Source of the DNA: Streptomyces exfoliatus
GTDB lineage: Bacteria > Actinomycetota > Actinomycetes > Streptomycetales > Streptomycetaceae
NCBI RefSeq assembly: GCF_000725545.1
Contig: NZ_JNZP01000001.1
Location: 496,001 to 560,000 of the forward strand
DNA length: 64,000 bases
Direction: 5' to 3'
This document shows positions 1 through 64,000 of the stretch, piece by piece (positions within the stretch are counted from its first letter, which is position 1; each line of letters opens with the position of its first letter). The translations under genes and the position numbers were made by a program. The notes under the pieces are model-generated. The model saw only the letters and a program-made list of their open reading frames with translations, was not told the origin of the DNA and did no database searches.

Positions 1-1239
1 GCCGAGGTCGGCGCCCGTGAACTCCTCCACGAGGTCGAGCTGCCCACCTCCGTGCTGCTCGCCCGTCTGGAGCGGCACGGCATCGCCGCCGACCGCGACC
101 ATCTGGAGGCGATGGAGCAGCAGTTCGCCGGCGCCGTGCAGCAGGCCGTGAAGGAGGCGCACGCCTCCGTCGGGCACGAGTTCAACCTCGGCTCGCCCAA
201 GCAGCTCCAGGAGGTCTTCTTCGGCGAGCTGAACCTGCCGAAGACGAAGAAGACCAAGACCGGTTACACCACGGACGCCGACGCGCTCGCCTGGCTCGCC
301 GCTCAGACCGAGCACGACCTGCCCGTGATCATGCTCCGGCACCGTGAGCAGGCGCGGCTGCGCTCCACCGTCGAGGGCCTGATCAAGACGATCGCCGCCG
401 ACGGCCGGATCCACACCACCTTCAGCCAGACCGTCGCCGCCACCGGCCGGCTGTCCTCCACCGACCCCAACCTGCAGAACGTGCCGGTGCGGACGGACGA
501 GGGCCGGGCCATCCGGCACGGCTTCGTCGTCGGCGAGGGCTTCGAGGCCCTCATGACCGCCGACTACAGCCAGATCGAGTTGCGCGTCATGGCGCACCTC
601 TCCGAGGACGAGGGCCTCATCGAGGCCTTCACCTCCGGCGAGGACCTCCACACCACCGTCGCCTCCCAGGTCTTCGGCGTCGAGCGGTCCGCCGTCGACG
701 CCGAGATGCGCCGCAAGATCAAGGCCATGTCGTACGGCCTGGCGTACGGCCTCTCCGCCTTCGGCCTCTCCCAGCAGCTGAACATCGACCCGGGCGAGGC
801 CCGCGGACTGATGGACACCTACTTCGAGCGCTTCGGCGGGGTGCGGGACTACCTGCGCCGGGTCGTCGACGAGGCCCGCGCCACCGGGTACACGGAGACG
901 ATGCTGGGCCGCCGCCGCTATCTGCCGGACCTCAACAGCGACAACCGGCAGCGTCGCGAGTCCGCCGAGCGGATGGCGCTCAACGCTCCCATCCAGGGCA
1001 CGGCCGCCGACATCGTCAAGGTCGCCATGCTGAACGTGGACCGGGCGCTCACGGAGGCGGGCCTCGCCTCCCGGATGCTCCTCCAGGTCCACGACGAAAT
1101 CGTGCTCGAACTCGCCCCCGGCGAGCGCGAGCAGGTCGAGGCACTGGTCCGCGAGCAGATGTCCGCGGCAGCCGACCTGCGCGCCCCGCTGGACGTCTCC
1201 GTCGGCGTGGGCCACGACTGGGACTCAGCCGCGCACTGA
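1..1239 (+). CDS. polA: DNA polymerase I, C-terminal part (5' truncated by window edge)
   Basis: The reading frame is open from base 1, so the gene starts outside the window; 412 residues are visible. DNA polymerase I fills gaps in excision repair and removes Okazaki primers. The visible part is the polymerase domain with family A motifs: motif A DYSQIELR (from base 562), motif B RRKIKAMSYGLAYG (about 709-750) and motif C QVHDEIVLE (about 1084-1110), which carry the catalytic aspartates and the O-helix. Nothing can be said about the 5'-nuclease and exonuclease-like domains. A strong hairpin follows the stop codon at once, so this is the end of the transcript. The family call is secure. Confidence 0.97.
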   Translation, partial: AEVGARELLHEVELPTSVLLARLERHGIAADRDHLEAMEQQFAGAVQQAVKEAHASVGHEFNLGSPKQLQEVFFGELNLPKTKKTKTGYTTDADALAWLAAQTEHDLPVIMLRHREQARLRSTVEGLIKTIAADGRIHTTFSQTVAATGRLSSTDPNLQNVPVRTDEGRAIRHGFVVGEGFEALMTADYSQIELRVMAHLSEDEGLIEAFTSGEDLHTTVASQVFGVERSAVDAEMRRKIKAMSYGLAYGLSAFGLSQQLNIDPGEARGLMDTYFERFGGVRDYLRRVVDEARATGYTETMLGRRRYLPDLNSDNRQRRESAERMALNAPIQGTAADIVKVAMLNVDRALTEAGLASRMLLQVHDEIVLELAPGEREQVEALVREQMSAAADLRAPLDVSVGVGHDWDSAAH

Positions 1240-1251
1240 CAGCAGGACGAC

Positions 1252-1275
1252 GGGCGGGCCCCTACGGGCCCGCCC
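1252..1275 (+). terminator. hairpin terminator after polA
   Basis: A perfect 10-bp stem (GGGCGGGCCC with its complement) closes a 4-base loop, 13 bases after the polA stop. There is no T-tract, as is common in Streptomyces. The rest of 1276-1507 is C-rich non-coding sequence with a possible -10 hexamer TAGACT near 1394. Confidence 0.7.
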
Positions 1276-1507
1276 ACCCGGTGGTGGCCTGCGCCCACCC
1301 CGTTGCGGGCCGCGCCCACCCCAACCCCCCCATTGTGGGCAGTCGTCCCGCTGGGCGGGACGGGTGGACACGGGACGGCGCCCCCTGCCGGGCCTAGACT
1401 TCCAGGCCTGAACCCACACCCCTAGTCCGGCCCGGCGCGCAGGGGCACCTGCGCCAGGTGGACCAGTCGAGGGGCGGCCTCACGGCCCCGCTCCCGAGAC
1501 TGGGCGC

Positions 1508-2554
1508 ATGATCACGAGCCGCTCCCGCCTGAGAGCCTGGGTCCTCCTCACCGCCCTCTTCGGGGCGTCCGGCACCGCCTGGCCGGCCGAGGCGCACCGG
1601 GCGCCCGCACTCTGTACCTCGTCCCGCGAGCCCGCCCTCGCCGCCCGCCTCTCCCAGGACATCGCGGCCGCCCTCAAGGGCCGCGACGGCACGGTCTCGG
1701 TCGCCGTCCACGACACCCGCCGCGGACTGCGCTGCCGGCTCGGCGACACCCTGGCGTACGACTCGGCCAGCATCGCGAAGGTCCTCATCCTGCAGGCCGT
1801 CCTCGGGCGCGCCGAGGAGCTCGGCCGGGAGCCCACCCGGCTCGAGACCCAGCGGATGAAGGCGATGATCACCCGCTCCGACAACACCGCCGCCACCGCC
1901 CTGTGGCAGGGGCTCTCCCGCGCCCGGTTGTACAGGGTCCTGCGCGAGGCCGGAGCCCAGGACACGATCCTCGGCCACGACCGCTACTGGGGCCTCACCC
2001 GCACCACCGCCCGGGACCAGCTCGCCCTGCTCGCCGCGGTCTCCCGCCGCACCGAGGCGCTGAACCTGATGGGCCAGGTGGTCCGCGACCAGGCCTGGGG
2101 TGTCACCGCGGGCGCGCCCCGCACGGTCAAGGTCCACCTCAAGAACGGCTGGCTGCCCCGGGCCACCCACGCCTGGCGCGTCCACAGCATCGGCATCGCA
2201 CGCCCGGCCGCCCTCGCAGCGTCGGCGACCGACTACCGGATCGCCCTCCTCAGCCACGACAACCCCAGCATGCGGTACGGCGTCCGCACCCTGGAGGGCA
2301 TCTCCCTCGTCGTGCACCGCGGACTCTCCGGTGCCGTCGCCGCCCGCGGCTTCACCCCGCCGGAGAAGATCAGCGAGCTCCCTGACGGGAGCGCTCCGCC
2401 CGGGGATCCCCGGCCTTCTCCTCCGGCGGGAGAGGGGTGGCGGGGACATCCGGCACCGCGGTGGGCGGCCTTCGGAACAGCCGCGTCACCGCCCCGTACA
2501 GCACGAGCCCGACGGCGAGCCCCGCGCCGGCCCCGAAGCAGGCCGTCGGAATGA
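1508..2554 (+). CDS. exported serine hydrolase, beta-lactamase-like
   Basis: A 348-residue protein with an N-terminal signal peptide (about residues 1-29, basic start then hydrophobic core). It has the three penicillin-recognising motifs of class A beta-lactamase-like enzymes: S-I-A-K (SxxK, nucleophile serine), S-D-N, and K-N-G-W in place of the usual KTG. Such proteins act outside the membrane on beta-lactams or cell-wall peptides; Asn in the third motif and the lack of a clear omega-loop Glu make a true beta-lactamase uncertain. The recognisable fold ends near residue 290 (ISLVVHRG). The remaining proline- and arginine-rich residues lie in DNA that also codes for the opposite gene, so the annotated C-terminus may be an unselected read-through. 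Confidence 0.8.
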   Translation: MITSRSRLRAWVLLTALFGASGTAWPAEAHRAPALCTSSREPALAARLSQDIAAALKGRDGTVSVAVHDTRRGLRCRLGDTLAYDSASIAKVLILQAVLGRAEELGREPTRLETQRMKAMITRSDNTAATALWQGLSRARLYRVLREAGAQDTILGHDRYWGLTRTTARDQLALLAAVSRRTEALNLMGQVVRDQAWGVTAGAPRTVKVHLKNGWLPRATHAWRVHSIGIARPAALAASATDYRIALLSHDNPSMRYGVRTLEGISLVVHRGLSGAVAARGFTPPEKISELPDGSAPPGDPRPSPPAGEGWRGHPAPRWAAFGTAASPPRTARARRRAPRRPRSRPSE

Positions 2555-3272
2555 CGTCCAGGGGCGTCTCGATCCGGTCCCAGCCCCAGTACGCGGCCCA
2601 GCGCAGCACCCGGTGCGCGACGCCGGCGAGGACACAGCCGCCGATCAGGCAGACCGCGAACAGCCGCCCGCGCCGTCCCGGTACCGGGACCCGGGCCGGC
2701 AGCTCCACGCCCGGGCCCGCGGAGCGCAGCGCCCGCGCGACGAACCAGACCAGTAGCCCCAGGGCCAGTGCCGAACCCCCGTACTGCGCGTAGAGATAGA
2801 CGGGGAACCCGGCCACGACATCGCCGAGGAACGGGACCGCCCGGGTGCCCCAGCGGTCGAGGTGGGTGAAGGAGTCCCACACCACATGGGTCGTCGCGCC
2901 GAGGATCGCGGAGAGACCGAACCATCCGGCGAGCACCGCCGGGTGCCGGTCGCGCCAGTCGCCGCCCCGGACGAGCCCGTACACCCGCCCGCGCCACCGG
3001 GCGGGCAGCAGCACCACGAGCGGCTCACGCACCATCAGCCACAGCGCCACGAGCGCGGCGGTGATCAGGACGTCGGCGGTGACGATCCCGACGGGGGAGT
3101 GGGTGACGTCCCCGAAGACCATCGCCCCGGGGAACGCCGTGGCGGCGAAATAGGTCATGTCGGGCGCGAAGGAGCCGGCGACGAGAGCCGACGCGACCAG
3201 GGGTCCGCGCGCGGTCCCGTTCCTGCGCAATACGGGCAGCACGGCAGCGGCATGACTCAGCGTGAACGGCAA
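2370..3272 (-). CDS. DUF4184 family integral membrane protein
   Basis: A 300-residue membrane protein that I recognise as DUF4184, mainly from its start L-P-F-T-L-S-H-A-A-A-V-L-P, the D-M-T-Y stretch and the conserved T-T-H-V-V-W-D-S-F-T-H motif. The His/Asp pattern resembles membrane-bound metal-dependent hydrolases of the YdjM type, but no activity is known. I chose the TTG at 3270-3272 because GGGGGAG lies upstream at normal spacing and the family begins with the PFTLSH motif; an ATG at 3317 would add 15 residues without a ribosome-binding site. It has about five hydrophobic segments. Its 3' end overlaps the convergent serine hydrolase by 185 bp. Confidence 0.8.
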   Translation of the reverse strand: MPFTLSHAAAVLPVLRRNGTARGPLVASALVAGSFAPDMTYFAATAFPGAMVFGDVTHSPVGIVTADVLITAALVALWLMVREPLVVLLPARWRGRVYGLVRGGDWRDRHPAVLAGWFGLSAILGATTHVVWDSFTHLDRWGTRAVPFLGDVVAGFPVYLYAQYGGSALALGLLVWFVARALRSAGPGVELPARVPVPGRRGRLFAVCLIGGCVLAGVAHRVLRWAAYWGWDRIETPLDVIPTACFGAGAGLAVGLVLYGAVTRLFRRPPTAVPDVPATPLPPEEKAGDPRAERSRQGAR

Positions 3273-3510
3273 CGGGAGCTCCCCCAGGTTCCGGTGGTGA
3301 CGGCCGGAGTGTGGCATCGGCCGCAGTGCAAGAGGTGTCCGACGCTCCACTCGGTTCCCGTCCGTACCTGGTCGGGGAGCGGCCGAGAGGTGACGAAAGA
3401 GTGAAAGCCGGTCAGGCGCCGGTGTTCGACGGGCCGGAGTTGGCATAGGGTCGCCGGAGGTCTCACGCGGGGAGCGCGGGACCGCCGTCGAGGGGGAAGG
3501 GACCACGGAG

Positions 3511-5331
<1,821 letters not shown>

Positions 5332-5364
5332 CCCGGCCGCGCTTCCGCACCCGCATCTCCCTCC

Positions 5365-5402
5365 GCGCCGCCTCCCGTCCCCACCGGACGGCGAGGCGGC
5401 GC
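5365..5402 (+). terminator. hairpin terminator after transglycosylase gene
   Basis: Nine paired bases (GCGCCGCCT with AGGCGGCGC) enclose a further 6-bp CCGTCC/GGACGG stem with a small internal bulge, 34 bases past the stop codon. Confidence 0.6.
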
Positions 5403-5462
5403 TTCGCGTTCCCGGCCCGGTGGGGGAGGTGCGGTCGCGGTGGCCCGCGTGGTGCAACGTGT

Positions 5463-5490
5463 TCTCATCTCGCGGTCACGTTGCTACGGT
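5463..5490 (+). promoter_or_regulatory. candidate vegetative promoter for the small peptide-DUF3068 operon
   Basis: TTCTCA, a 17-base spacer and TACGGT form a housekeeping-type promoter about 50 bases before the start of the 46-residue gene. This is inference from hexamer match and spacing. Confidence 0.45.
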
Positions 5491-5536
5491 GCCCCCGCCC
5501 TGACGAGCCATCAGATCACCTTCCGGGAGGCCGACC

Positions 5537-5677
5537 ATGCGCGCCCTCGTCGCCGCCGCCATCGGACTCGCCCCAGTCCTCCTCTTCGTCCTCCTCGTCT
5601 CCGTGGTCGATCTGCCACCCGACGGCCCCACCTCGCCCAAGCCCCTGCTGACCGCCGATCCCGGCCCCAAGAAGTAG
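5537..5677 (+). CDS. small membrane peptide (46 aa), SPW_0924-like
   Basis: A 46-codon gene, easily missed by length cut-offs. ATG at 5537 has GGGAGG 8 bases upstream. The product has one hydrophobic segment (about residues 4-25), then a short Pro-rich tail ending in two lysines. It lies 11 bases before the DUF3068 gene on the same strand and is clearly co-transcribed. From memory it matches the small SPW_0924 family found at this position in streptomycetes; I could not check this. The function is unknown. The pairing suggests a small partner of the DUF3068 membrane protein. Confidence 0.75.
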   Translation: MRALVAAAIGLAPVLLFVLLVSVVDLPPDGPTSPKPLLTADPGPKK

Positions 5678-5688
5678 GGGCGGCGACC

Positions 5689-6669
5689 GTGCGCCGCCGA
5701 GCCGGCCTCGTCCTCCTCGCCCTCGCCGTCTTCTGCGCGGCGATGGCCCCGACCCTGCGCTGGTACGCCTTCCCCCGGCTGGCGAAGATTCCGCCGAACC
5801 AGTACCAGGAGACCGTCCTGGAGGCGAAGCCCGCGACCCTCCTCAACTACTCCACGCTCCAGGCGGAGAAGGTCGAGAAGATCACGATCATCCAGACCCT
5901 CAAGGGCAACGTGGAGGAGTCGCGGCGCATCGAACGCGACGCCGGACGCGACGTCGTCGTCTGGGACGCCCTCGCCTACATCACCGGCCCCGACGGCAAG
6001 ATGGTCTCCAAGGTCCCCGAGCGGTACATCTTCGACGCCCACACCCAGGACCCGGTCCACGCCACCGGCGAGTCCGTCGACGGCGACCCGGTCCGGCGCG
6101 AGGGCATCGAGTTCAAGTGGCCCTTCCTCACCGAGAAGCGGGACTACCAGTACTTCGACGCCCAGACCCGCACCTCCGCCCCCATCCACTACAAGGGCAC
6201 CCGCACCTTCCGGGGCATGGAGGTCTACTACTTCGAGCAGACCATCCCCTGGACCCGGGTCCCCATGCCCAAGACCATGCCGGTCAAGATCCCCCCGGAG
6301 GTCATCGCCGAATCCGGCCTCAGCCGCTGGTACACCACCAAGCGGATGTTCTGGATCGAGCCGGTCACCGGCGCCCCCGTCAACGGCGAGGAGATCCACA
6401 AGGAGGAGCTCCGCAACGCCAAGGCGCTGATGGGCCGGGACACCATCACCGTCTTCGAGGGACACGTGAAGATGCGCGAGGACTACGTCCGAAGCGTCGG
6501 CGAGATGGTCTCCTCCAACCGCCTCATGGTTCTCATGCTCGTCTCCTACCTCCCCTGGAGCCTCGCCTTCCTCGCGCTCCTCCTCCTCGCCCTCGCCCTC
6601 TGGCTGGAGGCCCGCTCCCGCCGCCCGGCGCCGGAACCCGGCGCCGCCCCGGTCACCCCTCCCGTCTGA
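5689..6669 (+). CDS. DUF3068 (PorA-like family) membrane-anchored protein
   Basis: A 326-residue protein with an N-terminal hydrophobic segment (about 5-22) and a C-terminal one (about 285-312), so a large extracytoplasmic domain lies between two anchors. The opening (K-I-P-P-N-Q-Y after the first anchor) and layout fit DUF3068, a family annotated as PorA-like in actinobacteria. GTG at 5689 was chosen because it follows AGGGGCGG at suitable spacing and removes an unsupported N-terminal extension. The gene is coupled to the 46-residue gene upstream. Its 3' end overlaps hrpB by 17 bp tail to tail. No biochemical role is established. Confidence 0.85.
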   Translation: MRRRAGLVLLALAVFCAAMAPTLRWYAFPRLAKIPPNQYQETVLEAKPATLLNYSTLQAEKVEKITIIQTLKGNVEESRRIERDAGRDVVVWDALAYITGPDGKMVSKVPERYIFDAHTQDPVHATGESVDGDPVRREGIEFKWPFLTEKRDYQYFDAQTRTSAPIHYKGTRTFRGMEVYYFEQTIPWTRVPMPKTMPVKIPPEVIAESGLSRWYTTKRMFWIEPVTGAPVNGEEIHKEELRNAKALMGRDTITVFEGHVKMREDYVRSVGEMVSSNRLMVLMLVSYLPWSLAFLALLLLALALWLEARSRRPAPEPGAAPVTPPV

Positions 6670-9226
6670 GCCGCGCACTCGTGTGCCGCGTCGGCTCCGC
6701 CGTCGACGGATCCTCCGGCCACGGGTGCTTCGGATAGCGCCCCCTCAACTCCGCCCGCACCGCCCGGTAGCCGTCCCGCCAGAACGACGCCAGGTCGGCG
6801 GTCACCGCCGCCGGCCGCCCGGCGGGGGAGAGGAGGTGGACGAGCACCGGGACACCCGCCACCCGAGGCGTCTCCGCGAGCCCGAACAACTCCTGGAGCT
6901 TCACCGAGAGCACCGGCCGCCCACCCCCGTACTCCACCCGGATCCGCGAACCGCTCGGCACCTCGATCCGCTCCGGCGCCAGCTCTCCCAGCCGGCCCGC
7001 CTCGCCCGAGGCCCACGGCAACAGCCGCCGCAGCGCCTCACCGGCGTCGATCCGCCCCAGATCCGCCCGGCGCGCGGCCCGGGACAGCTCGGGCTCCAGC
7101 CACTCCCCGGCCCGGTCGACCAGCGACTCGTCCGCCATGTCCGGCCACGGCTCCCCCAGCTCCCCGTGCAGGAAAGCGAGCCGCTCCCGCAGCTCCCCGG
7201 CCTCCCGGCTCCACCGCAGCAGACCGAGCCCCTCCCGCCGCAGGCCGTCGAGCAGCGCCTCCCGTACGAGCACGGGCTCGGCACCGGACCCGAGGGGCCG
7301 GACCGTCAGCTCGACCGCGCCCAGCCGGTCCACCGAACGCGCGACCACGTCCCCGTCCTCCCAGTGGACCTCCTCGCCGGTGGACCGCAGATGACCGGCC
7401 GCCCGCCGCGCCATGTCCTCGTCCAGCACGGCGGCCAGCCGCACCCGTGCCGTGGCGTCCCGGGCCGTACGGTCCGCCACCGCCACCGCCAGCCACGGGG
7501 TCGCCCGCAGCGCCGAGCCCTCCGCGAGCCTGGCCCCGCTTCCGGACACCATCAGATAGCCCCCCTGTTCCCGGGCCCTGGCCACCCGTTCGGGAAAGGC
7601 CAGCGCCGTCACCAGGCCGGCCACCGCGTCCTCACCCACCGGCGAGCCGGCCCCTGCCCGGCCGCCCCCTGCCCCGCCGCCCCCGCCGCCGTCCGCCGAT
7701 TCGGTCGCCGACCGTTCCAGACGGCGGGCCTCCGCCTTCCACCGGGCGCCGTACCCGTCGGAGCCCCGGCGTGCGGCCCGCCAGGCCGCCGCCAGATCGT
7801 CCCCGTAGTCACGCGGCGGCTCCTCGCTGAGCAGCGCCACCACCTCCGCCGCCCGCCGTGCCCCGACCTCCCGCGCTCCGTCCAGCAGGGCACGGCCGAG
7901 CCGGGGGTGCAGCCCGAGCCGGGACATCCGTACTCCCCGCTCCGTCGCCCGGCCTGCCGGGTCCACGGCCCCGATCGACCCGAGGACCGAGCGGGCCGCC
8001 GCCATCGCCCCGGCCGGCGGCGCGTCGAGCAGCGCGAGTCCTTCCGCCGTCGGATCGCCCCAGCAGGCGGCCCGCAGGGCGAAGTCCGCCAGGTCGGCGA
8101 CCTTGATCTCCGGGGAGGGGAAGCGCGGCCTGCCTCCGTCGCTCGCCTCCGCCCAGCAGCGGTACACGAAGCCGAAGTCCTCGCGGCCGGCCCGGCCGAG
8201 CCGCTGCGTCGCCGTCGCCTCGGACACCGTCACCGTCGCCAGCGAGCCAAGCCCCCGGGCGTGGTCCGTACGCGGCTCCCGGGCGAGCCCCGAGTCCACC
8301 ACGATCCGCACTCCCGGCACCGTCAGACTGGACTCCGCCACCGAGGTCGCGAGCACCACTCGGCGCCGCCCGCCGGGTTCCGTGCCGCGCAGCACCGCGT
8401 CCTGCACCGCCGCCGGTGCCCGCCCGTGCAGCTGGAGCACCTCCGCGTCCACGCCGGCCAGCATTCCGGCCGTCCGGGCGATCTCCCCCGTGCCCGGCAG
8501 GAAGCAGAGGACGTCGCCCTCGTGCCGCTCCATCGCGAGCCGCACCGTCGCGGCGACGTGCCGCAACAGCGCCGGGTCCACCCAGGTGCCGTGGGCCGGC
8601 CGGACACCCGCGGGCGGCGTCGCGAAGAAGACCCGACAGCCGTGCCCCTCACCCTTGCTCCACACCACCGGAGCGGGCCCGCCGCCGTCCAGGACCGTGA
8701 GGAGATCCGCCCATGCCGCGGCGTCGCTCGTCGCCGACGCGGCGATCAGCTTCAGCTCCGGGCGCAGGGTGGCCCGTACGTCCACGAGGAAGGCCATCGC
8801 CGTGTCCGCGTCCAGGTGCCGCTCATGGCACTCGTCGAGCAGCACCACGTCCACACCGGCCAGCTCCGGATCGCGCTGGAGCCGCTGGAGCAGGATGCCG
8901 GTGGTCACCACCTCGACCCGGGTCGCCGGGCTTGTCCGCCGCTCACCGCGCACCGAGAATCCGACCGTCCCGCCGACGTCCTCGCCGAGCAGCCACGCCA
9001 TCCGCCGGGCCGCCGCCCGCACCGCCATCCGGCGGGGCTCCGCGACCAGGACCCGTCGCCGCGGTCCTTCCCCTATGAGACCCGCGAGCGCCAGCGGCAC
9101 CAGCGTCGTCTTGCCGGTGCCGGGAGGCGCGGACAACACGGCCGTACCGCGCCGGTCGAGCGCGGCCAGCAGCTCGGGGACGGCATGGCGGACGGGGAGA
9201 AGGTCGAGTGCGTCGTTTCGGATCAC
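6653..9226 (-). CDS. hrpB: ATP-dependent helicase HrpB
   Basis: An 857-residue DEAH-type helicase. From the N-terminus: Walker A A-P-P-G-T-G-K-T (about residue 36), motif Ia A-E-P-R-R-M-A, motif II D-E-C-H-E-R-H, motif III S-A-T, motif VI Q-R-L-G-R-A-G-R-E, then the helicase-associated and HrpB C-terminal domains. Length and motif order fit bacterial HrpB. The GTG start at 9226 has no good ribosome-binding site, and an exact 14-bp palindrome lies 8-21 bases upstream. The substrate in cells is not well known; RNA or ribonucleoprotein remodelling is expected from the family. Monocistronic by context. Confidence 0.93.
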   Translation of the reverse strand: MIRNDALDLLPVRHAVPELLAALDRRGTAVLSAPPGTGKTTLVPLALAGLIGEGPRRRVLVAEPRRMAVRAAARRMAWLLGEDVGGTVGFSVRGERRTSPATRVEVVTTGILLQRLQRDPELAGVDVVLLDECHERHLDADTAMAFLVDVRATLRPELKLIAASATSDAAAWADLLTVLDGGGPAPVVWSKGEGHGCRVFFATPPAGVRPAHGTWVDPALLRHVAATVRLAMERHEGDVLCFLPGTGEIARTAGMLAGVDAEVLQLHGRAPAAVQDAVLRGTEPGGRRRVVLATSVAESSLTVPGVRIVVDSGLAREPRTDHARGLGSLATVTVSEATATQRLGRAGREDFGFVYRCWAEASDGGRPRFPSPEIKVADLADFALRAACWGDPTAEGLALLDAPPAGAMAAARSVLGSIGAVDPAGRATERGVRMSRLGLHPRLGRALLDGAREVGARRAAEVVALLSEEPPRDYGDDLAAAWRAARRGSDGYGARWKAEARRLERSATESADGGGGGGAGGGRAGAGSPVGEDAVAGLVTALAFPERVARAREQGGYLMVSGSGARLAEGSALRATPWLAVAVADRTARDATARVRLAAVLDEDMARRAAGHLRSTGEEVHWEDGDVVARSVDRLGAVELTVRPLGSGAEPVLVREALLDGLRREGLGLLRWSREAGELRERLAFLHGELGEPWPDMADESLVDRAGEWLEPELSRAARRADLGRIDAGEALRRLLPWASGEAGRLGELAPERIEVPSGSRIRVEYGGGRPVLSVKLQELFGLAETPRVAGVPVLVHLLSPAGRPAAVTADLASFWRDGYRAVRAELRGRYPKHPWPEDPSTAEPTRHTSARLRREG

Positions 9227-9233
9227 GCAGTCA

Positions 9234-9247
9234 GTCTCGTACGAGAC
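9234..9247. promoter_or_regulatory. perfect 14-bp palindrome upstream of hrpB
   Basis: GTCTCGTACGAGAC is self-complementary and sits just before the hrpB start. It could be an operator or part of the hrpB promoter; TACGAG within it on the minus strand could act as a -10 for a leaderless message. Confidence 0.4.
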
Positions 9248-9253
9248 GCGAAA

Positions 9254-9284
9254 AGGTGGGCCCCGTTGTCCACAGGGCCCACCT
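9254..9284 (-). terminator. rho-independent terminator of the methyltransferase gene
   Basis: A perfect 10-bp stem (AGGTGGGCCC) with an 11-base loop, followed on the minus strand by TTTT. It lies between the methyltransferase stop and the hrpB start, so it ends the methyltransferase transcript. Confidence 0.75.
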
Positions 9285-9315
9285 GTCAGTACGACAACCG
9301 TCAGTACGACAACCG
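9285..9315. repeat. tandem 15-bp direct repeat
   Basis: GTCAGTACGACAACC occurs twice in a row (starts 9285 and 9300) directly after the methyltransferase stop codon. No function is evident. Confidence 0.6.
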
Positions 9316-9323
9316 CGCCGCGG

Positions 9324-10163
9324 CTATGCCGTGCGTTCGCAGACGAAGATCGCCGTGCCCGGGATCAGGTTCCCCCTCAACGGGGACCAGCCGCCCCACT
9401 CCTGGCTGTTCCACTCGGGCCACTCCGGCTCCACGAGGTCCACCAGGTGGAACCCGCCGGCCACCACGTCCCGCACCCGGTCGCCGATCGTCCGGTGGTG
9501 CTCCACGTAGACGGCCCGCCCCTGCTCGTCCTGCTCCACATAAGGGGTGCGGTCGAAATAGGAGGCCGCGATCGACAGGCCCTCCGGGCCCGGCTCGTCG
9601 GGGAACGCCCAGCGGATCGGATGCGTCACCGAGAAGACCCACCGCCCGCCCGGCCGCAGCACCCGCCGCACCTCCCGGAACACCCGCACCGGGTCGGCGA
9701 CGAACGGCACCGCCCCGTACGCCGAGCACGCCAGGTCGAAGGAGCCGTCCCGGAACGGCAGCGCCCCGGCGTCGGCCTCCACCAGTGGAACGTCCCCGCC
9801 GATCCGCAGCGCGTGCTGGAGCTGCCGGTGCGAGAGGTCGAGGGCCACCGGCCGGGCCCCCTGCGCCGCCAGCCACCGCGAGCACTGCGCGGCGCCCGCC
9901 CCGATCTCCAGGACGTCCAGGTCCTTCAGCGAGGAGGCCGGCCCGAGGAGCCCCGCCTCGGCCTCGTCGAGCCCCTCGGGCCCCCACACGAACCGGTCGT
10001 CGCCGAGGAAGGAGCCGTGGTCGTTCTGGTACTCGTCGGCGTTCCTGTCCCACCAGCCACGGCTGGCCCGGCTGCTCTCCGCGTCCCCCGCGTCACGCCG
10101 GGTCGCCTCCGCCTCGTCCTCCGTCGAGTGGGGAGCAACTTCGTGTTCGTACTCTTGGTTCAT
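9324..10163 (-). CDS. class I SAM-dependent methyltransferase
   Basis: A 279-residue protein with a Rossmann methyltransferase fold: motif I V-L-E-I-G-A-G-A-A-Q (about 87-96), the acidic end of strand 2 in V-A-L-D-L-S, and a methyltransferase-11 style motif L-A-C-S-A-Y-G-A-V-P-F, then R-V-L-R-P-G-G-R-W. The N-terminus (about 40 residues) is acidic and variable. The substrate cannot be read from sequence. It is monocistronic, ends in a clear terminator, and is divergent from rpsA. Confidence 0.88.
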   Translation of the reverse strand: MNQEYEHEVAPHSTEDEAEATRRDAGDAESSRASRGWWDRNADEYQNDHGSFLGDDRFVWGPEGLDEAEAGLLGPASSLKDLDVLEIGAGAAQCSRWLAAQGARPVALDLSHRQLQHALRIGGDVPLVEADAGALPFRDGSFDLACSAYGAVPFVADPVRVFREVRRVLRPGGRWVFSVTHPIRWAFPDEPGPEGLSIAASYFDRTPYVEQDEQGRAVYVEHHRTIGDRVRDVVAGGFHLVDLVEPEWPEWNSQEWGGWSPLRGNLIPGTAIFVCERTA

Positions 10164-10509
10164 CTCGCCCGCCGATGTAGTTTGCGCTCAGTGCCGCCCT
10201 GCGGCGGACCCGCCGATGCGGCGTCCAAGGACACGAGTAGTGCCGGAGTTGAGCCGATCTGCCCCGGGTGCGCGCTTCGCGCATTGACCCTGTCCGGCCG
10301 CCCCCGTATGCTAAAGGTTGCGCTGCGGGCCTGCGCGCCTCAGACGGAGCAGGCCGCGCTCGTACCTGTTGTATGTCCCCTCGGTTTTCGAGGCTCCTTC
10401 CCGTTCTCGGGAAGGGTGCTTCATTGGCTGTCCGGCTTCTTGGTGCGATACGGGCTCTCGGCGTAGCAGTACCTACGACTTTCTGTCCGTAACCGGAGCC
10501 CTTTCCCAC
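10164..10509 (+). promoter_or_regulatory. rpsA promoter and long leader
   Basis: This 346-base gene-free stretch holds a good vegetative promoter, TTGACC (10284-10289), 17-base spacer, TATGCT (10307-10312), so transcription should begin near 10319 and give a leader of about 190 bases. The leader contains an 8-bp perfect hairpin at 10396-10415 (CCTTCCCG, loop TTCT) and a smaller CTCG/CGAG hairpin just before it. In E. coli S1 represses its own translation through its folded leader; an analogous role here is inference. Confidence 0.7.
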
Positions 10510-12024
10510 ATGACGAGCAGCACCGAGACCACCGCCACCAGCACCACCCCGCAGGTTGCGGTCAACGACATCGGTAACGAGGAAGCCTTCCTCGCCGCGA
10601 TCGACGAGACGATCAAGTACTTCAACGACGGCGACATCGTCGACGGCGTCATCGTGAAGGTCGACCGGGACGAGGTCCTGCTCGACATCGGTTACAAGAC
10701 CGAAGGTGTGATCCCGAGCCGCGAGCTCTCGATCAAGCACGACGTCGACCCGAACGAGGTCGTCAAGGTCGGCGACGAGATCGAGGCCCTTGTTCTCCAG
10801 AAGGAGGACAAGGAAGGTCGCCTCATCCTGTCCAAGAAGCGCGCTCAGTACGAGCGTGCCTGGGGCACGATCGAGAAGATCAAGGAAGAAGACGGCATCG
10901 TCACCGGTACCGTCATCGAGGTCGTCAAGGGTGGTCTCATCCTCGACATCGGCCTCCGTGGCTTCCTGCCGGCCTCTCTCGTCGAGATGCGTCGCGTCCG
11001 CGACCTCCAGCCCTACGTGGGCAAGGAGCTCGAGGCGAAGATCATCGAGCTGGACAAGAACCGCAACAACGTGGTCCTGTCCCGCCGTGCCTGGCTCGAG
11101 CAGACCCAGTCCGAGGTTCGCCAGACCTTCCTCACGACCCTGCAGAAGGGTCAGGTCCGCTCCGGCGTCGTCTCCTCGATCGTCAACTTCGGTGCCTTCG
11201 TGGACCTGGGTGGCGTCGACGGCCTCGTGCACGTCTCCGAGCTGTCCTGGAAGCACATCGACCACCCGTCCGAGGTTGTCGAGGTCGGCCAGGAGGTCAC
11301 CGTCGAGGTTCTCGACGTGGACATGGACCGCGAGCGTGTCTCCCTGTCGCTGAAGGCGACGCAGGAGGACCCGTGGCAGCAGTTCGCCCGGACCCACCAG
11401 ATCGGTCAGGTCGTCCCGGGTAAGGTCACCAAGCTGGTTCCGTTCGGTGCGTTCGTCCGCGTGGACGAGGGCATCGAGGGTCTGGTCCACATCTCCGAGC
11501 TGGCCGAGCGCCACGTGGAGATCCCGGAGCAGGTCGTCCAGGTCAACGACGAGATCTTCGTCAAGGTCATCGACATCGACCTCGAGCGTCGTCGCATCAG
11601 CCTCTCGCTGAAGCAGGCCAACGAGTCCTTCGGTGCCGACCCGGCCTCGGTCGAGTTCGACCCGACCCTGTACGGCATGGCCGCGTCCTACGACGACCAG
11701 GGCAACTACATCTACCCCGAGGGCTTCGACCCCGAGACCAACGACTGGCTCGAGGGCTTCGAGACCCAGCGCGAGGCCTGGGAGACCCAGTACGCCGAGG
11801 CGCAGGCTCGTTTCGAGCAGCACCAGGCTCAGGTCATCAAGTCCCGCGAGGCCGACGAGGCCGCTGCTGCCGAGGGCGCTGCCGCCCCGGCCGCCGGTGG
11901 CAACGCCGGTGCGGGCATCTCGGGTGGTTCGTACTCCTCGGAGTCGGACGACACCTCCGGCGCCCTGGCGTCGGACGAGGCGCTTGCCGCCCTGCGCGAG
12001 AAGCTGGCCGGCGGCCAGAGCTGA
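10510..12024 (+). CDS. rpsA: 30S ribosomal protein S1
   Basis: A 504-residue protein with four clear S1 RNA-binding modules (about residues 35-105, 125-190, 207-275 and 292-361), each with the G-x-V or F-G-A-F-V-x-L core and a V-H-I/V-S-E-L motif. Actinobacterial S1 usually has four domains instead of the six of E. coli. The acidic, Ala/Gly-rich tail is typical. It binds mRNA on the small subunit and aids initiation on structured leaders. ATG at 10510 follows CGGAG 11 bases upstream. Codon use is strongly biased to T/C-ending preferred codons, as expected of a highly expressed gene. Confidence 0.97.
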   Translation: MTSSTETTATSTTPQVAVNDIGNEEAFLAAIDETIKYFNDGDIVDGVIVKVDRDEVLLDIGYKTEGVIPSRELSIKHDVDPNEVVKVGDEIEALVLQKEDKEGRLILSKKRAQYERAWGTIEKIKEEDGIVTGTVIEVVKGGLILDIGLRGFLPASLVEMRRVRDLQPYVGKELEAKIIELDKNRNNVVLSRRAWLEQTQSEVRQTFLTTLQKGQVRSGVVSSIVNFGAFVDLGGVDGLVHVSELSWKHIDHPSEVVEVGQEVTVEVLDVDMDRERVSLSLKATQEDPWQQFARTHQIGQVVPGKVTKLVPFGAFVRVDEGIEGLVHISELAERHVEIPEQVVQVNDEIFVKVIDIDLERRRISLSLKQANESFGADPASVEFDPTLYGMAASYDDQGNYIYPEGFDPETNDWLEGFETQREAWETQYAEAQARFEQHQAQVIKSREADEAAAAEGAAAPAAGGNAGAGISGGSYSSESDDTSGALASDEALAALREKLAGGQS

Positions 12025-12041
12025 ACAGGCTCTCCGCTGAG

Positions 12042-12056
12042 CGCTAGCCGCTAGCG
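12042..12056. repeat. short inverted repeat downstream of rpsA
   Basis: CGCTAG-CCG-CTAGCG, 18 bases after the rpsA stop codon and just ahead of the main terminator. It may be a minor hairpin. Confidence 0.4.
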
Positions 12057-12059
12057 AAT

Positions 12060-12093
12060 CGAGGCCCGCTTCCCTTCGGGGGAGCGGGCCTCG
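12060..12093 (+). terminator. strong terminator after rpsA
   Basis: A 15-bp stem with one G-T wobble and a stable TTCG tetraloop, 36 bases past the rpsA stop. It probably works in both directions, since the convergent beta-helix gene ends at 12139. Confidence 0.8.
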
Positions 12094-12138
12094 GTCATGT
12101 CCGGGCGGTGCCGGCCTTTCCGGGTGCCGCCGGTCGGT

Positions 12139-13086
12139 TCAGGGCGTGACGGGGATGTTCGTCAGGCCGTTCCCGCCGGTCACCGTGTTCGAGGCGTACA
12201 CCGTGGTCGGGCAGGAGCCGCTCCGGTTGGTCACGTTGATCGCGAGGCGCTGCGGCCCGGTCGCGCCCGTCAGGTCCGCGTGGTTGTTCCGGAAGACGGT
12301 CCCGCAGCCCCAGCCGCTCTGCTGGCTGTGGGTCTCGAAGCCGTTGTTCGTCGTGTTGACGCCGGTGTTGTCCGCCACGAGGACGCCGTTGCCCTTCACG
12401 TCGACCCAGGAGTCGTCGTAGTTGGCGCCGGTCAGCCCGCGCCCGTCGAAGGTGTTGCCGACGATCCGCGCCCCGGTGGTGCCCTCCTTGATGTCGACGC
12501 TCTCGCCGCCGACGTCCGGCCCGATGACGTTGCCGAGGATCTGCGCGTTGTCGCTCCGGTCGCCGAGGGTGTTCGCGGAGCCGACGTAGATCCCCTCGCC
12601 CATGCCCCGGCCGTCGTTCCCCGTGTCGTAGATCCGGGAGTTCCTGATGACGCCGTTGCTGCTGGAGTTGCGGAAGTGCACGCCCTCCATGTCCAGGCCG
12701 TGCACGGTCACCCCGTCGATCACCACGCCGTTCGCGGCGTCCGCCATGATCCCCTTCTGGCCGCCGGTCACGGTGAGGCCGGCGACCGTCCAGTACGAGG
12801 CGCCGTTGAGGTGCAGTCCGTAGCCGCCGCCTGCGGTCAGGACCGCGCGGGAGGAGCCGGTCAGGGTGATCCGGGCCGAGGAGGTGCCCGGGGTCGTGGC
12901 CTTGAAGTTCCCGGTGTAGGTGCCGTCCGCGAGGCGGATCGTGTCGCCGGGGCGGGCGTTGGTGAGCGCGGTCTTCAGCTGGGCGGCGGTCGAGACGTCG
13001 ACGGTCGCCGCCGAGGCGGGGGTCGTGACGAGGGGGACGGCGAGGAGCGCCGGGAGGAGGGGGAGGAGCAACGTCCGGGTGCGCAT
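12139..13086 (-). CDS. secreted right-handed parallel beta-helix protein
   Basis: A 315-residue exported protein. The signal peptide (residues 1-26, ending A-S-A) fixes the start at ATG 13086; a GTG at 13131 would put 15 polar residues in front of it. The body shows repeated N-N / V-I-D-G-V / G-I-x-N turns of parallel beta-helix (PbH1) repeats, and the first strand T-A-A-Q-L-K-T-A-L with [12 protein letters not shown] is typical of pectate-lyase-like or chondroitinase-like folds. Two late cysteines may form a disulfide. The likely target is an extracellular polysaccharide, not identifiable from sequence. It has a consensus promoter and a DasR-like site upstream. Confidence 0.85.
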
Positions 13087-13166
13087 GGGTTCCGTGCGGT
13101 GTGGGGAGCGAGGGTGTTCCTGTATGTGCACGATGACCGAGATGCTGAACGCGATGCTGTCCCGAG

Positions 13167-13195
13167 ACGGTAGGGAGAGGCTGTGGACATGTCAA
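13167..13195 (-). promoter_or_regulatory. vegetative promoter of the beta-helix gene
   Basis: On the minus strand TTGACA (13190-13195), a 17-base spacer and TACCGT (13167-13172) form a near-consensus promoter about 80 bases upstream of the beta-helix start. Confidence 0.65.
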
Positions 13196-13208
13196 GGTCT
13201 GGACCAGT
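13193..13208. promoter_or_regulatory. DasR-responsive-element-like site
   Basis: CAAGGTCTGGACCAGT matches 12 of 16 positions of the DasR element ACTGGTCTAGACCAGT, with the GGTCT/GACCA core intact. It overlaps the -35 region of the beta-helix promoter, a fitting place for a repressor. DasR controls N-acetylglucosamine and chitin utilisation; this assignment is by similarity only. Confidence 0.45.
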
Positions 13209-13309
13209 GGTCGGAGTTGGTCCCGCTCCGCCCCGGAAGATCGCGCGGCGTGGGAATGGCGGTGCCGCACGAGACGTTCCCAGAGAGAACACGAGGAGGA
13301 GCGGTAATC

Positions 13310-14248
13310 GTGCTTGATCCCCAGGATTTGTACGAATGGGACGCGAAGGGCCTGGCCGTCGTCGACCTCGCCCTGGCGCAGGAGTCGGCCGGGCTGGTCA
13401 TGCTGTACCACTTCGACGGCTACATCGACGCGGGCGAGACCGGCGAGCAGATCATCGAGCGCGTGCTCGACACACTGCCCCACCAGCTGGTCGCCCGATT
13501 CGACCACGACCGGCTCGTGGACTACCGCGCCCGCAGACCGCTGCTGACCTTCCGGCGCGACCGATGGACGGCGTACGAGACGCCGTCCATCGAGGTCCAC
13601 CTCGTCCAGGACGCCACCGGCGCGCCCTTCCTCGTCCTCTCCGGCCCCGAGCCGGACGTGGAGTGGGAGCGGTTCGCCGCCGCCGTCCGCCAGGTCGTCG
13701 AGCGTCTCGGAGTGCGCCTCTCCGTCAACTTCCACGGCATCCCCATGGGTGTGCCGCACACGCGCCCCGTGGGTCTCACGCCGCACGGCAGCCGCACCGA
13801 CCTCATGCCGGGCCACCGCAGCCCGTTCGACGAGGCCCAGGTTCCCGGCAGTGCCGAGTCCCTCCTCGAGTACCGGCTCACCGAGTCCGGCCACGACACC
13901 CTCGGTGTCGCCGCGCACGTGCCGCACTACGTCGCCCGGTCCCCGTACCCGGACGCCGCCCTGAGCGTCCTCGAAGCCGTCACGGCCGCCACCGGCCTCG
14001 TCCTTCCCGCCGTCGCCCATGCCCTGCGGACGGAGGCCCGGCGCACCCAGACCGAGATCGACCGCCAGATCGGCGAGGGCGACGAGGAGCTGGTCGCACT
14101 CGTGCAGGGCCTTGAGCACCAGTACGACGCGGTGGCCGGGGCCGAGACCCGCGGCAGCCTGGTCGCCGAACCGGTCGACCTGCCGTCGGCGGACGAGCTG
14201 GGCCGCGAGTTCGAGCGCTTCCTCGCCGAGCGAGAGGGCGACTCCTGA
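13310..14248 (+). CDS. PAC2 family protein
   Basis: A 312-residue cytoplasmic protein of the PAC2 (proteasome assembly chaperone 2-like) family, recognisable from [13 protein letters not shown] at the start, the central [13 protein letters not shown] and the S-A-x-S-L-L-E-Y-R-L region. Actinobacteria with 20S proteasomes carry such proteins, but whether they assist proteasome assembly is not shown. GTG at 13310 follows GGAGGAG at 10 bases. A coiled, acidic C-terminus (about 255-312) is typical. Confidence 0.88.
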
Positions 14249-14290
14249 CCCGCCCGCGGCACGCCCAGGACATCCCCTAAGCTGCCGCTC

Positions 14291-14896
14291 ATGCTGAAGG
14301 TGGGCCTGACCGGCGGGATCGGCGCCGGCAAGAGCGAAGTGTCACGGCTGCTCGTCTCGTACGGGGCCGTGCTGATCGACGCGGACCGGATCGCCCGCGA
14401 GGTCGTCGAGCCCGGCACTCCGGGGCTCGCGGCCGTCGTCGCGGCCTTCGGGGACGGCGTCCTCACCGAGGACGGGGCGCTCGACCGGCCGAAGCTCGGC
14501 TCCGTCGTGTTCGCCGACGCCGACCGCCTCGCCACGCTCAACGCCATCGTGCACCCCCTGGTGGGGGCGCGGTCGGCTGAGCTGGAGAGCAGGGCCGGTA
14601 GGGGAGACGTCGTCGTCCACGACGTACCCCTGCTCGCCGAGAACGGCCTCGCGCCCCTGTACGACCTGGTCGTCGTCGTGGACGCGTCCCCGGAGACCCG
14701 GCTCGACCGGCTCGTACGGCTGCGCGGCATGGCCGAGTCCGAGGCACGGGCCCGGATGGCGGCCCAGGCCACGCGTGAGCAGAGGCTGGCCGTGGCCGAC
14801 CTCGTGATCGACAACGACGGACCTCTCGACGCCCTCGAACCGCAGGTGCGGAAGGTCTGGGACGAGCTGGAGCGCAGGGCCGCGGACGCCGCCTAG
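14291..14896 (+). CDS. coaE: dephospho-CoA kinase
   Basis: A 201-residue enzyme for the last step of coenzyme A synthesis: ATP-dependent phosphorylation of the 3'-hydroxyl of dephospho-CoA. Walker A is G-G-I-G-A-G-K-S (residues 8-15), followed by the conserved [21 protein letters not shown] and R-x-x-R/Q lid residues. Length is that of the family. There is no ribosome-binding site, but TAAGCT lies 7 bases before the ATG, so the mRNA may be leaderless. Confidence 0.97.
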
Positions 14897-14996
14897 GACG
14901 GGCCGCGGGAGCCGTCGCGGGGCCCCGCCGAGCGCTGTCGGTGGAATGCGGGGGTCGGGTCCGGTGTTCAACCACCGGATCGAGGGGAAGGATGCC

Positions 14997-15368
14997 ATGG
15001 TGGCCGACAGAAACCCGGAAACGCATGTCATCGACTTCCGCGCCGCCGAGCACCTGCTGGCCGCGCGGGACCCTCGGGGCGCGGTGAAGCTGCTGGACTC
15101 GGTGATCGCCGCCCACCCCGAGAACACGGCGGCGCGTCTGCTGCGGGCCCGTGCGTTCTTCGCCGCCGCGCAGCTGCGTCCCGCCCAGCTGGAGTTCGAG
15201 CTGGTCCTGGAGCGCGAGCCGGACAACGCGTTCGCGCACTTCGCGCTGGCCCGCACCTTCGAGCGCTCGGGGCAGACGGCCCAGGCCACCCGGCACTTCC
15301 GCCTCGCCGCCGCGCTCGACCCGAAGCCGGAGTACCTCCAGGCGGCGGGGTTCGACACGGAGAAGTAG
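14997..15368 (+). CDS. tetratricopeptide repeat protein
   Basis: A 123-residue protein made of about three TPR helical hairpins (A-A-E-H-L-L-A-A-R-D-P-R-G-A, then A-A-R-L-L-R-A-R-A-F-F-A, then A-F-A-H-F-A-L-A-R-T-F-E-R). TPR repeats bind peptides or partner proteins; no enzymatic domain is present. ATG at 14997 is preferred because GAGGGGAAGG precedes it. It follows coaE by 100 bases and may be in the same transcription unit. Small TPR proteins at this position are common in streptomycetes; function unknown. Confidence 0.82.
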   Translation: MVADRNPETHVIDFRAAEHLLAARDPRGAVKLLDSVIAAHPENTAARLLRARAFFAAAQLRPAQLEFELVLEREPDNAFAHFALARTFERSGQTAQATRHFRLAAALDPKPEYLQAAGFDTEK

Positions 15369-15383
15369 CGGCGGGCAGGGCGC

Positions 15384-15653
15384 TCAGCGCCCCGTGCCCC
15401 CGTGGTCCGGTTCGTACGGAGGGATGTTCCGCCCCGGCTGCCAGTGCGGACCCTGGTGGAGGTGGCGCAGCACCAACGCCAGGTCGCACACGACCACCAG
15501 GAAGAGCACCCCGCATGCCGCGGCCCAGCCGGGGCGGCCCACCAGCGAGAACACGGTCGTGCCGAAGGCGGCCCAGAGCAGTCCCCACACACTCAGCCAG
15601 AACCGCAGGCGCAGTGCGCTGCGCGCGGTCGCCGGCTCGTTCCCGGTACGCAT
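15384..15653 (-). CDS. DUF6343-like small membrane protein
   Basis: An 89-residue protein beginning M-R-T-G-N-E-P-A-T-A-R-S-A-L-R-L-R, which I recognise as typical of DUF6343. Two hydrophobic segments (about 18-36 and 42-62) suggest a hairpin in the membrane with both ends on the same side. GGGAG lies 12 bases before the ATG. A GTG at 15689 would add 12 residues but has no suitable ribosome-binding site. Function unknown. Convergent with the TPR gene. Confidence 0.7.
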   Translation of the reverse strand: MRTGNEPATARSALRLRFWLSVWGLLWAAFGTTVFSLVGRPGWAAACGVLFLVVVCDLALVLRHLHQGPHWQPGRNIPPYEPDHGGTGR

Positions 15654-15752
15654 GACGGTCACCGTCTCCCGTCGGAGCCTCTGGGGCACTTCCAGGATGG
15701 ACCCCGGGACGGGGCCGAGGGAACCGCGCGGGAGGTGGCCGGGCGTGCGCTC

Positions 15753-16088
15753 TCAGTGGACGACGCTGTAGCTGCGCCAGGGCAGGGTCCCCGGCACGAT
15801 CTCGTCGCCGCTGTTGGTGGGCAGGTACCTGGAGTTCTTGCCCTTACAGTCGCGCGTCGGGTACAGCACGATGTCGACCAGGGTGTTGTTCTCGACCTTC
15901 GTCGCGCCGCTCGGGGCGAGGCGGTGGCAGCCGTTCACCGAGGGGCTCGTCACCATCACCCCCAGCTCACGCCCGGTCTCGTACTCGATCGTGCCCACGG
16001 CGGTGCGGCCGAGACCCGAACAACCGGCGACGGTGAGAGTGAGCAGCACGGCCCCGGTGGCGGTCGTGAGACGCCGGTGAACGGACAT
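15753..16088 (-). CDS. small putative lipoprotein
   Basis: A 111-residue protein with a lipoprotein signal: basic start (M-S-V-H-R-R), hydrophobic core and lipobox V-A-G-C at about residues 22-25, so the mature protein would be lipid-anchored outside the membrane. ATG at 16088 has GAGGATC upstream. Two further cysteines could pair. I do not recognise the family. It lies between DUF6343 (same strand) and the divergent SNF2 operon. Confidence 0.7.
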   Translation of the reverse strand: MSVHRRLTTATGAVLLTLTVAGCSGLGRTAVGTIEYETGRELGVMVTSPSVNGCHRLAPSGATKVENNTLVDIVLYPTRDCKGKNSRYLPTNSGDEIVPGTLPWRSYSVVH

Positions 16089-16250
16089 GGGCGGATCCTC
16101 TTCTGTGGTGGCGCTGAGACGGATGCGGCGGTGGTGCGGCGGCGGTGCGGTGGCGGGCTCCGTGGCGGAGGAGTTCCAGGCCACCTTCCCGCCCTCCGGG
16201 CCCGGTGTCATCCGCTGCTGGGCCGCCCGGGGGAGCCCGCCTGGCGGCCG

Positions 16251-16273
16251 TTGTCAGACCCCACCCGTAAGGT
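16251..16273 (+). promoter_or_regulatory. RecA-NDp/PafBC-like promoter of the SNF2-SWIM operon (two mismatches)
   Basis: TTGTCAGAC, an 8-base spacer and TAAGGT match the TTGTCRGTG-N8-TAnnnT pattern at 7 of 9 bases in the upstream element, with correct spacing and -10. The start codon is 48 bases downstream, with a ribosome-binding site between. Confidence 0.5.
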
Positions 16274-16320
16274 CGGAGGTCAGGTCGAGGATCGTCACCC
16301 GGTGGGAGGAGCGCGCAGCC

Positions 16321-19200
16321 GTGACACAGCCCTGGATCACCGTCGCCGCCGTCTTCCTGCCGGCCGCACTGCCGCGCGAGGGCCGGGTCGCCTTCTGGGC
16401 CCCGGACGGCGGCGCGCTGCCCGATCCGGCGGGGAGCGGAGCGGAGCGCGTCGAGCTGACCGTCGCCCGGCGGCACGGCAGCGGCGCCCGGGGGCGCGCG
16501 GTCCCCGCGCTCACGCTGCCCGTCGACGCCGCGCTGCCCCATCTCGTCGCGGCCCGCCACCATCCGGCCGCCCACCCGGCGACCGCAGGCTGGGGCGCCG
16601 CCGCCCTGCACGCCCTGCACCTGGCGGCCCGCGGCCGAATGCTTCCGGGGCTGACCGCCGACGACCTGGACGCCTGGCGGGCCGGGCCGCTGGACGCCGA
16701 CGACATCGCCCATCTGCGGGCCGTCGCCGCCGCCCTGCCGTACGAGGCGCACGCCGTGCCCGTCCCGGGGCCCGGCCCGCTGCGGCTGCCCGATCCCGAG
16801 GCGCTCGTGCGCGCCTTCCTCGACGCGGTCGCCGACGTGCTGCCCCGCACCCCGGCCGCCGCGCACGCGGTGGGGGCGCCCTTCGCCTCCCGCGAGCCGC
16901 AGCACCTGCCCCGCGCGCGGGCCTGGGCCGCGGAGGCGGCCGCCGGGATGGACGCGGGTGTCCGTGTCTCGCTCCGCCTGGACCTCTCGGCGTACGAACT
17001 CTTCGACACGGCCGCCGGTGATCCGGCCGACGGGGCCGATGGGGCCCACGGGGCGGACGAGAGGCCGCGCGGCGAGCGCCATGCCGCCGCCGCGCTCCTC
17101 CAGGTCCACAGCCTCGCCGACCCGACCCTCGTCATCGACGCCGCGGCCCTGTGGGCGGGGGACGGCGACCACTTCGGGCCCCGCGCCCGGATCGACGCCG
17201 TCCTCGCGCTGCGCCGGGCCGCCCGCGTCTGGGCCCCGCTCGCCCGGCTCCTGGAGCGGGACGTGCCCGATGTCCTCGCCGTCACCGAGGACGAGCTGTA
17301 CGAGCTGCTCGGCCCCGCCTCCGCCCGGCTCGCCGACGCCGGCGTCGCCGTCCACTGGCCCCGCGAGCTGGCCCGTTCGCTCAGCGCCTCCGCCGTCGTC
17401 CGGGCCGGCCACACCGCACCCGGGTCCGCGACCGACGGCACCGCCTTCTTCGACAGCGAGGAACTCCTCCGGTTCAACTGGCAGCTGGCCCTCGACGGCG
17501 ATCCGCTCACCGAGCGCGAGATGGACCTGCTCGCCGAGGCCCATCGGCCCGTCGTGCGCCTCCGCGACCAGTGGGTCGTCGTCGACCCCGACCTCGTCCG
17601 CAAGGCGCGCAAGCGGGAGCTGGGCCTGCTCGAACCGGTCGACGCCCTCGCCGTCGCCCTCACCGGCACCGCGGAGGTGGACGGCGAGACCGTGCCCGCC
17701 GTCCCCGTCGGGGCGCTCGCGGCGCTCCGCGACCGGCTCCTCGCGGGACCCGAGGACGTGCAGGCCCCGCCCGGTCTCACGGCCACCCTCCGTGACTACC
17801 AGCTGCGCGGCCTCGCCTGGCTCGACCTGATGACCTCGCTCGGTCTCGGCGGCTGCCTCGCCGACGACATGGGCCTCGGCAAGACCATCACCCTCATCGC
17901 CCTCCATCTGCGCCGCGCCCGCCGGGCCCCCACCCTCGTCGTCTGTCCGGCCTCCCTGCTCGGCAACTGGCAGCGGGAGGTGGGGAAGTTCGCCCCCGGC
18001 GTGCCCGTCCGACGCTTCCACGGCGCCGAGCGGGACCTCGACGGCGCCGAGGGCGGCTTCGTCCTCACCACGTACGGCACCCTGCGCACGAGCGCCGCCC
18101 AACTGGCCGAGCGGGAGTGGGGGATGGTCGTCGCGGACGAGGCCCAGCACGTCAAGAACCCGTTCTCCGCGACCGCGAAGGCGCTGCGCGAGATCCCCGC
18201 GCCCGCCCGGGTCGCCCTCACCGGTACCCCCGTGGAGAACAACCTCTCCGAGCTGTGGGCCCTCCTCGACTGGACCACCCCCGGTCTCCTGGGCCCGCTC
18301 AAGGCCTTCCGTTCCCGGCACGCCCGCGCCGTGGAGAACCACGAGGAGATCGAGCACGAGGAGGCCGTCGAGCGGCTCGCCCGGCTCGTGCGGCCCTTCC
18401 TGCTGCGCCGCCGCAAGTCCGACCCCGGCATCGTCCCCGAGCTGCCGCCCAAGACCGAGTCCGACCATCCCGTCTCCCTCACCCGCGAACAGGCCTCGCT
18501 CTACGAGGCGGTGGTCCGCGAGACCATGGCGCAGATCGAGGAGGCGCGGGGCATGGCCCGCCGGGGCCTCGTCATGAAGCTGCTGACCTCGCTCAAGCAG
18601 ATCTGCAACCACCCCGCGCAGTACCTGAAGGAACAGGCGCCGCGCGGCAGCGGCACCGCGCGGCTCGCCGGCCGCTCCGGGAAGCTCGCCCTGCTCGACG
18701 AACTCCTCGACACGATCCTCGCCGAGGACGGGTCGGTGCTCGTCTTCACCCAGTACGTGTCGATGGCACGGCTCCTCGCCGACCATCTGGCCGCGCGCGG
18801 CATCCAGACCCAACTCCTCCACGGCGGAACGCCGGTGGCCGAGCGGGAGCGGATGGTGGACCGCTTCCAGGCCGGTGAGATCCCCGTCTTCCTGCTCTCC
18901 CTCAAGGCCGCGGGCACCGGCCTCAACCTCACCAGGGCCGGTCACGTCGTGCACTACGACCGCTGGTGGAACCCGGCCGTGGAGGAGCAGGCCACCGACC
19001 GCGCCTACCGCATCGGGCAGACCCAGCCGGTGCAGGTCCACCGGCTGGTCGCCGAGGGCACGGTCGAGGACCGGATCGCCGAGATGCTGCGTGCCAAGCG
19101 GGCCCTCGCCGACGCCGTCCTCGGCTCGGGCGAGGCCGCCCTCACCGAACTGACCGACCGGGAGCTCGCCGACCTGGTGTCCCTGAGGAGGCCCTCGTGA
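16321..19200 (+). CDS. SNF2-family DEAD/DEAH-box helicase (HelZ/YwqA-like)
   Basis: A 959-residue protein. The N-terminal half (about 1-450) is a lineage-specific region with the SNF2_assoc type domain. The C-terminal half is a Swi2/Snf2 ATPase: motif I D-D-M-G-L-G-K-T (about 515), motif II D-E-A-Q-H-V-K-N, motif III L-T-G-T-P-V-E-N-N, motif V T-G-L-N-L-T, motif VI Q-A-T-D-R-A-Y-R-I-G-Q. Such ATPases move along duplex DNA and remodel bound proteins. GTG at 16321 follows GGGAGGAG. The stop overlaps the SWIM gene by 4 bases (GTGA), so the two are translated together, as in the ywqA-ywqB pair of Bacillus subtilis and HelZ-type loci of other actinobacteria. Confidence 0.92.
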   Translation: MTQPWITVAAVFLPAALPREGRVAFWAPDGGALPDPAGSGAERVELTVARRHGSGARGRAVPALTLPVDAALPHLVAARHHPAAHPATAGWGAAALHALHLAARGRMLPGLTADDLDAWRAGPLDADDIAHLRAVAAALPYEAHAVPVPGPGPLRLPDPEALVRAFLDAVADVLPRTPAAAHAVGAPFASREPQHLPRARAWAAEAAAGMDAGVRVSLRLDLSAYELFDTAAGDPADGADGAHGADERPRGERHAAAALLQVHSLADPTLVIDAAALWAGDGDHFGPRARIDAVLALRRAARVWAPLARLLERDVPDVLAVTEDELYELLGPASARLADAGVAVHWPRELARSLSASAVVRAGHTAPGSATDGTAFFDSEELLRFNWQLALDGDPLTEREMDLLAEAHRPVVRLRDQWVVVDPDLVRKARKRELGLLEPVDALAVALTGTAEVDGETVPAVPVGALAALRDRLLAGPEDVQAPPGLTATLRDYQLRGLAWLDLMTSLGLGGCLADDMGLGKTITLIALHLRRARRAPTLVVCPASLLGNWQREVGKFAPGVPVRRFHGAERDLDGAEGGFVLTTYGTLRTSAAQLAEREWGMVVADEAQHVKNPFSATAKALREIPAPARVALTGTPVENNLSELWALLDWTTPGLLGPLKAFRSRHARAVENHEEIEHEEAVERLARLVRPFLLRRRKSDPGIVPELPPKTESDHPVSLTREQASLYEAVVRETMAQIEEARGMARRGLVMKLLTSLKQICNHPAQYLKEQAPRGSGTARLAGRSGKLALLDELLDTILAEDGSVLVFTQYVSMARLLADHLAARGIQTQLLHGGTPVAERERMVDRFQAGEIPVFLLSLKAAGTGLNLTRAGHVVHYDRWWNPAVEEQATDRAYRIGQTQPVQVHRLVAEGTVEDRIAEMLRAKRALADAVLGSGEAALTELTDRELADLVSLRRPS

Positions 19201-20465
19201 ACACGGCAAGGGGCGCGCGTGGAGCCGCTCCCCGCCACGACGACCGCCGCCGCAGCTTCCCGCAGGTCGCGCCCCGCGAGGCGCCCGACGGCCGGTTCGC
19301 CGCGACCTGGTGGGGCAACGCCTGGGTGGAGGCGCTGGAGGACACGGCGCTCGACCCGGCGCGCCTCGCCCGCGGCAAGGCGTACGCCGGGCGCGGGCAC
19401 GTCGACGCGATCACCGTCACCCCGGGCCGGGTCGTCGCCTACGTCCACGGCAGCCGCGCCCGCCCGTACCGCACCGAGATCAGGATGCGGACCCTCGGCG
19501 ACGAAGGCTGGGAGAGGTTCCTCGACGAGGCCACCGCCCGCCCCGAACACATCGCCGCCCTCCTCGACAAGGACGTGCCGCACGCCCTGGAGGCGGTCAC
19601 CGGACTGCTGCCGGCTCCCGGCGACCTCGTCCCCGACTGCTCCTGCCCGGACGACGGTTACCCCTGCAAGCACGCCGCAGCCCTCTGCTACCAGGCCGCG
19701 CGGCTCCTCGACGAGGACCCGTTCGTCCTCTTCCTGATGCGCGGCCGGGGCGAGCAGGAGCTGCTCGCCGAGCTCACCCGGCGCAACGCGGCCCGTTCCG
19801 CGGCCGAGACGATCGCCGCCGCCCCGCTGATGCCGACGGTCCCCGCCCGTGCCGTGCTCGACGCGACGGAGCGACCGGGGCCTCCCTTGCCCCCTCCGCT
19901 GCCGGTGCCGGACCGGCCCGGCCGCCCCGCGGTGTTCCCGCCCGACCCGGACGCCCCCGATCCGCTCGCGCTCGACCTGCTCGCCGCCGAAGCCGCCGCC
20001 CGCGCCCATGTGTTCCTCACCACCGGACACGACCCGGTCGCCTCGCTCACCCCCTGGCAGGACGCCGTCCGCCTCGCCGCGGCGCACCCCGGCTCAGGTC
20101 TCACCGCCTCGACCCGCGCCCTCTACCGCGACCTGGGGTACGCGCTCGACCGCACCCCCACGGATCTCGCCAGGGCCGTCGCCGCGTGGCGACAGGGCGG
20201 TGCGGCCGGTCTCGCCGTACTCGAAGAGCTCTGGGACCCGCCGGCGGGCCCGTTCGACCGGGCCAGACCCGCGCTGATCGCCGCCGACTTCCCCGCGTTC
20301 CGGCCCTGGCGCAACCGGCTCTCCACCGAGTCCCTCCAGCTCCGCCTCGGTCGGGACGGCCTCTGGTACGGCTACGAGTCGGACGCGGGGCGCGAGGACT
20401 GGTGGCCGCGTGGTGCCCCCGACGCCGACCCGGTGGGAGCGCTTACCGACCTCCTGGGGCGCTGA
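19197..20465 (+). CDS. SWIM zinc-finger protein
   Basis: A 422-residue partner of the SNF2 protein. The SWIM motif CxC...CxH is seen as C-S-C-P-D-D-G-Y-P-C-K-H at about residues 145-156. SWIM domains bind DNA or proteins and occur with SNF2 ATPases, MEKK1 and bacterial helicases. The N-terminus has F-A-A-T-W-W-G-N-A-W, typical of this bacterial group; the C-terminal half is Ala/Pro-rich and poorly conserved. The GTG start overlaps the SNF2 stop, showing translational coupling. Confidence 0.88.
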   Translation: MNTARGARGAAPRHDDRRRSFPQVAPREAPDGRFAATWWGNAWVEALEDTALDPARLARGKAYAGRGHVDAITVTPGRVVAYVHGSRARPYRTEIRMRTLGDEGWERFLDEATARPEHIAALLDKDVPHALEAVTGLLPAPGDLVPDCSCPDDGYPCKHAAALCYQAARLLDEDPFVLFLMRGRGEQELLAELTRRNAARSAAETIAAAPLMPTVPARAVLDATERPGPPLPPPLPVPDRPGRPAVFPPDPDAPDPLALDLLAAEAAARAHVFLTTGHDPVASLTPWQDAVRLAAAHPGSGLTASTRALYRDLGYALDRTPTDLARAVAAWRQGGAAGLAVLEELWDPPAGPFDRARPALIAADFPAFRPWRNRLSTESLQLRLGRDGLWYGYESDAGREDWWPRGAPDADPVGALTDLLGR

Positions 20466-20538
20466 CCGCCACTCGAACGGAGTCCCACTCGATGGAGTGA
20501 AACCCGTCAACGGCTGGATCCGGCACGTGCGTTTGTCG

Positions 20539-20544
20539 CGTTGA
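20539..20544 (+). promoter_or_regulatory. possible BldN sigma -10 element upstream of chaplin gene
   Basis: CGTTGA equals the -10 hexamer known for sigma-BldN promoters, which drive chaplin genes, and lies 47 bases before the start codon. No CGTAAC-like -35 is found at 16-17 bases upstream, so this is only a half match. Confidence 0.3.
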
Positions 20545-20590
20545 TTCCGGTACGGGCACTTGCCCGCACATTTCCGGAAGGCAGGAAGCC

Positions 20591-21400
20591 ATGAGGCAGA
20601 TTCGCCGAAGTGGTCTGGCCACACTGTTGGTCACGGGTGGAGCGCTCGCGCTCTCGGCGGGCGCCGCGCACGCCGATTCCGGCGCGCAGGGCGCCGCGGT
20701 GGGTTCGCCGGGCGTCGGCTCGGGCAACACGGTTCAGCTCCCGGTGCACGTGCCGGTCAACGCCTGCGGGAACACGGTCAATGTCGTCGGCCTGCTCAAC
20801 CCGGCCTTCGGCAACAGCTGTGCCAACCGCTCCGCCGAGCCCGAGTCCGAGGGCTACGGTTCGGACGACGGCGGCGGCCGGTCCCACAAGGACCAGCCCG
20901 GTACCCCGCGCGGCGGCGAGCAGGCCGGCGGCTCCCACGGAGGCGGCACGCAGGGCGGCTCCTCCAACGGCGGCGGGTCCACCGCCGAGGGCCGCGCCGA
21001 GGGTTCGCCCGGCGTCCTCTCAGGGAACGGCCTCCAGCTGCCGATCGACCTGCCCGTGAACGTCAGCGGCAACTCGGCCAACGTGGTCGGCATCCTCAAC
21101 CCGGTCTTCGGCAACACGGCGGTCAACGGCCCCGCGAAGCCCGCCCAGCCGATCGAGAAGCCGACCCCGCGCCCGCAGACCCCCGTCCGGAACGTGCCGG
21201 TCCCGCAGACCGAGACGGAGCGCGAGACCGAGCGCGAGACGCCCGCCCCGGCTCCCGCGCCGCAGGGTGAGACGAGCCGGGCCGCGCTGGCCGCCACCGG
21301 TTCGGAGACCCTCGGCTACGCCGCCTCCGCGAGCGCGGCGCTGCTGCTCGGCGGCGCCCTCCTGTACCGTCGCGCGCGCCGCACGGGCGACCAGGCCTGA
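20591..21400 (+). CDS. long chaplin with two chaplin domains and sortase signal
   Basis: A 269-residue surface protein like ChpA-C. Signal peptide residues 1-28 (A-H-A). Chaplin domain 1 spans about 38-78, with Cys59 and Cys77; a Gly/Ser-rich linker follows; domain 2 spans about 139-179. In domain 2 both cysteine positions are replaced (N-V-S-G-N and N-T-A-V-N). A Pro/Glu-rich wall-spanning stretch leads to the sorting signal L-A-A-T-G (233-237), a hydrophobic segment and R-R-A-R-R tail. Chaplins assemble into amyloid fibrils that make aerial hyphae hydrophobic; sortase joins long chaplins to peptidoglycan. ATG at 20591 has GGAAG upstream. Confidence 0.95.
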   Translation: MRQIRRSGLATLLVTGGALALSAGAAHADSGAQGAAVGSPGVGSGNTVQLPVHVPVNACGNTVNVVGLLNPAFGNSCANRSAEPESEGYGSDDGGGRSHKDQPGTPRGGEQAGGSHGGGTQGGSSNGGGSTAEGRAEGSPGVLSGNGLQLPIDLPVNVSGNSANVVGILNPVFGNTAVNGPAKPAQPIEKPTPRPQTPVRNVPVPQTETERETERETPAPAPAPQGETSRAALAATGSETLGYAASASAALLLGGALLYRRARRTGDQA

Positions 21401-21446
21401 GGGTCGCGTCCCACGGTCCGGCGGAGGCGCGCTGACCCCCGAGCCG

Positions 21447-22136
21447 TCAGTCGTGTCCCCGGCCGTGGGTGTCCTCGCCACCACGACGCCAGGCCCGGAG
21501 CACCGCCTCGATGGCGGGTGCGACCCTCGTCCGGGCCTGGTGCCGGGGAACCCCGGCCATCAGCAGGGAGTCGTACGGTGTGTCGACATGGCGTACGGAG
21601 GCGCGCACCGCGGCGGTGACGGCGCCGCGGTCGAGCGAGCGGCCCGCGGCGGTGCGCCCCACCCGCCCGCTGCCCTTCGCCGAGGCGTGGACGGCGACCT
21701 CCGTGGCCCGGTCCGCCGGGATGGAGGGGAAGAGTCGCAGGACCTCCGCCCGGAGGACCTCGGTGATCTCGGCGTCCTGCGCCGCCCGCCGTACCGCGTC
21801 CCTGGCCCGCCGTCTCGCCCGTGCCTCCGCGTCCGCGAGGCAGGCGAGTTCCGCCACGGCGAGCGCAGCCTCCTCCACGAGGAGGCCCTGACGCTCGTAC
21901 CGCGTACGGCGCCGGTTGTGCCGTACGACGACGGCCCAGAGAGTGCTGGCCTCCCGGGCACGCCGGGTGAGGGCCGTGTCGCCCCGGCGCAGGAAGACGA
22001 GATGCCCGAGGTCGGCGCAGTCCAGACAGACGGGCGCGTTGAACTCGACGATCATCCGCTCCAGCGGTCCCTGCCGGCACTCCGAGCAGCGGGGGCGCCT
22101 GAGCGGTTCGACGACGACGGGTGCGACGAGGTCCAT
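21447..22136 (-). CDS. DUF2293 domain protein with CxxC pairs
   Basis: A 229-residue protein. Near the N-terminus two CxxC pairs (C-S-E-C about residue 17 and C-L-D-C about 37) suggest a zinc ribbon. The C-terminal half carries DUF2293: V-L-R-L-F-P-S-I-P followed by A-S-A-K-G-S-G-R-V-G-R-T. Function unknown. ATG at 22136 follows GGGGAGGGGG. It is the second gene of a two-gene unit with the 152-residue gene (15-base gap). Confidence 0.8.
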   Translation of the reverse strand: MDLVAPVVVEPLRRPRCSECRQGPLERMIVEFNAPVCLDCADLGHLVFLRRGDTALTRRAREASTLWAVVVRHNRRRTRYERQGLLVEEAALAVAELACLADAEARARRRARDAVRRAAQDAEITEVLRAEVLRLFPSIPADRATEVAVHASAKGSGRVGRTAAGRSLDRGAVTAAVRASVRHVDTPYDSLLMAGVPRHQARTRVAPAIEAVLRAWRRGGEDTHGRGHD

Positions 22137-22150
22137 GTCCCCCTCCCCGG

Positions 22151-22609
22151 TCAGCGGACGCCGGGTGCGGCGGCGGCGATGAACACGGCGAGCGCCTCCT
22201 TCGCCTGTGCGGAGCGGCGGGCGCGCTCCGCCTCCCCCTCCGCCTCGTGCATGCAGTGGGCCTCCTCGAAGGCGGCCTCCGCCAGCCGGCGGACCCGCGG
22301 GTCGTCGCAGACCAACTGGACGCGGAAGAGGGCCTGTCGGGCGGCGGTGCGCCGCCGGTAGGAGGCGTGGCGGGACTCCTCCGCCTCCTCGGAACCGGGT
22401 TCCTTCATCGCCCGGAACCAGCGGTCGTTCTGGCTGTGCCGGTAGTCGACGACCGCGCCCGCGTAGGCGCTGTAGGTCGCGATCCGCTCCTGGCGGAGCT
22501 GTTCGGTCCGGGCGAGCGAGGCGGTGCGCTCGGTGGTCCGCCTCTGGAACCAGTGCGTGGCGACGACGCCCAACAGGGTTCCCGCCACCGCTATCAACGC
22601 CACATCCAC
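22151..22609 (-). CDS. hypothetical protein with N-terminal membrane anchor
   Basis: A 152-residue protein: one hydrophobic segment (about 3-19), then a charged, probably helical or coiled-coil region rich in Arg, Glu and Ala to the end. GTG start at 22609 has GAGGGG upstream. I do not recognise the family; similar short anchored helical proteins are common in streptomycetes. Likely co-transcribed with the DUF2293 gene. Confidence 0.65.
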   Translation of the reverse strand: MDVALIAVAGTLLGVVATHWFQRRTTERTASLARTEQLRQERIATYSAYAGAVVDYRHSQNDRWFRAMKEPGSEEAEESRHASYRRRTAARQALFRVQLVCDDPRVRRLAEAAFEEAHCMHEAEGEAERARRSAQAKEALAVFIAAAAPGVR

Positions 22610-22676
22610 GACCGCTCGCCCCTCCGTCTCCCTCAGCTGTCGGACCTGTAGATCATGACAGCCGAGGGGCGGGACG

Positions 22677-23888
22677 TCACTGCCGGTAGCCGCTCAGGAA
22701 GCGGCCGATGCGGCTGATCGCGGCGTCGAGGTCGTCGACGTACGGCAGGGTCAGGATGCGGAAGTGGTCCGGGCGCGGCCAGTTGAAGCCCGTCCCCTGG
22801 ACGACCTGGATCTTCTCGCGCAGGAGCAGGTCGAGGACGAACTTCTCGTCGTCGTGGATCTTGTGCACGGCGGGGTCGAGACGCGGGAAGGCGTAGAGGG
22901 CCCCCTTCGGCTTCACGCAGGAGACGCCCGGGATCTCGTTGAGCTTCTCCCAGGCCCGGTCGCGCTGTTCGCGCAGCCGGCCGCCCGGGGCGGTCAGTTC
23001 GTCGATCGACTGCCGGCCGCCGAGCGCGGCCTGGATGGCGTACTGGGCGGGCGCGTTGGGGCAGAGCCGCATGGAGGCCAGCATGGTGAGGCCCTCCAGA
23101 TAGTTCCTGGCGTGCTGCTTGGGGCCGGTGACGACCAGCCAGCCGGAGCGGAAGCCCGCGACCCGGTACGTCTTGGAGAGCCCGCCGAAGGTGAGGACGA
23201 CCAGGTCGGGGGCGAGGGAGGCGGCCGGGTGGTGGACGGCGTCGTCGTAGACGATCTGGTCGTAGATCTCGTCGGCGAAGACCAGCAGGCCGTGGCGCCG
23301 GGCGAGTTCGAAGATGCCGTCCAGGACCTCCTTCGGGTAGACGGCGCCCGTGGGGTTGTTCGGGTTGATGACGACGATGGCCTTGGTGCGGTCGGTGATC
23401 TTCGACGCCATGTCGTCGAGGTCGGGATACCAGTCGGCGGACTCGTCGCACAGGTAGTGCACCGGCCTGCCGCCCGCGAGCGTGATCACCGCCGTCCACA
23501 GGGGGTAGTCCGGGGCGGGTACGAGGACCTCGTCGCCGTCCTCCAGGAGGGCCTGGACGGCCATGGAGATCAGCTCGGACACGCCGTTGCCGAGGAAGAC
23601 GTCGTCGACGTCCACGTCCGGCAGGCCCATGGCCTGGTAGCGCTGGGCCACCGCGCGCCGGGCGGAGAGGATGCCGCGGGAGTCGGTGTACCCGTGGGCC
23701 TTGGGGAGCATCCGGATCATGTCCTGGACGATCTCCTCGGGCGCCTCGAAGCCGAAGAGCGCCGGGTTCCCGGTGTTGAGGCGCAGGACGCTGTGGCCCG
23801 CCTCCTCCAGCGCGTTGGCGTGTTCGATGACCGGGCCCCGGATCTCGTAACAGACCTCGCTCAGCTTGCTCGACTGCCGGAACTCCAT
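22677..23888 (-). CDS. alaA: AlaA-type alanine/glutamate-pyruvate aminotransferase
   Basis: A 403-residue PLP enzyme of aminotransferase class I/II. The sequence follows E. coli AlaA through its whole length: S-S-K-L-S-E-V-C-Y-E-I-R-G-P at the start, N-T-G-N-P-A-L-F-G-F, P-A-P-D-Y-P-L-W-T, N-P-N-N-P-T-G-A-V-Y and the PLP lysine in G-L-S-K-T-Y-R-V-A-G. AlaA makes alanine from pyruvate and glutamate. ATG at 23888 follows GGGGAGG. It is divergent from the HxlR regulator, whose operator lies between them, so that regulator may control it. Confidence 0.92.
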   Translation of the reverse strand: MEFRQSSKLSEVCYEIRGPVIEHANALEEAGHSVLRLNTGNPALFGFEAPEEIVQDMIRMLPKAHGYTDSRGILSARRAVAQRYQAMGLPDVDVDDVFLGNGVSELISMAVQALLEDGDEVLVPAPDYPLWTAVITLAGGRPVHYLCDESADWYPDLDDMASKITDRTKAIVVINPNNPTGAVYPKEVLDGIFELARRHGLLVFADEIYDQIVYDDAVHHPAASLAPDLVVLTFGGLSKTYRVAGFRSGWLVVTGPKQHARNYLEGLTMLASMRLCPNAPAQYAIQAALGGRQSIDELTAPGGRLREQRDRAWEKLNEIPGVSCVKPKGALYAFPRLDPAVHKIHDDEKFVLDLLLREKIQVVQGTGFNWPRPDHFRILTLPYVDDLDAAISRIGRFLSGYRQ

Positions 23889-23922
23889 GTCCGACCTCCC
23901 CAAGTCCCCGGAATCAGTGTTG

Positions 23923-23957
23923 CTTGGTTTTACCAAGTTCGAGCTTGGAAAGTCCAA
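23923..23957. promoter_or_regulatory. array of overlapping inverted repeats, likely HxlR operator
   Basis: CTTGGT-TTT-ACCAAG (23923-23937), CCAAG-TTCGAG-CTTGG (23933-23948) and TTGGA-AAG-TCCAA (23945-23957) overlap, so CTTGG/CCAAG half-sites recur every 10-11 bases on one helix face. The array lies between divergent alaA and hxlR-type genes. Confidence 0.6.
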
Positions 23958-23979
23958 CAACTTGTCTAGACTGCGTCGC

Positions 23980-24648
23980 ATGCCACGTCAGCCACGCCGC
24001 CGCAGTTACGACCAGCACTGCGCCGCCGCGCGCGCCCTCGACCTGGTCGGCGACCGCTGGACCCTGCTCGTCGTCCGTGAACTCCTCGCCGGGCCGCGCC
24101 GCTACACCGACCTCCACGCCGACCTCCCGGGCGTCAGCACCGACATGCTCGCCGGGCGGCTCAAGGACATGGAGGCAGCCGAACTCGTCACCCGCCGCCG
24201 ACTGCCCGCACCCGCCTCGTCGTTCGTGTACGAGCTCACCCCGCGCGGCCGCGAGCTGCTGCCCGTGCTCCGCGCCCTCGCCGCCTGGGGAGTGCCGGAC
24301 CTGGGCGAGCCGCGGCCCACCGACGCGGTCCGTGCCCACTGGTACGCGATCCCCCTGCTCGGGGCGCTCGCCGAGCTCGGCGCGGGCGTCGTCCAGGTGA
24401 CCCTGGACGAGGGCGAGTTCCACGTACGCGTCGGTGACGACGGGAGCGTCGCGTACGGGGACGGGGTGTACGGGGCGGGTACGGCGGCGGTGGCCGACGC
24501 GCGGCTGAGCACCGACGCGGCGACCTGCCGGGCCCTCGCCGGCGGGGAACTGACGCTCGCCGAGGCGATCGGATCGGGCCGCGCCACCCTCGAACGGACC
24601 GGGCCGGCCGCGGGGAGCCCCCTGACACCGGTCGCCGGGGTCAGCTGA
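23980..24648 (+). CDS. HxlR-family winged-helix regulator
   Basis: A 222-residue DNA-binding protein. The N-terminal HxlR domain (about 8-100) shows C-A-A-A-R-A-L-D-L-V-G-D-R-W-T-L-L-V-V-R-E-L and G-V-S-T-D-M-L-A-G-R-L-K, with the conserved Cys at about residue 13 seen in redox- or ligand-responsive members. An extra C-terminal domain of about 110 residues looks like an SCP2-like ligand pocket (A-R-L-S-T-D-A-A-T-C-R-A-L). No ribosome-binding site is present; TAGACT ends 7 bases before the ATG, so the mRNA is probably leaderless. It probably binds the repeat array just upstream. Confidence 0.88.
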   Translation: MPRQPRRRSYDQHCAAARALDLVGDRWTLLVVRELLAGPRRYTDLHADLPGVSTDMLAGRLKDMEAAELVTRRRLPAPASSFVYELTPRGRELLPVLRALAAWGVPDLGEPRPTDAVRAHWYAIPLLGALAELGAGVVQVTLDEGEFHVRVGDDGSVAYGDGVYGAGTAAVADARLSTDAATCRALAGGELTLAEAIGSGRATLERTGPAAGSPLTPVAGVS

Positions 24649-25003
24649 TCAGCTGGTCCGACTCCGCGGCCAGGGAGCGCGCCAGGCGGTCCCGGGCCTC
24701 GGTCTGCGCCGCGATCCGTGCGTCGAGGACGGCCAGCCGCTCGCGGGCGATCTCCAGACCACGGGCGGACGGCGGGGTCGACGGCATGTCCCCGTCGAGA
24801 CAGGAACGGAACGCGGACACGTCGTCGAGGGTGAGCCCCGCGTCCAGCAGGTACCGGATGTTCGACACCCGGACCACCGCGCCCTCCCCGTACACCCGGT
24901 AGCCGTTGGCCGCGCGGGTCGAGGAGATCAGCCCCGCCGTCTCGTAGTGGCGCAGGGCGCGGGGCGACACCCCTGTCCGCCGGGCCAGTTCACCGATGCG
25001 CAA
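24641..25003 (-). CDS. MerR-family regulator
   Basis: A 120-residue regulator: MerR helix-turn-helix I-G-E-L-A-R-R-T-G-V-S-P-R-A-L-R-H-Y-E at residues 3-21, then a long coiled-coil dimer helix (about 75-118). No effector-binding cysteines are seen. I chose the TTG at 25003, which has GAGGAGG at 8 bases; GTG codons at 25012 and 25033 are alternatives, the last overlapping the SDR stop as GTGA. It is downstream of the SDR gene on the same strand and likely regulates that operon. Its 3' end overlaps the HxlR gene by 8 bases, tail to tail. Confidence 0.85.
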   Translation of the reverse strand: MRIGELARRTGVSPRALRHYETAGLISSTRAANGYRVYGEGAVVRVSNIRYLLDAGLTLDDVSAFRSCLDGDMPSTPPSARGLEIARERLAVLDARIAAQTEARDRLARSLAAESDQLIS

Positions 25004-25029
25004 GGGCGCCACCTCCTCACGCAGTCGTA

Positions 25030-25782
25030 TCACGCGACCAGCGCACCCCCGTCGACGGGCAGGACCGTGCCGGTCAGGAAGGCGGCGTCCGGCGCGGCGA
25101 GCGCGGTGATCGCCCAGGCGACCTCCTCGGGCCTGCCGATCCGGCCGAGCGGGGTGTGCGCGAGCTGCCACGCGCGCACGGCCCGCAGCTGCTCGGGGGA
25201 GAGGCCCATGTGGTCCCCGATCGGTGTCTCGATCGCGCCGGGGGCGACCGCCACCACCCGGACGCCGTCGGGCGCGAGCTCCACCGCCCAGCAGCGGGTC
25301 AGGGTCTCCAGGGCGCTCTTGGTGGCCGGATAGAAGGAGTTGGACGGCCAGCCGCGCTGTCCGATCGTCGTCGTCACGTTCACCACGACGCCCCGGGACG
25401 CGCGGAGGGCGGGGACGGCGGCCTGGGTGAGCAGGACCGGGGCGACGAGGTTGGTCTCGAGGAGCGGGGTGATCACGGAGCGGTCGAGGGTGCCGAGCGG
25501 GCCGCCCGTGGCGACGCCGGCGTTGTTGACGAGCACGTCGAGCCGGCCGTGGTCGCTCAGCGCGGTACGGACGATCTCCTCGGCCGCGCCCTCCGCCGTG
25601 ACGTCGGCGACGTACGGACGGATCCCGGGATGCCCCTCGGCGGTCTCCCTCAGCGGCTCCTTCCTGCGGCCGACGGCGACGACCGTCGCCCCCTGCCCGG
25701 CGAAGGCGCGGGCGGTGGCCCGGCCGATGCCGGTGCCCGCGCCGGTGACGACGACGACCCTGGTGGGTGTGGTGGTGTCCAT
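25030..25782 (-). CDS. short-chain dehydrogenase/reductase
   Basis: A 250-residue oxidoreductase of the classical SDR type: cofactor motif T-G-A-G-T-G-I-G-R (about 13-21), N-N-A-G (about 89), the Y-x-x-x-K catalytic pair in F-Y-P-A-T-K, and P-G-A-I-E-T-P. The basic G-R-R after the second strand suggests NADPH. Substrate unknown. No ribosome-binding site is evident before ATG 25782. First gene of an SDR-MerR operon; inverted repeats lie upstream. Confidence 0.9.
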   Translation of the reverse strand: MDTTTPTRVVVVTGAGTGIGRATARAFAGQGATVVAVGRRKEPLRETAEGHPGIRPYVADVTAEGAAEEIVRTALSDHGRLDVLVNNAGVATGGPLGTLDRSVITPLLETNLVAPVLLTQAAVPALRASRGVVVNVTTTIGQRGWPSNSFYPATKSALETLTRCWAVELAPDGVRVVAVAPGAIETPIGDHMGLSPEQLRAVRAWQLAHTPLGRIGRPEEVAWAITALAAPDAAFLTGTVLPVDGGALVA

Positions 25783-25798
25783 GAATCCGATGGTGAAA

Positions 25799-25832
25799 CA
25801 GTGACGCCAGTGACAAGGTCAAGCCGTGACCT
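25799..25832. promoter_or_regulatory. repeats upstream of SDR-MerR operon
   Basis: A perfect inverted repeat AGGTCA-AGCCG-TGACCT (25816-25832) adjoins two direct CAGTGAC copies at 25799 and 25808. The cluster lies between divergent SDR and kinase-like genes. It could be the MerR operator; CTTGAC on the minus strand may be the -35. Confidence 0.4.
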
Positions 25833-25860
25833 GTGACCGGTGACGAGCGGGATGAGCGGG

Positions 25861-26496
25861 ATGCGATACGAGGCGATCACCTGGGAACGGCTGGCGGCGA
25901 CCCTCGCCGGGCACGTCGACGCGGCCACCCCCGGCGACGGCGGCGACTGGCTCAAGGTCGGCATCGACGGGCCGCCCGCCGCACCCGGCGGCGAACTCGC
26001 CGCCCTGCTCGCCGAGCGGCTGCGGACGCGCGGGCGCTCCGTCCACGTCGTGGGGACCGGCGGCTTCCTGCGGCCCGCCTCCCTCCGGTACGAGTACGGG
26101 AAGCGGGACCCCGACGCGTACTACGACGGGTGGACCGACATCAAGGCCCTGTGGCGGGAGGTCTTCGCTCCGCTGGAGCCCGGGGGCACCGGGCGCGTGC
26201 TGCCCGACCTGTGGGACCCGGCGCGGGACCGCGCGACCCGCAGCCCGTACGTCACCCTGCCGCCGGGCGGGGTCCTCGTGCTGCACGGGCCCTTCCTGCT
26301 GGGCCACTGGTTCCCCTTCGACCTCACCGTGCATCTGCGGCTCTCGCCCGCCGCCCTGGCCCGGCGTACCGAGGAGACCTGGACCCTGCCCGCCTTCGCC
26401 CGGTACGAGACGGAGGTCGACCCCACCGCGACCGCCGACGCCGTGGTCCGCGCCGACGACCCCCGCCACCCGGCCTGGACGGGGCTCGGCTCGTAG
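25861..26496 (+). CDS. uridine-kinase-like protein with degenerate P-loop
   Basis: A 211-residue protein resembling nucleoside kinases of the uridine kinase group by layout: strand-loop K-V-G-I-D-G-P-P-A-A at about residue 35, D-x-Y-Y-D-G-W-T-D in the acceptor region, L-H-G-P-F-L-L, and an arginine-rich lid (R-L-S-P-A-A-L-A-R-R). The Walker A GxxxxGK[ST] is not intact: no Lys-Ser/Thr follows, so ATP binding is doubtful. The start is uncertain: GTG 25840, ATG 25852 and ATG 25861 are in frame within an AGCGGGATG direct repeat, and none has a good ribosome-binding site. Confidence 0.65.
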   Translation: MRYEAITWERLAATLAGHVDAATPGDGGDWLKVGIDGPPAAPGGELAALLAERLRTRGRSVHVVGTGGFLRPASLRYEYGKRDPDAYYDGWTDIKALWREVFAPLEPGGTGRVLPDLWDPARDRATRSPYVTLPPGGVLVLHGPFLLGHWFPFDLTVHLRLSPAALARRTEETWTLPAFARYETEVDPTATADAVVRADDPRHPAWTGLGS

Positions 26497-26546
26497 GCCC
26501 GGATGCCGGTAGGACCGGGCCCCGGTAGGCCCGGACGGAGGTTGTG

Positions 26547-27473
26547 TCAGGCGCCGGCCGGGAGGGGACGCTGGAGGTCGGGTGGGCGACCGCCCACCAC
26601 GGTGACCGCTTCCGCGCCCGCGCGGCAGCCCGCCTCCGCCGCCCGCGCCGGATCCGCCCCCGCGAGCCGCGCCGCGAGGAACGCCCCGGTGAACGCGTCG
26701 CCCGCGCCGGTCGAGTCCACCGGCCGCACCCCCGGCGCCGCCACCCGCGCGGTGACCGCGCCGCCCTCGGCGACCAGCGCGCCCGCCGCCCCGAGGGTGA
26801 CCACCACCAGCGGGAACCGGCGGCTCAGCTCGGCGGCCGCCGCCTCCGGTTCGCCGCGGCCGGTGAGCGTACGGGCCTCGTCGGCGTTGGGCAGCAGGAC
26901 CTCGGCGCCCTCCGCCGCCGTCAGGAACCGGTCGACCCCCAGCTCCGTCAGGAACCCCGCCGAGGCCGGGTCCACACTCACCGGAACCCCCGCCTCCCGC
27001 GCGTCCCGCAGCGCACGCCGAGCCGCCTCGCGGCTCGGCGTGGCGAAGAACAGATAGCCCGACAGATGCAGCCGGGCCACGCCGTCGAGCAGGGCGGCGG
27101 ACCAGTCGCCGGGGGAGAGGCGCAGGGCGGCGCCGCTGTCGGTGAGGAAGGTGCGCTCCGCCGAGGAGTCCACGAGCGCGATCACCGTGGCCGTCGACGC
27201 CTCCGGGTCCGGTACGAGCAAGGGGCGTACGCCCGCGTGCCGCAGGGCCCGCACGTGCCAGTCCGCCGCGTCCGTGCCCACCCGGCCGAGCAGCCGCACC
27301 TCGCAGCGACCGGAACGCGCGGCCCAGCAGGCCGCGTTGGCCCCGGCGCCGCCCGGGAGCGTGCGGATCTCCGCCGCCGTGTCCGTGGCCGGGGCGAGCG
27401 GGGTCCGGTGCCGCGCGATGACGTCGGTGACCACGTCCCCGACGACCAGAAGCGCACCCGCCGTCCGGCTCAC
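26547..27473 (-). CDS. psuK: PfkB-family sugar kinase, probable pseudouridine kinase
   Basis: A 308-residue ribokinase-fold kinase. It has the PfkB signatures: G-G-A-G-A-N-A-A near residue 40 and the ATP site D-S-T-G-A-G-D-A-F-T-G-A-F near residue 250, with the catalytic Asp. Specificity is taken from context: its GTG start overlaps the stop of a pseudouridine-5'-phosphate glycosidase gene by 4 bases (GTGA). PsuK phosphorylates pseudouridine, which PsuG then splits to uracil and ribose 5-phosphate. A different nucleoside or sugar substrate is possible. Confidence 0.82.
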   Translation of the reverse strand: MSRTAGALLVVGDVVTDVIARHRTPLAPATDTAAEIRTLPGGAGANAACWAARSGRCEVRLLGRVGTDAADWHVRALRHAGVRPLLVPDPEASTATVIALVDSSAERTFLTDSGAALRLSPGDWSAALLDGVARLHLSGYLFFATPSREAARRALRDAREAGVPVSVDPASAGFLTELGVDRFLTAAEGAEVLLPNADEARTLTGRGEPEAAAAELSRRFPLVVVTLGAAGALVAEGGAVTARVAAPGVRPVDSTGAGDAFTGAFLAARLAGADPARAAEAGCRAGAEAVTVVGGRPPDLQRPLPAGA

Positions 27474-28417
27474 CGGCCGTCCGCGCCGGGCGCCGCCGTC
27501 ACGCCGTCCGCCCCCGCGCCGTACGCTCCCGCGATGCTCGCCGCGAGCCGCACATTGCCCCGTACCGCCGCAAGATTGGCCTCCAGGGACGCCCCCTCGG
27601 TGTGCACCGTCAGGTATTCGAGCAGGAACGGTGTCACCCCCTGCCCCGAGATCCCCTTCTCCTTCGCCGCCGCCAGGCCTCCCGCGAGCACCCGGTCGTG
27701 CAACGCGGGATCCAACTGCTCCGTCACCGGTACCGGGTTGCCGACGACGAGCGCCGCCCGGGGCCCGCCGAGCCGGTCCTGCGCCCGTATCACCGCGGCC
27801 ACCTCCTCCGGTGTGCGGAGGGTCCAGTCCACGGTCTCGCCCGAGGAGGAGAGGTAGAAGCCGGGGAAGTGCTCCGTGCCGTACCCGACGACCGTCACCC
27901 CCAGGGTCTCCAGGCGCTGGAGCGTCGCGGGCACGTCGAGGATCGACTTGACCCCGGCACAGACGACGGTGATCCCGACCCGGGCGAGCAGCCGCAGGTC
28001 GGCGGACTCGTCCTGGGTCTCGGTCCACCCGCGGTGGACGCCGCCGAGCCCGCCGGTCGCGAACACCCGTATGCCCGCCGCGTCCGCGAGCCAGGCCGTC
28101 GCCGACACCGTCGTCGCTCCCGTCGTGCCCGTCGCCAGCGCCGGGGCGAGGTCGCGGTGCCCGAGCTTGCGCACGGCCGGGTCCTCGGCGATCCGGGTCA
28201 GGGCCTCCCGGTCCAGGCCGACCCTGGCCGTCCCTTCGACCACGGCGACGGTGGCGGGGACGGCGCCCCCGGCCCGTACCAGCTCCTCCAGTTCCAGGGC
28301 CACGGCCAGGTTGCGCGGGCGCGGCAGGCCGTGGGCGATGATCGTCGACTCCAGCGCGACGACGGGACGCCCCTCGTGGAGCGCCTCCCGTACCTCTTCG
28401 GACACCTGTGTCGACAT
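27470..28417 (-). CDS. psuG: pseudouridine-5'-phosphate glycosidase
   Basis: A 315-residue enzyme that breaks the C-C glycosidic bond of pseudouridine 5'-phosphate. Family features run throughout: V-A-L-E-S-T-I-I-A-H-G-L-P near residue 20, T-G-T-T-G-A-T-T-V-S-A-T, F-A-T-G-G-L-G-G-V-H-R-G, C-A-G-V-K-S-I-L-D with the catalytic Lys, N-P-V-P, and G-Q-G-V-T-P-F-L-L. ATG at 28417 has AGGA upstream and fits the family start. With psuK it forms a two-gene RNA-nucleoside salvage operon; no dedicated transporter is adjacent. Confidence 0.94.
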   Translation of the reverse strand: MSTQVSEEVREALHEGRPVVALESTIIAHGLPRPRNLAVALELEELVRAGGAVPATVAVVEGTARVGLDREALTRIAEDPAVRKLGHRDLAPALATGTTGATTVSATAWLADAAGIRVFATGGLGGVHRGWTETQDESADLRLLARVGITVVCAGVKSILDVPATLQRLETLGVTVVGYGTEHFPGFYLSSSGETVDWTLRTPEEVAAVIRAQDRLGGPRAALVVGNPVPVTEQLDPALHDRVLAGGLAAAKEKGISGQGVTPFLLEYLTVHTEGASLEANLAAVRGNVRLAASIAGAYGAGADGVTAAPGADGR

Positions 28418-28690
28418 GTCCCATTCCTGGCGCGACCACCGGCTCGGCAAACCTCGTCGGCGAGCACCGGCCACCCGGAGAGCCGCGCCTTCGGAATCCG
28501 TCACGGGGTGCCCGGGGCGGTCGCCCGGACGGACGCGCCGCCCGCCGGAGGCCGGGAGGAAGGGCCGGTACGGATTTCGTCGTCCTCGCGGGATACCGGC
28601 ATCGTCCCTGGTGGGAGGGGAAGCGGAGGGCTGTCGTCCAGCCGGTCCCGGCCTCGGGGCACCCCTGGACCACCGCTACAGTCACCGCCC

Positions 28691-29047
28691 ATGACGACAC
28701 ATGACCAGCCCTCCTTCGCCGTGCACATCCCGGACGCGGACCTCGAGACGGAGCCGCTCGATCCCGGCCAGATCGTCTCCGGCACGCCGGAGGTCACGGG
28801 CAAGGTGCTGTGGGAGTCGGCCGACGGCAAGCAGCTGCGCGGCATCTGGCAGATCACGCCCGGCGTCGTGACCGACACCGAGGCCAACGAGCTCTTCGTG
28901 GTGGTCTCGGGCCGGGCGACCGTCGCCGTCGAGGGCGGCGACACCCTGGAGATCGGGCCGGGCGACGCCTGTGTGCTGCGCGAGGGCGACCGGACGACCT
29001 GGACCGTGCACGAGACCCTGCGCAAGGCGTACCACATCAGCCTCTGA
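28691..29047 (+). CDS. cupin-domain protein
   Basis: A 118-residue single-domain cupin (DUF861/Cupin_3 type): central W-x-x-x-P-G-V-V strand, N-E-L-F-V-V-V-S-G-R-A-T-V and G-P-G-D-A-C-V-L-R-E-G-D. The histidines of metal-binding cupins are mostly missing; E-L-F supplies one acidic residue. Function unknown. No ribosome-binding site is seen: TACAGT lies 8 bases before ATG 28691, suggesting a leaderless mRNA. It is divergent from psuG; the 273-base space between them holds no other gene. Confidence 0.8.
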   Translation: MTTHDQPSFAVHIPDADLETEPLDPGQIVSGTPEVTGKVLWESADGKQLRGIWQITPGVVTDTEANELFVVVSGRATVAVEGGDTLEIGPGDACVLREGDRTTWTVHETLRKAYHISL

Positions 29048-29102
29048 AGCCCCTTGGGTCGGGGGTGCCGCGCGCTTCCAGTGGGCTGGAATCCGGGGCA
29101 CC

Positions 29103-29126
29103 GAAGGTCTGGTAGGAAACCTTCCT
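29103..29126. promoter_or_regulatory. nested inverted repeats upstream of the phosphoesterase operon
   Basis: AGGAA-ACC-TTCCT (29114-29126) is a compact operator-like palindrome, and GAAGGT (29103) also pairs with ACCTTC (29119). The core resembles the GGAAA/TTTCC palindromes reported before secreted carbohydrate-active genes of streptomycetes (CsnR/ROK type), but it is one base shorter. Confidence 0.35.
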
Positions 29127-29369
29127 GTCGGCTAGCATCCCCGGGCAGCGGCTTGGCGCGGCGACCCTTCCCAGGGCGTGACGCGCTCAGTGAGAGCTCT
29201 GACCCGGCCGCCGAGCACCACCCACCGCGTGGCGCCCCGAATCGCCACGGCCGGCCGCCCGTGCCCCATGTCCCGGGGCACGGGCGAACCGGTCCGCGCC
29301 CCGCGGCGGCCCGTGGTGCGCCGCACCGGTGTCCAGCTCTCGCCGTCCCCCAGGCCAGGGAGCCCAGGT

Positions 29370-30713
29370 ATGCGCCTGAACGCCTCCGCCCCACCCCGCC
29401 CCACCGTTTCCCACCGACTTCCCCTCGTCCTCACCGCCGTGCTCATGCTCGTCGGCGGACTCCTCCTCGCCCTGCCGGACCGGGCGGGAGCCGCCGTCGA
29501 CGTCCTGATCTCCCAGGGCCGGCCGGCCACGTCCTCCTCCGTCGAGGACAGCACGTTCGGCCCGGAGAAGGCCTTCGACGGCGTCTCCACCACCCGCTGG
29601 GCCAGCGCCGAGGGCATCGACCCGCAGTGGATCCGGGTCGACCTCGGCCCCTCCGCCACCATCTCCCGCGTCAAGCTCGTCTGGGAGGTCGCCCACGCCA
29701 AGGCGTACCGCGTCGAGATCTCCACCGACGGCACGACCTGGACGAGCCTCGCCACCGAGAGCGCGGGCAACGGCGGCACGGACGACTGGACCGGACTCAC
29801 CGGGACCGGCCGCTACCTGCGCGTGTACGGGACCGCGCGCGGCACCCCGTACGGCTACTCGCTCTACACGGTCGAGGTCTACGGCACCGCCGGCACCACG
29901 CCCCCGCCCACCGGCGCGTTCACCGTCGTCGCGGCCGGTGACATCGCCGCCCAGTGCACGGCCTCCAGCAGCTCCTGCGCCCACCCCAAGACCGCCGCCC
30001 TCGCCCAGCGGATCGCGCCGTCCTTCTACCTGACGATGGGCGACAACCAGTACGACGACGCCCGGCTCTCCGACTTCCGCAACTACTACGACAAGACGTG
30101 GGGCGCCTTCAAGGCGCAGACCCGGCCCGTGCCCGGCAACCACGAGTCCTACGACCCGGCCGGCGCGTTCGCCGGCTACAAGTCGTACTTCGGCGCCATC
30201 GCCTACCCCCAGGGCAAGCCCTACTACAGCTACGACCAGGGCAACTGGCACTTCATCGCCCTCGACTCCAACTCCTTCGACGACGCCGCGCAGATCCAGT
30301 GGCTCAAGGACGACCTCGCGCGGAACACCAAGGGCTGCGTCGCCGCCTACTTCCACCACCCGCTGTACTCCTCCGGCGGCCACGGCAACGACCCCGTCTC
30401 CAAGCCCGTGTGGCAGATCCTCTACGGCGCGAAGGCCGACCTGGTGCTCAACGGCCACGACCACCACTACGAGCGGTTCGCCCGGCAGAACCCGAGCGGA
30501 CAGGCCGCCGCCGACGGCATCGTCGAGATCGTCGGAGGCATGGGCGGCGCCGAGCCGTACGCGATCGAGACGGTCCAGCCCAACAGCCAGAAGCGGATCA
30601 GCGGTCCGTACGGCGTCCTGAAGCTGGACTTCACCGACACGACGTACACCTGGCAGTACGTCGGCGTCGACAACCAGGTCAAGGACACCGGCCCGACCTA
30701 CACCTGCCACTGA
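29370..30713 (+). CDS. secreted discoidin-domain metallophosphoesterase
   Basis: A 447-residue exported protein. The signal peptide ends near residue 45 (D-R-A-G-A-A). Residues about 48-180 form an F5/8 type C (discoidin, CBM32-like) domain that usually binds glycans or lipids (W-I-R-V-D-L-G, Y-S-L-Y-T-V-E-V-Y-G). A short Pro linker leads to a calcineurin-like phosphoesterase (about 190-447) with the full metal set: A-G-D, G-D-N-Q-Y-D-D, G-N-H-E-S, H-H-P-L-Y and G-H-D-H-H-Y-E. It should hydrolyse phosphate esters outside the cell. ATG at 29370 has GGGAG upstream. It overlaps the MFS gene by one base. Confidence 0.92.
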   Translation: MRLNASAPPRPTVSHRLPLVLTAVLMLVGGLLLALPDRAGAAVDVLISQGRPATSSSVEDSTFGPEKAFDGVSTTRWASAEGIDPQWIRVDLGPSATISRVKLVWEVAHAKAYRVEISTDGTTWTSLATESAGNGGTDDWTGLTGTGRYLRVYGTARGTPYGYSLYTVEVYGTAGTTPPPTGAFTVVAAGDIAAQCTASSSSCAHPKTAALAQRIAPSFYLTMGDNQYDDARLSDFRNYYDKTWGAFKAQTRPVPGNHESYDPAGAFAGYKSYFGAIAYPQGKPYYSYDQGNWHFIALDSNSFDDAAQIQWLKDDLARNTKGCVAAYFHHPLYSSGGHGNDPVSKPVWQILYGAKADLVLNGHDHHYERFARQNPSGQAAADGIVEIVGGMGGAEPYAIETVQPNSQKRISGPYGVLKLDFTDTTYTWQYVGVDNQVKDTGPTYTCH

Positions 30714-32038
30714 TGTACCTCGCGACCACCGGTCGCCGCGACGCGCCGCCCACCCCCTCGGGGGTCCGGCGGCGCGTCCCCGGCACCGTCCTCGCCCTGG
30801 GCGCGGTCAGCCTGGTCACCGACGTCTCCTCGGAGATGGTGACCGCGGTCCTGCCGCTCTACCTGGTCCTCGGACTCGGCCTGTCCCCGCTCCAGTTCGG
30901 GCTGCTCGACGGTCTCTCCACCGGCGCCACCGCGCTCGTACGGCTCCTCGGCGGCACCGCCGCCGACCGGGGCGGCCGCCACAAACAGATCGGCGGCCTC
31001 GGCTACGCCCTCTCCGCCTGTTCACGGCTCGGCCTCCTCCTGGCGGGCGGCGCGACGGGCTGGATCGCCACCGCCATCGCCGCCGACCGGCTCGGCAAGG
31101 GCGTCCGCACGGCCCCGCGCGACGCCCTGATCACGCTGCACAGCCCACCCGAGGACCTGGGGCGCGCCTTCGGCACCCACCGCGCCATGGACACCGTCGG
31201 CGCCCTCCTCGGGCCCCTGGCCGCCTTCGCCCTGCTGTGGGCGACGGCCGACGCGTACGACGCCGTCTTCGCCGTCAGCTTCTGCGTGGGGGCGTTCGGC
31301 GTCCTGCTGTGGGTGCTGCTCGTCCCCGGCCGGACGCGGGAGGGGCCGGGAGGGGTTCCGACGAAGCCGGCCGCCGAATCGGCGGCGCCACGCGCGCGTG
31401 GTGGGCTTCTCGCCGGACTGCGCTCGCCCGCGTACCGGCGGATCGTGCTCTGCGCCGGACTCCTCGGCGCCGCCACCGTCGGCGACTCCTTCCTCTACCT
31501 GCTGCTCCAGCGGCGGCTCGCGTTCGACCCCGTCTGGTTCCCGTTCCTGCCACTCGCCGCCGCCGGCGTCTTCCTGCTGCTCGCGGTCCCCGCCGGACGC
31601 CTCGCCGACCGGATCGGGCGGCGCGCACCGTTCCTGTACGGGCACGTGGCCCTGCTCCTCGCCTACGGACTGCTCCTGGCACCGCTGCCCGACACGGCGG
31701 TCCTCCTGGGCGTCCTCGTCCTGCTCGGCGTCTTCTACGCCGCCACCGACGGCGTCCTGATGGCCCTGACCGGCCCCTTCCTCGCCGAGGGGCGGCAGGC
31801 GGGCGGCCTCGCGCTCGTCCAGACCGCCCAGGCGCTCGCCCGGGTGGGGGCCGCCGTCGCGTTCGGCGCCGTCTGGACCGCGGGCGGACCCGGGACCGCG
31901 CTCGTGGCGGCGCTGCTCGCCCTCACGGCCGCCCTCTGCTGCGCCGCGCGCATGCTGCCCGACACCCCCGTGGACCGCGGGGCCCCGAGGCCCTCCGTGG
32001 CCGCCGCCGTCCCCGAGCCCTCCGAGAGGACCGACTGA
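30713..32038 (+). CDS. MFS transporter
   Basis: A 441-residue major facilitator with about 11-12 membrane segments. The loop G-G-T-A-A-D-R-G-G-R-H-K is the family A motif between segments 2 and 3, repeated as A-G-R-L-A-D-R-I-G-R-R in the second half. Substrate unknown. It is coupled to the phosphoesterase gene (TGATG overlap), so it may take up or export a product or substrate of that enzyme, or simply share its regulation. Confidence 0.87.
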   Translation: MYLATTGRRDAPPTPSGVRRRVPGTVLALGAVSLVTDVSSEMVTAVLPLYLVLGLGLSPLQFGLLDGLSTGATALVRLLGGTAADRGGRHKQIGGLGYALSACSRLGLLLAGGATGWIATAIAADRLGKGVRTAPRDALITLHSPPEDLGRAFGTHRAMDTVGALLGPLAAFALLWATADAYDAVFAVSFCVGAFGVLLWVLLVPGRTREGPGGVPTKPAAESAAPRARGGLLAGLRSPAYRRIVLCAGLLGAATVGDSFLYLLLQRRLAFDPVWFPFLPLAAAGVFLLLAVPAGRLADRIGRRAPFLYGHVALLLAYGLLLAPLPDTAVLLGVLVLLGVFYAATDGVLMALTGPFLAEGRQAGGLALVQTAQALARVGAAVAFGAVWTAGGPGTALVAALLALTAALCCAARMLPDTPVDRGAPRPSVAAAVPEPSERTD

Positions 32039-32041
32039 CCC

Positions 32042-33043
32042 ATGCCCGTTCCGACCGGTGCCCGCCCGTCCACCCGCACGCGCGTGTGGATCCTCGTACT
32101 CGCCCTCCTGCTGCTCGGCGGCGGAGCCACGGCCTACACCCTGCGGGCGGCCTCAGGACGGGGGGCCGCGACCACCGGCGCCGCCGACCCCGGCTTCACC
32201 CTCGCCGCCGGCCCCGGCGCGCTCTACGCCCGGGACACCGCGACCGGCCGCGTCGCGCGCGTGGACCCGTCCGCGCACGGCGGCCGGGTGGTGGGCGGCC
32301 CCTCCTGCGACCGCTTCCACGCGGCCGGCGGGACCGCCCTCTGCCTCCAGCGCAGGCCGGGCGTACCGGCCCGCTCGTACGCCCTCGTCCTCGACCGGAG
32401 GCTGCGCGAGGTGCGGCGCATCGGCCTGCCTGGCATCCCCAGCCGCGCCCGGGTCTCGGCCTCGGGGAACATGCTCTCCTGGACGATGTTCGCGACCGGC
32501 GACTCCTACGCGCGCTCGTCCTTCTCCACCCGCACCTCGATCCTCGATCTGCGCACCGGCTACCTGGTGAAGAACATGGAGCAGATCCCGCTCACCCTCG
32601 GCGGCCGTCGCCACCACGCCCCCGACGTCAACTACTGGGGTGTCAGCTTCGCCGCGGACGACAACCGCTTCTACGCCACCGTCTCGACGGCCGGCCGCAC
32701 CCACCTCGTCGAGGGCGACATACGGAACTGGTCGGCCAGGACCCTGCGGGAGAACGTCGAATGCCCGTCGCTCTCCCCGGACGGCACCCGGATCGCCTTC
32801 AAGAAGAAGGTGTCCGAGGGTCCGCGCGAGCCGTGGAGGCTGTACGTGTACGAGCTGGGGACCGGGCGCGAACACGCGGTCGCCGAGCGGCGCGGCATCG
32901 ACGACCAAGCGCTGTGGACGGACCGGTCGACCCTCGCGTACGGATACGGGGGAGCGGTCTGGTCCGTGCCCGCGGACGGCACGGGTGCCCCGCGCCGGCT
33001 GGCGGGAGGGGCGTCCTCCCCGGCGGTGCCGCAGCCGGGCTGA
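32042..33043 (+). CDS. membrane-anchored TolB-like beta-propeller protein
   Basis: A 333-residue protein with an N-terminal membrane anchor (about 14-34) and an extracytoplasmic region of WD40/TolB-like blades: S-P-D-G-T-R-I-A-F-K-K-K near residue 245 and G-N-M-L-S-W-T near 140 are propeller signatures. It starts 3 bases after the MFS stop, so it is the third gene of the operon. Two cysteines (about 90 and 102) could form a disulfide. It is probably a binding or scaffold protein; no catalytic motif is evident. Confidence 0.75.
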   Translation: MPVPTGARPSTRTRVWILVLALLLLGGGATAYTLRAASGRGAATTGAADPGFTLAAGPGALYARDTATGRVARVDPSAHGGRVVGGPSCDRFHAAGGTALCLQRRPGVPARSYALVLDRRLREVRRIGLPGIPSRARVSASGNMLSWTMFATGDSYARSSFSTRTSILDLRTGYLVKNMEQIPLTLGGRRHHAPDVNYWGVSFAADDNRFYATVSTAGRTHLVEGDIRNWSARTLRENVECPSLSPDGTRIAFKKKVSEGPREPWRLYVYELGTGREHAVAERRGIDDQALWTDRSTLAYGYGGAVWSVPADGTGAPRRLAGGASSPAVPQPG

Positions 33044-33054
33044 TCTCCCGGCGT

Positions 33055-33116
33055 CAGGTCTTCGGGTGCCAGGTCTTCGGCGGTCAGGCCTTTCGGGCGG
33101 TCAGGCCTTGCGGAGC
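33055..33116. repeat. imperfect 15-17 bp tandem repeat, four copies
   Basis: Units starting CAGGTCTTCGG or CAGGCCTT(T)CGG begin at 33055, 33070, 33085 and 33102. The array fills the gap between convergent genes and runs into the last codons of the MFS gene. Confidence 0.55.
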
Positions 33117-34399
33117 GAGCCGCGGAGCGCGAGCGCGGCCATCGGCAGCAGCAGGCACGCGGCGATCGCGTTCAGCGGGCCGTAGCCCGCCTTCGCGACG
33201 ATCAGGCCCGCCGCGAGGCCGCCGACACCGGCCGCGGTGTTCATGATGAAGTCGGAGAGTCCCTGCACCGCCGCCCGCGCCGCCTGCGGCACCGAGTCCG
33301 TGAGCAGCGCCGAGCCGGACACCAGGCCCGCCGACCATCCCAGGCCGAGGACGAAGAGCCCCAGGGCGATCCGGCCGTGGCTGGGTCCCGCCGTGCCCGC
33401 GACGAGCGCCGCCGCACCGATGAGTCCGACCGCGAGCCCGATCACCGAGAGCCGCCCCAGCCGGTCCGACAGCCACCCCATCAGGGGCGAGAAGGCGTAC
33501 ATGCCCGCGATGTGCCCGCTGATCACGAGTCCGATCAGCTGGATGTCCGCGCCGTGGTGGGTGAGGGCCACCGGGGTCATCGACATGATCGACACCATCG
33601 CGGTGTGCGAGCCGGCGACGGTGACCAGGGCGAGACGGGCCCGCGGGGACTCCCGTACCACCCGCATCCCGGCCCGGAGCGAACGTTCCTCCGCCGTCTC
33701 GTCCGCCCCGGTGTCGGCCAGCGCGCGGGCGGTGAGGAGCGGGTCGGGGCGCAGCAGCAGGGCCACCACGAGCGCCGCGATCACGAACACCCCGGCCGCC
33801 CAGACGAAGGGGCCCGCGGTGGCGGGTATCCCCAGTCCCGCGACGCTCTCGCCGGCCGGCGCGGCGATGTTCGGGCCGAGCACCGCCCCGATCGTGGTCG
33901 CCCACACCACCGTGGAGATGGCGCGCGCCCTGCGGTCGGGCGCGGCCAGGTCGGCGGCGGCGAAGCGGGCCGCGAGGTTCGCCGAGGATCCGGCACCGAA
34001 GCCGACGAGCCCGACGAGCAGCAGCGGGAAGCTCCCGACGACCGCGCCGAGCACCGCCACTCCGGCCCCGAGCGCCCCGATCAGGTACGCGAGGACGAGT
34101 CCTGCCCTGCGTCCCCGCGAGGCCATCAGGGCGGCCAGCGGCATGGCGAGCAGGGCGGGGCCCGCCACCGTCGCCGTCGACGCCAGGCCGGACAGTGCCT
34201 CCGAGCCGCTGACGTCCTTGGCCAGGACGGCGGACAGCGCGACGCCGGTGGCGATGCCGAGGCCCCCGAGGATCTGGGTGGCGATGAGCACGGCCTGGAT
34301 CCGCCGGCGGAGCGCGGGCAGCTCGGTGTCGGTGACGGCCATGGGCGCGGGTATGTGCCCGGGCGGGGCAGAGTCAGGGGCATCGGGGGTGCTGGTCAC
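33101..34399 (-). CDS. MFS transporter (exporter-like)
   Basis: A 432-residue 12-segment major facilitator. Motif A-like loops are A-L-M-A-S-R-G-R-R (segments 2-3) and M-G-W-L-S-D-R-L-G-R-L in the second half. The first half resembles drug-efflux MFS proteins. Substrate unknown. The GTG start at 34399 lacks a good ribosome-binding site. It lies downstream of ogt on the same strand after 128 gene-free bases that hold a GTCGGA/TCCGAC inverted repeat, a possible ogt terminator. Confidence 0.85.
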   Translation of the reverse strand: MTSTPDAPDSAPPGHIPAPMAVTDTELPALRRRIQAVLIATQILGGLGIATGVALSAVLAKDVSGSEALSGLASTATVAGPALLAMPLAALMASRGRRAGLVLAYLIGALGAGVAVLGAVVGSFPLLLVGLVGFGAGSSANLAARFAAADLAAPDRRARAISTVVWATTIGAVLGPNIAAPAGESVAGLGIPATAGPFVWAAGVFVIAALVVALLLRPDPLLTARALADTGADETAEERSLRAGMRVVRESPRARLALVTVAGSHTAMVSIMSMTPVALTHHGADIQLIGLVISGHIAGMYAFSPLMGWLSDRLGRLSVIGLAVGLIGAAALVAGTAGPSHGRIALGLFVLGLGWSAGLVSGSALLTDSVPQAARAAVQGLSDFIMNTAAGVGGLAAGLIVAKAGYGPLNAIAACLLLPMAALALRGSLRKA

Positions 34400-34527
34400 T
34401 TACCTGAGTGTGCCAGTCGCCCCACCCGAGGGGAACGCCCGCCGCCCCGTCGGAGCGAGCGGTTCCGACCGCGACGAGAGGCCGACCGTCCCGCGCCACG
34501 ACCGCGAGACCGATCGCCACCCTCCGC

Positions 34528-35094
34528 TCAGAACAGCGGTGCGGGCAGCACGCCCTCCAGGGCCAGCAACCGGCGCTTGGTCTCCAGGCCGCCCCCGAAG
34601 CCGCCGAGCCCGCCGTCACTCTCCACCACGCGATGGCAGGGCACCACCACCGGCAGTGGATTGGAGCCCATGGCCGCCCCGACCGCCTGAGCCGCCCCCG
34701 GCTGGCCCACACGCCGCGCCAGCTCCCCGTACCCCACGACCGTGCCGTACGGGACGCCGTCGGCCAGCTCGCGAAGGACCTGTCGGTTGAACCCCGCCGT
34801 CAGGCTCCAGTCCAGCGGCACGTCGATGTCGCCCGGCTCGCCCGCGAAGTACCGGTCGAGGCCGCGTATCGCGCCGGCGAGCAGCCCCGAGGCGCGCTCG
34901 ACCGGCTCCGTGCCGAGCTGCCCCGCCAGCCGGTCGAGCATCCGCTCCCGCCGCGCCGCGTCGGCGTGGAACTCCACCCGCACGAGCCCCCGCTCGGTCG
35001 CGGCGAGGAAGAGCGGCCCGAGGGCGCTCTCCATGACCGTCCACTCCGCCGGGACGGCCCGCCCGCCGCCCGACGGCTCCGCTTCGATGTCCAT
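34528..35094 (-). CDS. ogt: methylated-DNA-protein cysteine methyltransferase
   Basis: A 188-residue suicide repair protein that removes methyl groups from O6-methylguanine. The active site is in V-V-V-P-C-H-R-V-V near residue 155, preceded by the helix-turn-helix region G-T-V-V-G-Y-G-E-L-A-R-R-V-G and the arginine finger. There is no Ada-type N-terminal domain. ATG at 35094 has no ribosome-binding site, but TACCGT ends 7 bases upstream, so translation is probably leaderless. The promoter is an exact match to the RecA-independent DNA-damage motif. Confidence 0.94.
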   Translation of the reverse strand: MDIEAEPSGGGRAVPAEWTVMESALGPLFLAATERGLVRVEFHADAARRERMLDRLAGQLGTEPVERASGLLAGAIRGLDRYFAGEPGDIDVPLDWSLTAGFNRQVLRELADGVPYGTVVGYGELARRVGQPGAAQAVGAAMGSNPLPVVVPCHRVVESDGGLGGFGGGLETKRRLLALEGVLPAPLF

Positions 35095-35101
35095 GCCGAC
35101 C

Positions 35102-35124
35102 ACGGTACGACCCGCCACTGACAA
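35102..35124 (-). promoter_or_regulatory. RecA-NDp/PafBC-type DNA-damage promoter of ogt (exact match)
   Basis: On the minus strand TTGTCAGTG (35116-35124), 8 bases, TACCGT (35102-35107): identical to the mycobacterial consensus TTGTCRGTG-N8-TAnnnT. Transcription should start at or next to the ATG. Confidence 0.8.
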
Positions 35125-35265
35125 CGGGATCTGCGCACCGAGCGCTCCCCGGACTTTGAGCGAACCAAGCCCGCCAAGATCACGGACCGGTCTCGCTCCG
35201 GTCTCGCGAACGCCAATTCCCCGGTCACATGGTCGCGGGACCCCGGGCGCGCCATAATCTCGCCC

Positions 35266-35277
35266 GGTAGTACTACC
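35266..35277. promoter_or_regulatory. 12-bp palindrome upstream of MHYT gene
   Basis: GGTAGTACTACC is an exact palindrome 56 bases before the MHYT start, 8 bases after a CATAAT hexamer (35253) that could be the -10. A regulator site at the transcription start is plausible. Confidence 0.4.
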
Positions 35278-35333
35278 CAGCGGTACCGACTGTTTTCGGA
35301 CGACGTGGCACCAGGGGTGGAGGACACACGCTC

Positions 35334-36233
35334 ATGCAGGGCACGGTCGACGGATTCAGCTACGGGCTCGTCACCCCGGTGGCGGCCTTTCTCATGGCGT
35401 GCCTGGGCGGCGCCCTCGGCCTCCGGTGCACCACGAGATCGCTCCGCCATCACGACAGCTTCAAGGCGGGCTGGCTGGCCCTCGGCGCCACCTCCATCGG
35501 CACCGGCATCTGGACGATGCACTTCATCGCCATGATGGGCTTCTCCGTCCAGCACGCGCCCATCAACTACGACCGGCCCATCACCTTCGCCAGTCTGGGC
35601 GTCGCCGTCCTCATGGTCGGCATCGGCATCTTCATCGTGGGGTACCGCGGGGCCACCGCCCTCACCCTCGTCACCGGCGGCACCATCACGGGCCTCGGGG
35701 TGGCCACCATGCACTACCTCGGGATGGCCGGTATGCGCCTCCAGGGGCGTATCGAGTACGACACGCTCACCGTCGCGCTCTCCGTGGTCATCGCCGTCGT
35801 GGCGGCCACCACGGCCCTCTGGGCGGCCGTCTCCGTACATGGATTTCTGGCCAGTCTCGGTGCCAGCCTGGTGATGGGCGTCGCCGTCAGTGGTATGCAC
35901 TACACGGCCATGTCGGCGGTCAGCGTCCATCTGCACGGCACCGAGCCCGCCGACGGCACCGGCGACACCGCCACCTCGCTCCTGCTGCCGATGCTGATCG
36001 GCCCGGCGGTCTTCCTCATCCTCGCCGCCGTCGTCGTCATGTTCGACCCGCTGCTCGTGATGGGCGACCCGGACTGGCAGGCGGCCGCGGCCCGTGCCCC
36101 GCACCGCCCCGGCGTGCCCGCCCCGCGCCACGTCCCGTCCTACGGCGAACCCGCCAACTGGAGCTCCAGGCCCGCCGGCCGTGCCGCCCGCAAGACCGCC
36201 GCCAGGGGTGGTCACCGCTCCCAGGACTGGTGA
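35334..36233 (+). CDS. MHYT-domain integral membrane sensor
   Basis: A 299-residue protein with seven predicted membrane segments and three MHYT repeats: T-M-H-F-I-A-M-M near residue 62, T-M-H-Y-L-G-M-A near 124 and G-M-H-Y-T-A-M near 186. The Met/His residues are proposed to bind copper and sense O2, CO or NO. Unlike YkoW-type proteins there is no GGDEF, EAL or kinase domain; the C-terminal 70 residues are a charged cytoplasmic tail. ATG at 35334 follows GGTGGAGGA. A conserved streptomycete protein of unknown output. Confidence 0.92.
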
Positions 36234-36244
36234 TCACCGCCCGA

Positions 36245-36267
36245 GTGTCGGTGCCGGGTCGTACGGT
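36245..36267 (+). promoter_or_regulatory. RecA-NDp/PafBC-type promoter of uvrB (one mismatch)
   Basis: GTGTCGGTG (36245-36253), 8 bases, TACGGT (36262-36267). Only the first base differs from TTGTCRGTG-N8-TAnnnT. The ATG is 6 bases past the -10. Confidence 0.75.
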
Positions 36268-36273
36268 GGTTGC

Positions 36274-38409
36274 ATGCGGCCCGTTTCCAAGATCGAACGT
36301 TCGGTGGCGCCCTTCGAGGTCGTCAGCTCCTACCAGCCCAGCGGCGACCAGCCCACGGCCATCGCCGACCTCGAGCGGCGCATCCGCGCGGGCGAGAAGG
36401 ACGTCGTGCTCCTCGGTGCCACCGGCACCGGAAAGTCGGCCACCACCGCCTGGATGATCGAGAAGCTCCAGCGCCCCACCCTGGTGATGGCGCCGAACAA
36501 GACGCTGGCCGCCCAGCTGGCGAACGAGTTCCGCGAGCTCCTGCCGAACAACGCGGTGGAGTACTTCGTCTCGTACTACGACTACTACCAGCCCGAGGCG
36601 TACGTGCCGCAGTCGGACACGTACATCGAGAAGGACTCCTCGATCAACGAGGAGGTGGAGCGGCTGCGCCACTCCGCGACGAACTCCCTGCTCACCCGCA
36701 GGGACGTCATCGTGGTCGCCTCCGTCTCCTGCATCTACGGCCTCGGCACGCCCCAGGAGTACGTGGACCGGATGGTCCCCCTGAAGGTCGGCGAGGAGGT
36801 CGACCGGGACCAGCTCCTGCGCCGCTTCGTCGACATCCAGTACACGCGCAACGACCTGGCGTTCACCCGCGGCACCTTCCGGGTCCGCGGGGACACCATC
36901 GAGATCTTCCCGGTCTACGAGGAGCTCGCCGTCCGCATCGAGATGTTCGGCGACGAGATCGAGGCCCTCTCCACCCTGCACCCGCTCACCGGCGAGGTCA
37001 TCAGCGAGGACCGCGAGCTGTACGTGTTCCCCGCCAGCCACTACGTCGCGGGCCCCGAGCGCATGGAGCGCGCGGTCAACGACATCGAGCGCGAGCTGGA
37101 GGGCCGTCTCGCCGAGCTCGACAAGCAGGGCAAGCACCTGGAGTCCCAGCGCCTGCGCATGCGGACCACGTACGACCTGGAGATGATGCGCCAGATCGGC
37201 TCGTGCTCCGGCATCGAGAACTACTCGATGCACTTCGACGGACGCGAGCCCGGTTCCGCGCCCAACACCCTCCTCGACTACTTCCCCGAGGACTTCCTCC
37301 TCGTCATCGACGAGTCGCACGTCACCGTGCCGCAGATCGGCGCCATGTACGAGGGCGACGCCTCCCGCAAGCGGACCCTCGTCGACCACGGCTTCCGGCT
37401 CCCCTCCGCCCTCGACAACCGCCCGCTGAAGTGGGAGGAGTTCCAGGAGCGGATCGGCCAGACCGTCTACCTCTCCGCGACCCCGGGGACGTACGAGCTG
37501 TCCCGGGGCGACGGCTTCGTCGAGCAGATCATCCGCCCCACCGGCCTCGTCGACCCCGAGGTCGTCGTCAAGCCCACCGAGGGCCAGATCGACGACCTGG
37601 TCCACGAGATCCGGCTGCGCACCGAGCGGGACGAGCGGGTCCTCGTCACCACTCTCACCAAGAAGATGGCCGAGGACCTCACCGACTACTTCCTGGAGCT
37701 CGGCATCCAGGTGCGTTACCTGCACAGCGACGTCGACACCCTGCGCCGCATCGAGCTGCTCCGTGAACTGCGCGCCGGAGAGTACGACGTCCTCGTGGGC
37801 ATCAACCTCCTCCGGGAGGGCCTCGACCTCCCCGAGGTGTCCCTCGTGGCCATCCTCGACGCCGACAAGCAGGGCTTCCTGCGCTCCGGCACCTCCCTGA
37901 TCCAGACGATCGGCCGCGCCGCCCGAAACGTCTCGGGCCAGGTCCACATGTACGCCGACCGGATCACCCCGGCGATGGAGCAGGCCATCGACGAGACCAA
38001 CCGGCGCCGCGAGAAGCAGATCGCGTACAACACGGAGCGCGGCATCGACCCGCAGCCGCTGCGCAAGAAGATCAACGACATCGTCGCGACCATCGCGCGC
38101 GAGGAGATCGACACCGAGGAACTCCTCGGCTCCGGCTACCGCCAGGGCAAGGAGGGCAAGGGTGCCAAGGCCCCCGTCCCCGCGCTCGCCGCGCACGGCG
38201 TCAAGGCCAGGGGCAAGGGCAAGGCCGGTTCCACCATGGAGCTCGGCGACCGGCCCGCCACGGAACTCGCCGCGATCATCGAGGAGATGACCGACCGGAT
38301 GCGCGCCGCCGCGGCCGAGCTGCAGTTCGAGGTGGCGGCCCGGCTCCGCGACGAAGTGGGAGAGCTGAAGAAGGAGTTGCGCCAGATGAAGGAGGCGGGA
38401 CTCGCCTGA
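36274..38409 (+). CDS. uvrB: excinuclease ABC subunit B
   Basis: A 711-residue damage-verification helicase of nucleotide excision repair, loaded by UvrA and then bound by UvrC. Walker A G-A-T-G-T-G-K-S near residue 50, the beta-hairpin [10 protein letters not shown], motif II D-E-S-H, motif [11 protein letters not shown], motif [11 protein letters not shown]. The C-terminal UVR motif (about 668-705) binds UvrC. A Lys/Gly-rich insert (about 625-655) precedes it. ATG at 36274 has no ribosome-binding site, so the message is probably leaderless. Confidence 0.98.
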
Positions 38410-38412
38410 CCG

Positions 38413-38459
38413 GACGCGGTCCGGTGTGTTGCAAGACCGACACAAATCCGGACCGCGTC
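38413..38459 (+). terminator. hairpin terminator after uvrB
   Basis: A perfect 12-bp stem, GACGCGGTCCGG with its complement, 4 bases after the uvrB stop, with a 23-base loop. Confidence 0.6.
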
Positions 38460-38465
38460 TCCGCG

Positions 38466-38488
38466 CTGTCAGTCCCCCTGCGTAGGGT
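38466..38488 (+). promoter_or_regulatory. RecA-NDp/PafBC-like promoter of terD (two mismatches)
   Basis: CTGTCAGTC (38466-38474), 8 bases, TAGGGT (38483-38488). First and last bases of the upstream element differ from the consensus; spacing and -10 agree. The start codon is 58 bases downstream with a normal ribosome-binding site. Confidence 0.5.
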
Positions 38489-38546
38489 GCTGGACAACCG
38501 CACGCACGGACAGCGGGGCGGGGAACGCAACGAGAGGGGCAAGCGC

Positions 38547-39125
38547 GTGACGGTCAACATGACCAAGGGTCAGGCCATCAGCCTGGAGAAGCAGGGCGGG
38601 GGCAGTCTCACCCAGGTAAGGATGGGGCTCGGCTGGCAGGCGGCACCGCGCCGCGGTCTCTTCGGCAAGCGCACGCAGGAGATCGACCTGGACGCCTCGG
38701 CCGTCCTCTTCGCGGACAAGCAGCCGGTCGACGTGGTCTTCTTCCGCCACCTGGTCAGCGACGACGGCTCGGTCAAGCACACCGGTGACAACCTCGTCGG
38801 CGGCGCGGGCCAGGGCGGGGACGACGAGGCGATCCTCGTCGACCTCCAGCGGGTCCCGGTCCACATCGACACGATCGTCTTCACGGTGAACTCCTTCACC
38901 GGTCAGACGTTCCAGGAGGTGCAGAACGCCTTCTGCCGGATCGTCGACGAGACGAACGGCCAGGAGCTCGCGCGCTACACCCTGGACGGCGGCGGCAACT
39001 ACACCGCCCAGATCATGGCGAAGGTGCACCGGGTCGGCTCCGGCTGGCAGATGACCGCCCTGGGCAACCCGGCCAACGGCCGCACCTTCCAGGACCTGAT
39101 GCCGGCGATCCTGCCGCACCTCTAG
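38547..39125 (+). CDS. TerD-family stress protein
   Basis: A 192-residue TerD domain protein, N-terminal M-T-K-G-Q-A-I-S-L-E-K, then D-L-D-A-S-A-V-L-F and a D-N-L-V-G-G-A-G-Q-G-G-D-D-E loop of the Ca2+-binding type (NDN-like), and R-Y-T-L-D-G-G near the end. TerD proteins are linked to tellurite resistance and to phage, oxidative and DNA-damage stress in ways not fully understood. GTG at 38547 follows GAGAGGGG. It is the first of three Ter-type genes in a row (with 39248 and 41485). Confidence 0.92.
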   Translation: MTVNMTKGQAISLEKQGGGSLTQVRMGLGWQAAPRRGLFGKRTQEIDLDASAVLFADKQPVDVVFFRHLVSDDGSVKHTGDNLVGGAGQGGDDEAILVDLQRVPVHIDTIVFTVNSFTGQTFQEVQNAFCRIVDETNGQELARYTLDGGGNYTAQIMAKVHRVGSGWQMTALGNPANGRTFQDLMPAILPHL

Positions 39126-39148
39126 TCGCGCCCGCGCGGCACACACCC

Positions 39149-39183
39149 ACAGCTCCCGGAGGCGTCAGGCCACCGGGAGCTGT
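39149..39183 (+). terminator. hairpin terminator after terD
   Basis: An 11-bp perfect stem (ACAGCTCCCGG with its complement) with a 13-base loop, 23 bases past the stop. It suggests that the following TerD/FtsK-like gene has its own promoter or partial read-through. Confidence 0.6.
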
Positions 39184-39247
39184 CCCGCATGAGTCACACA
39201 TGTCGATCCGGTCGATCCGACCGGGAAACGCTGAGGGGACAGAGTCG

Positions 39248-41239
39248 ATGACGGCCGAGCTGGTCCGGGGGCAGAACCACCCCCTGCCCGACACCCGCCT
39301 CGAGATCCGGGTGTCGGCCGGTCATCCCGTCCTCGCCGGCGCCACCCTCGGCGACGAGCAGGGCCGGGTCCCCGGCGCGGAATGGATCGCGCACCCCGGC
39401 GCGCCCTCCCTGCACGGCGTCGCCGTCCCGGAAGAGGCCGCGGCGGACCACCGCCTCACCGTCGACCTGGAGGCGGTCCCCGGGGCCGTCCACCGCGTGT
39501 CGGTCCTCCTGGCGCTGCCGGGGGCGCGCGGAGCCGCCGGAGCCGCCCGTTTCGGAGCCGTCGCCGCCCCCCACGTCGTCGTGGCCGGCCGCGACGGCAC
39601 CGAGATCGCCAGCTACACGATCACCGGACTCGACAGCGAGTCCGCCGTCATCGCCCTGGAGCTGTACCGGCGCCAGGGCGCCTGGAAGGTCCGTGCCATG
39701 GGCCAGGGATACGACGGCGGGCTCGCCGCGCTGCTCGGCGACCAGGGCCTGGAACGCCCCGCCGACGTAGCCGCGTCCATCTTGGAGACGGTCGCACCCG
39801 GCCCCGCCCAGGTCGCCGCGCCGACGCAGCGCGTCCCCGAGGCGGAGCGGGTACGCCACACCGCGCCGGTGACCTCGGCGGACCCGGCCACCGGTACGCC
39901 CGCACCCGTCACGCCCAGCCCCGTCACATCCACACCTGTCACCCCCACCCCTGTCGCGGGCACAGGTGCCCCCGTCACGGGCGCGCCGACCCCGGCCACC
40001 GGTACGCCCGCCCCGGCCACGTCCGGTGCGGCGCCGAGCGGCGGTCCCATCGACTACTCCCACCCCCGCCGCCGGGCCGCCACCCCCGCGCCCGCGCCCG
40101 AACCCCGGCAGGCGCCGCCCGCGCCGGTCGCGGGGGACGCCTCGGGCTGGTCCATGGACGAGCGCCTGTACAACCAGGTCTGGGGCATGTTCGAGGACCT
40201 CGCCAGGACCGCCGCCGCCTACCGGAGCGCCTGCGACTTCGCGGAGTCCCGGCTCGACCGGGAACTCGACGAGACGCTCTCGGACTACCGGTCCCGGGTC
40301 GGCGGCGCGAACGACTCCGCGCGGGCCGCCGCCCGCGCCCGGCACGACGAGCTGGTGGAGCGGGCCCAGGCCGTCCTCGACCGGGACCTCGCCCAGCTCG
40401 CGGCCGAGTCCGCCGTCGTCGAACCGGCCCTGCCCGCCGCCTTCGCCCGCTGGGACAACCCGGTCTGGCACGCCTACCGCGTCCCCGCGGAGGAACCGAT
40501 GGCCGTCCGGCTCGGCGACCTGCACCTCCCCGAGCGGTCGGAGCTGCGGATCCCGATGCTCGTCCGCCTGCCGCTGGAGCGGGGGCTGTGGGTGGACAGC
40601 GGGCGCGGGCGCTCCGAGGCGGCCGGGCTCCTCGACGAGGTCGAACTGCGGCGGCTCGCCCTGGACAGCGCGGTCGCGCACACGGCACGGCTGCTCGCGG
40701 CCCATCCGGCGGGCCAGTTCGCCGTCCATGTGGTCGACGCGGCCGGCGCGGGCGCCGCCGCGCTCGCGCCGCTGGTGGAGTCGGGTGTCCTCGCGGCCCC
40801 GCCGGCCAGGGGCGCGGCCGGGGTGTCGGCCGTCCTCGAACAGCTCACGGAGCGCGTCGACCTGCTGCAGATGGCGCTGCGGGGCGGGGCGGCCGACGCC
40901 CTGCCGCCCGGTCTGGACGCGGCACGGCAGCTGCTGCTCGTGCACGACTTCCCGCACGGCTTCGACGACCGGGCGGTCACCCGGCTGCGGTACCTCGCCG
41001 ACGAGGGGCCGTCGGTCGGGGTGCACCTGCTGATGGTCGCGGACCGGCAGGACGCGTCGGCGTACGGGCCGCTGCTCGACCCGCTGTGGCGTTCGCTGCT
41101 CCGGCTCACGCCCGTACCCGACGACCACCTCGCCGATCCGTGGGTCGGCCACGCCTGGTCGTACGAGCCGCCGGTGCTGCCCCCGGGCAGTACGGTGCTC
41201 CGGCAGGTCCTCGCACAGGTGGCGGGCGCTCGCCGGTAA
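39248..41239 (+). CDS. TerD domain fused to FtsK-like ATPase-fold domain
   Basis: A 663-residue two-part protein. Residues about 5-175 form a TerD domain (G-Q-N-H-P-L-P at the start, T-E-I-A-S-Y-T-I-T-G-L, G-A-W-K-V-R-A-M-G-Q-G-Y-D-G-G-L). A Pro/Thr/Val-rich linker with V-T-P-x-P-V-T repeats (about 205-290) leads to a helical, coiled-coil region (about 300-390) and a C-terminal FtsK/SpoIIIE-like core (about 425-660). I find no GxxGxGK[ST] in the core, so ATP binding looks lost, though the Walker B-like strand L-L-L-V-H-D-F is retained. GAGGGGA precedes ATG 39248. Probably a scaffold or sensor in Ter-linked membrane stress response; role not known. Confidence 0.8.
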   Translation: MTAELVRGQNHPLPDTRLEIRVSAGHPVLAGATLGDEQGRVPGAEWIAHPGAPSLHGVAVPEEAAADHRLTVDLEAVPGAVHRVSVLLALPGARGAAGAARFGAVAAPHVVVAGRDGTEIASYTITGLDSESAVIALELYRRQGAWKVRAMGQGYDGGLAALLGDQGLERPADVAASILETVAPGPAQVAAPTQRVPEAERVRHTAPVTSADPATGTPAPVTPSPVTSTPVTPTPVAGTGAPVTGAPTPATGTPAPATSGAAPSGGPIDYSHPRRRAATPAPAPEPRQAPPAPVAGDASGWSMDERLYNQVWGMFEDLARTAAAYRSACDFAESRLDRELDETLSDYRSRVGGANDSARAAARARHDELVERAQAVLDRDLAQLAAESAVVEPALPAAFARWDNPVWHAYRVPAEEPMAVRLGDLHLPERSELRIPMLVRLPLERGLWVDSGRGRSEAAGLLDEVELRRLALDSAVAHTARLLAAHPAGQFAVHVVDAAGAGAAALAPLVESGVLAAPPARGAAGVSAVLEQLTERVDLLQMALRGGAADALPPGLDAARQLLLVHDFPHGFDDRAVTRLRYLADEGPSVGVHLLMVADRQDASAYGPLLDPLWRSLLRLTPVPDDHLADPWVGHAWSYEPPVLPPGSTVLRQVLAQVAGARR

Positions 41240-41281
41240 ACCGGCGCTGACCTGCGGCCTTGGTGGCTCTTTACCCTTCCC

Positions 41282-41311
41282 TTTACCTTCTCTTGGTCTT
41301 TCGGGTAGTCT
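41282..41311 (+). promoter_or_regulatory. promoter of riboswitch-terC transcript
   Basis: TTTACC, an 18-base spacer and TAGTCT place the transcription start near 41317, immediately before the riboswitch. Confidence 0.55.
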
Positions 41312-41320
41312 TCTTGGTGC

Positions 41321-41438
41321 GGAGGGGAGTACTCCCCATTGCGCGGCGTACCCGTCAATACGGACGGATCCTCATCGATCCGATCCCGGGGCGTCGGCCC
41401 GGCGGCGATCGTCCGTCGCACGGGTGGAAGAGACCTCC
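41321..41438 (+). ncRNA. yybP-ykoY manganese riboswitch upstream of terC
   Basis: The leader shows the conserved pieces of the yybP-ykoY element in order: GGGGAGTA (41324-41331), CCGTCAATACGG (41352-41363) and GAGACC (41430-41435), closed by a P1 stem in which GGAGG (41321-41325) pairs with CCTCC (41434-41438). Members of the class bind Mn2+ and control TerC/Alx, MntP and P-type ATPase genes. Bases 41434-41441 (CCTCCGGC) are also complementary to GCCGGAGG at 41473-41480, the terC ribosome-binding site, which suggests control of translation. Confidence 0.85.
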
Positions 41439-41484
41439 GGCAGCGACGACGCTGATCAAGTAGCCGTACGACGCCGGAGGCGCA

Positions 41485-42492
41485 GTGGACGTTTCGATGA
41501 CTCTCTGGGTGCTGACCATTCTCGGTCTGGGTGCCCTGATCGGAGCCGACTTCTTCATCGGGCGCAAGCCCCATGACGTGTCGGTCAAGGAAGCCGGAAT
41601 CTGGACGGTCGTCTGGATCGTGCTCGCCGCCCTCTTCGGCATCGGCCTGCTGGTCTTCGGCAACAGCCAGGCGGCGGGGGAGTTCTTCGCGGGCTACATC
41701 ACGGAGAAGTCGCTCAGCGTCGACAACCTCTTCGTCTTCGTCCTGATCATGGCGAAGTTCTCGGTGCCGTCCCATCTGCAGCAGCGCGTGCTGCTCGTGG
41801 GCGTGCTGATCGCCCTGGTGCTCCGCGCCATCTTCATCGCCGCCGGTGCGGCGGTCATCGCGAACTTCTCCTGGATCTTCTACATCTTCGGCGCGTTCCT
41901 GATCTACACCGCCTGGAAGCTCATCCAGGAGGCGCGTTCCGACGACGAGGAGGACGAGTTCGAGGAGAACCGTCTCCTCAAGAGCGTCGAGAAGAAGTTC
42001 GGCGTGGCCGACCGGTACCACGGCACCAAGCTGTTCATCCGGAGCAACGGCAAGCGGATCATGACCCCGCTCATGATCGTCATGCTCGCCATCGGCACCA
42101 CCGACATCCTCTTCGCCCTCGACTCCATCCCGGCGATCTTCGGCCTCACCCAGGACCCGTACATCGTCTTCACCGCCAACGCCTTCGCCCTCATGGGTCT
42201 GCGCCAGCTGTACTTCCTCATCGGCGGCCTGCTCAAGAAGCTGGTCCACCTCAGCTACGGCCTGTCGGTGATCCTCGGCTTCATCGGCGTGAAGCTCGTG
42301 CTGCACGCCCTGCACGAGTCCGGGGTGCACGTCCCGGAGATCTCCATCCCGTTCTCGCTCGCGGTCATCTGCGGCGTCCTGGTCATCACCACGATCACCA
42401 GCCTCATCGCCTCCAAGAAGCAGGCGGAGCGGGAAGCCGCCGAGAGCGTGGCCGACGCCGACGACGCCGAGAAGGACAGCATCGGCGCCTGA
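41485..42492 (+). CDS. TerC/Alx-family membrane protein, probable Mn2+ exporter
   Basis: A 335-residue membrane protein with about nine segments. TerC family marks: the intramembrane acidic/Asn pair in E-K-S-L-S-V-D-N-L-F-V-F near residue 75 and the second repeat D-I-L-F-A-L-D-S-I-P-A-I-F near 210. The charged cytoplasmic loop between halves (D-D-E-E-D-E-F-E-E-N) is typical. E. coli Alx and B. subtilis relatives export manganese. The upstream Mn2+ riboswitch supports that role here. GTG at 41485 follows GGAGG at 4 bases; an ATG at 41497 is less likely. Confidence 0.93.
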   Translation: MDVSMTLWVLTILGLGALIGADFFIGRKPHDVSVKEAGIWTVVWIVLAALFGIGLLVFGNSQAAGEFFAGYITEKSLSVDNLFVFVLIMAKFSVPSHLQQRVLLVGVLIALVLRAIFIAAGAAVIANFSWIFYIFGAFLIYTAWKLIQEARSDDEEDEFEENRLLKSVEKKFGVADRYHGTKLFIRSNGKRIMTPLMIVMLAIGTTDILFALDSIPAIFGLTQDPYIVFTANAFALMGLRQLYFLIGGLLKKLVHLSYGLSVILGFIGVKLVLHALHESGVHVPEISIPFSLAVICGVLVITTITSLIASKKQAEREAAESVADADDAEKDSIGA

Positions 42493-42503
42493 CGCGGCAC
42501 ACA

Positions 42504-42545
42504 CGGCGACGGCCGGCCGGGGTTCCCCCCGGCCGGCCGTCGCCG
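42504..42545. terminator. 19-bp perfect hairpin between terC and MHS transporter
   Basis: A perfect 19-bp GC stem with a 4-base TTCC loop, 12 bases after the terC stop. It lies between convergent genes and should work as a bidirectional terminator. Confidence 0.85.
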
Positions 42546-42566
42546 TTCTCGCGTCCTGGAACGGGG

Positions 42567-43895
42567 TCAGGCCGAGGCGGGGGCGGGAGCCGGTTCCACG
42601 GAGCGCTGCGGCAGCGTCTCCGGGAGGAGGGCGAAGCAGCCCAGGCTGACCAGGGCGACCAGGGTCAGATAGGCGGCGACGCCCCACGGCGGACCGGAGC
42701 CCCCGTCGGAGAGGGCGGTCGCGACCAGCGGGGTCAGTGCGCCGCCGAGGACGCCGGCGAGGTTGTAGCCGACCGCGGCGCCCGTGCAGCGGACACGGGG
42801 CTCGTACAGCTCCGGGAGGTACGCGGCGACCACCGCGAACATCGTGATGAAGGCGAGCAGCGCCCCCAGGAAGCCGAGGAACATCAGGAACGGCCGCGCG
42901 GTGTGCAGCAGGGCCACCATAGGGAACATCCACAGCGCGGACGCCGCGCACCCCGCGAGGCAGAGCGGCCGACGGCCCCAGCGGTCGGCGAGCAGCGCCA
43001 CGAAGGGCGTGGCCGCCCCCTTGATCGCCACCGCCGCCATGACGCAGGTCAGCATCACGGTGCTGCTCACCCCGAGGTGCTTCGTGCCGTAGGCCAGGGC
43101 CCAGGTGGAGACCGTGTAGAACACGGCGTACCCGACCGCGAGCGCCCCGGCCGTCAGCAGGACGAGCCGCCAGTGGTCGCGGGCGATCTCGGCCAGGGGG
43201 GCGCCCGCGCGCTTCCCGGACGCGGACAGCTCCTCGAACTGCGGGGTCTCCGCGAGGGAGGAGCGCAGCAGCAGCCCCACCGCCGCGAGCAGGCCCGCGG
43301 CCCAGAACGGCACCCGCCAGCCCCAGGAGCGGAACGCCGCGTCGCTCAGACCGGCCGTGAGCGCCAGCATCACCCCGTTCGCCAGGAGGAAGCCGATCGC
43401 CGGGCCGATCTGCGGGAAGCTCGACCACAGCGCGCGCCGGTGGGCGGGGGCGTGCTCGGCGGTGAGCAGGACCGCCCCGCCCCACTCGCCGCCGAGCCCC
43501 AGACCCTGGAGGAAGCGGAGGACGAGCAGCAGCACGGGAGCTGCGATGCCGAGCGTCGCGTACGTGGGGACGCAGCCGACCGCGACCGTGGCGCAGCCGG
43601 TCAGGAGCAGCGAGGTGAAGAGGACCGGTCGCCGGCCGTACCGGTCGCCGACATGGCCGAAGAGGACCGAGCCGAGCGGGCGGGACACGAAGCCGATGGC
43701 GAAGGTGCCGAAGGCGGCGAGGGTCCCGGCGAGCGGGGAGAAGGTCGGGAAGAACAGCGGCCCCAGGACGAGGGCGGCGGCGGTCCCGTAGACGAAGAAG
43801 TCGAAGAACTCGATGGCGGTGCCGACGAGCGAGGCGGCGGCGATCCGGGCCATGGAGGGGGCTCTGGGTGGCGACGGAGAGTCACTGAGGCGCAT
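42567..43895 (-). CDS. MFS transporter, metabolite:H+ symporter (MHS) type
   Basis: A 442-residue 12-segment transporter of the MHS group (ShiA/ProP/KgtP-like): T-A-I-E-F-F-D-F-F-V-Y-G-T-A-A-A in segment 1, G-H-V-G-D-R-Y-G-R-R-P motif A, R-F-L-Q-G-L-G-L-G-G-E-W-G-G-A in segment 4. Members import organic acids, betaines or shikimate with protons; the substrate here is not predictable. A -10-like TAGTTG lies 7 bases before ATG 43895 and there is no ribosome-binding site; ATG 43853 is an alternative start. Confidence 0.9.
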   Translation of the reverse strand: MRLSDSPSPPRAPSMARIAAASLVGTAIEFFDFFVYGTAAALVLGPLFFPTFSPLAGTLAAFGTFAIGFVSRPLGSVLFGHVGDRYGRRPVLFTSLLLTGCATVAVGCVPTYATLGIAAPVLLLVLRFLQGLGLGGEWGGAVLLTAEHAPAHRRALWSSFPQIGPAIGFLLANGVMLALTAGLSDAAFRSWGWRVPFWAAGLLAAVGLLLRSSLAETPQFEELSASGKRAGAPLAEIARDHWRLVLLTAGALAVGYAVFYTVSTWALAYGTKHLGVSSTVMLTCVMAAVAIKGAATPFVALLADRWGRRPLCLAGCAASALWMFPMVALLHTARPFLMFLGFLGALLAFITMFAVVAAYLPELYEPRVRCTGAAVGYNLAGVLGGALTPLVATALSDGGSGPPWGVAAYLTLVALVSLGCFALLPETLPQRSVEPAPAPASA

Positions 43896-43943
43896 GTCGC
43901 GCCAACTACCCCGTCGGCATCCGGGTTACGGGGGCGTGCGGAA

Positions 43944-43967
43944 GCGCGCGGCTGCTCAGCCGCGCGC
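43944..43967 (-). terminator. hairpin terminator after MBL hydrolase gene
   Basis: GCGCGCGGCT with its complement forms a perfect 10-bp stem and 4-base loop, 39 bases downstream of the MBL stop on the minus strand. Confidence 0.6.
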
Positions 43968-44005
43968 CAGGCCTGACCGACAGGACGCCGTCGGCCCGCC
44001 GCGGG

Positions 44006-44662
44006 TCACCAGCCGCGCTCGCGCCACGTCGCGAGGGACGGGCGCTCGTCACCGAGCGTGGTGTCCTTGCCGTGGCCCGGATAGATCCAGGACTCGTCCG
44101 GGAGTACCGCGAACAGCTTGGTCTCCACGTCGTGGATCAGGCTCGCGAAGGCCTCGGGGTCCTTCCAGGTGTTGCCCACCCCGCCCGGGAAGAGGCAGTC
44201 GCCGGTGAAGACGTGGGGGTGGCCGTGCGGGTCGTCGTAGACGAGGGCGATGGAACCGGGGGTGTGCCCGACCAGGCGGCGCGCGGTCAGCTCGACCCGG
44301 CCCACGCGGATCGTGTCGCCGTCCTCGACGGGCACGTCCGTGGCGACCGGGATGCCCTCCGCGTCGTACGCGCCCGCGTACGTGACGGCGCCGGTCGCGG
44401 CGACGACCTCGGCGAGCGCCTGCCAGTGGTCGCCGTGGCGGTGGGTGGTGACGACGGCCCTGATGCCGTCGTCACCGATCAGCGTGAGCAGCGTGCCGGC
44501 GTCGTTGGCCGCGTCGATCAGCAGCTGCTCGCCGGTGGCCCGGCAGCGCAGCAGATACGCGTTGTTGTCCATCGGGCCGACCGCGACCTTCGAGATCATC
44601 AGGTCCGTCAGCTCGTGCACGTCCGCCGGTCCGCCGACCTTCACCACTCCGCTGTACGTCAT
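44006..44662 (-). CDS. MBL-fold hydrolase, glyoxalase II-like (Rv1637c-like)
   Basis: A 218-residue metallo-beta-lactamase-fold enzyme: metal motif T-H-R-H-G-D-H-W near residue 72, a third-histidine motif G-H-T-P-G-S-I, G-D-C-L-F-P and final Y-P-G-H-G. These point to a binuclear zinc thioesterase such as glyoxalase II or a mycothiol-linked version. It sits next to uvrA, as does the related gene Rv1637c in Mycobacterium tuberculosis. No ribosome-binding site; TAGGCT ends 6 bases before the ATG, so the mRNA is probably leaderless. Its promoter matches the RecA-independent DNA-damage motif. Confidence 0.9.
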   Translation of the reverse strand: MTYSGVVKVGGPADVHELTDLMISKVAVGPMDNNAYLLRCRATGEQLLIDAANDAGTLLTLIGDDGIRAVVTTHRHGDHWQALAEVVAATGAVTYAGAYDAEGIPVATDVPVEDGDTIRVGRVELTARRLVGHTPGSIALVYDDPHGHPHVFTGDCLFPGGVGNTWKDPEAFASLIHDVETKLFAVLPDESWIYPGHGKDTTLGDERPSLATWRERGW

Positions 44663-44668
44663 GGGATC

Positions 44669-44691
44669 AGCCTAGCTTCGCCCACCGACAG
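44669..44691 (-). promoter_or_regulatory. RecA-NDp/PafBC-type promoter of MBL hydrolase (one mismatch)
   Basis: On the minus strand CTGTCGGTG (44683-44691), 8 bases, TAGGCT (44669-44674). Only the first base departs from the consensus. It fits within the 34-base gap after the upstream gene. Confidence 0.75.
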
Positions 44692-44696
44692 GGGTG

Positions 44697-45392
44697 CTAC
44701 AGCGCGGGAAGCTCCGGAAGGGGCCCGCCCTTGGTCTCCAGGGCCGTGCCGTCGCGGCGGCCGGCGAGCCAGCCGAGCAGCTCGGGCGCCCGGCCCATGA
44801 CGACGACGCCGCCGGTCGTGCCGCCGGTCGTGCCGCCGGTCGTCCAGATCCGGCCGTCGGTGGACCAGAGGGCCGTCTCCGGGACGCTCTCCAGGCCGGT
44901 GAAGCGCTCGGCGAGGAACTCGATCTCGCGGGTCACGAACTCCTCGGGCAGGTCTTCGAGCTCGTATCCGACGCCCAGGTCGACGTGGTGCAGGTCCACC
45001 TCCACCCAGCGGCGGAAGGGGATCCGGGAGGCGCTGTCCGTGACGCCGTTGCGGAGCTCGACCGTGCGGCTCCAGTCGGCGGGCTCGGCGCCCACGGCCT
45101 GGAAGCGGTCGGCGGTCTCGCGCAGGTCGGCGAGGTGGATGTCGATCGGGCGGCCGGAGTCGCGCTCGATGTCCGCGTCGCGGGTGGCGGCGTCCGCGTA
45201 CATGGGGCGGCCCTGCAGCACGTTCACCAGGGCGTCGGCGTTACGGGCGACGTGGGCGAGCACGTGGCCCCGGCTCCAGCCGGGCAGCCGTGACGGCATG
45301 GCCGTCGCCGCGTTGTCCAGGGAGGCGGCCGCGGTCAGCAGCCTTTCGGTCGCTTCGCGGACCTGAATGAGGTCGCTCTCGTGGTCGATCAT
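44697..45392 (-). CDS. maleylpyruvate isomerase-family mycothiol-dependent enzyme
   Basis: A 231-residue DinB/MDMPI-fold protein. The first part has L-P-G-W-S-R-G-H-V-L-A-H-V-A-R-N-A-D-A (metal-binding His and Asn-Ala-Asp helix), then W-V-E-V-D-L-H-H-V-D-L-G near residue 132 with further metal ligands. Such enzymes use mycothiol, the actinobacterial thiol, for isomerisation or detoxification. A T-T-G-G triple repeat (12-bp DNA repeat) lies near residue 190. TAGGGT ends 7 bases before ATG 45392 without a ribosome-binding site: probably leaderless. Confidence 0.87.
   Translation of the reverse strand: MIDHESDLIQVREATERLLTAAASLDNAATAMPSRLPGWSRGHVLAHVARNADALVNVLQGRPMYADAATRDADIERDSGRPIDIHLADLRETADRFQAVGAEPADWSRTVELRNGVTDSASRIPFRRWVEVDLHHVDLGVGYELEDLPEEFVTREIEFLAERFTGLESVPETALWSTDGRIWTTGGTTGGTTGGVVVMGRAPELLGWLAGRRDGTALETKGGPLPELPAL
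44808..44843. repeat. in-frame 12-bp tandem repeat, three copies
   Basis: GCCGCCGGTCGT repeats three times without error inside the mycothiol-dependent enzyme gene, coding Thr-Thr-Gly-Gly units. Slippage could change copy number without shifting the frame. Confidence 0.7.
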
Positions 45393-45462
45393 GGCGCCGA
45401 CCCTAGTGGCAGCAGGGGTGTCACCACTCGTTCGGGTGAAGCGGTCTCCGGAAGACCGGAAA

Positions 45463-45482
45463 TCGAATGTGCGTGCTATAAG
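45463..45482 (+). promoter_or_regulatory. uvrA promoter -10 with weak LexA-like box
   Basis: TATAAG (45477-45482) is the best -10 upstream of uvrA. Overlapping it, TCGAAT-GTGC-GTGCTA (45463-45478) is a degenerate copy of the actinobacterial LexA box TCGAAC-N4-GTTCGA. The right half is poor. Confidence 0.35.
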
Positions 45483-45533
45483 CTCGAGGGAAGCATCCGG
45501 CATCCTTGAAGTGTTGGGTGTGCAGACACCTCT

Positions 45534-45579
45534 GCTCCGAAGACTTCAGCTCTGAAGACATTCGCTCTCTGAAGAAAGG
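45534..45579 (+). repeat. three imperfect 15-bp repeats just before uvrA
   Basis: Units beginning GCTCCGAAGA, GCTCTGAAGA and GCTCTCTGAAGA start at 45534, 45549 and 45564. The last contains the AAAGG that probably serves as the uvrA ribosome-binding site. Confidence 0.55.
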
Positions 45580-45590
45580 TGCGGACCGGC

Positions 45591-48500
45591 GTGGCCGACC
45601 GTCTCATCGTCCGTGGCGCTCGTGAGCACAACCTCAAGAACGTCTCGCTCGACCTCCCGCGTGACTCCCTGATCGTCTTCACCGGGCTCTCGGGGTCGGG
45701 CAAGTCCTCCCTCGCGTTCGACACGATCTTCGCCGAGGGGCAGCGCCGCTACGTCGAGTCGCTCTCCTCGTACGCCCGGCAGTTCCTCGGCCAGATGGAC
45801 AAGCCGGACGTCGACTTCATCGAAGGTCTGTCGCCCGCCGTCTCCATCGACCAGAAGTCGACCTCGCGCAACCCGCGCTCGACGGTCGGCACCATCACGG
45901 AGGTCTACGACTACCTCCGCCTGCTCTTCGCCCGCATCGGCAAGCCGCACTGTCCCGAGTGCCGCCGGCCCATCTCCCGCCAGTCGCCGCAGGCCATCGT
46001 CGACAGGGTCCTGGAGCTCCCCGAGGGCAGCCGTTTCCAGGTGCTCTCCCCGCTCGTCCGCGAGCGGAAGGGCGAGTTCGTCGACCTCTTCGCCGACCTC
46101 CAGACCAAGGGCTACAGCCGTGCCCGGGTCGACGGGGTGACCGTGCAGCTGAGCGAGCCGCCGACCCTGAAGAAGCAGGAGAAGCACACGATCGAGGTGG
46201 TCGTCGACCGCCTCACCGTGAAGGACGGCGCCAAGCGCCGTCTCACCGACTCCGTCGAGACGGCGCTCGGACTCTCCGGCGGCATGGTCGTGCTCGACTT
46301 CGTCGACCTCGCGGAGGACGACCCCGAGCGCGAGCGGATGTACTCGGAGCACCTCTACTGCCCGTACGACGACCTGTCCTTCGAGGAGCTGGAGCCGCGC
46401 TCCTTCTCCTTCAACTCGCCCTTCGGCGCCTGCCCCGACTGCACCGGCATCGGCACCCGCATGGAGGTCGACCCCGAGCTGATCGTCCCCGACGAGGACA
46501 AGTCGCTCGACGAGGGCGCCATCCACCCCTGGTCGCACGGCCACACCAAGGAGTACTTCGGCCGGCTCATCGGCGGTCTCTCCCAGGCCCTCGGCTTCCG
46601 CACGGACATCCCGTACGCGGGACTGCCGCAGCGCGCCAAGAAGGCCCTGATGCACGGCCACAAGACCCAGGTCGAGGTCCGCTACCGCAACCGGTACGGG
46701 CGCGAGCGGGCGTACACCACCCCGGCCTTCGAGGGCGCCGTCTCCTTCGTCAAGCGGCGCCACACCGAGGCCGAGAGCGACTCCAGCCGCGAGCGCTTCG
46801 AGGGCTACATGCGCGAGGTGCCCTGCCCCACCTGCGAGGGCACCCGGCTGAAGCCGATCGTGCTCGCGGTCACGGTGATGGACAGGTCCATCGCCGAGGT
46901 CTCCGCCATGTCGATCAGCGACTGCGCCGAGTTCCTCGGCCGCCTGACGCTCAACGCGCGGGACAAGAAGATCGCCGAGCGGGTCCTCAAGGAGGTCAAC
47001 GAGCGGCTGCGCTTCCTCGTCGACGTCGGCCTCGACTACCTCTCGCTCAACCGCGCCGCGGGCACCCTGTCCGGCGGCGAGGCCCAGCGCATCCGGCTCG
47101 CCACCCAGATCGGCTCCGGCCTCGTCGGCGTGCTGTACGTGCTCGACGAGCCGTCCATCGGCCTCCACCAGCGCGACAACCACCGGCTCATCGAGACCCT
47201 CGTACGCCTCCGCGACATGGGCAACACGCTCATCGTCGTCGAGCACGACGAGGACACCATCAAGGTCGCCGACTGGATCGTCGACATCGGCCCCGGCGCC
47301 GGCGAGCACGGCGGCAAGGTCGTCCACACCGGCACCCTGAAGGAGCTCCTCGCCAACGAGGAGTCCATGACCGGGCAGTACCTGTCCGGCCGCCGGTCGA
47401 TCCTCACCCCGGACATCCGCCGCCCGGTGGACCCCGGGCGCCGGCTCACCGTGCACGGGGCCCGCGAGAACAACCTGCGGGACATCGACGTCTCCTTCCC
47501 GCTGGGCGTCCTCACCGCCGTCACCGGCGTCTCCGGATCCGGCAAGTCGACCCTGGTCAACGACATCCTCTACACGCACCTGGCGCGCGAGCTGAACGGC
47601 GCCAAGTCGGTGCCCGGGCGGCACACGCGCGTGGACGGCGACGACCTCGTCGACAAGGTCGTGCACGTTGACCAGTCCCCGATCGGCCGCACCCCCCGGT
47701 CGAACCCGGCGACCTACACCGGCGTCTTCGACCACGTCCGCAAGCTCTTCGCCGAGACGATGGAGGCCAAGGTCCGGGGGTACCTGCCCGGCCGGTTCTC
47801 CTTCAACGTCAAGGGCGGCCGCTGCGAGAACTGCTCCGGCGACGGCACGATCAAGATCGAGATGAACTTCCTCCCGGACGTCTACGTCCCGTGCGAGGTC
47901 TGCCACGGCGACCGGTACAACCGGGAGACCCTGGAGGTCCACTACAAGGGCAAGTCCATCGCCGAAGTCCTGAACATGCCGATCGAGGAGGCGCTGGACT
48001 TCTTCGAGGCCGTCCCGACCATCGCCCGCCACCTGCGGACGCTCAACGAGGTCGGCCTCGGTTACGTCCGGCTCGGCCAGTCGGCGCCGACGCTCTCCGG
48101 CGGTGAGGCGCAGCGCGTGAAGCTCGCCTCCGAGCTCCAGAAGCGCTCGACGGGCCGCACGGTCTACGTCCTGGACGAGCCGACCACCGGTCTGCACTTC
48201 GAGGACATCTCGAAGCTGATCAAGGTGCTGTCCGGACTGGTCGACAAGGGCAACTCGGTGATCGTCATCGAGCACAACCTCGATGTCATCAAGACCGCCG
48301 ACTGGGTCATCGACATGGGCCCCGAGGGCGGCAACGGCGGCGGCCTGGTCGTCGCCGAGGGCACCCCGGAGGAGGTCGCCTCGGTCTCCACCAGCCACAC
48401 CGGCAAGTTCCTCCGCGAGGTCCTCGGCGCGGACCGGATCAGCGACGCCGGAGCGACCGTTCCCGCGGCCCGGGGCGCGAAGACGGCGGCGAAGAGGACG

Positions 48501-48662
48501 GCGGCGAAGAAGGCCCCGGCCAAGAAGGCCCCGGCCAAGAAGGCGACCGCCGCGGACGCGACCGCCACCAAGGCGGCCGCGCCCGCCAGGAAGACGGCCG
48601 CGAAGGCGACCGCCACGAAGGCCGCGGCCAAGAAGGCGACGACCCGGGCCCGCAAGGCCTGA
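45591..48662 (+). CDS. uvrA: excinuclease ABC subunit A with Lys/Ala-rich tail
   Basis: A 1023-residue damage-recognition ATPase of nucleotide excision repair. Two ABC modules: Walker A G-L-S-G-S-G-K-S (about 32-39) and G-V-S-G-S-G-K-S (about 647), signature L-S-G-G-E-A-Q-R twice, and zinc modules C-P-E-C, C-P-D-C and C-E-N-C...C-E-V-C. After the conserved end (about residue 955) a tail of roughly 60 residues is made almost only of Lys, Ala, Thr, Pro and Arg, with A-A-K-K-A-P-A-K-K units like histone H1 or actinobacterial HU tails; it probably adds non-specific DNA binding. GTG at 45591 agrees with the family start; GTG 45579 is an alternative. Confidence 0.97.
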
Positions 48663-48667
48663 CGTCC

Positions 48668-48698
48668 GAGGCAGGGCCCCCACCGGGGGCCCTGCCTC
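48668..48698 (+). terminator. terminator after uvrA
   Basis: A perfect 14-bp stem (GAGGCAGGGCCCCC with its complement) and 3-base loop, 5 bases past the uvrA stop. Confidence 0.85.
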
Positions 48699-48766
48699 AA
48701 GCCTGCCCGCCGCCGCCGGTATCGTCGGTTCGGTCACGCCTTGCCCCGATCCACCGTGGAGCGCCC

Positions 48767-49207
48767 ATGTCCGGCCAGTCCAGCCGCCGCACCGTACTGA
48801 AAGGCGCCGCCCTCGCCGGTGCCGCCGGGCTGGGAGTCACCGCCTGCTCCACCGAGTCCAACCTCGGCCACGCCCAGGTGCCGACCCCGACCGCCCCGGT
48901 CACCCTCGGCGCCCCGGACGAGGTCCCGGTCGGCGGCGCCAAGCTCTACCGCGAGCAGCGGGTCCTGGTGAGCTGCCCGGCCAAGGGCCAGTACAAGGCG
49001 TTCAGCGCCCAGTGCACCCACGCCGGCTGCGTCCTCGACAAGATCGAGAACAACGAGGGCAACTGCCCCTGCCACGGCAGCCGCTTCGACGTGACGACCG
49101 GCAAGGCGCTCAAGGGCCCGGCCACCGTCCCGCTCCCCGAGGTCGCGGTCCGCGTCGAGAACGGCAAGCTGATCGCCGGACCCGAGGCGACGACCCCCAA
49201 GGCCTGA
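48767..49207 (+). CDS. Tat-exported Rieske [2Fe-2S] lipoprotein
   Basis: A 146-residue protein. The N-terminus S-R-R-T-V-L-K-G is a twin-arginine signal and V-T-A-C a lipobox near residue 27, so it is folded in the cytoplasm and lipid-anchored outside. The Rieske cluster ligands are in C-T-H-A-G-C (about 82-87) and C-P-C-H-G-S (about 102-107). Electron partner unknown; such small Rieske proteins are common in streptomycetes beside no fixed oxidase. GTGGAG precedes ATG 48767. Confidence 0.93.
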   Translation: MSGQSSRRTVLKGAALAGAAGLGVTACSTESNLGHAQVPTPTAPVTLGAPDEVPVGGAKLYREQRVLVSCPAKGQYKAFSAQCTHAGCVLDKIENNEGNCPCHGSRFDVTTGKALKGPATVPLPEVAVRVENGKLIAGPEATTPKA

Positions 49208-49245
49208 GCCCGGGCCGCACGGTTCGCAGGCTCCCGCCAGGCGCG

Positions 49246-50175
49246 CTACGTCCAGTCCCAGTCGATCCCCAGGATCCCCGGGCGCACCCCCTGCTCCACG
49301 ACATGCACCGTGCGGTGCCGGCCGCTCAGGGTCAGCTCCGCACGGCCCCCGCGCGGCGCGCCCGTCGAGGCCTGCGCGAACCTCCGGCACCGCAGCGGAA
49401 GCGCCGCCTCGTCGAAGCGCACCTGCAGCACGTACTGCCCGCCCGCGAAGCTGAACCCGCGCACGTACTCCCGGCTCGGCCCCGCCGTACCGTCCTCGAA
49501 GCCGTACGAGAAGAGGTACGTGTCCCCGGCCCGCAGCCGCACGTCGAAGAGCAGCTCCGCGACGAGCACCCCCGTCCCGGCGTGCCACCGCACCCGCCCG
49601 GTCCTGCAGTTCTCCACCGCCCGCACCGCCACCCGCGACGGGTCGCAGCCGGGGTCCCCGTGGTGGATGGCGAGATAGCGGTCCACGCCGTCCCGGTGCG
49701 CCCGCACCACGTGCTGCGATTCGCGCCCCACCAGCTCCCGCCCCGCCCCGATCCGCACCCGCTCGTGGTGCCCGACGGTGTGCAGTCCGCCGTCCGTCGG
49801 CGTCTCGAGCTCGGCGAGCAGCTCCTCGACCGAGCCGGACGCCTCCACGAGGGAGCGGTACGAGCGGGCCGCCGGACGCTCCGCCTCGGCGCGCGCGACC
49901 GCGTCCTCCGCGAGCAACCGCAGCAGTGAGTTCCCGGGGAGCTGGAGCACCTCCTCCAGGGCGCGGACCGCTTTGAGGGACTCCGGCCGCTGCGGGCGGC
50001 GGGCGCCCTGCTGCCAGTAGCTCAGACTCGTCACCCCGACCTTGACCCCGCGGTGGGCGAGATGGTGCTGGACCCGCTGGAGCGGCAGCCCGCGCACGGC
50101 GAGCGCGGTGCGCAGCGCCAGATGGAAGGGGCCGGTGTGCAGCAGCCGCAGCAGATCGGCCTCGGTGTGGCTCAC
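49246..50175 (-). CDS. helix-turn-helix (XRE-type) regulatory protein
   Basis: A 309-residue protein. The N-terminal 65 residues look like an XRE helix-turn-helix: L-A-V-R-G-L-P-L-Q-R-V-Q-H-H-L, then V-T-S-L-S-Y-W-Q-Q-G-A-R-R-P as recognition helix. The remaining 200+ residues, with strands rich in Val/Arg (Y-L-F-S-Y-G-F-E-D-G-T), resemble no family I know and may be a ligand domain. GTG at 50175 has GAGGAG 6 bases upstream. It is divergent from the papain-like protease pair, and repeats between them may be its sites. Confidence 0.75.
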   Translation of the reverse strand: MSHTEADLLRLLHTGPFHLALRTALAVRGLPLQRVQHHLAHRGVKVGVTSLSYWQQGARRPQRPESLKAVRALEEVLQLPGNSLLRLLAEDAVARAEAERPAARSYRSLVEASGSVEELLAELETPTDGGLHTVGHHERVRIGAGRELVGRESQHVVRAHRDGVDRYLAIHHGDPGCDPSRVAVRAVENCRTGRVRWHAGTGVLVAELLFDVRLRAGDTYLFSYGFEDGTAGPSREYVRGFSFAGGQYVLQVRFDEAALPLRCRRFAQASTGAPRGGRAELTLSGRHRTVHVVEQGVRPGILGIDWDWT

Positions 50176-50257
50176 GAGGGCTCCTCGGTGAACATTCACG
50201 ACGGGGGCGCGGACCGGTGCGCCGCGAGGGGCGGGCGGGCAGGTGGGCCGAGGGTGT

Positions 50258-50286
50258 CCGTTCACACCCGGGCCACACCGTTCACA
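50258..50286. promoter_or_regulatory. two CCGTTCACA direct repeats 20 bp apart
   Basis: Identical 9-mers at 50258 and 50278, two helical turns apart, lie between the divergent XRE and protease genes. Likely a regulator binding site; a TTGACC at 50315 could be a -35 for the protease gene. Confidence 0.4.
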
Positions 50287-50407
50287 GCCCGATGTCACCC
50301 CGCATTGAAGCGTGTTGACCAGATCAGGACAACGGCCGATGCTCCTGACCAGCGTCCGGACGCGCTCCTCCACCCCATCCCCACCCCCCACTCCAGGGAG
50401 GAACGCG

Positions 50408-50992
50408 ATGCGCAGAAGAAAGCTGAACCTCGCGGCACTCGCCGCGGCCGCCCTCTTCCTCGTCCCCACCACCTCGGCCTCGGCGGCCCCCGTCGACGAC
50501 ACCGCCGTCCTCGGCTCCCACCGGCTGAACATCACCATGCAGGCCCAGCAGAAGACCAACTGGTGCTGGGCGGCGGGCGGCAACACCATCGCCACCTGGT
50601 TCGGCCGGAACCACAGCCAGAACCAGTTCTGCAACGCCGCCTTCGACCGCCGGCAGGGCTACGACTGCCCCAACTGGCAGGCCACGCTCGGCAACGTCCA
50701 GACCGGCCTGCGCTGGGCCGGGATCAACCCCGGCTCGTACGTCGACGGCTGGCTGCGCTACTCGACCGTGCAGACCGAGATCAACGCGAACCGGCCCGTC
50801 GAGACCCGCATCCAGTGGGCGGGCGGCGGCGGTCACATGCACGTGCTGTACGGCTACGACGACTCCGGCAGCTGGGTCTACTGGGGCGACCCCTGGCCCT
50901 CCAGCAACCGCTACAACTGGGCCTCGCACGCCTGGTACGTCGACAACGAGTCGTTCTCCTGGACCCACTCGCTCTACCGGATCGGGGCGTGA
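50408..50992 (+). CDS. secreted papain-like cysteine protease (C39/C70-like)
   Basis: A 194-residue exported protein: signal peptide 1-27 (A-S-A-A), then a compact papain-like domain. The catalytic cysteine is in [11 protein letters not shown] near residue 55; the histidine in [11 protein letters not shown] near 140; and an Asp in Y-W-G-D-P-W follows. The N-W-C-W-A-A motif is typical of AvrRpt2-like and C39_2 peptidases. Two more cysteines suggest a disulfide. ATG 50408 follows GGGAGGAA. It is translated with the next gene (5-base gap). Confidence 0.87.
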
Positions 50993-50997
50993 CGACG

Positions 50998-51798
50998 ATG
51001 AACGCTCGTGCCACGGGTGCCGGCCTCCTGGCCGCCGCGACCCTCGTCCTCCTCGGGACGCTCCCGGCGGCCGCCGCCGGGGGACCGCCGCCCGCGCCGA
51101 CCCCCGAACTGGCCGCCTCGGCGCCCGGCACCCTGGACACCCTGGCCCGGTTCTTCGCCCGGGACGGGGCCGCCGCCCGCTCGGCGGCCGCGCCGCGCGT
51201 CGAGGGAGGGTCCGTCCCGGTACGGATCCTCTCCCCGGACTTCGTCGCGGGGAAGGCGGGTGCCCCGGTCGCCCGGACCGAGTTCCGCGCGAGCCGCGCC
51301 GTGGCGCCGGACGGGCAGAAGGCCTCGCTCTGGACGGTGAAGGGGGCCGGAGGCTGGCAGGTGGTGAACATCGCGACCGGCGACGACGAGATCCGCTTCG
51401 CGGAACAGGGCGGGCGTCTGCTGCCCGGCGGCCTCGTCTTCCGCGAGCCGCAGATCGACGCCTGGTACGTGCAGAAGGGCACGAAGGTGCTCCCGCTCGA
51501 CGAGGACGCGATACGGGCCGTCGGCCGGAACGGGACGAGCCTCACCGCGTACCGGGACAGGGTCGCCCGCGCGTACGGCGACAAGCTGCCGGGTTCGGCG
51601 TACGCGGCGAAGGGCGCGGCCGGCGGGTACGCCCCGCAGGCCGCGGCACCCGGGCCCGCGTCCCGTACGGCCGCCGCACACGACGAGGCCGCCCTCACGG
51701 GCGCCTCCGCGGCGGCGGGTGCGGGCGCGCTCCTGGCCCTCGCCCTTACGGGCACGGTGCTCCTCCGGAGCCGTACCCGGAGCACCACGGAGGCCTGA
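50998..51798 (+). CDS. exported protein with C-terminal membrane anchor, protease partner
   Basis: A 266-residue protein: signal peptide (about 1-24), a soluble domain of about 190 residues rich in Ala, Arg and Gly, and a C-terminal hydrophobic segment (about 237-256) followed by R-S-R-T-R, so it is anchored with its domain outside. No known fold is evident. A GTG at 50989 overlapping the protease stop is an alternative start. Tight coupling to the papain-like protease suggests a substrate, inhibitor or membrane receptor for it. Confidence 0.7.
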
Positions 51799-51814
51799 GC
51801 GACCGGGCCCCGCG

Positions 51815-51861
51815 CCACCGGCCGGCAGTCACCCGCGCGAGGGGCGACCGCCGGCCGGTGG
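51815..51861 (+). terminator. hairpin terminator before uvrC
   Basis: CCACCGGCCGGC pairs perfectly with GCCGGCCGGTGG (12 bp), ending the protease operon and isolating the uvrC promoter. Confidence 0.65.
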
Positions 51862-51881
51862 TCGGGTTGTGCGAGGCAGGG

Positions 51882-51904
51882 GTGTCGGTGCCCGCCAGTA
51901 GGGT
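51882..51904 (+). promoter_or_regulatory. RecA-NDp/PafBC-type promoter of uvrC (one mismatch)
   Basis: GTGTCGGTG (51882-51890), 8 bases, TAGGGT (51899-51904), the ATG 7 bases later. The upstream 11 bases GTGTCGGTGCC are the same as at uvrB. Confidence 0.75.
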
Positions 51905-51911
51905 GGGGAGC

Positions 51912-53888
51912 ATGGCAGACCCCTCCAGCTACCGCCCCAAGCCGGGTCAGATCCCCGACTCCCCGGGGGTCTACAAGTTCCGCGACGAGCACCGCCGCGT
52001 GATCTACGTGGGGAAGGCGAAGTCCCTGCGCCAGCGGCTCGCCAACTACTTCCAGCCGCTCGCGAGCCTGCACCCGCGCACGGCCACCATGGTGACCACC
52101 GCCGCCTCCGTCGAGTGGACCGTCGTGTCGACCGAGGTCGAGGCGCTGCAGCTGGAGTACTCCTGGATCAAGGAGTACGACCCCCGGTTCAACGTGAAGT
52201 ACCGGGACGACAAGAGCTACCCGTACCTCGCGGTCACCATGAACGAGGAGTTCCCGCGCGTCCAGGTCATGCGCGGCCACAAGAAGAAGGGCGTGCGCTA
52301 CTTCGGGCCGTACGCGCACGCGTGGGCGATCCGCGAGACCGTCGACCTGATGCTGCGGGTCTTCCCCGTCCGCACCTGCTCGGCGGGCGTCTTCCGGAAC
52401 GCGGCCTCGGCCGGCCGCCCCTGCCTCCTCGGCTACATCGGCAAGTGCTCGGCCCCCTGCGTCGGCCGGGTCACCCCCGAGGAGCACCGCGAACTCGCCG
52501 AGGAGTTCAGCGACTTCATGGCCGGCCGTACCGGGACCTACATCCGCCGTCTCGAGAAGCAGATGATGCTGGCCGCCGAGGACATGGAGTACGAGAAGGC
52601 CGGTCGGCTGCGCGACGACATAGAGGCGCTGCGCCGGGCCATGGAGAAGAGCGCGGTCGTGCTCGCCGACGCCACCGACGCCGACCTGATCGCCCTCGCG
52701 GAGGACGAGCTGGAGGCCGCGGTGCAGATCTTCCACGTGCGCGGCGGACGCGTCCGCGGCCAGCGCGGCTGGGTCACCGACAAGGTCGAGGCCGTCGACA
52801 CGGCCGGCCTCGTCGAGCACGCGCTGCAGCAGCTGTACGGCGAGGAGAGCGGCGACGCGGTCCCCAAGGAGGTCCTGGTCCCGGCGCTGCCCGAGGACGC
52901 GGAGGCCGTCACCGCCTGGCTCACAGGCCGCCGCGGGTCGAACGTCTCGCTGCGGATCCCGCAGCGCGGCGACAAGAAGGACCTCATGACGACGGTCGCG
53001 CGCAACGCCCAGCAGGCGCTCGTGCTGCACAAGACGAAGCGCGCCAGCGATCTGACCACCCGCTCCCGGGCCCTGGAGGAGATCGCCGAGGCCCTGGACC
53101 TGGAGTCGGCGCCGCTGCGGATCGAGTGCTTCGACATCTCGCACCTCCAGGGCGAGGACGTGGTCGCCTCGATGGTGGTCTTCGAGGACGGACTGCCCCG
53201 CAAGAGCGAGTACCGCCGCTTCCAGATCAAGGGCTTCGAGGGGCAGGACGACGTCCGGTCCATGCACGAGGTGATCGGCCGCCGCTTCCGGCGCTATCTC
53301 GCCGAGAAGGAGAGGACGGGGGAGTGGGATCCGGAGGGCGTGGTCGAGGACCCGGAGGAGACCGGGCGGCCCAAGCGCTTCGCGTACCCGCCGCAGCTCG
53401 TGGTGGTCGACGGCGGGCAGCCGCAGGTCGCCGCCGCCCGGCGGGCCCTGGACGAGCTGGGCATCGATGACATCGCGGTCTGCGGGCTCGCCAAGCGTCT
53501 CGAGGAGGTCTGGCTGCCCGGCGACGACGACCCGGTCGTGCTGCCCCGCTCCAGCGAGGGCCTGTACCTCCTTCAGCGCGTACGTGACACGGCTCACGAC
53601 TTCGCCATCCGCTACCAGCGGTCCAAGCGGACGAAACGCATCCGGACCAGCCCTCTCGACGAGGTCCCCGGTCTGGGTGACACCCGGAAACGCGCGTTGA
53701 TCAAGCATTTCGGCTCGGTGAAGCGGCTCCGGCAGGCGACAATCGAGCAGATCTGCGAAGTTCCCGGCATGGGCCGGAAGACCGCGGAAGCGGTCGTCGT
53801 GGCCCTCGCCCAGGCGGCCCCGGCCGCACCCGCCGTGAACACGGCGACAGGAGAGATCATGGACGACGACGGGGGCGGCACGGCATGA
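51912..53888 (+). CDS. uvrC: excinuclease ABC subunit C
   Basis: A 658-residue dual nuclease that cuts on both sides of a lesion. Domains: GIY-YIG nuclease (about 16-95; P-G-V-Y-K-F, V-I-Y-V-G-K-A), a Cys-rich turn, UVR motif near 205-240 that binds UvrB, RNase H-like nuclease (about 385-560; [13 protein letters not shown]), and tandem helix-hairpin-helix at the C-terminus ([16 protein letters not shown]). ATG 51912 is probably leaderless since GGGGAG lies too close to serve as ribosome-binding site. First gene of uvrC-rapZ-yvcK-whiA. Confidence 0.98.
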
Positions 53889-54874
53889 CCGCGCACGAGC
53901 AGCAGGACCGGCACGATGAGCAGGACGCGCAGGACCAGCATGACAGGGAAGGCGGAGCAGGAGACGTGAGTACGGGCACGAAGGAGACCCCCGGCGACAA
54001 CGGCGCCGAGGCGGCCATCCCCGAACTGGTGATCATCTCCGGCATGTCCGGAGCGGGCCGGTCCACCGCGGCGAAGTGCCTGGAGGACCTCGGCTGGTTC
54101 GTCGTGGACAACCTCCCGCCCGCGCTGATCCCCACCATGGTGGAACTCGGAGCCCGCTCCCAGGGCAACGTCGCCCGGATCGCCGTCGTCGTGGACGTCC
54201 GCGGCCGGCAGTTCTTCGACAACCTCAGGGAGTCCCTCGCCGACCTGGACGCCAAGCAGGTCACCCGCCGCATCGTCTTCCTGGAGTCGTCCGACGACGC
54301 CCTGGTCCGGCGCTTCGAGTCGGTCCGCAGGCCCCACCCGCTCCAGGGCGACGGGCGGATCACCGACGGCATCGCCGCCGAGCGCGACCTGCTGCGCGAG
54401 CTGCGCGGCGACGCCGACCTGGTGATCGACACCTCCAGCCTCAACGTCCACGAGCTGCGCGCCAAGATGGACGCCCAGTTCGCCGGCGACGAGGAGCCCG
54501 AGCTGCGGGCCACCGTGATGTCCTTCGGCTTCAAATACGGCCTGCCGGTCGACGCCGACCTCGTCGTCGACATGCGCTTCCTGCCGAACCCGCACTGGGT
54601 CCCCGAGCTGCGCCCCTTCACCGGCCTCAACGAGGAGGTGTCGAACTACGTCTACAACCAGCCCGGCGCCAAGGAGTTCCTCGACCGCTACACGGAGCTG
54701 CTCCAGCTGATCGCCGCGGGCTACCGCCGCGAGGGCAAGCGGTACGTGACCATCGCCGTGGGCTGCACCGGCGGCAAGCACCGCTCCGTGGCCACCGCCG
54801 AGCGCCTCGCCGCCCGCATCGCCGCCGAAGGCGTCGAGACCGTGGTCGTCCACCGGGACATGGGGCGCGAGTGA
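53885..54874 (+). CDS. rapZ: RNase adapter RapZ
   Basis: A 329-residue P-loop protein: Walker A G-M-S-G-A-G-R-S near residue 53 and the C-terminal G-C-T-G-G-K-H-R-S. In E. coli RapZ directs RNase E to the sRNA GlmZ according to glucosamine 6-phosphate level; in Gram-positives it is always beside yvcK and whiA, and its RNA partner is unknown. ATG overlaps the uvrC stop (ATGA). The first 45 residues are acidic, His/Gln/Asp-rich and variable; GTG 53966 is an alternative start. Confidence 0.94.
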
Positions 54875-55896
54875 AGCCGTACCGACGGCGCGCCTCCACC
54901 CTCACGGCGCGGCGCACGCTCCGCAGGCGCGGCGCCCAGCCCAAGGTGGTCGCGCTGGGCGGCGGCATGGGCCTCTCGGCCTCCCTCGCCGCCCTCCGCC
55001 GGATCACCGGCGACCTCACCGCCGTCGTCACCGTCGCCGACGACGGCGGCTCCAGCGGCCGGCTCCGGGAGGAGCTGGGCGTGCTGCCCCCGGGAGACCT
55101 CCGCAAGGCGCTCGCCGCGCTCTGCGGCGACGACGACTGGGGCCAGACCTGGGCCAGGGTCATCCAGCACCGTTTCCAGTCCAAGGGCGAGATCAACGGC
55201 CACGCCGTCGGCAACCTGCTGATCGTCGCCCTCTGGGAGCAGCTCGGCGACCCCGTGCAGGCCCTGGACCTGGTGGGCCGGCTGCTCGGCGCCCAGGGCC
55301 GGGTGCTGCCCATGTCCGCCGTACCCCTGGAGCTCCAGGCCCTGGTCAGGGGCCATGACCCGGAGCGGCCGGACGACGTGGACACCGTGTGCGGTCAGGC
55401 GACCGTGGCGCTCACCCCCGGCGAGGTGCAGTCCGTGCACCTCGTGCCGCACGACCCGCCGGCTGTGCCGGAGGCGGTCGAGGCGGTCCTGGACGCGGAC
55501 TGGGTGGTGCTCGGTCCCGGCTCGTGGTTCTCCTCGGTGATCCCGCACCTCCTCGTGCCCGAACTGCTCGACGCCCTGGCCACGACGAAGGCCCGGAAGG
55601 TGCTGTCGCTGAACCTCGCGCCGCAGCCCGGAGAAACCGAGGGCTTCTCCCCGCAGCGTCATTTGGAGGTTTTGGGACGACACGCCCCTAAACTCGCCCT
55701 GGACGTGGTGCTGGCCGACGAGGCCGCCGTGCCCGATCGCGAGTCCCTCTCCGATGCCGCCAAGCGGCTCGGTGCCGCGGTCGAGCTGGCGCCGGTGGCC
55801 GGGCCCGACGGCTCCGCGAAGCATGACCCGGAGCTGTTGGCCGCCGCGTACGACCGTATTTTTCGGATGCATGGAAGGATCGGCCCATGGCGATGA
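54871..55896 (+). CDS. yvcK: UDP-sugar-binding protein YvcK/GlmR
   Basis: A 341-residue protein of the YvcK (CofD-like) family: [12 protein letters not shown] near residue 30, [21 protein letters not shown], and G-H-A-V-G-N-L-L-I. In Bacillus it binds UDP-GlcNAc and controls carbon flow into cell-wall precursors. The GTG start overlaps the rapZ stop by 4 bases, and its end overlaps whiA by 10. Confidence 0.94.
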
Positions 55897-56876
55897 CGGC
55901 AGCGGTGAAGGACGAGATCTCCCGGCTTCCCGTCACCCGGACCTGCTGCAGGAAGGCAGAGGTCTCGTCGATCCTGCGGTTCGCGGGCGGGCTGCACCTG
56001 GTGAGCGGCCGCATCGTGATCGAGGCGGAGCTGGACACGGCGATGGCGGCGCGCCGCCTCAAGCGGGACATCATGGAGATCTTCGGGCACAGCTCGGAGC
56101 TGATCGTGATGGCCCCCGGCGGCCTGCGGCGCGGCTCGCGCTTCGTCGTGCGGGTGGTGGCGGGCGGCGACCAGCTGGCCCGGCAGACGGGTCTCGTGGA
56201 CGGCCGAGGCCGCCCCATCCGGGGCCTCCCCCCGCAGGTGGTCTCCGGCGCGACCTGTGACGCGGAGGCGGCCTGGCGCGGCGCGTTCCTCGCGCACGGC
56301 TCCCTGACCGAGCCCGGCCGGTCCTCCTCCCTGGAGGTCACCTGCCCGGGTCCCGAGGCGGCGCTCGCCCTCGTCGGCGCGGCCCGCCGGCTCTCCATCG
56401 CGGCGAAGGCCCGCGAGGTACGGGGTGTGGACCGGGTCGTCGTCCGTGACGGCGACGCGATCGGCGCCCTCCTCACCCGGCTCGGCGCGCACGAGTCGGT
56501 GCTCGCCTGGGAGGAGCGGCGGATGCGGCGCGAGGTCCGCGCCACGGCCAACCGCCTGGCCAACTTCGACGACGCCAACCTGCGCCGCTCGGCCCGCGCG
56601 GCGGTCGCCGCAGGGGCCCGGGTGCAGCGCGCCCTGGAGATCCTCGGCGAGGAGGTGCCCGAGCACCTCGCCGCGGCCGGCCGGCTCCGCATGGAGCACA
56701 AGCAGGCCTCCCTGGAGGAGCTGGGCGCGCTCGCCGACCCGCCGCTGACGAAGGACGCGGTGGCCGGCCGGATCCGCCGGCTGCTCGCCATGGCCGACAA
56801 GCGGGCGCAGGACCTGGGCATCCCCGGGACCGAGTCCAACCTGACGGAGGAGCTCGACGACAGCCTCGTCGGCTGA
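55887..56876 (+). CDS. whiA: sporulation regulator WhiA
   Basis: A 329-residue DNA-binding regulator that with WhiB turns on sporulation septation genes in Streptomyces. The N-terminal part (about 1-220) has the LAGLIDADG homing-nuclease fold ([16 protein letters not shown]) without catalytic acids; the C-terminal part (about 235-315) is a helix-turn-helix ([18 protein letters not shown]). ATG 55887 with GGAAGGA 9 bases upstream. Overlaps yvcK, so expression is tied to the operon unless an internal promoter exists. Confidence 0.97.
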
Positions 56877-56909
56877 GCCGTTCCGCCCCGAACGGAACCT
56901 CGAACTCCG

Positions 56910-56946
56910 AGCTGCCGGTGCCCTTCTGAGGCACCGGCAGCTTTTT
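56910..56946 (+). terminator. rho-independent terminator after whiA
   Basis: A perfect 13-bp stem (AGCTGCCGGTGCC with its complement), 7-base loop and a run of Ts at the 3' side. This is the most classical terminator in the window. Confidence 0.9.
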
Positions 56947-57038
56947 CGTACCGCCGCGAGGCACCCTTGACAGGCCCATGGGTGCCCATGAGCCTGGCGT
57001 CTGTTCACCTTCGGGGCAGACAACAGCAAGGGGGGCTC

Positions 57039-59990
57039 ATGAGACGCAGAGCGAGATCGATCCTCGCCGCGGCTTCACTGCTGATCGCGGGCATGGCGGC
57101 GGCACCCGTCGCCGGAGCGCAGCCCGACGACCGGGACGGCGGCGACGCCTTCTCCGTATGGCGTGCCGAAGTCACCAAGGAGCAGGTCCCGCTGCTCCTG
57201 GAAGCCGGTGCGGACGCCCACGAGATGACCGAACAGGTCCCCGACAAGGGTTCCGCGACGGTCGAGCTCTTCCTCACCGGCCGGCAGGCCGGACACCTGC
57301 GCGGCCAGGGCGTCGAACTCGCCCGGCACAGCCTGACCGCCCAGGCCGAGCGGCGGGTGGCCGCCGCGGGAGACGGGGTCTTCCGCCCGTACAGCGGCCC
57401 GGGCGGGCTCGAGCAGGAGATCCGGGACACCGCCCGGGCCAACCCCGGCATCACCAAGGTCGTCTCCATCGGCAAGAGCCTCAAGGGCCAGGACATCCTC
57501 GCCGTCAAGGTCAGCAAGGGCGCCCAGCGGGTCAAGGACGGCACCAAGCCCGCCACGCTGTACCTGTCCAACCAGCACGCACGCGAGTGGATCACCCCGG
57601 AGATGACCCGGCGGCTGCTCCACCACTACCTCGACGGCTACGGCAAGGACGAGCGGATCACCCGGATCGTCGACACCACCGAGCTGTGGTTCGTGCTCTC
57701 CGCCAACCCGGACGGCTACGACTTCACGCACGCCGCCCCCGCGAACCGTCAGTGGCGCAAGAACCTCCGCGACAACGACGGCGACGGGAAGATCGCCCCC
57801 GGCGACGGCGTCGACCTCAACCGCAACTTCGCCTACAAGTGGGGCTACGACAACGAGGGTTCGTCGCCCGACCCGGCCGACGAGACCTTCCGCGGCACGG
57901 GCCCCATGTCGGAGCCCGAGACCAAGGCCCTCGACGCCTTCCAGAAGCGGATCGGCTTCGCGTACGGCATCAACTACCACTCGGCCGCCCAGCTCATCCT
58001 GTACGGCGTCGGCTGGCAGGTCGCCACGGACACCCCCGACGACGTGGCCCTCAAGGCCCTCGCCGGCACCCCGCAGAACCCGGCGGTGCCCGGTTACCGG
58101 CCGCAGGTCTCCTCGGAGCTCTACATCACCAACGGCGAGGCGGACGGACACGCCGCCAACGTCAACGGGATGCAGATGTTCACCCCGGAGATGTCGACCT
58201 GCGCCACCGCCTCCCGGGTCGACCCGAACGACGCCTGGAACCCGGCCGACTGCGCGTCCGTCTTCACCTTCCCGGACGACGAGAAGCTGATCCAGGCCGA
58301 GTTCGCCAAGAACATCCCCTTCGCGCTCGCCGTCGCCGAGACCGCCGCCCACCCGGACCGGCCCGTCTCCCCGGTCGGCATCGACGCCCCCGACTTCACC
58401 CCGAAGACCTTCACCACCTCCTACGCCCGCGGCGAGGAGCAGGAGGTCGCCGTCACCGCCCGCAAGTCCCTGCGCGGCAAGACCCTGAAGTACCGGATCA
58501 ACGGCGGCCGCACCCACAGCGAGGAGCTCGACGCCTGGAAGGGCGGCGAGACCTTCGGCGGCGAGGACAACCTCTACTTCGACGAGTACCGCGCCGAGGT
58601 CGAGGGCGCCAGGACCGGCGACTCCGTCGAGGTCTGGTTCACCGCCCGCACCCGCGAGGGCCGGACCACCGCCTCCGCCCCCTTCACCTACAAGGTGGCC
58701 GAGCGCCCCCGCGGCGACGTGCTCGTCCTCGCGGAGGAGGGCGGCACCACCGCCGCCCGGCACACCGCCGCGTACGTGAAGGCGCTCGCCGACAACGGCC
58801 GCAGGGCCGCCGTCTGGGACGTCGCCACACAGGGCACCCCCGACGCCCTCGGCATCCTGTCCCACTTCCGTACGGTCGTCTGGTACACCGGCGCCGAGGC
58901 GCCCTCCGGCACCACCCAGCTCGCCGTGCGGGCCTACCTCAACGAGGGCGGCAAGCTGATCAACGCCGGTGAGAAGTCCGGCGGCCTGACCCGGATCGGC
59001 CGGGCCGAGTCCAACGACTTCGCCCAGTACTACCTCGGCGCCTACCACCGCGCGGGCCTCAAGAACCCCCCGGCCTTCGCGGGCACCGGAGCCCTCGCGG
59101 GCGCCGGCGCGAGCCTCGCCGGCGCCGCCGACAACCCGCTCGACCACGCCGGCGCGTACACCGTCACCTCGGACACGCTGCCGCCCGGGGAGTTCCCGCA
59201 GTTCGCGAGCAGCGCCTCGGCCGGTGACTACCCGGGCATCCGCATGCCCTTCGAGCCCGCCGAGGGCACGTCCTTCGCCGCCGTCAAGCACGCCGACAAC
59301 ACCTGGGCGCGGCTCAGCAGGACCGTCGACCTCACCGGCGTCGCGGCCGGCGCCGCCCCGCGCCTGGACTTCCAGGTCAGCTACGACACCGAGCCCGGTT
59401 ACGACAACCTCGTCGTCGAGGCCCACACCGTCGGCCAGGACGACTGGACGACCCTGCCCGACAGCAACGGCGGCACCTCCGCCGAGCCCCCGGCCGACTG
59501 CGGCGAGGGCTACTACGTCCGTGGCCACCCCTTCCTCGCCCACTACCTCACCGTCGGCGAGGACGGCTGCGCGGCGACCGGCACCACCGGCTCCTGGAAC
59601 GCCTTCACCGGCCCCTCCAACGGCTGGCGGCAGGCCTCCGTCGACCTGAGCGCCTGGGCGGGCAAGCAGGTCGAGCTGTCGATCTCGTACGTCTCCGACC
59701 CCGGTACGGGCGAGATGGGCGCGTTCGTCGACGACACCCGCCTCGTCACCGGGACCACCACGGAGGCGGAGGGCTTCGAGACCGCCCTCGGCGCGTGGAC
59801 CGTACCGGGCGCTCCGGACGGCAGCCCCGGCAACGGCGCCGACTGGACGCGCTCCGCGGCGCTCTTCCACTCGCAGGCCGCCGTCACCACCCGTGACACC
59901 GTCCTCCTCGGCTACGGCCTGGAGCACGTGCCCGGTGCGGCGGACCGGGCACGACTCGTCCGCAGCGCCCTCGGGGTGCTCCGCCGCTGA
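57039..59990 (+). CDS. secreted M14 zinc carboxypeptidase, multidomain
   Basis: A 983-residue exported protein. Signal peptide 1-28; a propeptide-like region to about 115; M14 carboxypeptidase domain (about 118-440) with zinc ligands H-A-R-E and the His in N-Y-H-S, substrate residues N-P-D-G-Y-D and D-L-N-R-N-F, and catalytic Glu in P-E-M-S-T. The C-terminal 500 residues hold beta-rich modules, including a ThuA/GATase-like stretch (about 565-690) and jelly-roll-like segments similar to those of immune inhibitor A proteases. ATG 57039 follows AAGGGGGG. A TTGACA at 56967 may be its -35. Extracellular protein breakdown is its likely role. Confidence 0.93.
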   Translation: MRRRARSILAAASLLIAGMAAAPVAGAQPDDRDGGDAFSVWRAEVTKEQVPLLLEAGADAHEMTEQVPDKGSATVELFLTGRQAGHLRGQGVELARHSLTAQAERRVAAAGDGVFRPYSGPGGLEQEIRDTARANPGITKVVSIGKSLKGQDILAVKVSKGAQRVKDGTKPATLYLSNQHAREWITPEMTRRLLHHYLDGYGKDERITRIVDTTELWFVLSANPDGYDFTHAAPANRQWRKNLRDNDGDGKIAPGDGVDLNRNFAYKWGYDNEGSSPDPADETFRGTGPMSEPETKALDAFQKRIGFAYGINYHSAAQLILYGVGWQVATDTPDDVALKALAGTPQNPAVPGYRPQVSSELYITNGEADGHAANVNGMQMFTPEMSTCATASRVDPNDAWNPADCASVFTFPDDEKLIQAEFAKNIPFALAVAETAAHPDRPVSPVGIDAPDFTPKTFTTSYARGEEQEVAVTARKSLRGKTLKYRINGGRTHSEELDAWKGGETFGGEDNLYFDEYRAEVEGARTGDSVEVWFTARTREGRTTASAPFTYKVAERPRGDVLVLAEEGGTTAARHTAAYVKALADNGRRAAVWDVATQGTPDALGILSHFRTVVWYTGAEAPSGTTQLAVRAYLNEGGKLINAGEKSGGLTRIGRAESNDFAQYYLGAYHRAGLKNPPAFAGTGALAGAGASLAGAADNPLDHAGAYTVTSDTLPPGEFPQFASSASAGDYPGIRMPFEPAEGTSFAAVKHADNTWARLSRTVDLTGVAAGAAPRLDFQVSYDTEPGYDNLVVEAHTVGQDDWTTLPDSNGGTSAEPPADCGEGYYVRGHPFLAHYLTVGEDGCAATGTTGSWNAFTGPSNGWRQASVDLSAWAGKQVELSISYVSDPGTGEMGAFVDDTRLVTGTTTEAEGFETALGAWTVPGAPDGSPGNGADWTRSAALFHSQAAVTTRDTVLLGYGLEHVPGAADRARLVRSALGVLRR

Positions 59991-60017
59991 CGGAGAGTAG
60001 TCGGGACAAAGGTCCCA

Positions 60018-60053
60018 CGACGGCCCGTACCCGCCGGTAGGTACGGGCCGTCG
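60018..60053 (+). terminator. terminator after carboxypeptidase gene
   Basis: A perfect 14-bp stem (CGACGGCCCGTACC with its complement) and 8-base loop, 28 bases past the stop. Confidence 0.8.
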
Positions 60054-60193
60054 GCCCCCCACCCTCACTTTCCGGGCTCGTCCGGATGCGCTGGATGTCA
60101 CTCCCGGCTCCCTGGAGAGGTAGGGTCGTAAGCGGTCGGGGACATCCCTAAAAACAAAAATCTCGCCGGCGTCGAGCACACCGGCGTACCTAA

Positions 60194-61219
<1,026 letters not shown>

Positions 61220-61245
61220 GCTTCAGGGCGGGCTTTCGATGTGAG

Positions 61246-61285
61246 CAGGGCTCGGGCAGCGCAACGCCGCGCTGTACGAGCCCTG
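61246..61285 (+). terminator. hairpin between gap and pgk (attenuator or processing site)
   Basis: CAGGGCTCG pairs with CGAGCCCTG around an inner CAGCGC/GCGCTG stem, followed by TTTGTGT. It could reduce read-through so that gap is made in excess of pgk-tpiA, or mark an RNA end. Confidence 0.6.
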
Positions 61286-61323
61286 TTTGTGTGCTCCACC
61301 GCGTACCAAGGAGTCTGTGACAG

Positions 61324-62535
61324 ATGAAGACGATCGACGAGCTTCTCGCCGAAGGCGTCTCCGGCAAGCGGGTGTTCGTCCGCGCCGACCTCAACGTGCC
61401 GCTCGACGGCACCACCATCACCGACGACGGCCGCATCCGCGCCGTCGTCCCCACGGTCAAGGCGCTCGCCGACGCGGGCGCCCGCGTCGTGGTCGCCTCA
61501 CACCTGGGCCGCCCGAAGGGCGCCCCGGACCCGGCGTTCTCGCTCGCACCGGCCGCCGCCCGCCTCGGCGAGCTGCTCGGCGCCGAGGTGGCCTTCGCGA
61601 CGGACACGGTCGGCGACTCCGCCACCGCCACCGTCGCCGGCCTCTCCGACGGCCAGGTCGCCGTGATCGAGAACCTCCGGTTCAACGCCGGCGAGACCTC
61701 GAAGGACGACGCCGAGCGCGGCGCCTTCGCGGACCGTCTTGCCACCCTCGCCGACGTCTACGTCGGCGACGGCTTCGGCGCCGTGCACCGCAAGCACGCC
61801 TCGGTCTTCGACCTCCCGGCGCGCCTCCCGCACGCCGCCGGCTACCTCATCGCCACCGAGGTCGGCGTCCTGAAGAAGCTCACGGACGACGTCCAGCGGC
61901 CCTACGTGGTCGCGCTCGGCGGCGCCAAGGTCTCCGACAAGCTCGGGGTCATCGACCACCTCCTGGAGAAGGCCGACCGCATCCTCATCGGCGGCGGCAT
62001 GGCGTACACCTTCCTCAAGGCCCAGGGCCACGAGGTCGGCATCTCGCTGCTCCAGGAGGACCAGATCCCGGCGGTCCTGGACTACTTGAAGCGGGCCAAG
62101 GAGCGCGGCGTGGAGTTCGTGCTCCCCGTCGACGTCCTGGTCTCGTCCGAGTTCCCTGACCTGAAGACCAAGGCCCCGGCCCACCCCACCACGGTCGCCG
62201 CGGACGCCATCCCGGCGGACGAGGAGGGCCTGGACATCGGTCCGGAGACCCGTAAGCTCTACGCCTCGAAGCTCGCCGACGCCGGCACCGTCTTCTGGAA
62301 CGGTCCGATGGGCGTCTTCGAGCACCCCGCCTACGCCGAGGGCACCAAGGCCGTCGCCCAGGCGCTCCTCGACTCCCCGGCCTTCACCGTGGTGGGCGGT
62401 GGCGACTCCGCCGCCGCCGTCCGCATCCTGGGCTTCGACGAGACGAAGTTCGGCCACATCTCTACCGGCGGCGGCGCCTCCCTCGAGTACCTCGAGGGCA
62501 AGCAGCTCCCCGGCCTCGTCGCACTGGAGGACTGA
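61324..62535 (+). CDS. pgk: phosphoglycerate kinase
   Basis: A 403-residue glycolytic kinase, ATP-forming transfer from 1,3-bisphosphoglycerate. Signature [12 protein letters not shown] near residue 18, S-H-L-G-R-P-K-G, the hinge [11 protein letters not shown], and the nucleotide loop G-G-G-D-S-A-A-A near 360. AAGGAG lies ahead of ATG 61324. The stop is 7 bases before tpiA. Confidence 0.98.
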
Positions 62536-62542
62536 CCCACAC

Positions 62543-63319
62543 ATGAGCACCCGCACCCCGCTGATGGCGGGCAACTGGAAGATGAACCTCAACCACCTCG
62601 AGGCCATCGCCCACGTCCAGAAGCTCGCCTTCGCCCTGACCGACAAGGACTACGACGCCTGTGAGGTCGCGGTCCTGGTCCCCTTCACCGACCTGCGGTC
62701 CGTACAGACCCTGGTCGACGGCGACAAGCTGAAGATCAAGTACGGCGCCCAGGACCTCTCGGCGCACGACTCCGGTGCCTACACCGGTGAGATCTCGGGC
62801 TCGATGCTGGCCAAGTTCAAGTGCGCCTACGTGGCCGTCGGCCACTCCGAGCGCCGCCAGTACCACGCCGAGAACGACGAGGTCTGCAACGCCAAGGTGA
62901 AGGCCGCCTTCAAGCACGGCGTGACCCCGATCCTCTGCGTCGGCGAGGGCCTGGACATCCGCAAGGCCGGACAGCAGGTCGAGTACACCCTCGCCCAGCT
63001 CGACGGCGGTCTGAAGGACGTCCCGGCCGAGCAGGCCGAGACCATCGTGATCGCGTACGAGCCGGTGTGGGCCATCGGCACCGGCGAGGTCGCCACCCCC
63101 GAGGACGCGCAGGAGGTCTGCGGCGCGATCCGCGGGCGCCTCGCGGAGCTGTACTCGCAGGAGCTGGCCGACAAGGTCCGCATCCAGTACGGCGGCTCGG
63201 TCAAGGCCGGCAACGTGGCCGCGATCATGGCGCAGCCGGACGTCGACGGCGCCCTGGTGGGCGGCGCGGCGCTGGACGCCGACGAGTTCGTCAAGATCGT
63301 GCGCTTCCGCGACCAGTGA
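62543..63319 (+). CDS. tpiA: triosephosphate isomerase
   Basis: A 258-residue TIM barrel that interconverts dihydroxyacetone phosphate and glyceraldehyde 3-phosphate. N-W-K-M-N at residues 11-15 (substrate Lys), catalytic His in G-H-S-E-R-R, catalytic Glu in [11 protein letters not shown], phosphate loop Y-G-G-S-V and G-A-L-V-G-G-A-A-L. The ribosome-binding site GGAGG overlaps the end of pgk. Confidence 0.98.
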
Positions 63320-63351
63320 GTATGCGGTAGCGGAGTTACGTCGTACCCTAG

Positions 63352-63379
63352 CGGGGGTCGGGCAGGTGCCCGGCCCCCG
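63352..63379 (+). terminator. hairpin terminator after tpiA
   Basis: A 12-bp GC stem with one G-T wobble and a 4-base loop, 33 bases past the tpiA stop. A TATAAG (63383) right after it could be a -10 for secG. Confidence 0.65.
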
Positions 63380-63410
63380 TCCGTATAAGTCCGAGGAAGT
63401 TGGTCCAGCC

Positions 63411-63647
63411 GTGGTTATGGGGTTCTCGATCGCCCTGCTCGTCTTCAGCGGGCTGCTGATGCTGCTCGTACTGATGCACAAGGGAAAGGGCGGCGGTCTC
63501 TCCGACATGTTCGGTGGCGGCATGCAGTCGTCCGTCGGTGGCTCCTCGGTCGCCGAGCGCAACCTGGACCGGATCACCGTCGTGGTCGGTCTGCTCTGGT
63601 TCGCCTGCATTGTGGTACTTGGTCTCCTGATGAAGTTGGACGGGTAA
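63411..63647 (+). CDS. secG: preprotein translocase subunit SecG
   Basis: A 78-residue membrane subunit of the SecYEG channel. Two hydrophobic segments (about 4-21 and 54-72) flank the conserved H-K-G-K-G-G-G-L-S-D-M-F-G-G-G loop and S-S-V-A-E-R-N-L-D-R-I-T. GTG 63411 is preferred over ATG 63417 because it is nearer GAGGAAG. The gap-pgk-tpiA-secG order is widely conserved in actinobacteria. Confidence 0.95.
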   Translation: MVMGFSIALLVFSGLLMLLVLMHKGKGGGLSDMFGGGMQSSVGGSSVAERNLDRITVVVGLLWFACIVVLGLLMKLDG

Positions 63648-63656
63648 CTCCGAACA

Positions 63657-63685
63657 CTGGACGCGCGTTGGGCCTTACGTAGACT
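63657..63685 (+). promoter_or_regulatory. promoter of RbpA-family gene
   Basis: CTGGAC, a 17-base spacer and TAGACT form a vegetative-type promoter 39 bases before the start. No sigma-R type GGAAT/GTT pair is seen. Confidence 0.45.
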
Positions 63686-63724
63686 GGGGCATCTTCGAGC
63701 ACCATCACGCAGGGAGTTACGACC

Positions 63725-64000
63725 GTGGCAAGTGGCAACGCGATCCGGGGAAGCCGGGTCGGAGCGGGGCCGATGGGCGAGGCCGAGCGGGGCGAATCGG
63801 CGCCGCGCGCCCGCATCTCCTTCTGGTGCTCGAACGGGCACGAGACGCAGCCGAGCTTCGCCAGCGACGCGGCGATCCCGGAGACCTGGGACTGCCCTCG
63901 CTGCGGCTTCCCGGCAGGTCAGGACCGGGACAACCCGCCGGACCCGCCGCGCACGGAGCCGTACAAGACCCACCTCGCGTACGTGCGTGAACGACGCAGC
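63725..64000 (+). CDS. RbpA-family RNA polymerase-binding protein (3' truncated by window edge)
   Basis: The first 92 residues are visible. The N-terminal N-A-I-R-G-S-R and the zinc module C-S-N-G-H ... C-P-R-C-G match RbpA, which binds the principal sigma factor and RNA polymerase and helps open promoters. The body differs from the classical S. coelicolor RbpA that I recall (start A-L-R-G-T-R-L), so this may be the second copy of the family kept in streptomycetes next to secG. AGGGAG precedes GTG 63725 at 8 bases. The sigma-binding C-terminal domain is cut off by the window. Confidence 0.88.
   Translation, partial: MASGNAIRGSRVGAGPMGEAERGESAPRARISFWCSNGHETQPSFASDAAIPETWDCPRCGFPAGQDRDNPPDPPRTEPYKTHLAYVRERRS

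Follow-up and report, generated by a model that had tools for sequence, protein, structure and literature searches.

The closest described relatives of the promoter analysed here come from mycobacteria and from Streptomyces itself. In M. smegmatis, PafBC activated by single-stranded DNA lets the SigA holoenzyme use promoters of this kind, with PafB contacting the -26 motif and PafC contacting domain 4 of the sigma factor (PMC11804915). The mitomycin-responsive gene Rv1955 of M. tuberculosis has a mapped RecA-NDp promoter that is leadered (PMC2897130), which speaks against a strictly leaderless regulon. For Streptomyces, the motif is already in print (PMC2375139, PMC5087735). The RecA-NDp promoter of S. 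rimosus recA (Ahel 2002, as quoted in PMC2375139) reads TTGTCAGTGGC-N6-TAGggT, and UV-inducible SCO6735 of S. coelicolor is described as having this promoter (PMC5087735). The SIGffRid motif TGTCAGT-N14-TnG, obtained from S. coelicolor and S. avermitilis, was assigned to 67 S. coelicolor genes including uvrB, ung, radA, recQ, dinG, dinP, dnaN and polymerase I genes (PMC2375139). Mapped transcription starts of S. lividans TK24 define a promoter class, TGTC-12 nt-TANNNT, that is enriched for COG L (replication/repair) (PMC6742748). By spacing, the element described below matches this class: the RGTG-N8 between its TGTC and TANNNT counts to 12 nt. The regulator of the Streptomyces motif is disputed: the S. 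lividans class is credited in PMC6742748 to an ECF sigma factor and not to PafBC, while an initial search in S. venezuelae suggested that the PafBC motif is not conserved (PMC9380542). The data presented here favour PafBC acting with the housekeeping polymerase. A leaderless PafBC regulon is not named in the titles and abstract openings of the mostly non-subscription literature that was covered.

The ogt promoter and its conservation

The window, i.e. the whole 64-kb stretch of DNA that was analysed, carries on its minus strand the gene ogt (34528..35094), encoding a methylated-DNA--[protein]-cysteine S-methyltransferase of 188 aa (TIGR00589, 94.9 bits, cut-off 46.4). A preliminary description of the window had placed an exact match to the mycobacterial consensus TTGTCRGTG-N8-TANNNT in front of this gene, and the match proved to be free of mismatches: the minus strand from 35124 to 35102 reads TTGTCAGTGGCGGGTCGTACCGT, composed of TTGTCAGTG (35124-35116), the N8 spacer GCGGGTCG and the -10 element TACCGT (35107-35102). 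The consensus itself was taken from that description, and the S. rimosus sequence quoted in PMC2375139 is in line with it. Downstream follow the 7 nt GGTCGGC and then the ATG at 35094, precisely the spacing that had been claimed. Given that the -10 ends 7 nt before this ATG, ogt is predicted to be leaderless. The nearest database relatives of Ogt (P0002-P0004) are likewise 188 aa long at full coverage, in line with use of the same ATG.

Conservation was evaluated at the best 80 of 436 confirmed relatives of the locus, 79 from Streptomyces (S. zaomyceticus and S. gardneri among them) and one recorded as Microtetraspora glauca. All 80 loci have the site at 2 mismatches or fewer (59 exact matches, 20 deviating at one position and 1 at two), and in every one of them a start codon (79 ATG, 1 GTG) lies 6 or 7 nt past the -10, so that the leaderless geometry first noted in this genome holds throughout. 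This agreement partly reflects descent, as the loci are close relatives. An alignment of the 80 loci anchored at the site shows no variation in TGTC, in the G following R, in the final G of TTGTCRGTG or in the T, A and final T of the -10; the columns 30 to 5 upstream of the site reached at most 0.69 bits. Read in reverse, none of the 80 stretches came under 3 mismatches; on the opposite strand there was 1 exact match in the 80, the rest having 3 or more mismatches. Judged by its sequence and conservation, the ogt promoter is a real, strongly conserved RecA-NDp promoter of the leaderless type.

We also looked for LexA boxes. A weak match, GAATTGGCGTTC, which differs from GAAC-N4-GTTC at 1 position, starts 95 nt upstream of the ogt site. 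Judged by this short box, SOS control of ogt appears doubtful.

Related sites in the window and across the genome

Within the window, TTGTCRGTG-N8-TANNNT was matched at 2 mismatches or fewer by 9 sites against 1.27 expected, a number reached in 0 of 100 shuffles. Six of these are the sites that the preliminary description had grouped together (16251, 35102, 36245, 38466, 44669, 51882); the others, at 3610, 59112 and 61200, have 2 mismatches each. As a set of sequence matches the six stand, and as promoters they are of unequal standing, with ogt and uvrB firm. The uvrB promoter (36245..36267, plus strand) deviates by one mismatch (G for the first T), and its -10, TACGGT, ends 6 nt before the ATG at 36274 of uvrB (36274..38409, plus strand; 711 aa; NF003673, 1073.5 bits, cut-off 743). 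In 75 of 75 loci in which the start was located (75 of 80), a site deviating by no more than 1 mismatch precedes the ATG by 6-7 nt, uvrB and jetA starts being located by widened peptide patterns or tblastn anchoring. The uvrC promoter (51882..51904, plus strand; 1 mismatch), with the -10 TAGGGT ending 7 nt before the ATG at 51912 of uvrC (51912..53888, plus strand; NF001824, 860.4 bits on the first 497 aa, cut-off 451), is partly conserved: all 30 loci keep the -10 and the 7-nt spacing and 29 keep TGTC, GTG is often lost, and 20 of the 30 have the full motif at 2 mismatches or fewer, 12 of them at 1 or none.

The site before the terD-family gene (38466..38488, plus strand; 2 mismatches; TerD PF02342) is well supported, with at most 2 mismatches, 6 times exact, in 22 of the 26 loci in which the start was found (26 of 80; missed in 54). 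It lies 70 nt before the ATG at 38559 and 40-78 nt from the start codon across loci, and is thus leadered and not leaderless. The site at 16251..16273 (plus strand) is a conserved variant, TTGTCAGACC-N7-TAAGGT, 47 nt before the GTG at 16321 of an SNF2-type helicase gene (SNF2-rel_dom PF00176). Of 30 loci returned, 27 were used; 23 of these match the consensus at 2 mismatches or fewer and 20 have exactly TTGTCAGACC, in a position that is not leaderless. Like uvrC, this site departs from the consensus at the GTG half. The sixth member of the set does not hold as a conserved promoter: the site at 44669..44691 (minus strand; 1 mismatch, leaderless spacing) precedes a gene (44006-44662) resembling MBL-fold hydrolases, with family matches below cut-off, and was rejected because it recurs at 2 mismatches or fewer in just 2 of 30 loci, this genome being one. 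The MBL and uvrC counts refer to the 30 nearest-relative loci including this genome, out of 41 and 31 genomes with matches, respectively.

The source genome (7.87 Mb, 128 contigs) was then scanned for sites with at most one mismatch. It contains 92, of which 19 are exact and 73 have one mismatch, against a single match to the reversed pattern. For all 92 sites we determined the distance from the -10 to an ATG or GTG opening a frame of at least 60 codons. The distances peak at 6 and 7 nt, with 12 of 19 exact sites (1.1 expected, p 4e-11) and 37 of all 92 (3.7 expected, p 1e-27), where the expected counts are drawn from offsets 12-79 and the p values treat sites as independent. All 37 leaderless sites share TGTC, the G following R and the final T of the -10, and of their 25 mismatches 11 fall on the first base of TTGTC and 8 on the first -10 base. 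The best GAAC-N4-GTTC match nearby has 1 mismatch at 3 of the 37 sites, 2 at 25 and 3 at 9.

A search for start codons 5-9 nt past the -10 yielded 41 genes, all at distances of 6-9 nt, of which 40 (all except L085) had their proteins scanned against family profiles. Half of them, 20 of 40, belong to repair, replication or recombination. Fifteen of these exceeded the curated cut-off (Ogt, RecA, RadA, UvrB, UvrC, RecD2, DnaX, a DnaN-type clamp, Ung, DNA polymerase IV, a RecQ family protein, PcrA, Nth, an AlkZ-like glycosylase and a PD-(D/E)XK nuclease); the five below cut-off were PolA and Lhr-like, YoaA/DinG-like, RarA-like and UvrD-like proteins, some of them truncated where the retrieved sequence stops. 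Among the remaining 20 are an efflux transporter, an ABC ATPase, FolC and a glyoxalase-like protein, all over cut-offs; weak matches only, to MBL-type, DarG-like macrodomain, pentapeptide repeat and PrsW proteins; Wadjet JetA; and proteins with no match. Eight genes behind sites at other spacings were scanned as well and encode RuvC, a uracil-DNA glycosylase, a topoisomerase IV/gyrase A protein, a macrodomain protein, an alpha/beta hydrolase, a transporter and two proteins without a match. Of 7 motif-less control genes, which have a -10 at leaderless spacing but lack an upstream TGTC, 0 match a repair family, the DinB_2 match among them being a superfamily name and not polymerase IV. The tie to repair genes proposed for the window is thus upheld by the scan of the genome (92 sites against 1; 20 of 40 repair-type genes against 0 of 7) and is conserved among relatives at ogt (80/80) and uvrB (75/75).

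Some of these loci merit separate mention. Two exact leaderless sites (L004, L008) precede genes whose products have no Pfam or NCBIfam match, and the product of L004 matches the PADLOC profile SWIM_XIII. Of 150 genomes in the genus, 147 have a match to JetA (Wadjet-type, PADLOC JetA3; L056, L198-L227), and a related leaderless promoter precedes jetA with at most 1 mismatch in 22 of 30 loci (the nearest relatives including this genome, out of the 147), its GTG half drifting. At recA (L007:1531-2700), translation from the leaderless ATG would begin 12 codons before the MAGTDREK start, which implies that the protein is extended at its N-terminus or that the mRNA has a short leader, and an SOS-like box, GAACATCCATTC, is present upstream. 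The gene starting at about 45591, which we take to be uvrA, has no RecA-NDp-type site near its start, in contrast to uvrB and uvrC, and carries a weak LexA-like box, TCGAATGTGCGTGCTA, at 45463 with 3 mismatches to TCGAAC-N4-GTTCGA. This box agrees with a report that LexA binds at uvrA in S. venezuelae (PMC9380542); excision-repair genes may thus be split between two damage pathways.

The candidate regulator and competing explanations

WYL-domain proteins were matched 9 times in the genome, and two of the genes adjoin each other on contig 15. The first of the two is PafB: over its whole length it aligns with the M. smegmatis PafB seen in promoter complex 7P5X (chain AY as best PDB match, E 9.4e-58 over 318 residues), with GDEAFNRMFERDKDDLRELG in its N-terminal domain against SDEAFSRMFERDKNELRDLG in the M. 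smegmatis protein, a stretch that presumably holds the recognition helix. The second gene reads as PafC by its adjacency, its WYL match and inspection. The neighbouring genes appear, as recognised by sight, to encode PafA, proteasome subunits, Pup, Dop and the ARC/Mpa ATPase, which would make this a proteasome-type locus. About 15 kb from pafB there is a gene for a PD-(D/E)XK nuclease that has an exact leaderless site (L012).

The best-supported mechanism for the ogt promoter is control by PafBC with the housekeeping sigma factor. DNA damage would generate single-stranded DNA and thereby activate PafBC; PafB would read TTGTCRGTG around -26 and PafC would bridge to region 4 of HrdB, which itself would need to read only the -10 TANNNT, a sigma adaptation as shown in M. 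smegmatis. The ogt transcript would begin with the A of the ATG and be translated as a leaderless mRNA. We consider it likely, with a probability of about 0.8, that the ogt site is in this way the main damage-responsive promoter of the gene. For ogt itself, we infer from motif, geometry and gene content the binding of PafBC, the use of HrdB, the start site, the induction by damage and its dependence on PafBC, and the leaderless translation.

A dedicated ECF sigma factor, the homologue of SLIV_13900/SCO4895, might instead read TGTC and TANNNT directly and without PafBC, the reading put forward for the S. lividans TGTC-12 nt-TANNNT promoters because the SLIV_13900 sigma gene itself bears such a promoter and because expression of its S. 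coelicolor homologue goes along with that of repair genes (PMC6742748). The S. coelicolor HrdB regulon, moreover, is reported to show no 12-nt peak (PMC6742748). A promoter on the sigma gene makes it a target, however, and not necessarily a regulator, and since PafBC needs activation, HrdB data taken without damage could account for the missing peak. Furthermore, TANNNT is the general -10 of S. lividans, comparable to that of the HrdB regulon (PMC6742748), and the motif equals the mycobacterial PafBC/SigA motif (PMC11804915 and the consensus of the preliminary description). We therefore judge direct reading by an ECF sigma factor to be improbable.

Another of the 9 WYL-domain proteins could control some or all of the sites, e.g. 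those with the TTGTCAGACC variant, a form that is conserved at the SNF2 helicase gene and recurs upstream of jetA in some relatives. Against this stands, for the TTGTCRGTG sites, the full-length match of PafB to the mycobacterial motif reader, and we hold control by a different WYL protein to be quite improbable. The variant TTGTCAGACC-N7-TANNNT before the SNF2-type helicase gene may be a PafBC sub-motif or the site of another regulator. That the ogt site is a constitutive leaderless promoter, resembling a damage motif through shared polymerase contacts only, is very hard to credit: leaderless genes make up some 20-21% of the total in S. lividans and S. coelicolor (PMC6742748), but leaderless spacing exceeds a 21% baseline at the exact sites (12/19, p 8e-5) and at all sites (37/92, p 2e-5), and all 80 ogt loci retain a 9-base element beyond the -10, one that tracks repair genes.

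Distribution and comparison with described systems

Across the genus, the exact motif with an ATG at 6-7 nt occurs in 61 of 61 genomes, against 0 for the reversed control. In the class, 138 genomes hold 678 exact sites, 350 of which (52%) have an ATG or GTG at 6-7 nt, as do 232 of 419 outside the genus; the reversed pattern gave class-level counts of 3 and 14, and near-identical repeated copies in some families inflate the site totals. The motif fades outside the class: the phylum scan yielded 41 sites against 17 control matches in 181 genomes, compared with 263 sites against 1 in its 17 genomes of the class. At least 120 stretches of viral contigs bear the leaderless motif, which by a rough estimate is about chance level for so large a collection.

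PafB was matched in 128 of the 138 genomes, 32 of the 128 being without an exact site. The genomes more than 90% complete and lacking a PafB match (G281, G315, G324, G359) have 0, 1, 0 and 0 sites, and G268, 78% complete, has 5 sites and no PafB match. PafB presence and motif counts thus do not track each other closely, and their co-occurrence was uninformative as a test, since PafB matches nearly everywhere, sound negatives are too few and 32 matched genomes are without an exact site.

Elsewhere in the class, DUF222 genes of other families carry exact leaderless RecA-NDp promoters: 9 of 9 scanned products match PF02720, one below cut-off (L180-L182, L184, L185, L187, L189-L191, from G286, G121, G280, G133, G319, G155, G305, G342 and G373; L183, L186 and L188 fell outside this set). 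Some copies of these promoters are near-identical within one genome. Some of the DUF222 promoters (L180-L184; G286, G121, G280, G133) have a LexA-like box such as TCGAACGTATGTTCGA lying over N8 and the -10, so that one promoter would answer to both PafBC and LexA.

Our wider interpretation is tentative, and we give it somewhat less than even odds: the TGTC-12 nt-TANNNT class may be the PafBC regulon, leaderless throughout the class, with box, -10 and start codon at a fixed distance. Damage-induced repair mRNAs would then start at the AUG and be translated without a leader, perhaps favoured when normal initiation falters, and the repeated DUF222/HNH genes of other families would have adopted the module, in some cases with a LexA-like box over the -10 that puts one promoter under both damage pathways. 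Three strands would thereby be joined that are not linked in PMC2375139, PMC6742748 and PMC9380542 as far as these were covered: a motif without a regulator, a mapped class assigned to an ECF sigma factor, and a doubted PafBC response of Streptomyces. The fixed leaderless geometry (350 of 678 exact sites in 138 genomes) raises the question whether damage-induced repair proteins are made by leaderless translation. The interest of the finding rests on this class-wide geometry and on the conflicting published assignments; the ogt promoter itself joins a known kind of promoter.

In comparison with the described systems, the ogt promoter shares element, spacing and gene class with the RecA-NDp promoters of S. 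rimosus recA and of M. tuberculosis (Gamulin 2004, via citing papers), and differs from them in that it lies on ogt and has its -10 at 6-7 nt from the start codon in all 80 loci. The account of the SIGffRid motif differs from ours in that PMC2375139, as far as it was covered, names no regulator and mentions neither the leaderless geometry nor ogt. With the PafBC regulon of M. smegmatis (PMC11804915, PMC8223512), the system described here shares the promoter motif and the location of PafB at a proteasome locus; dependence on PafBC has been demonstrated in M. smegmatis, whereas for the promoters described here it is a proposal.
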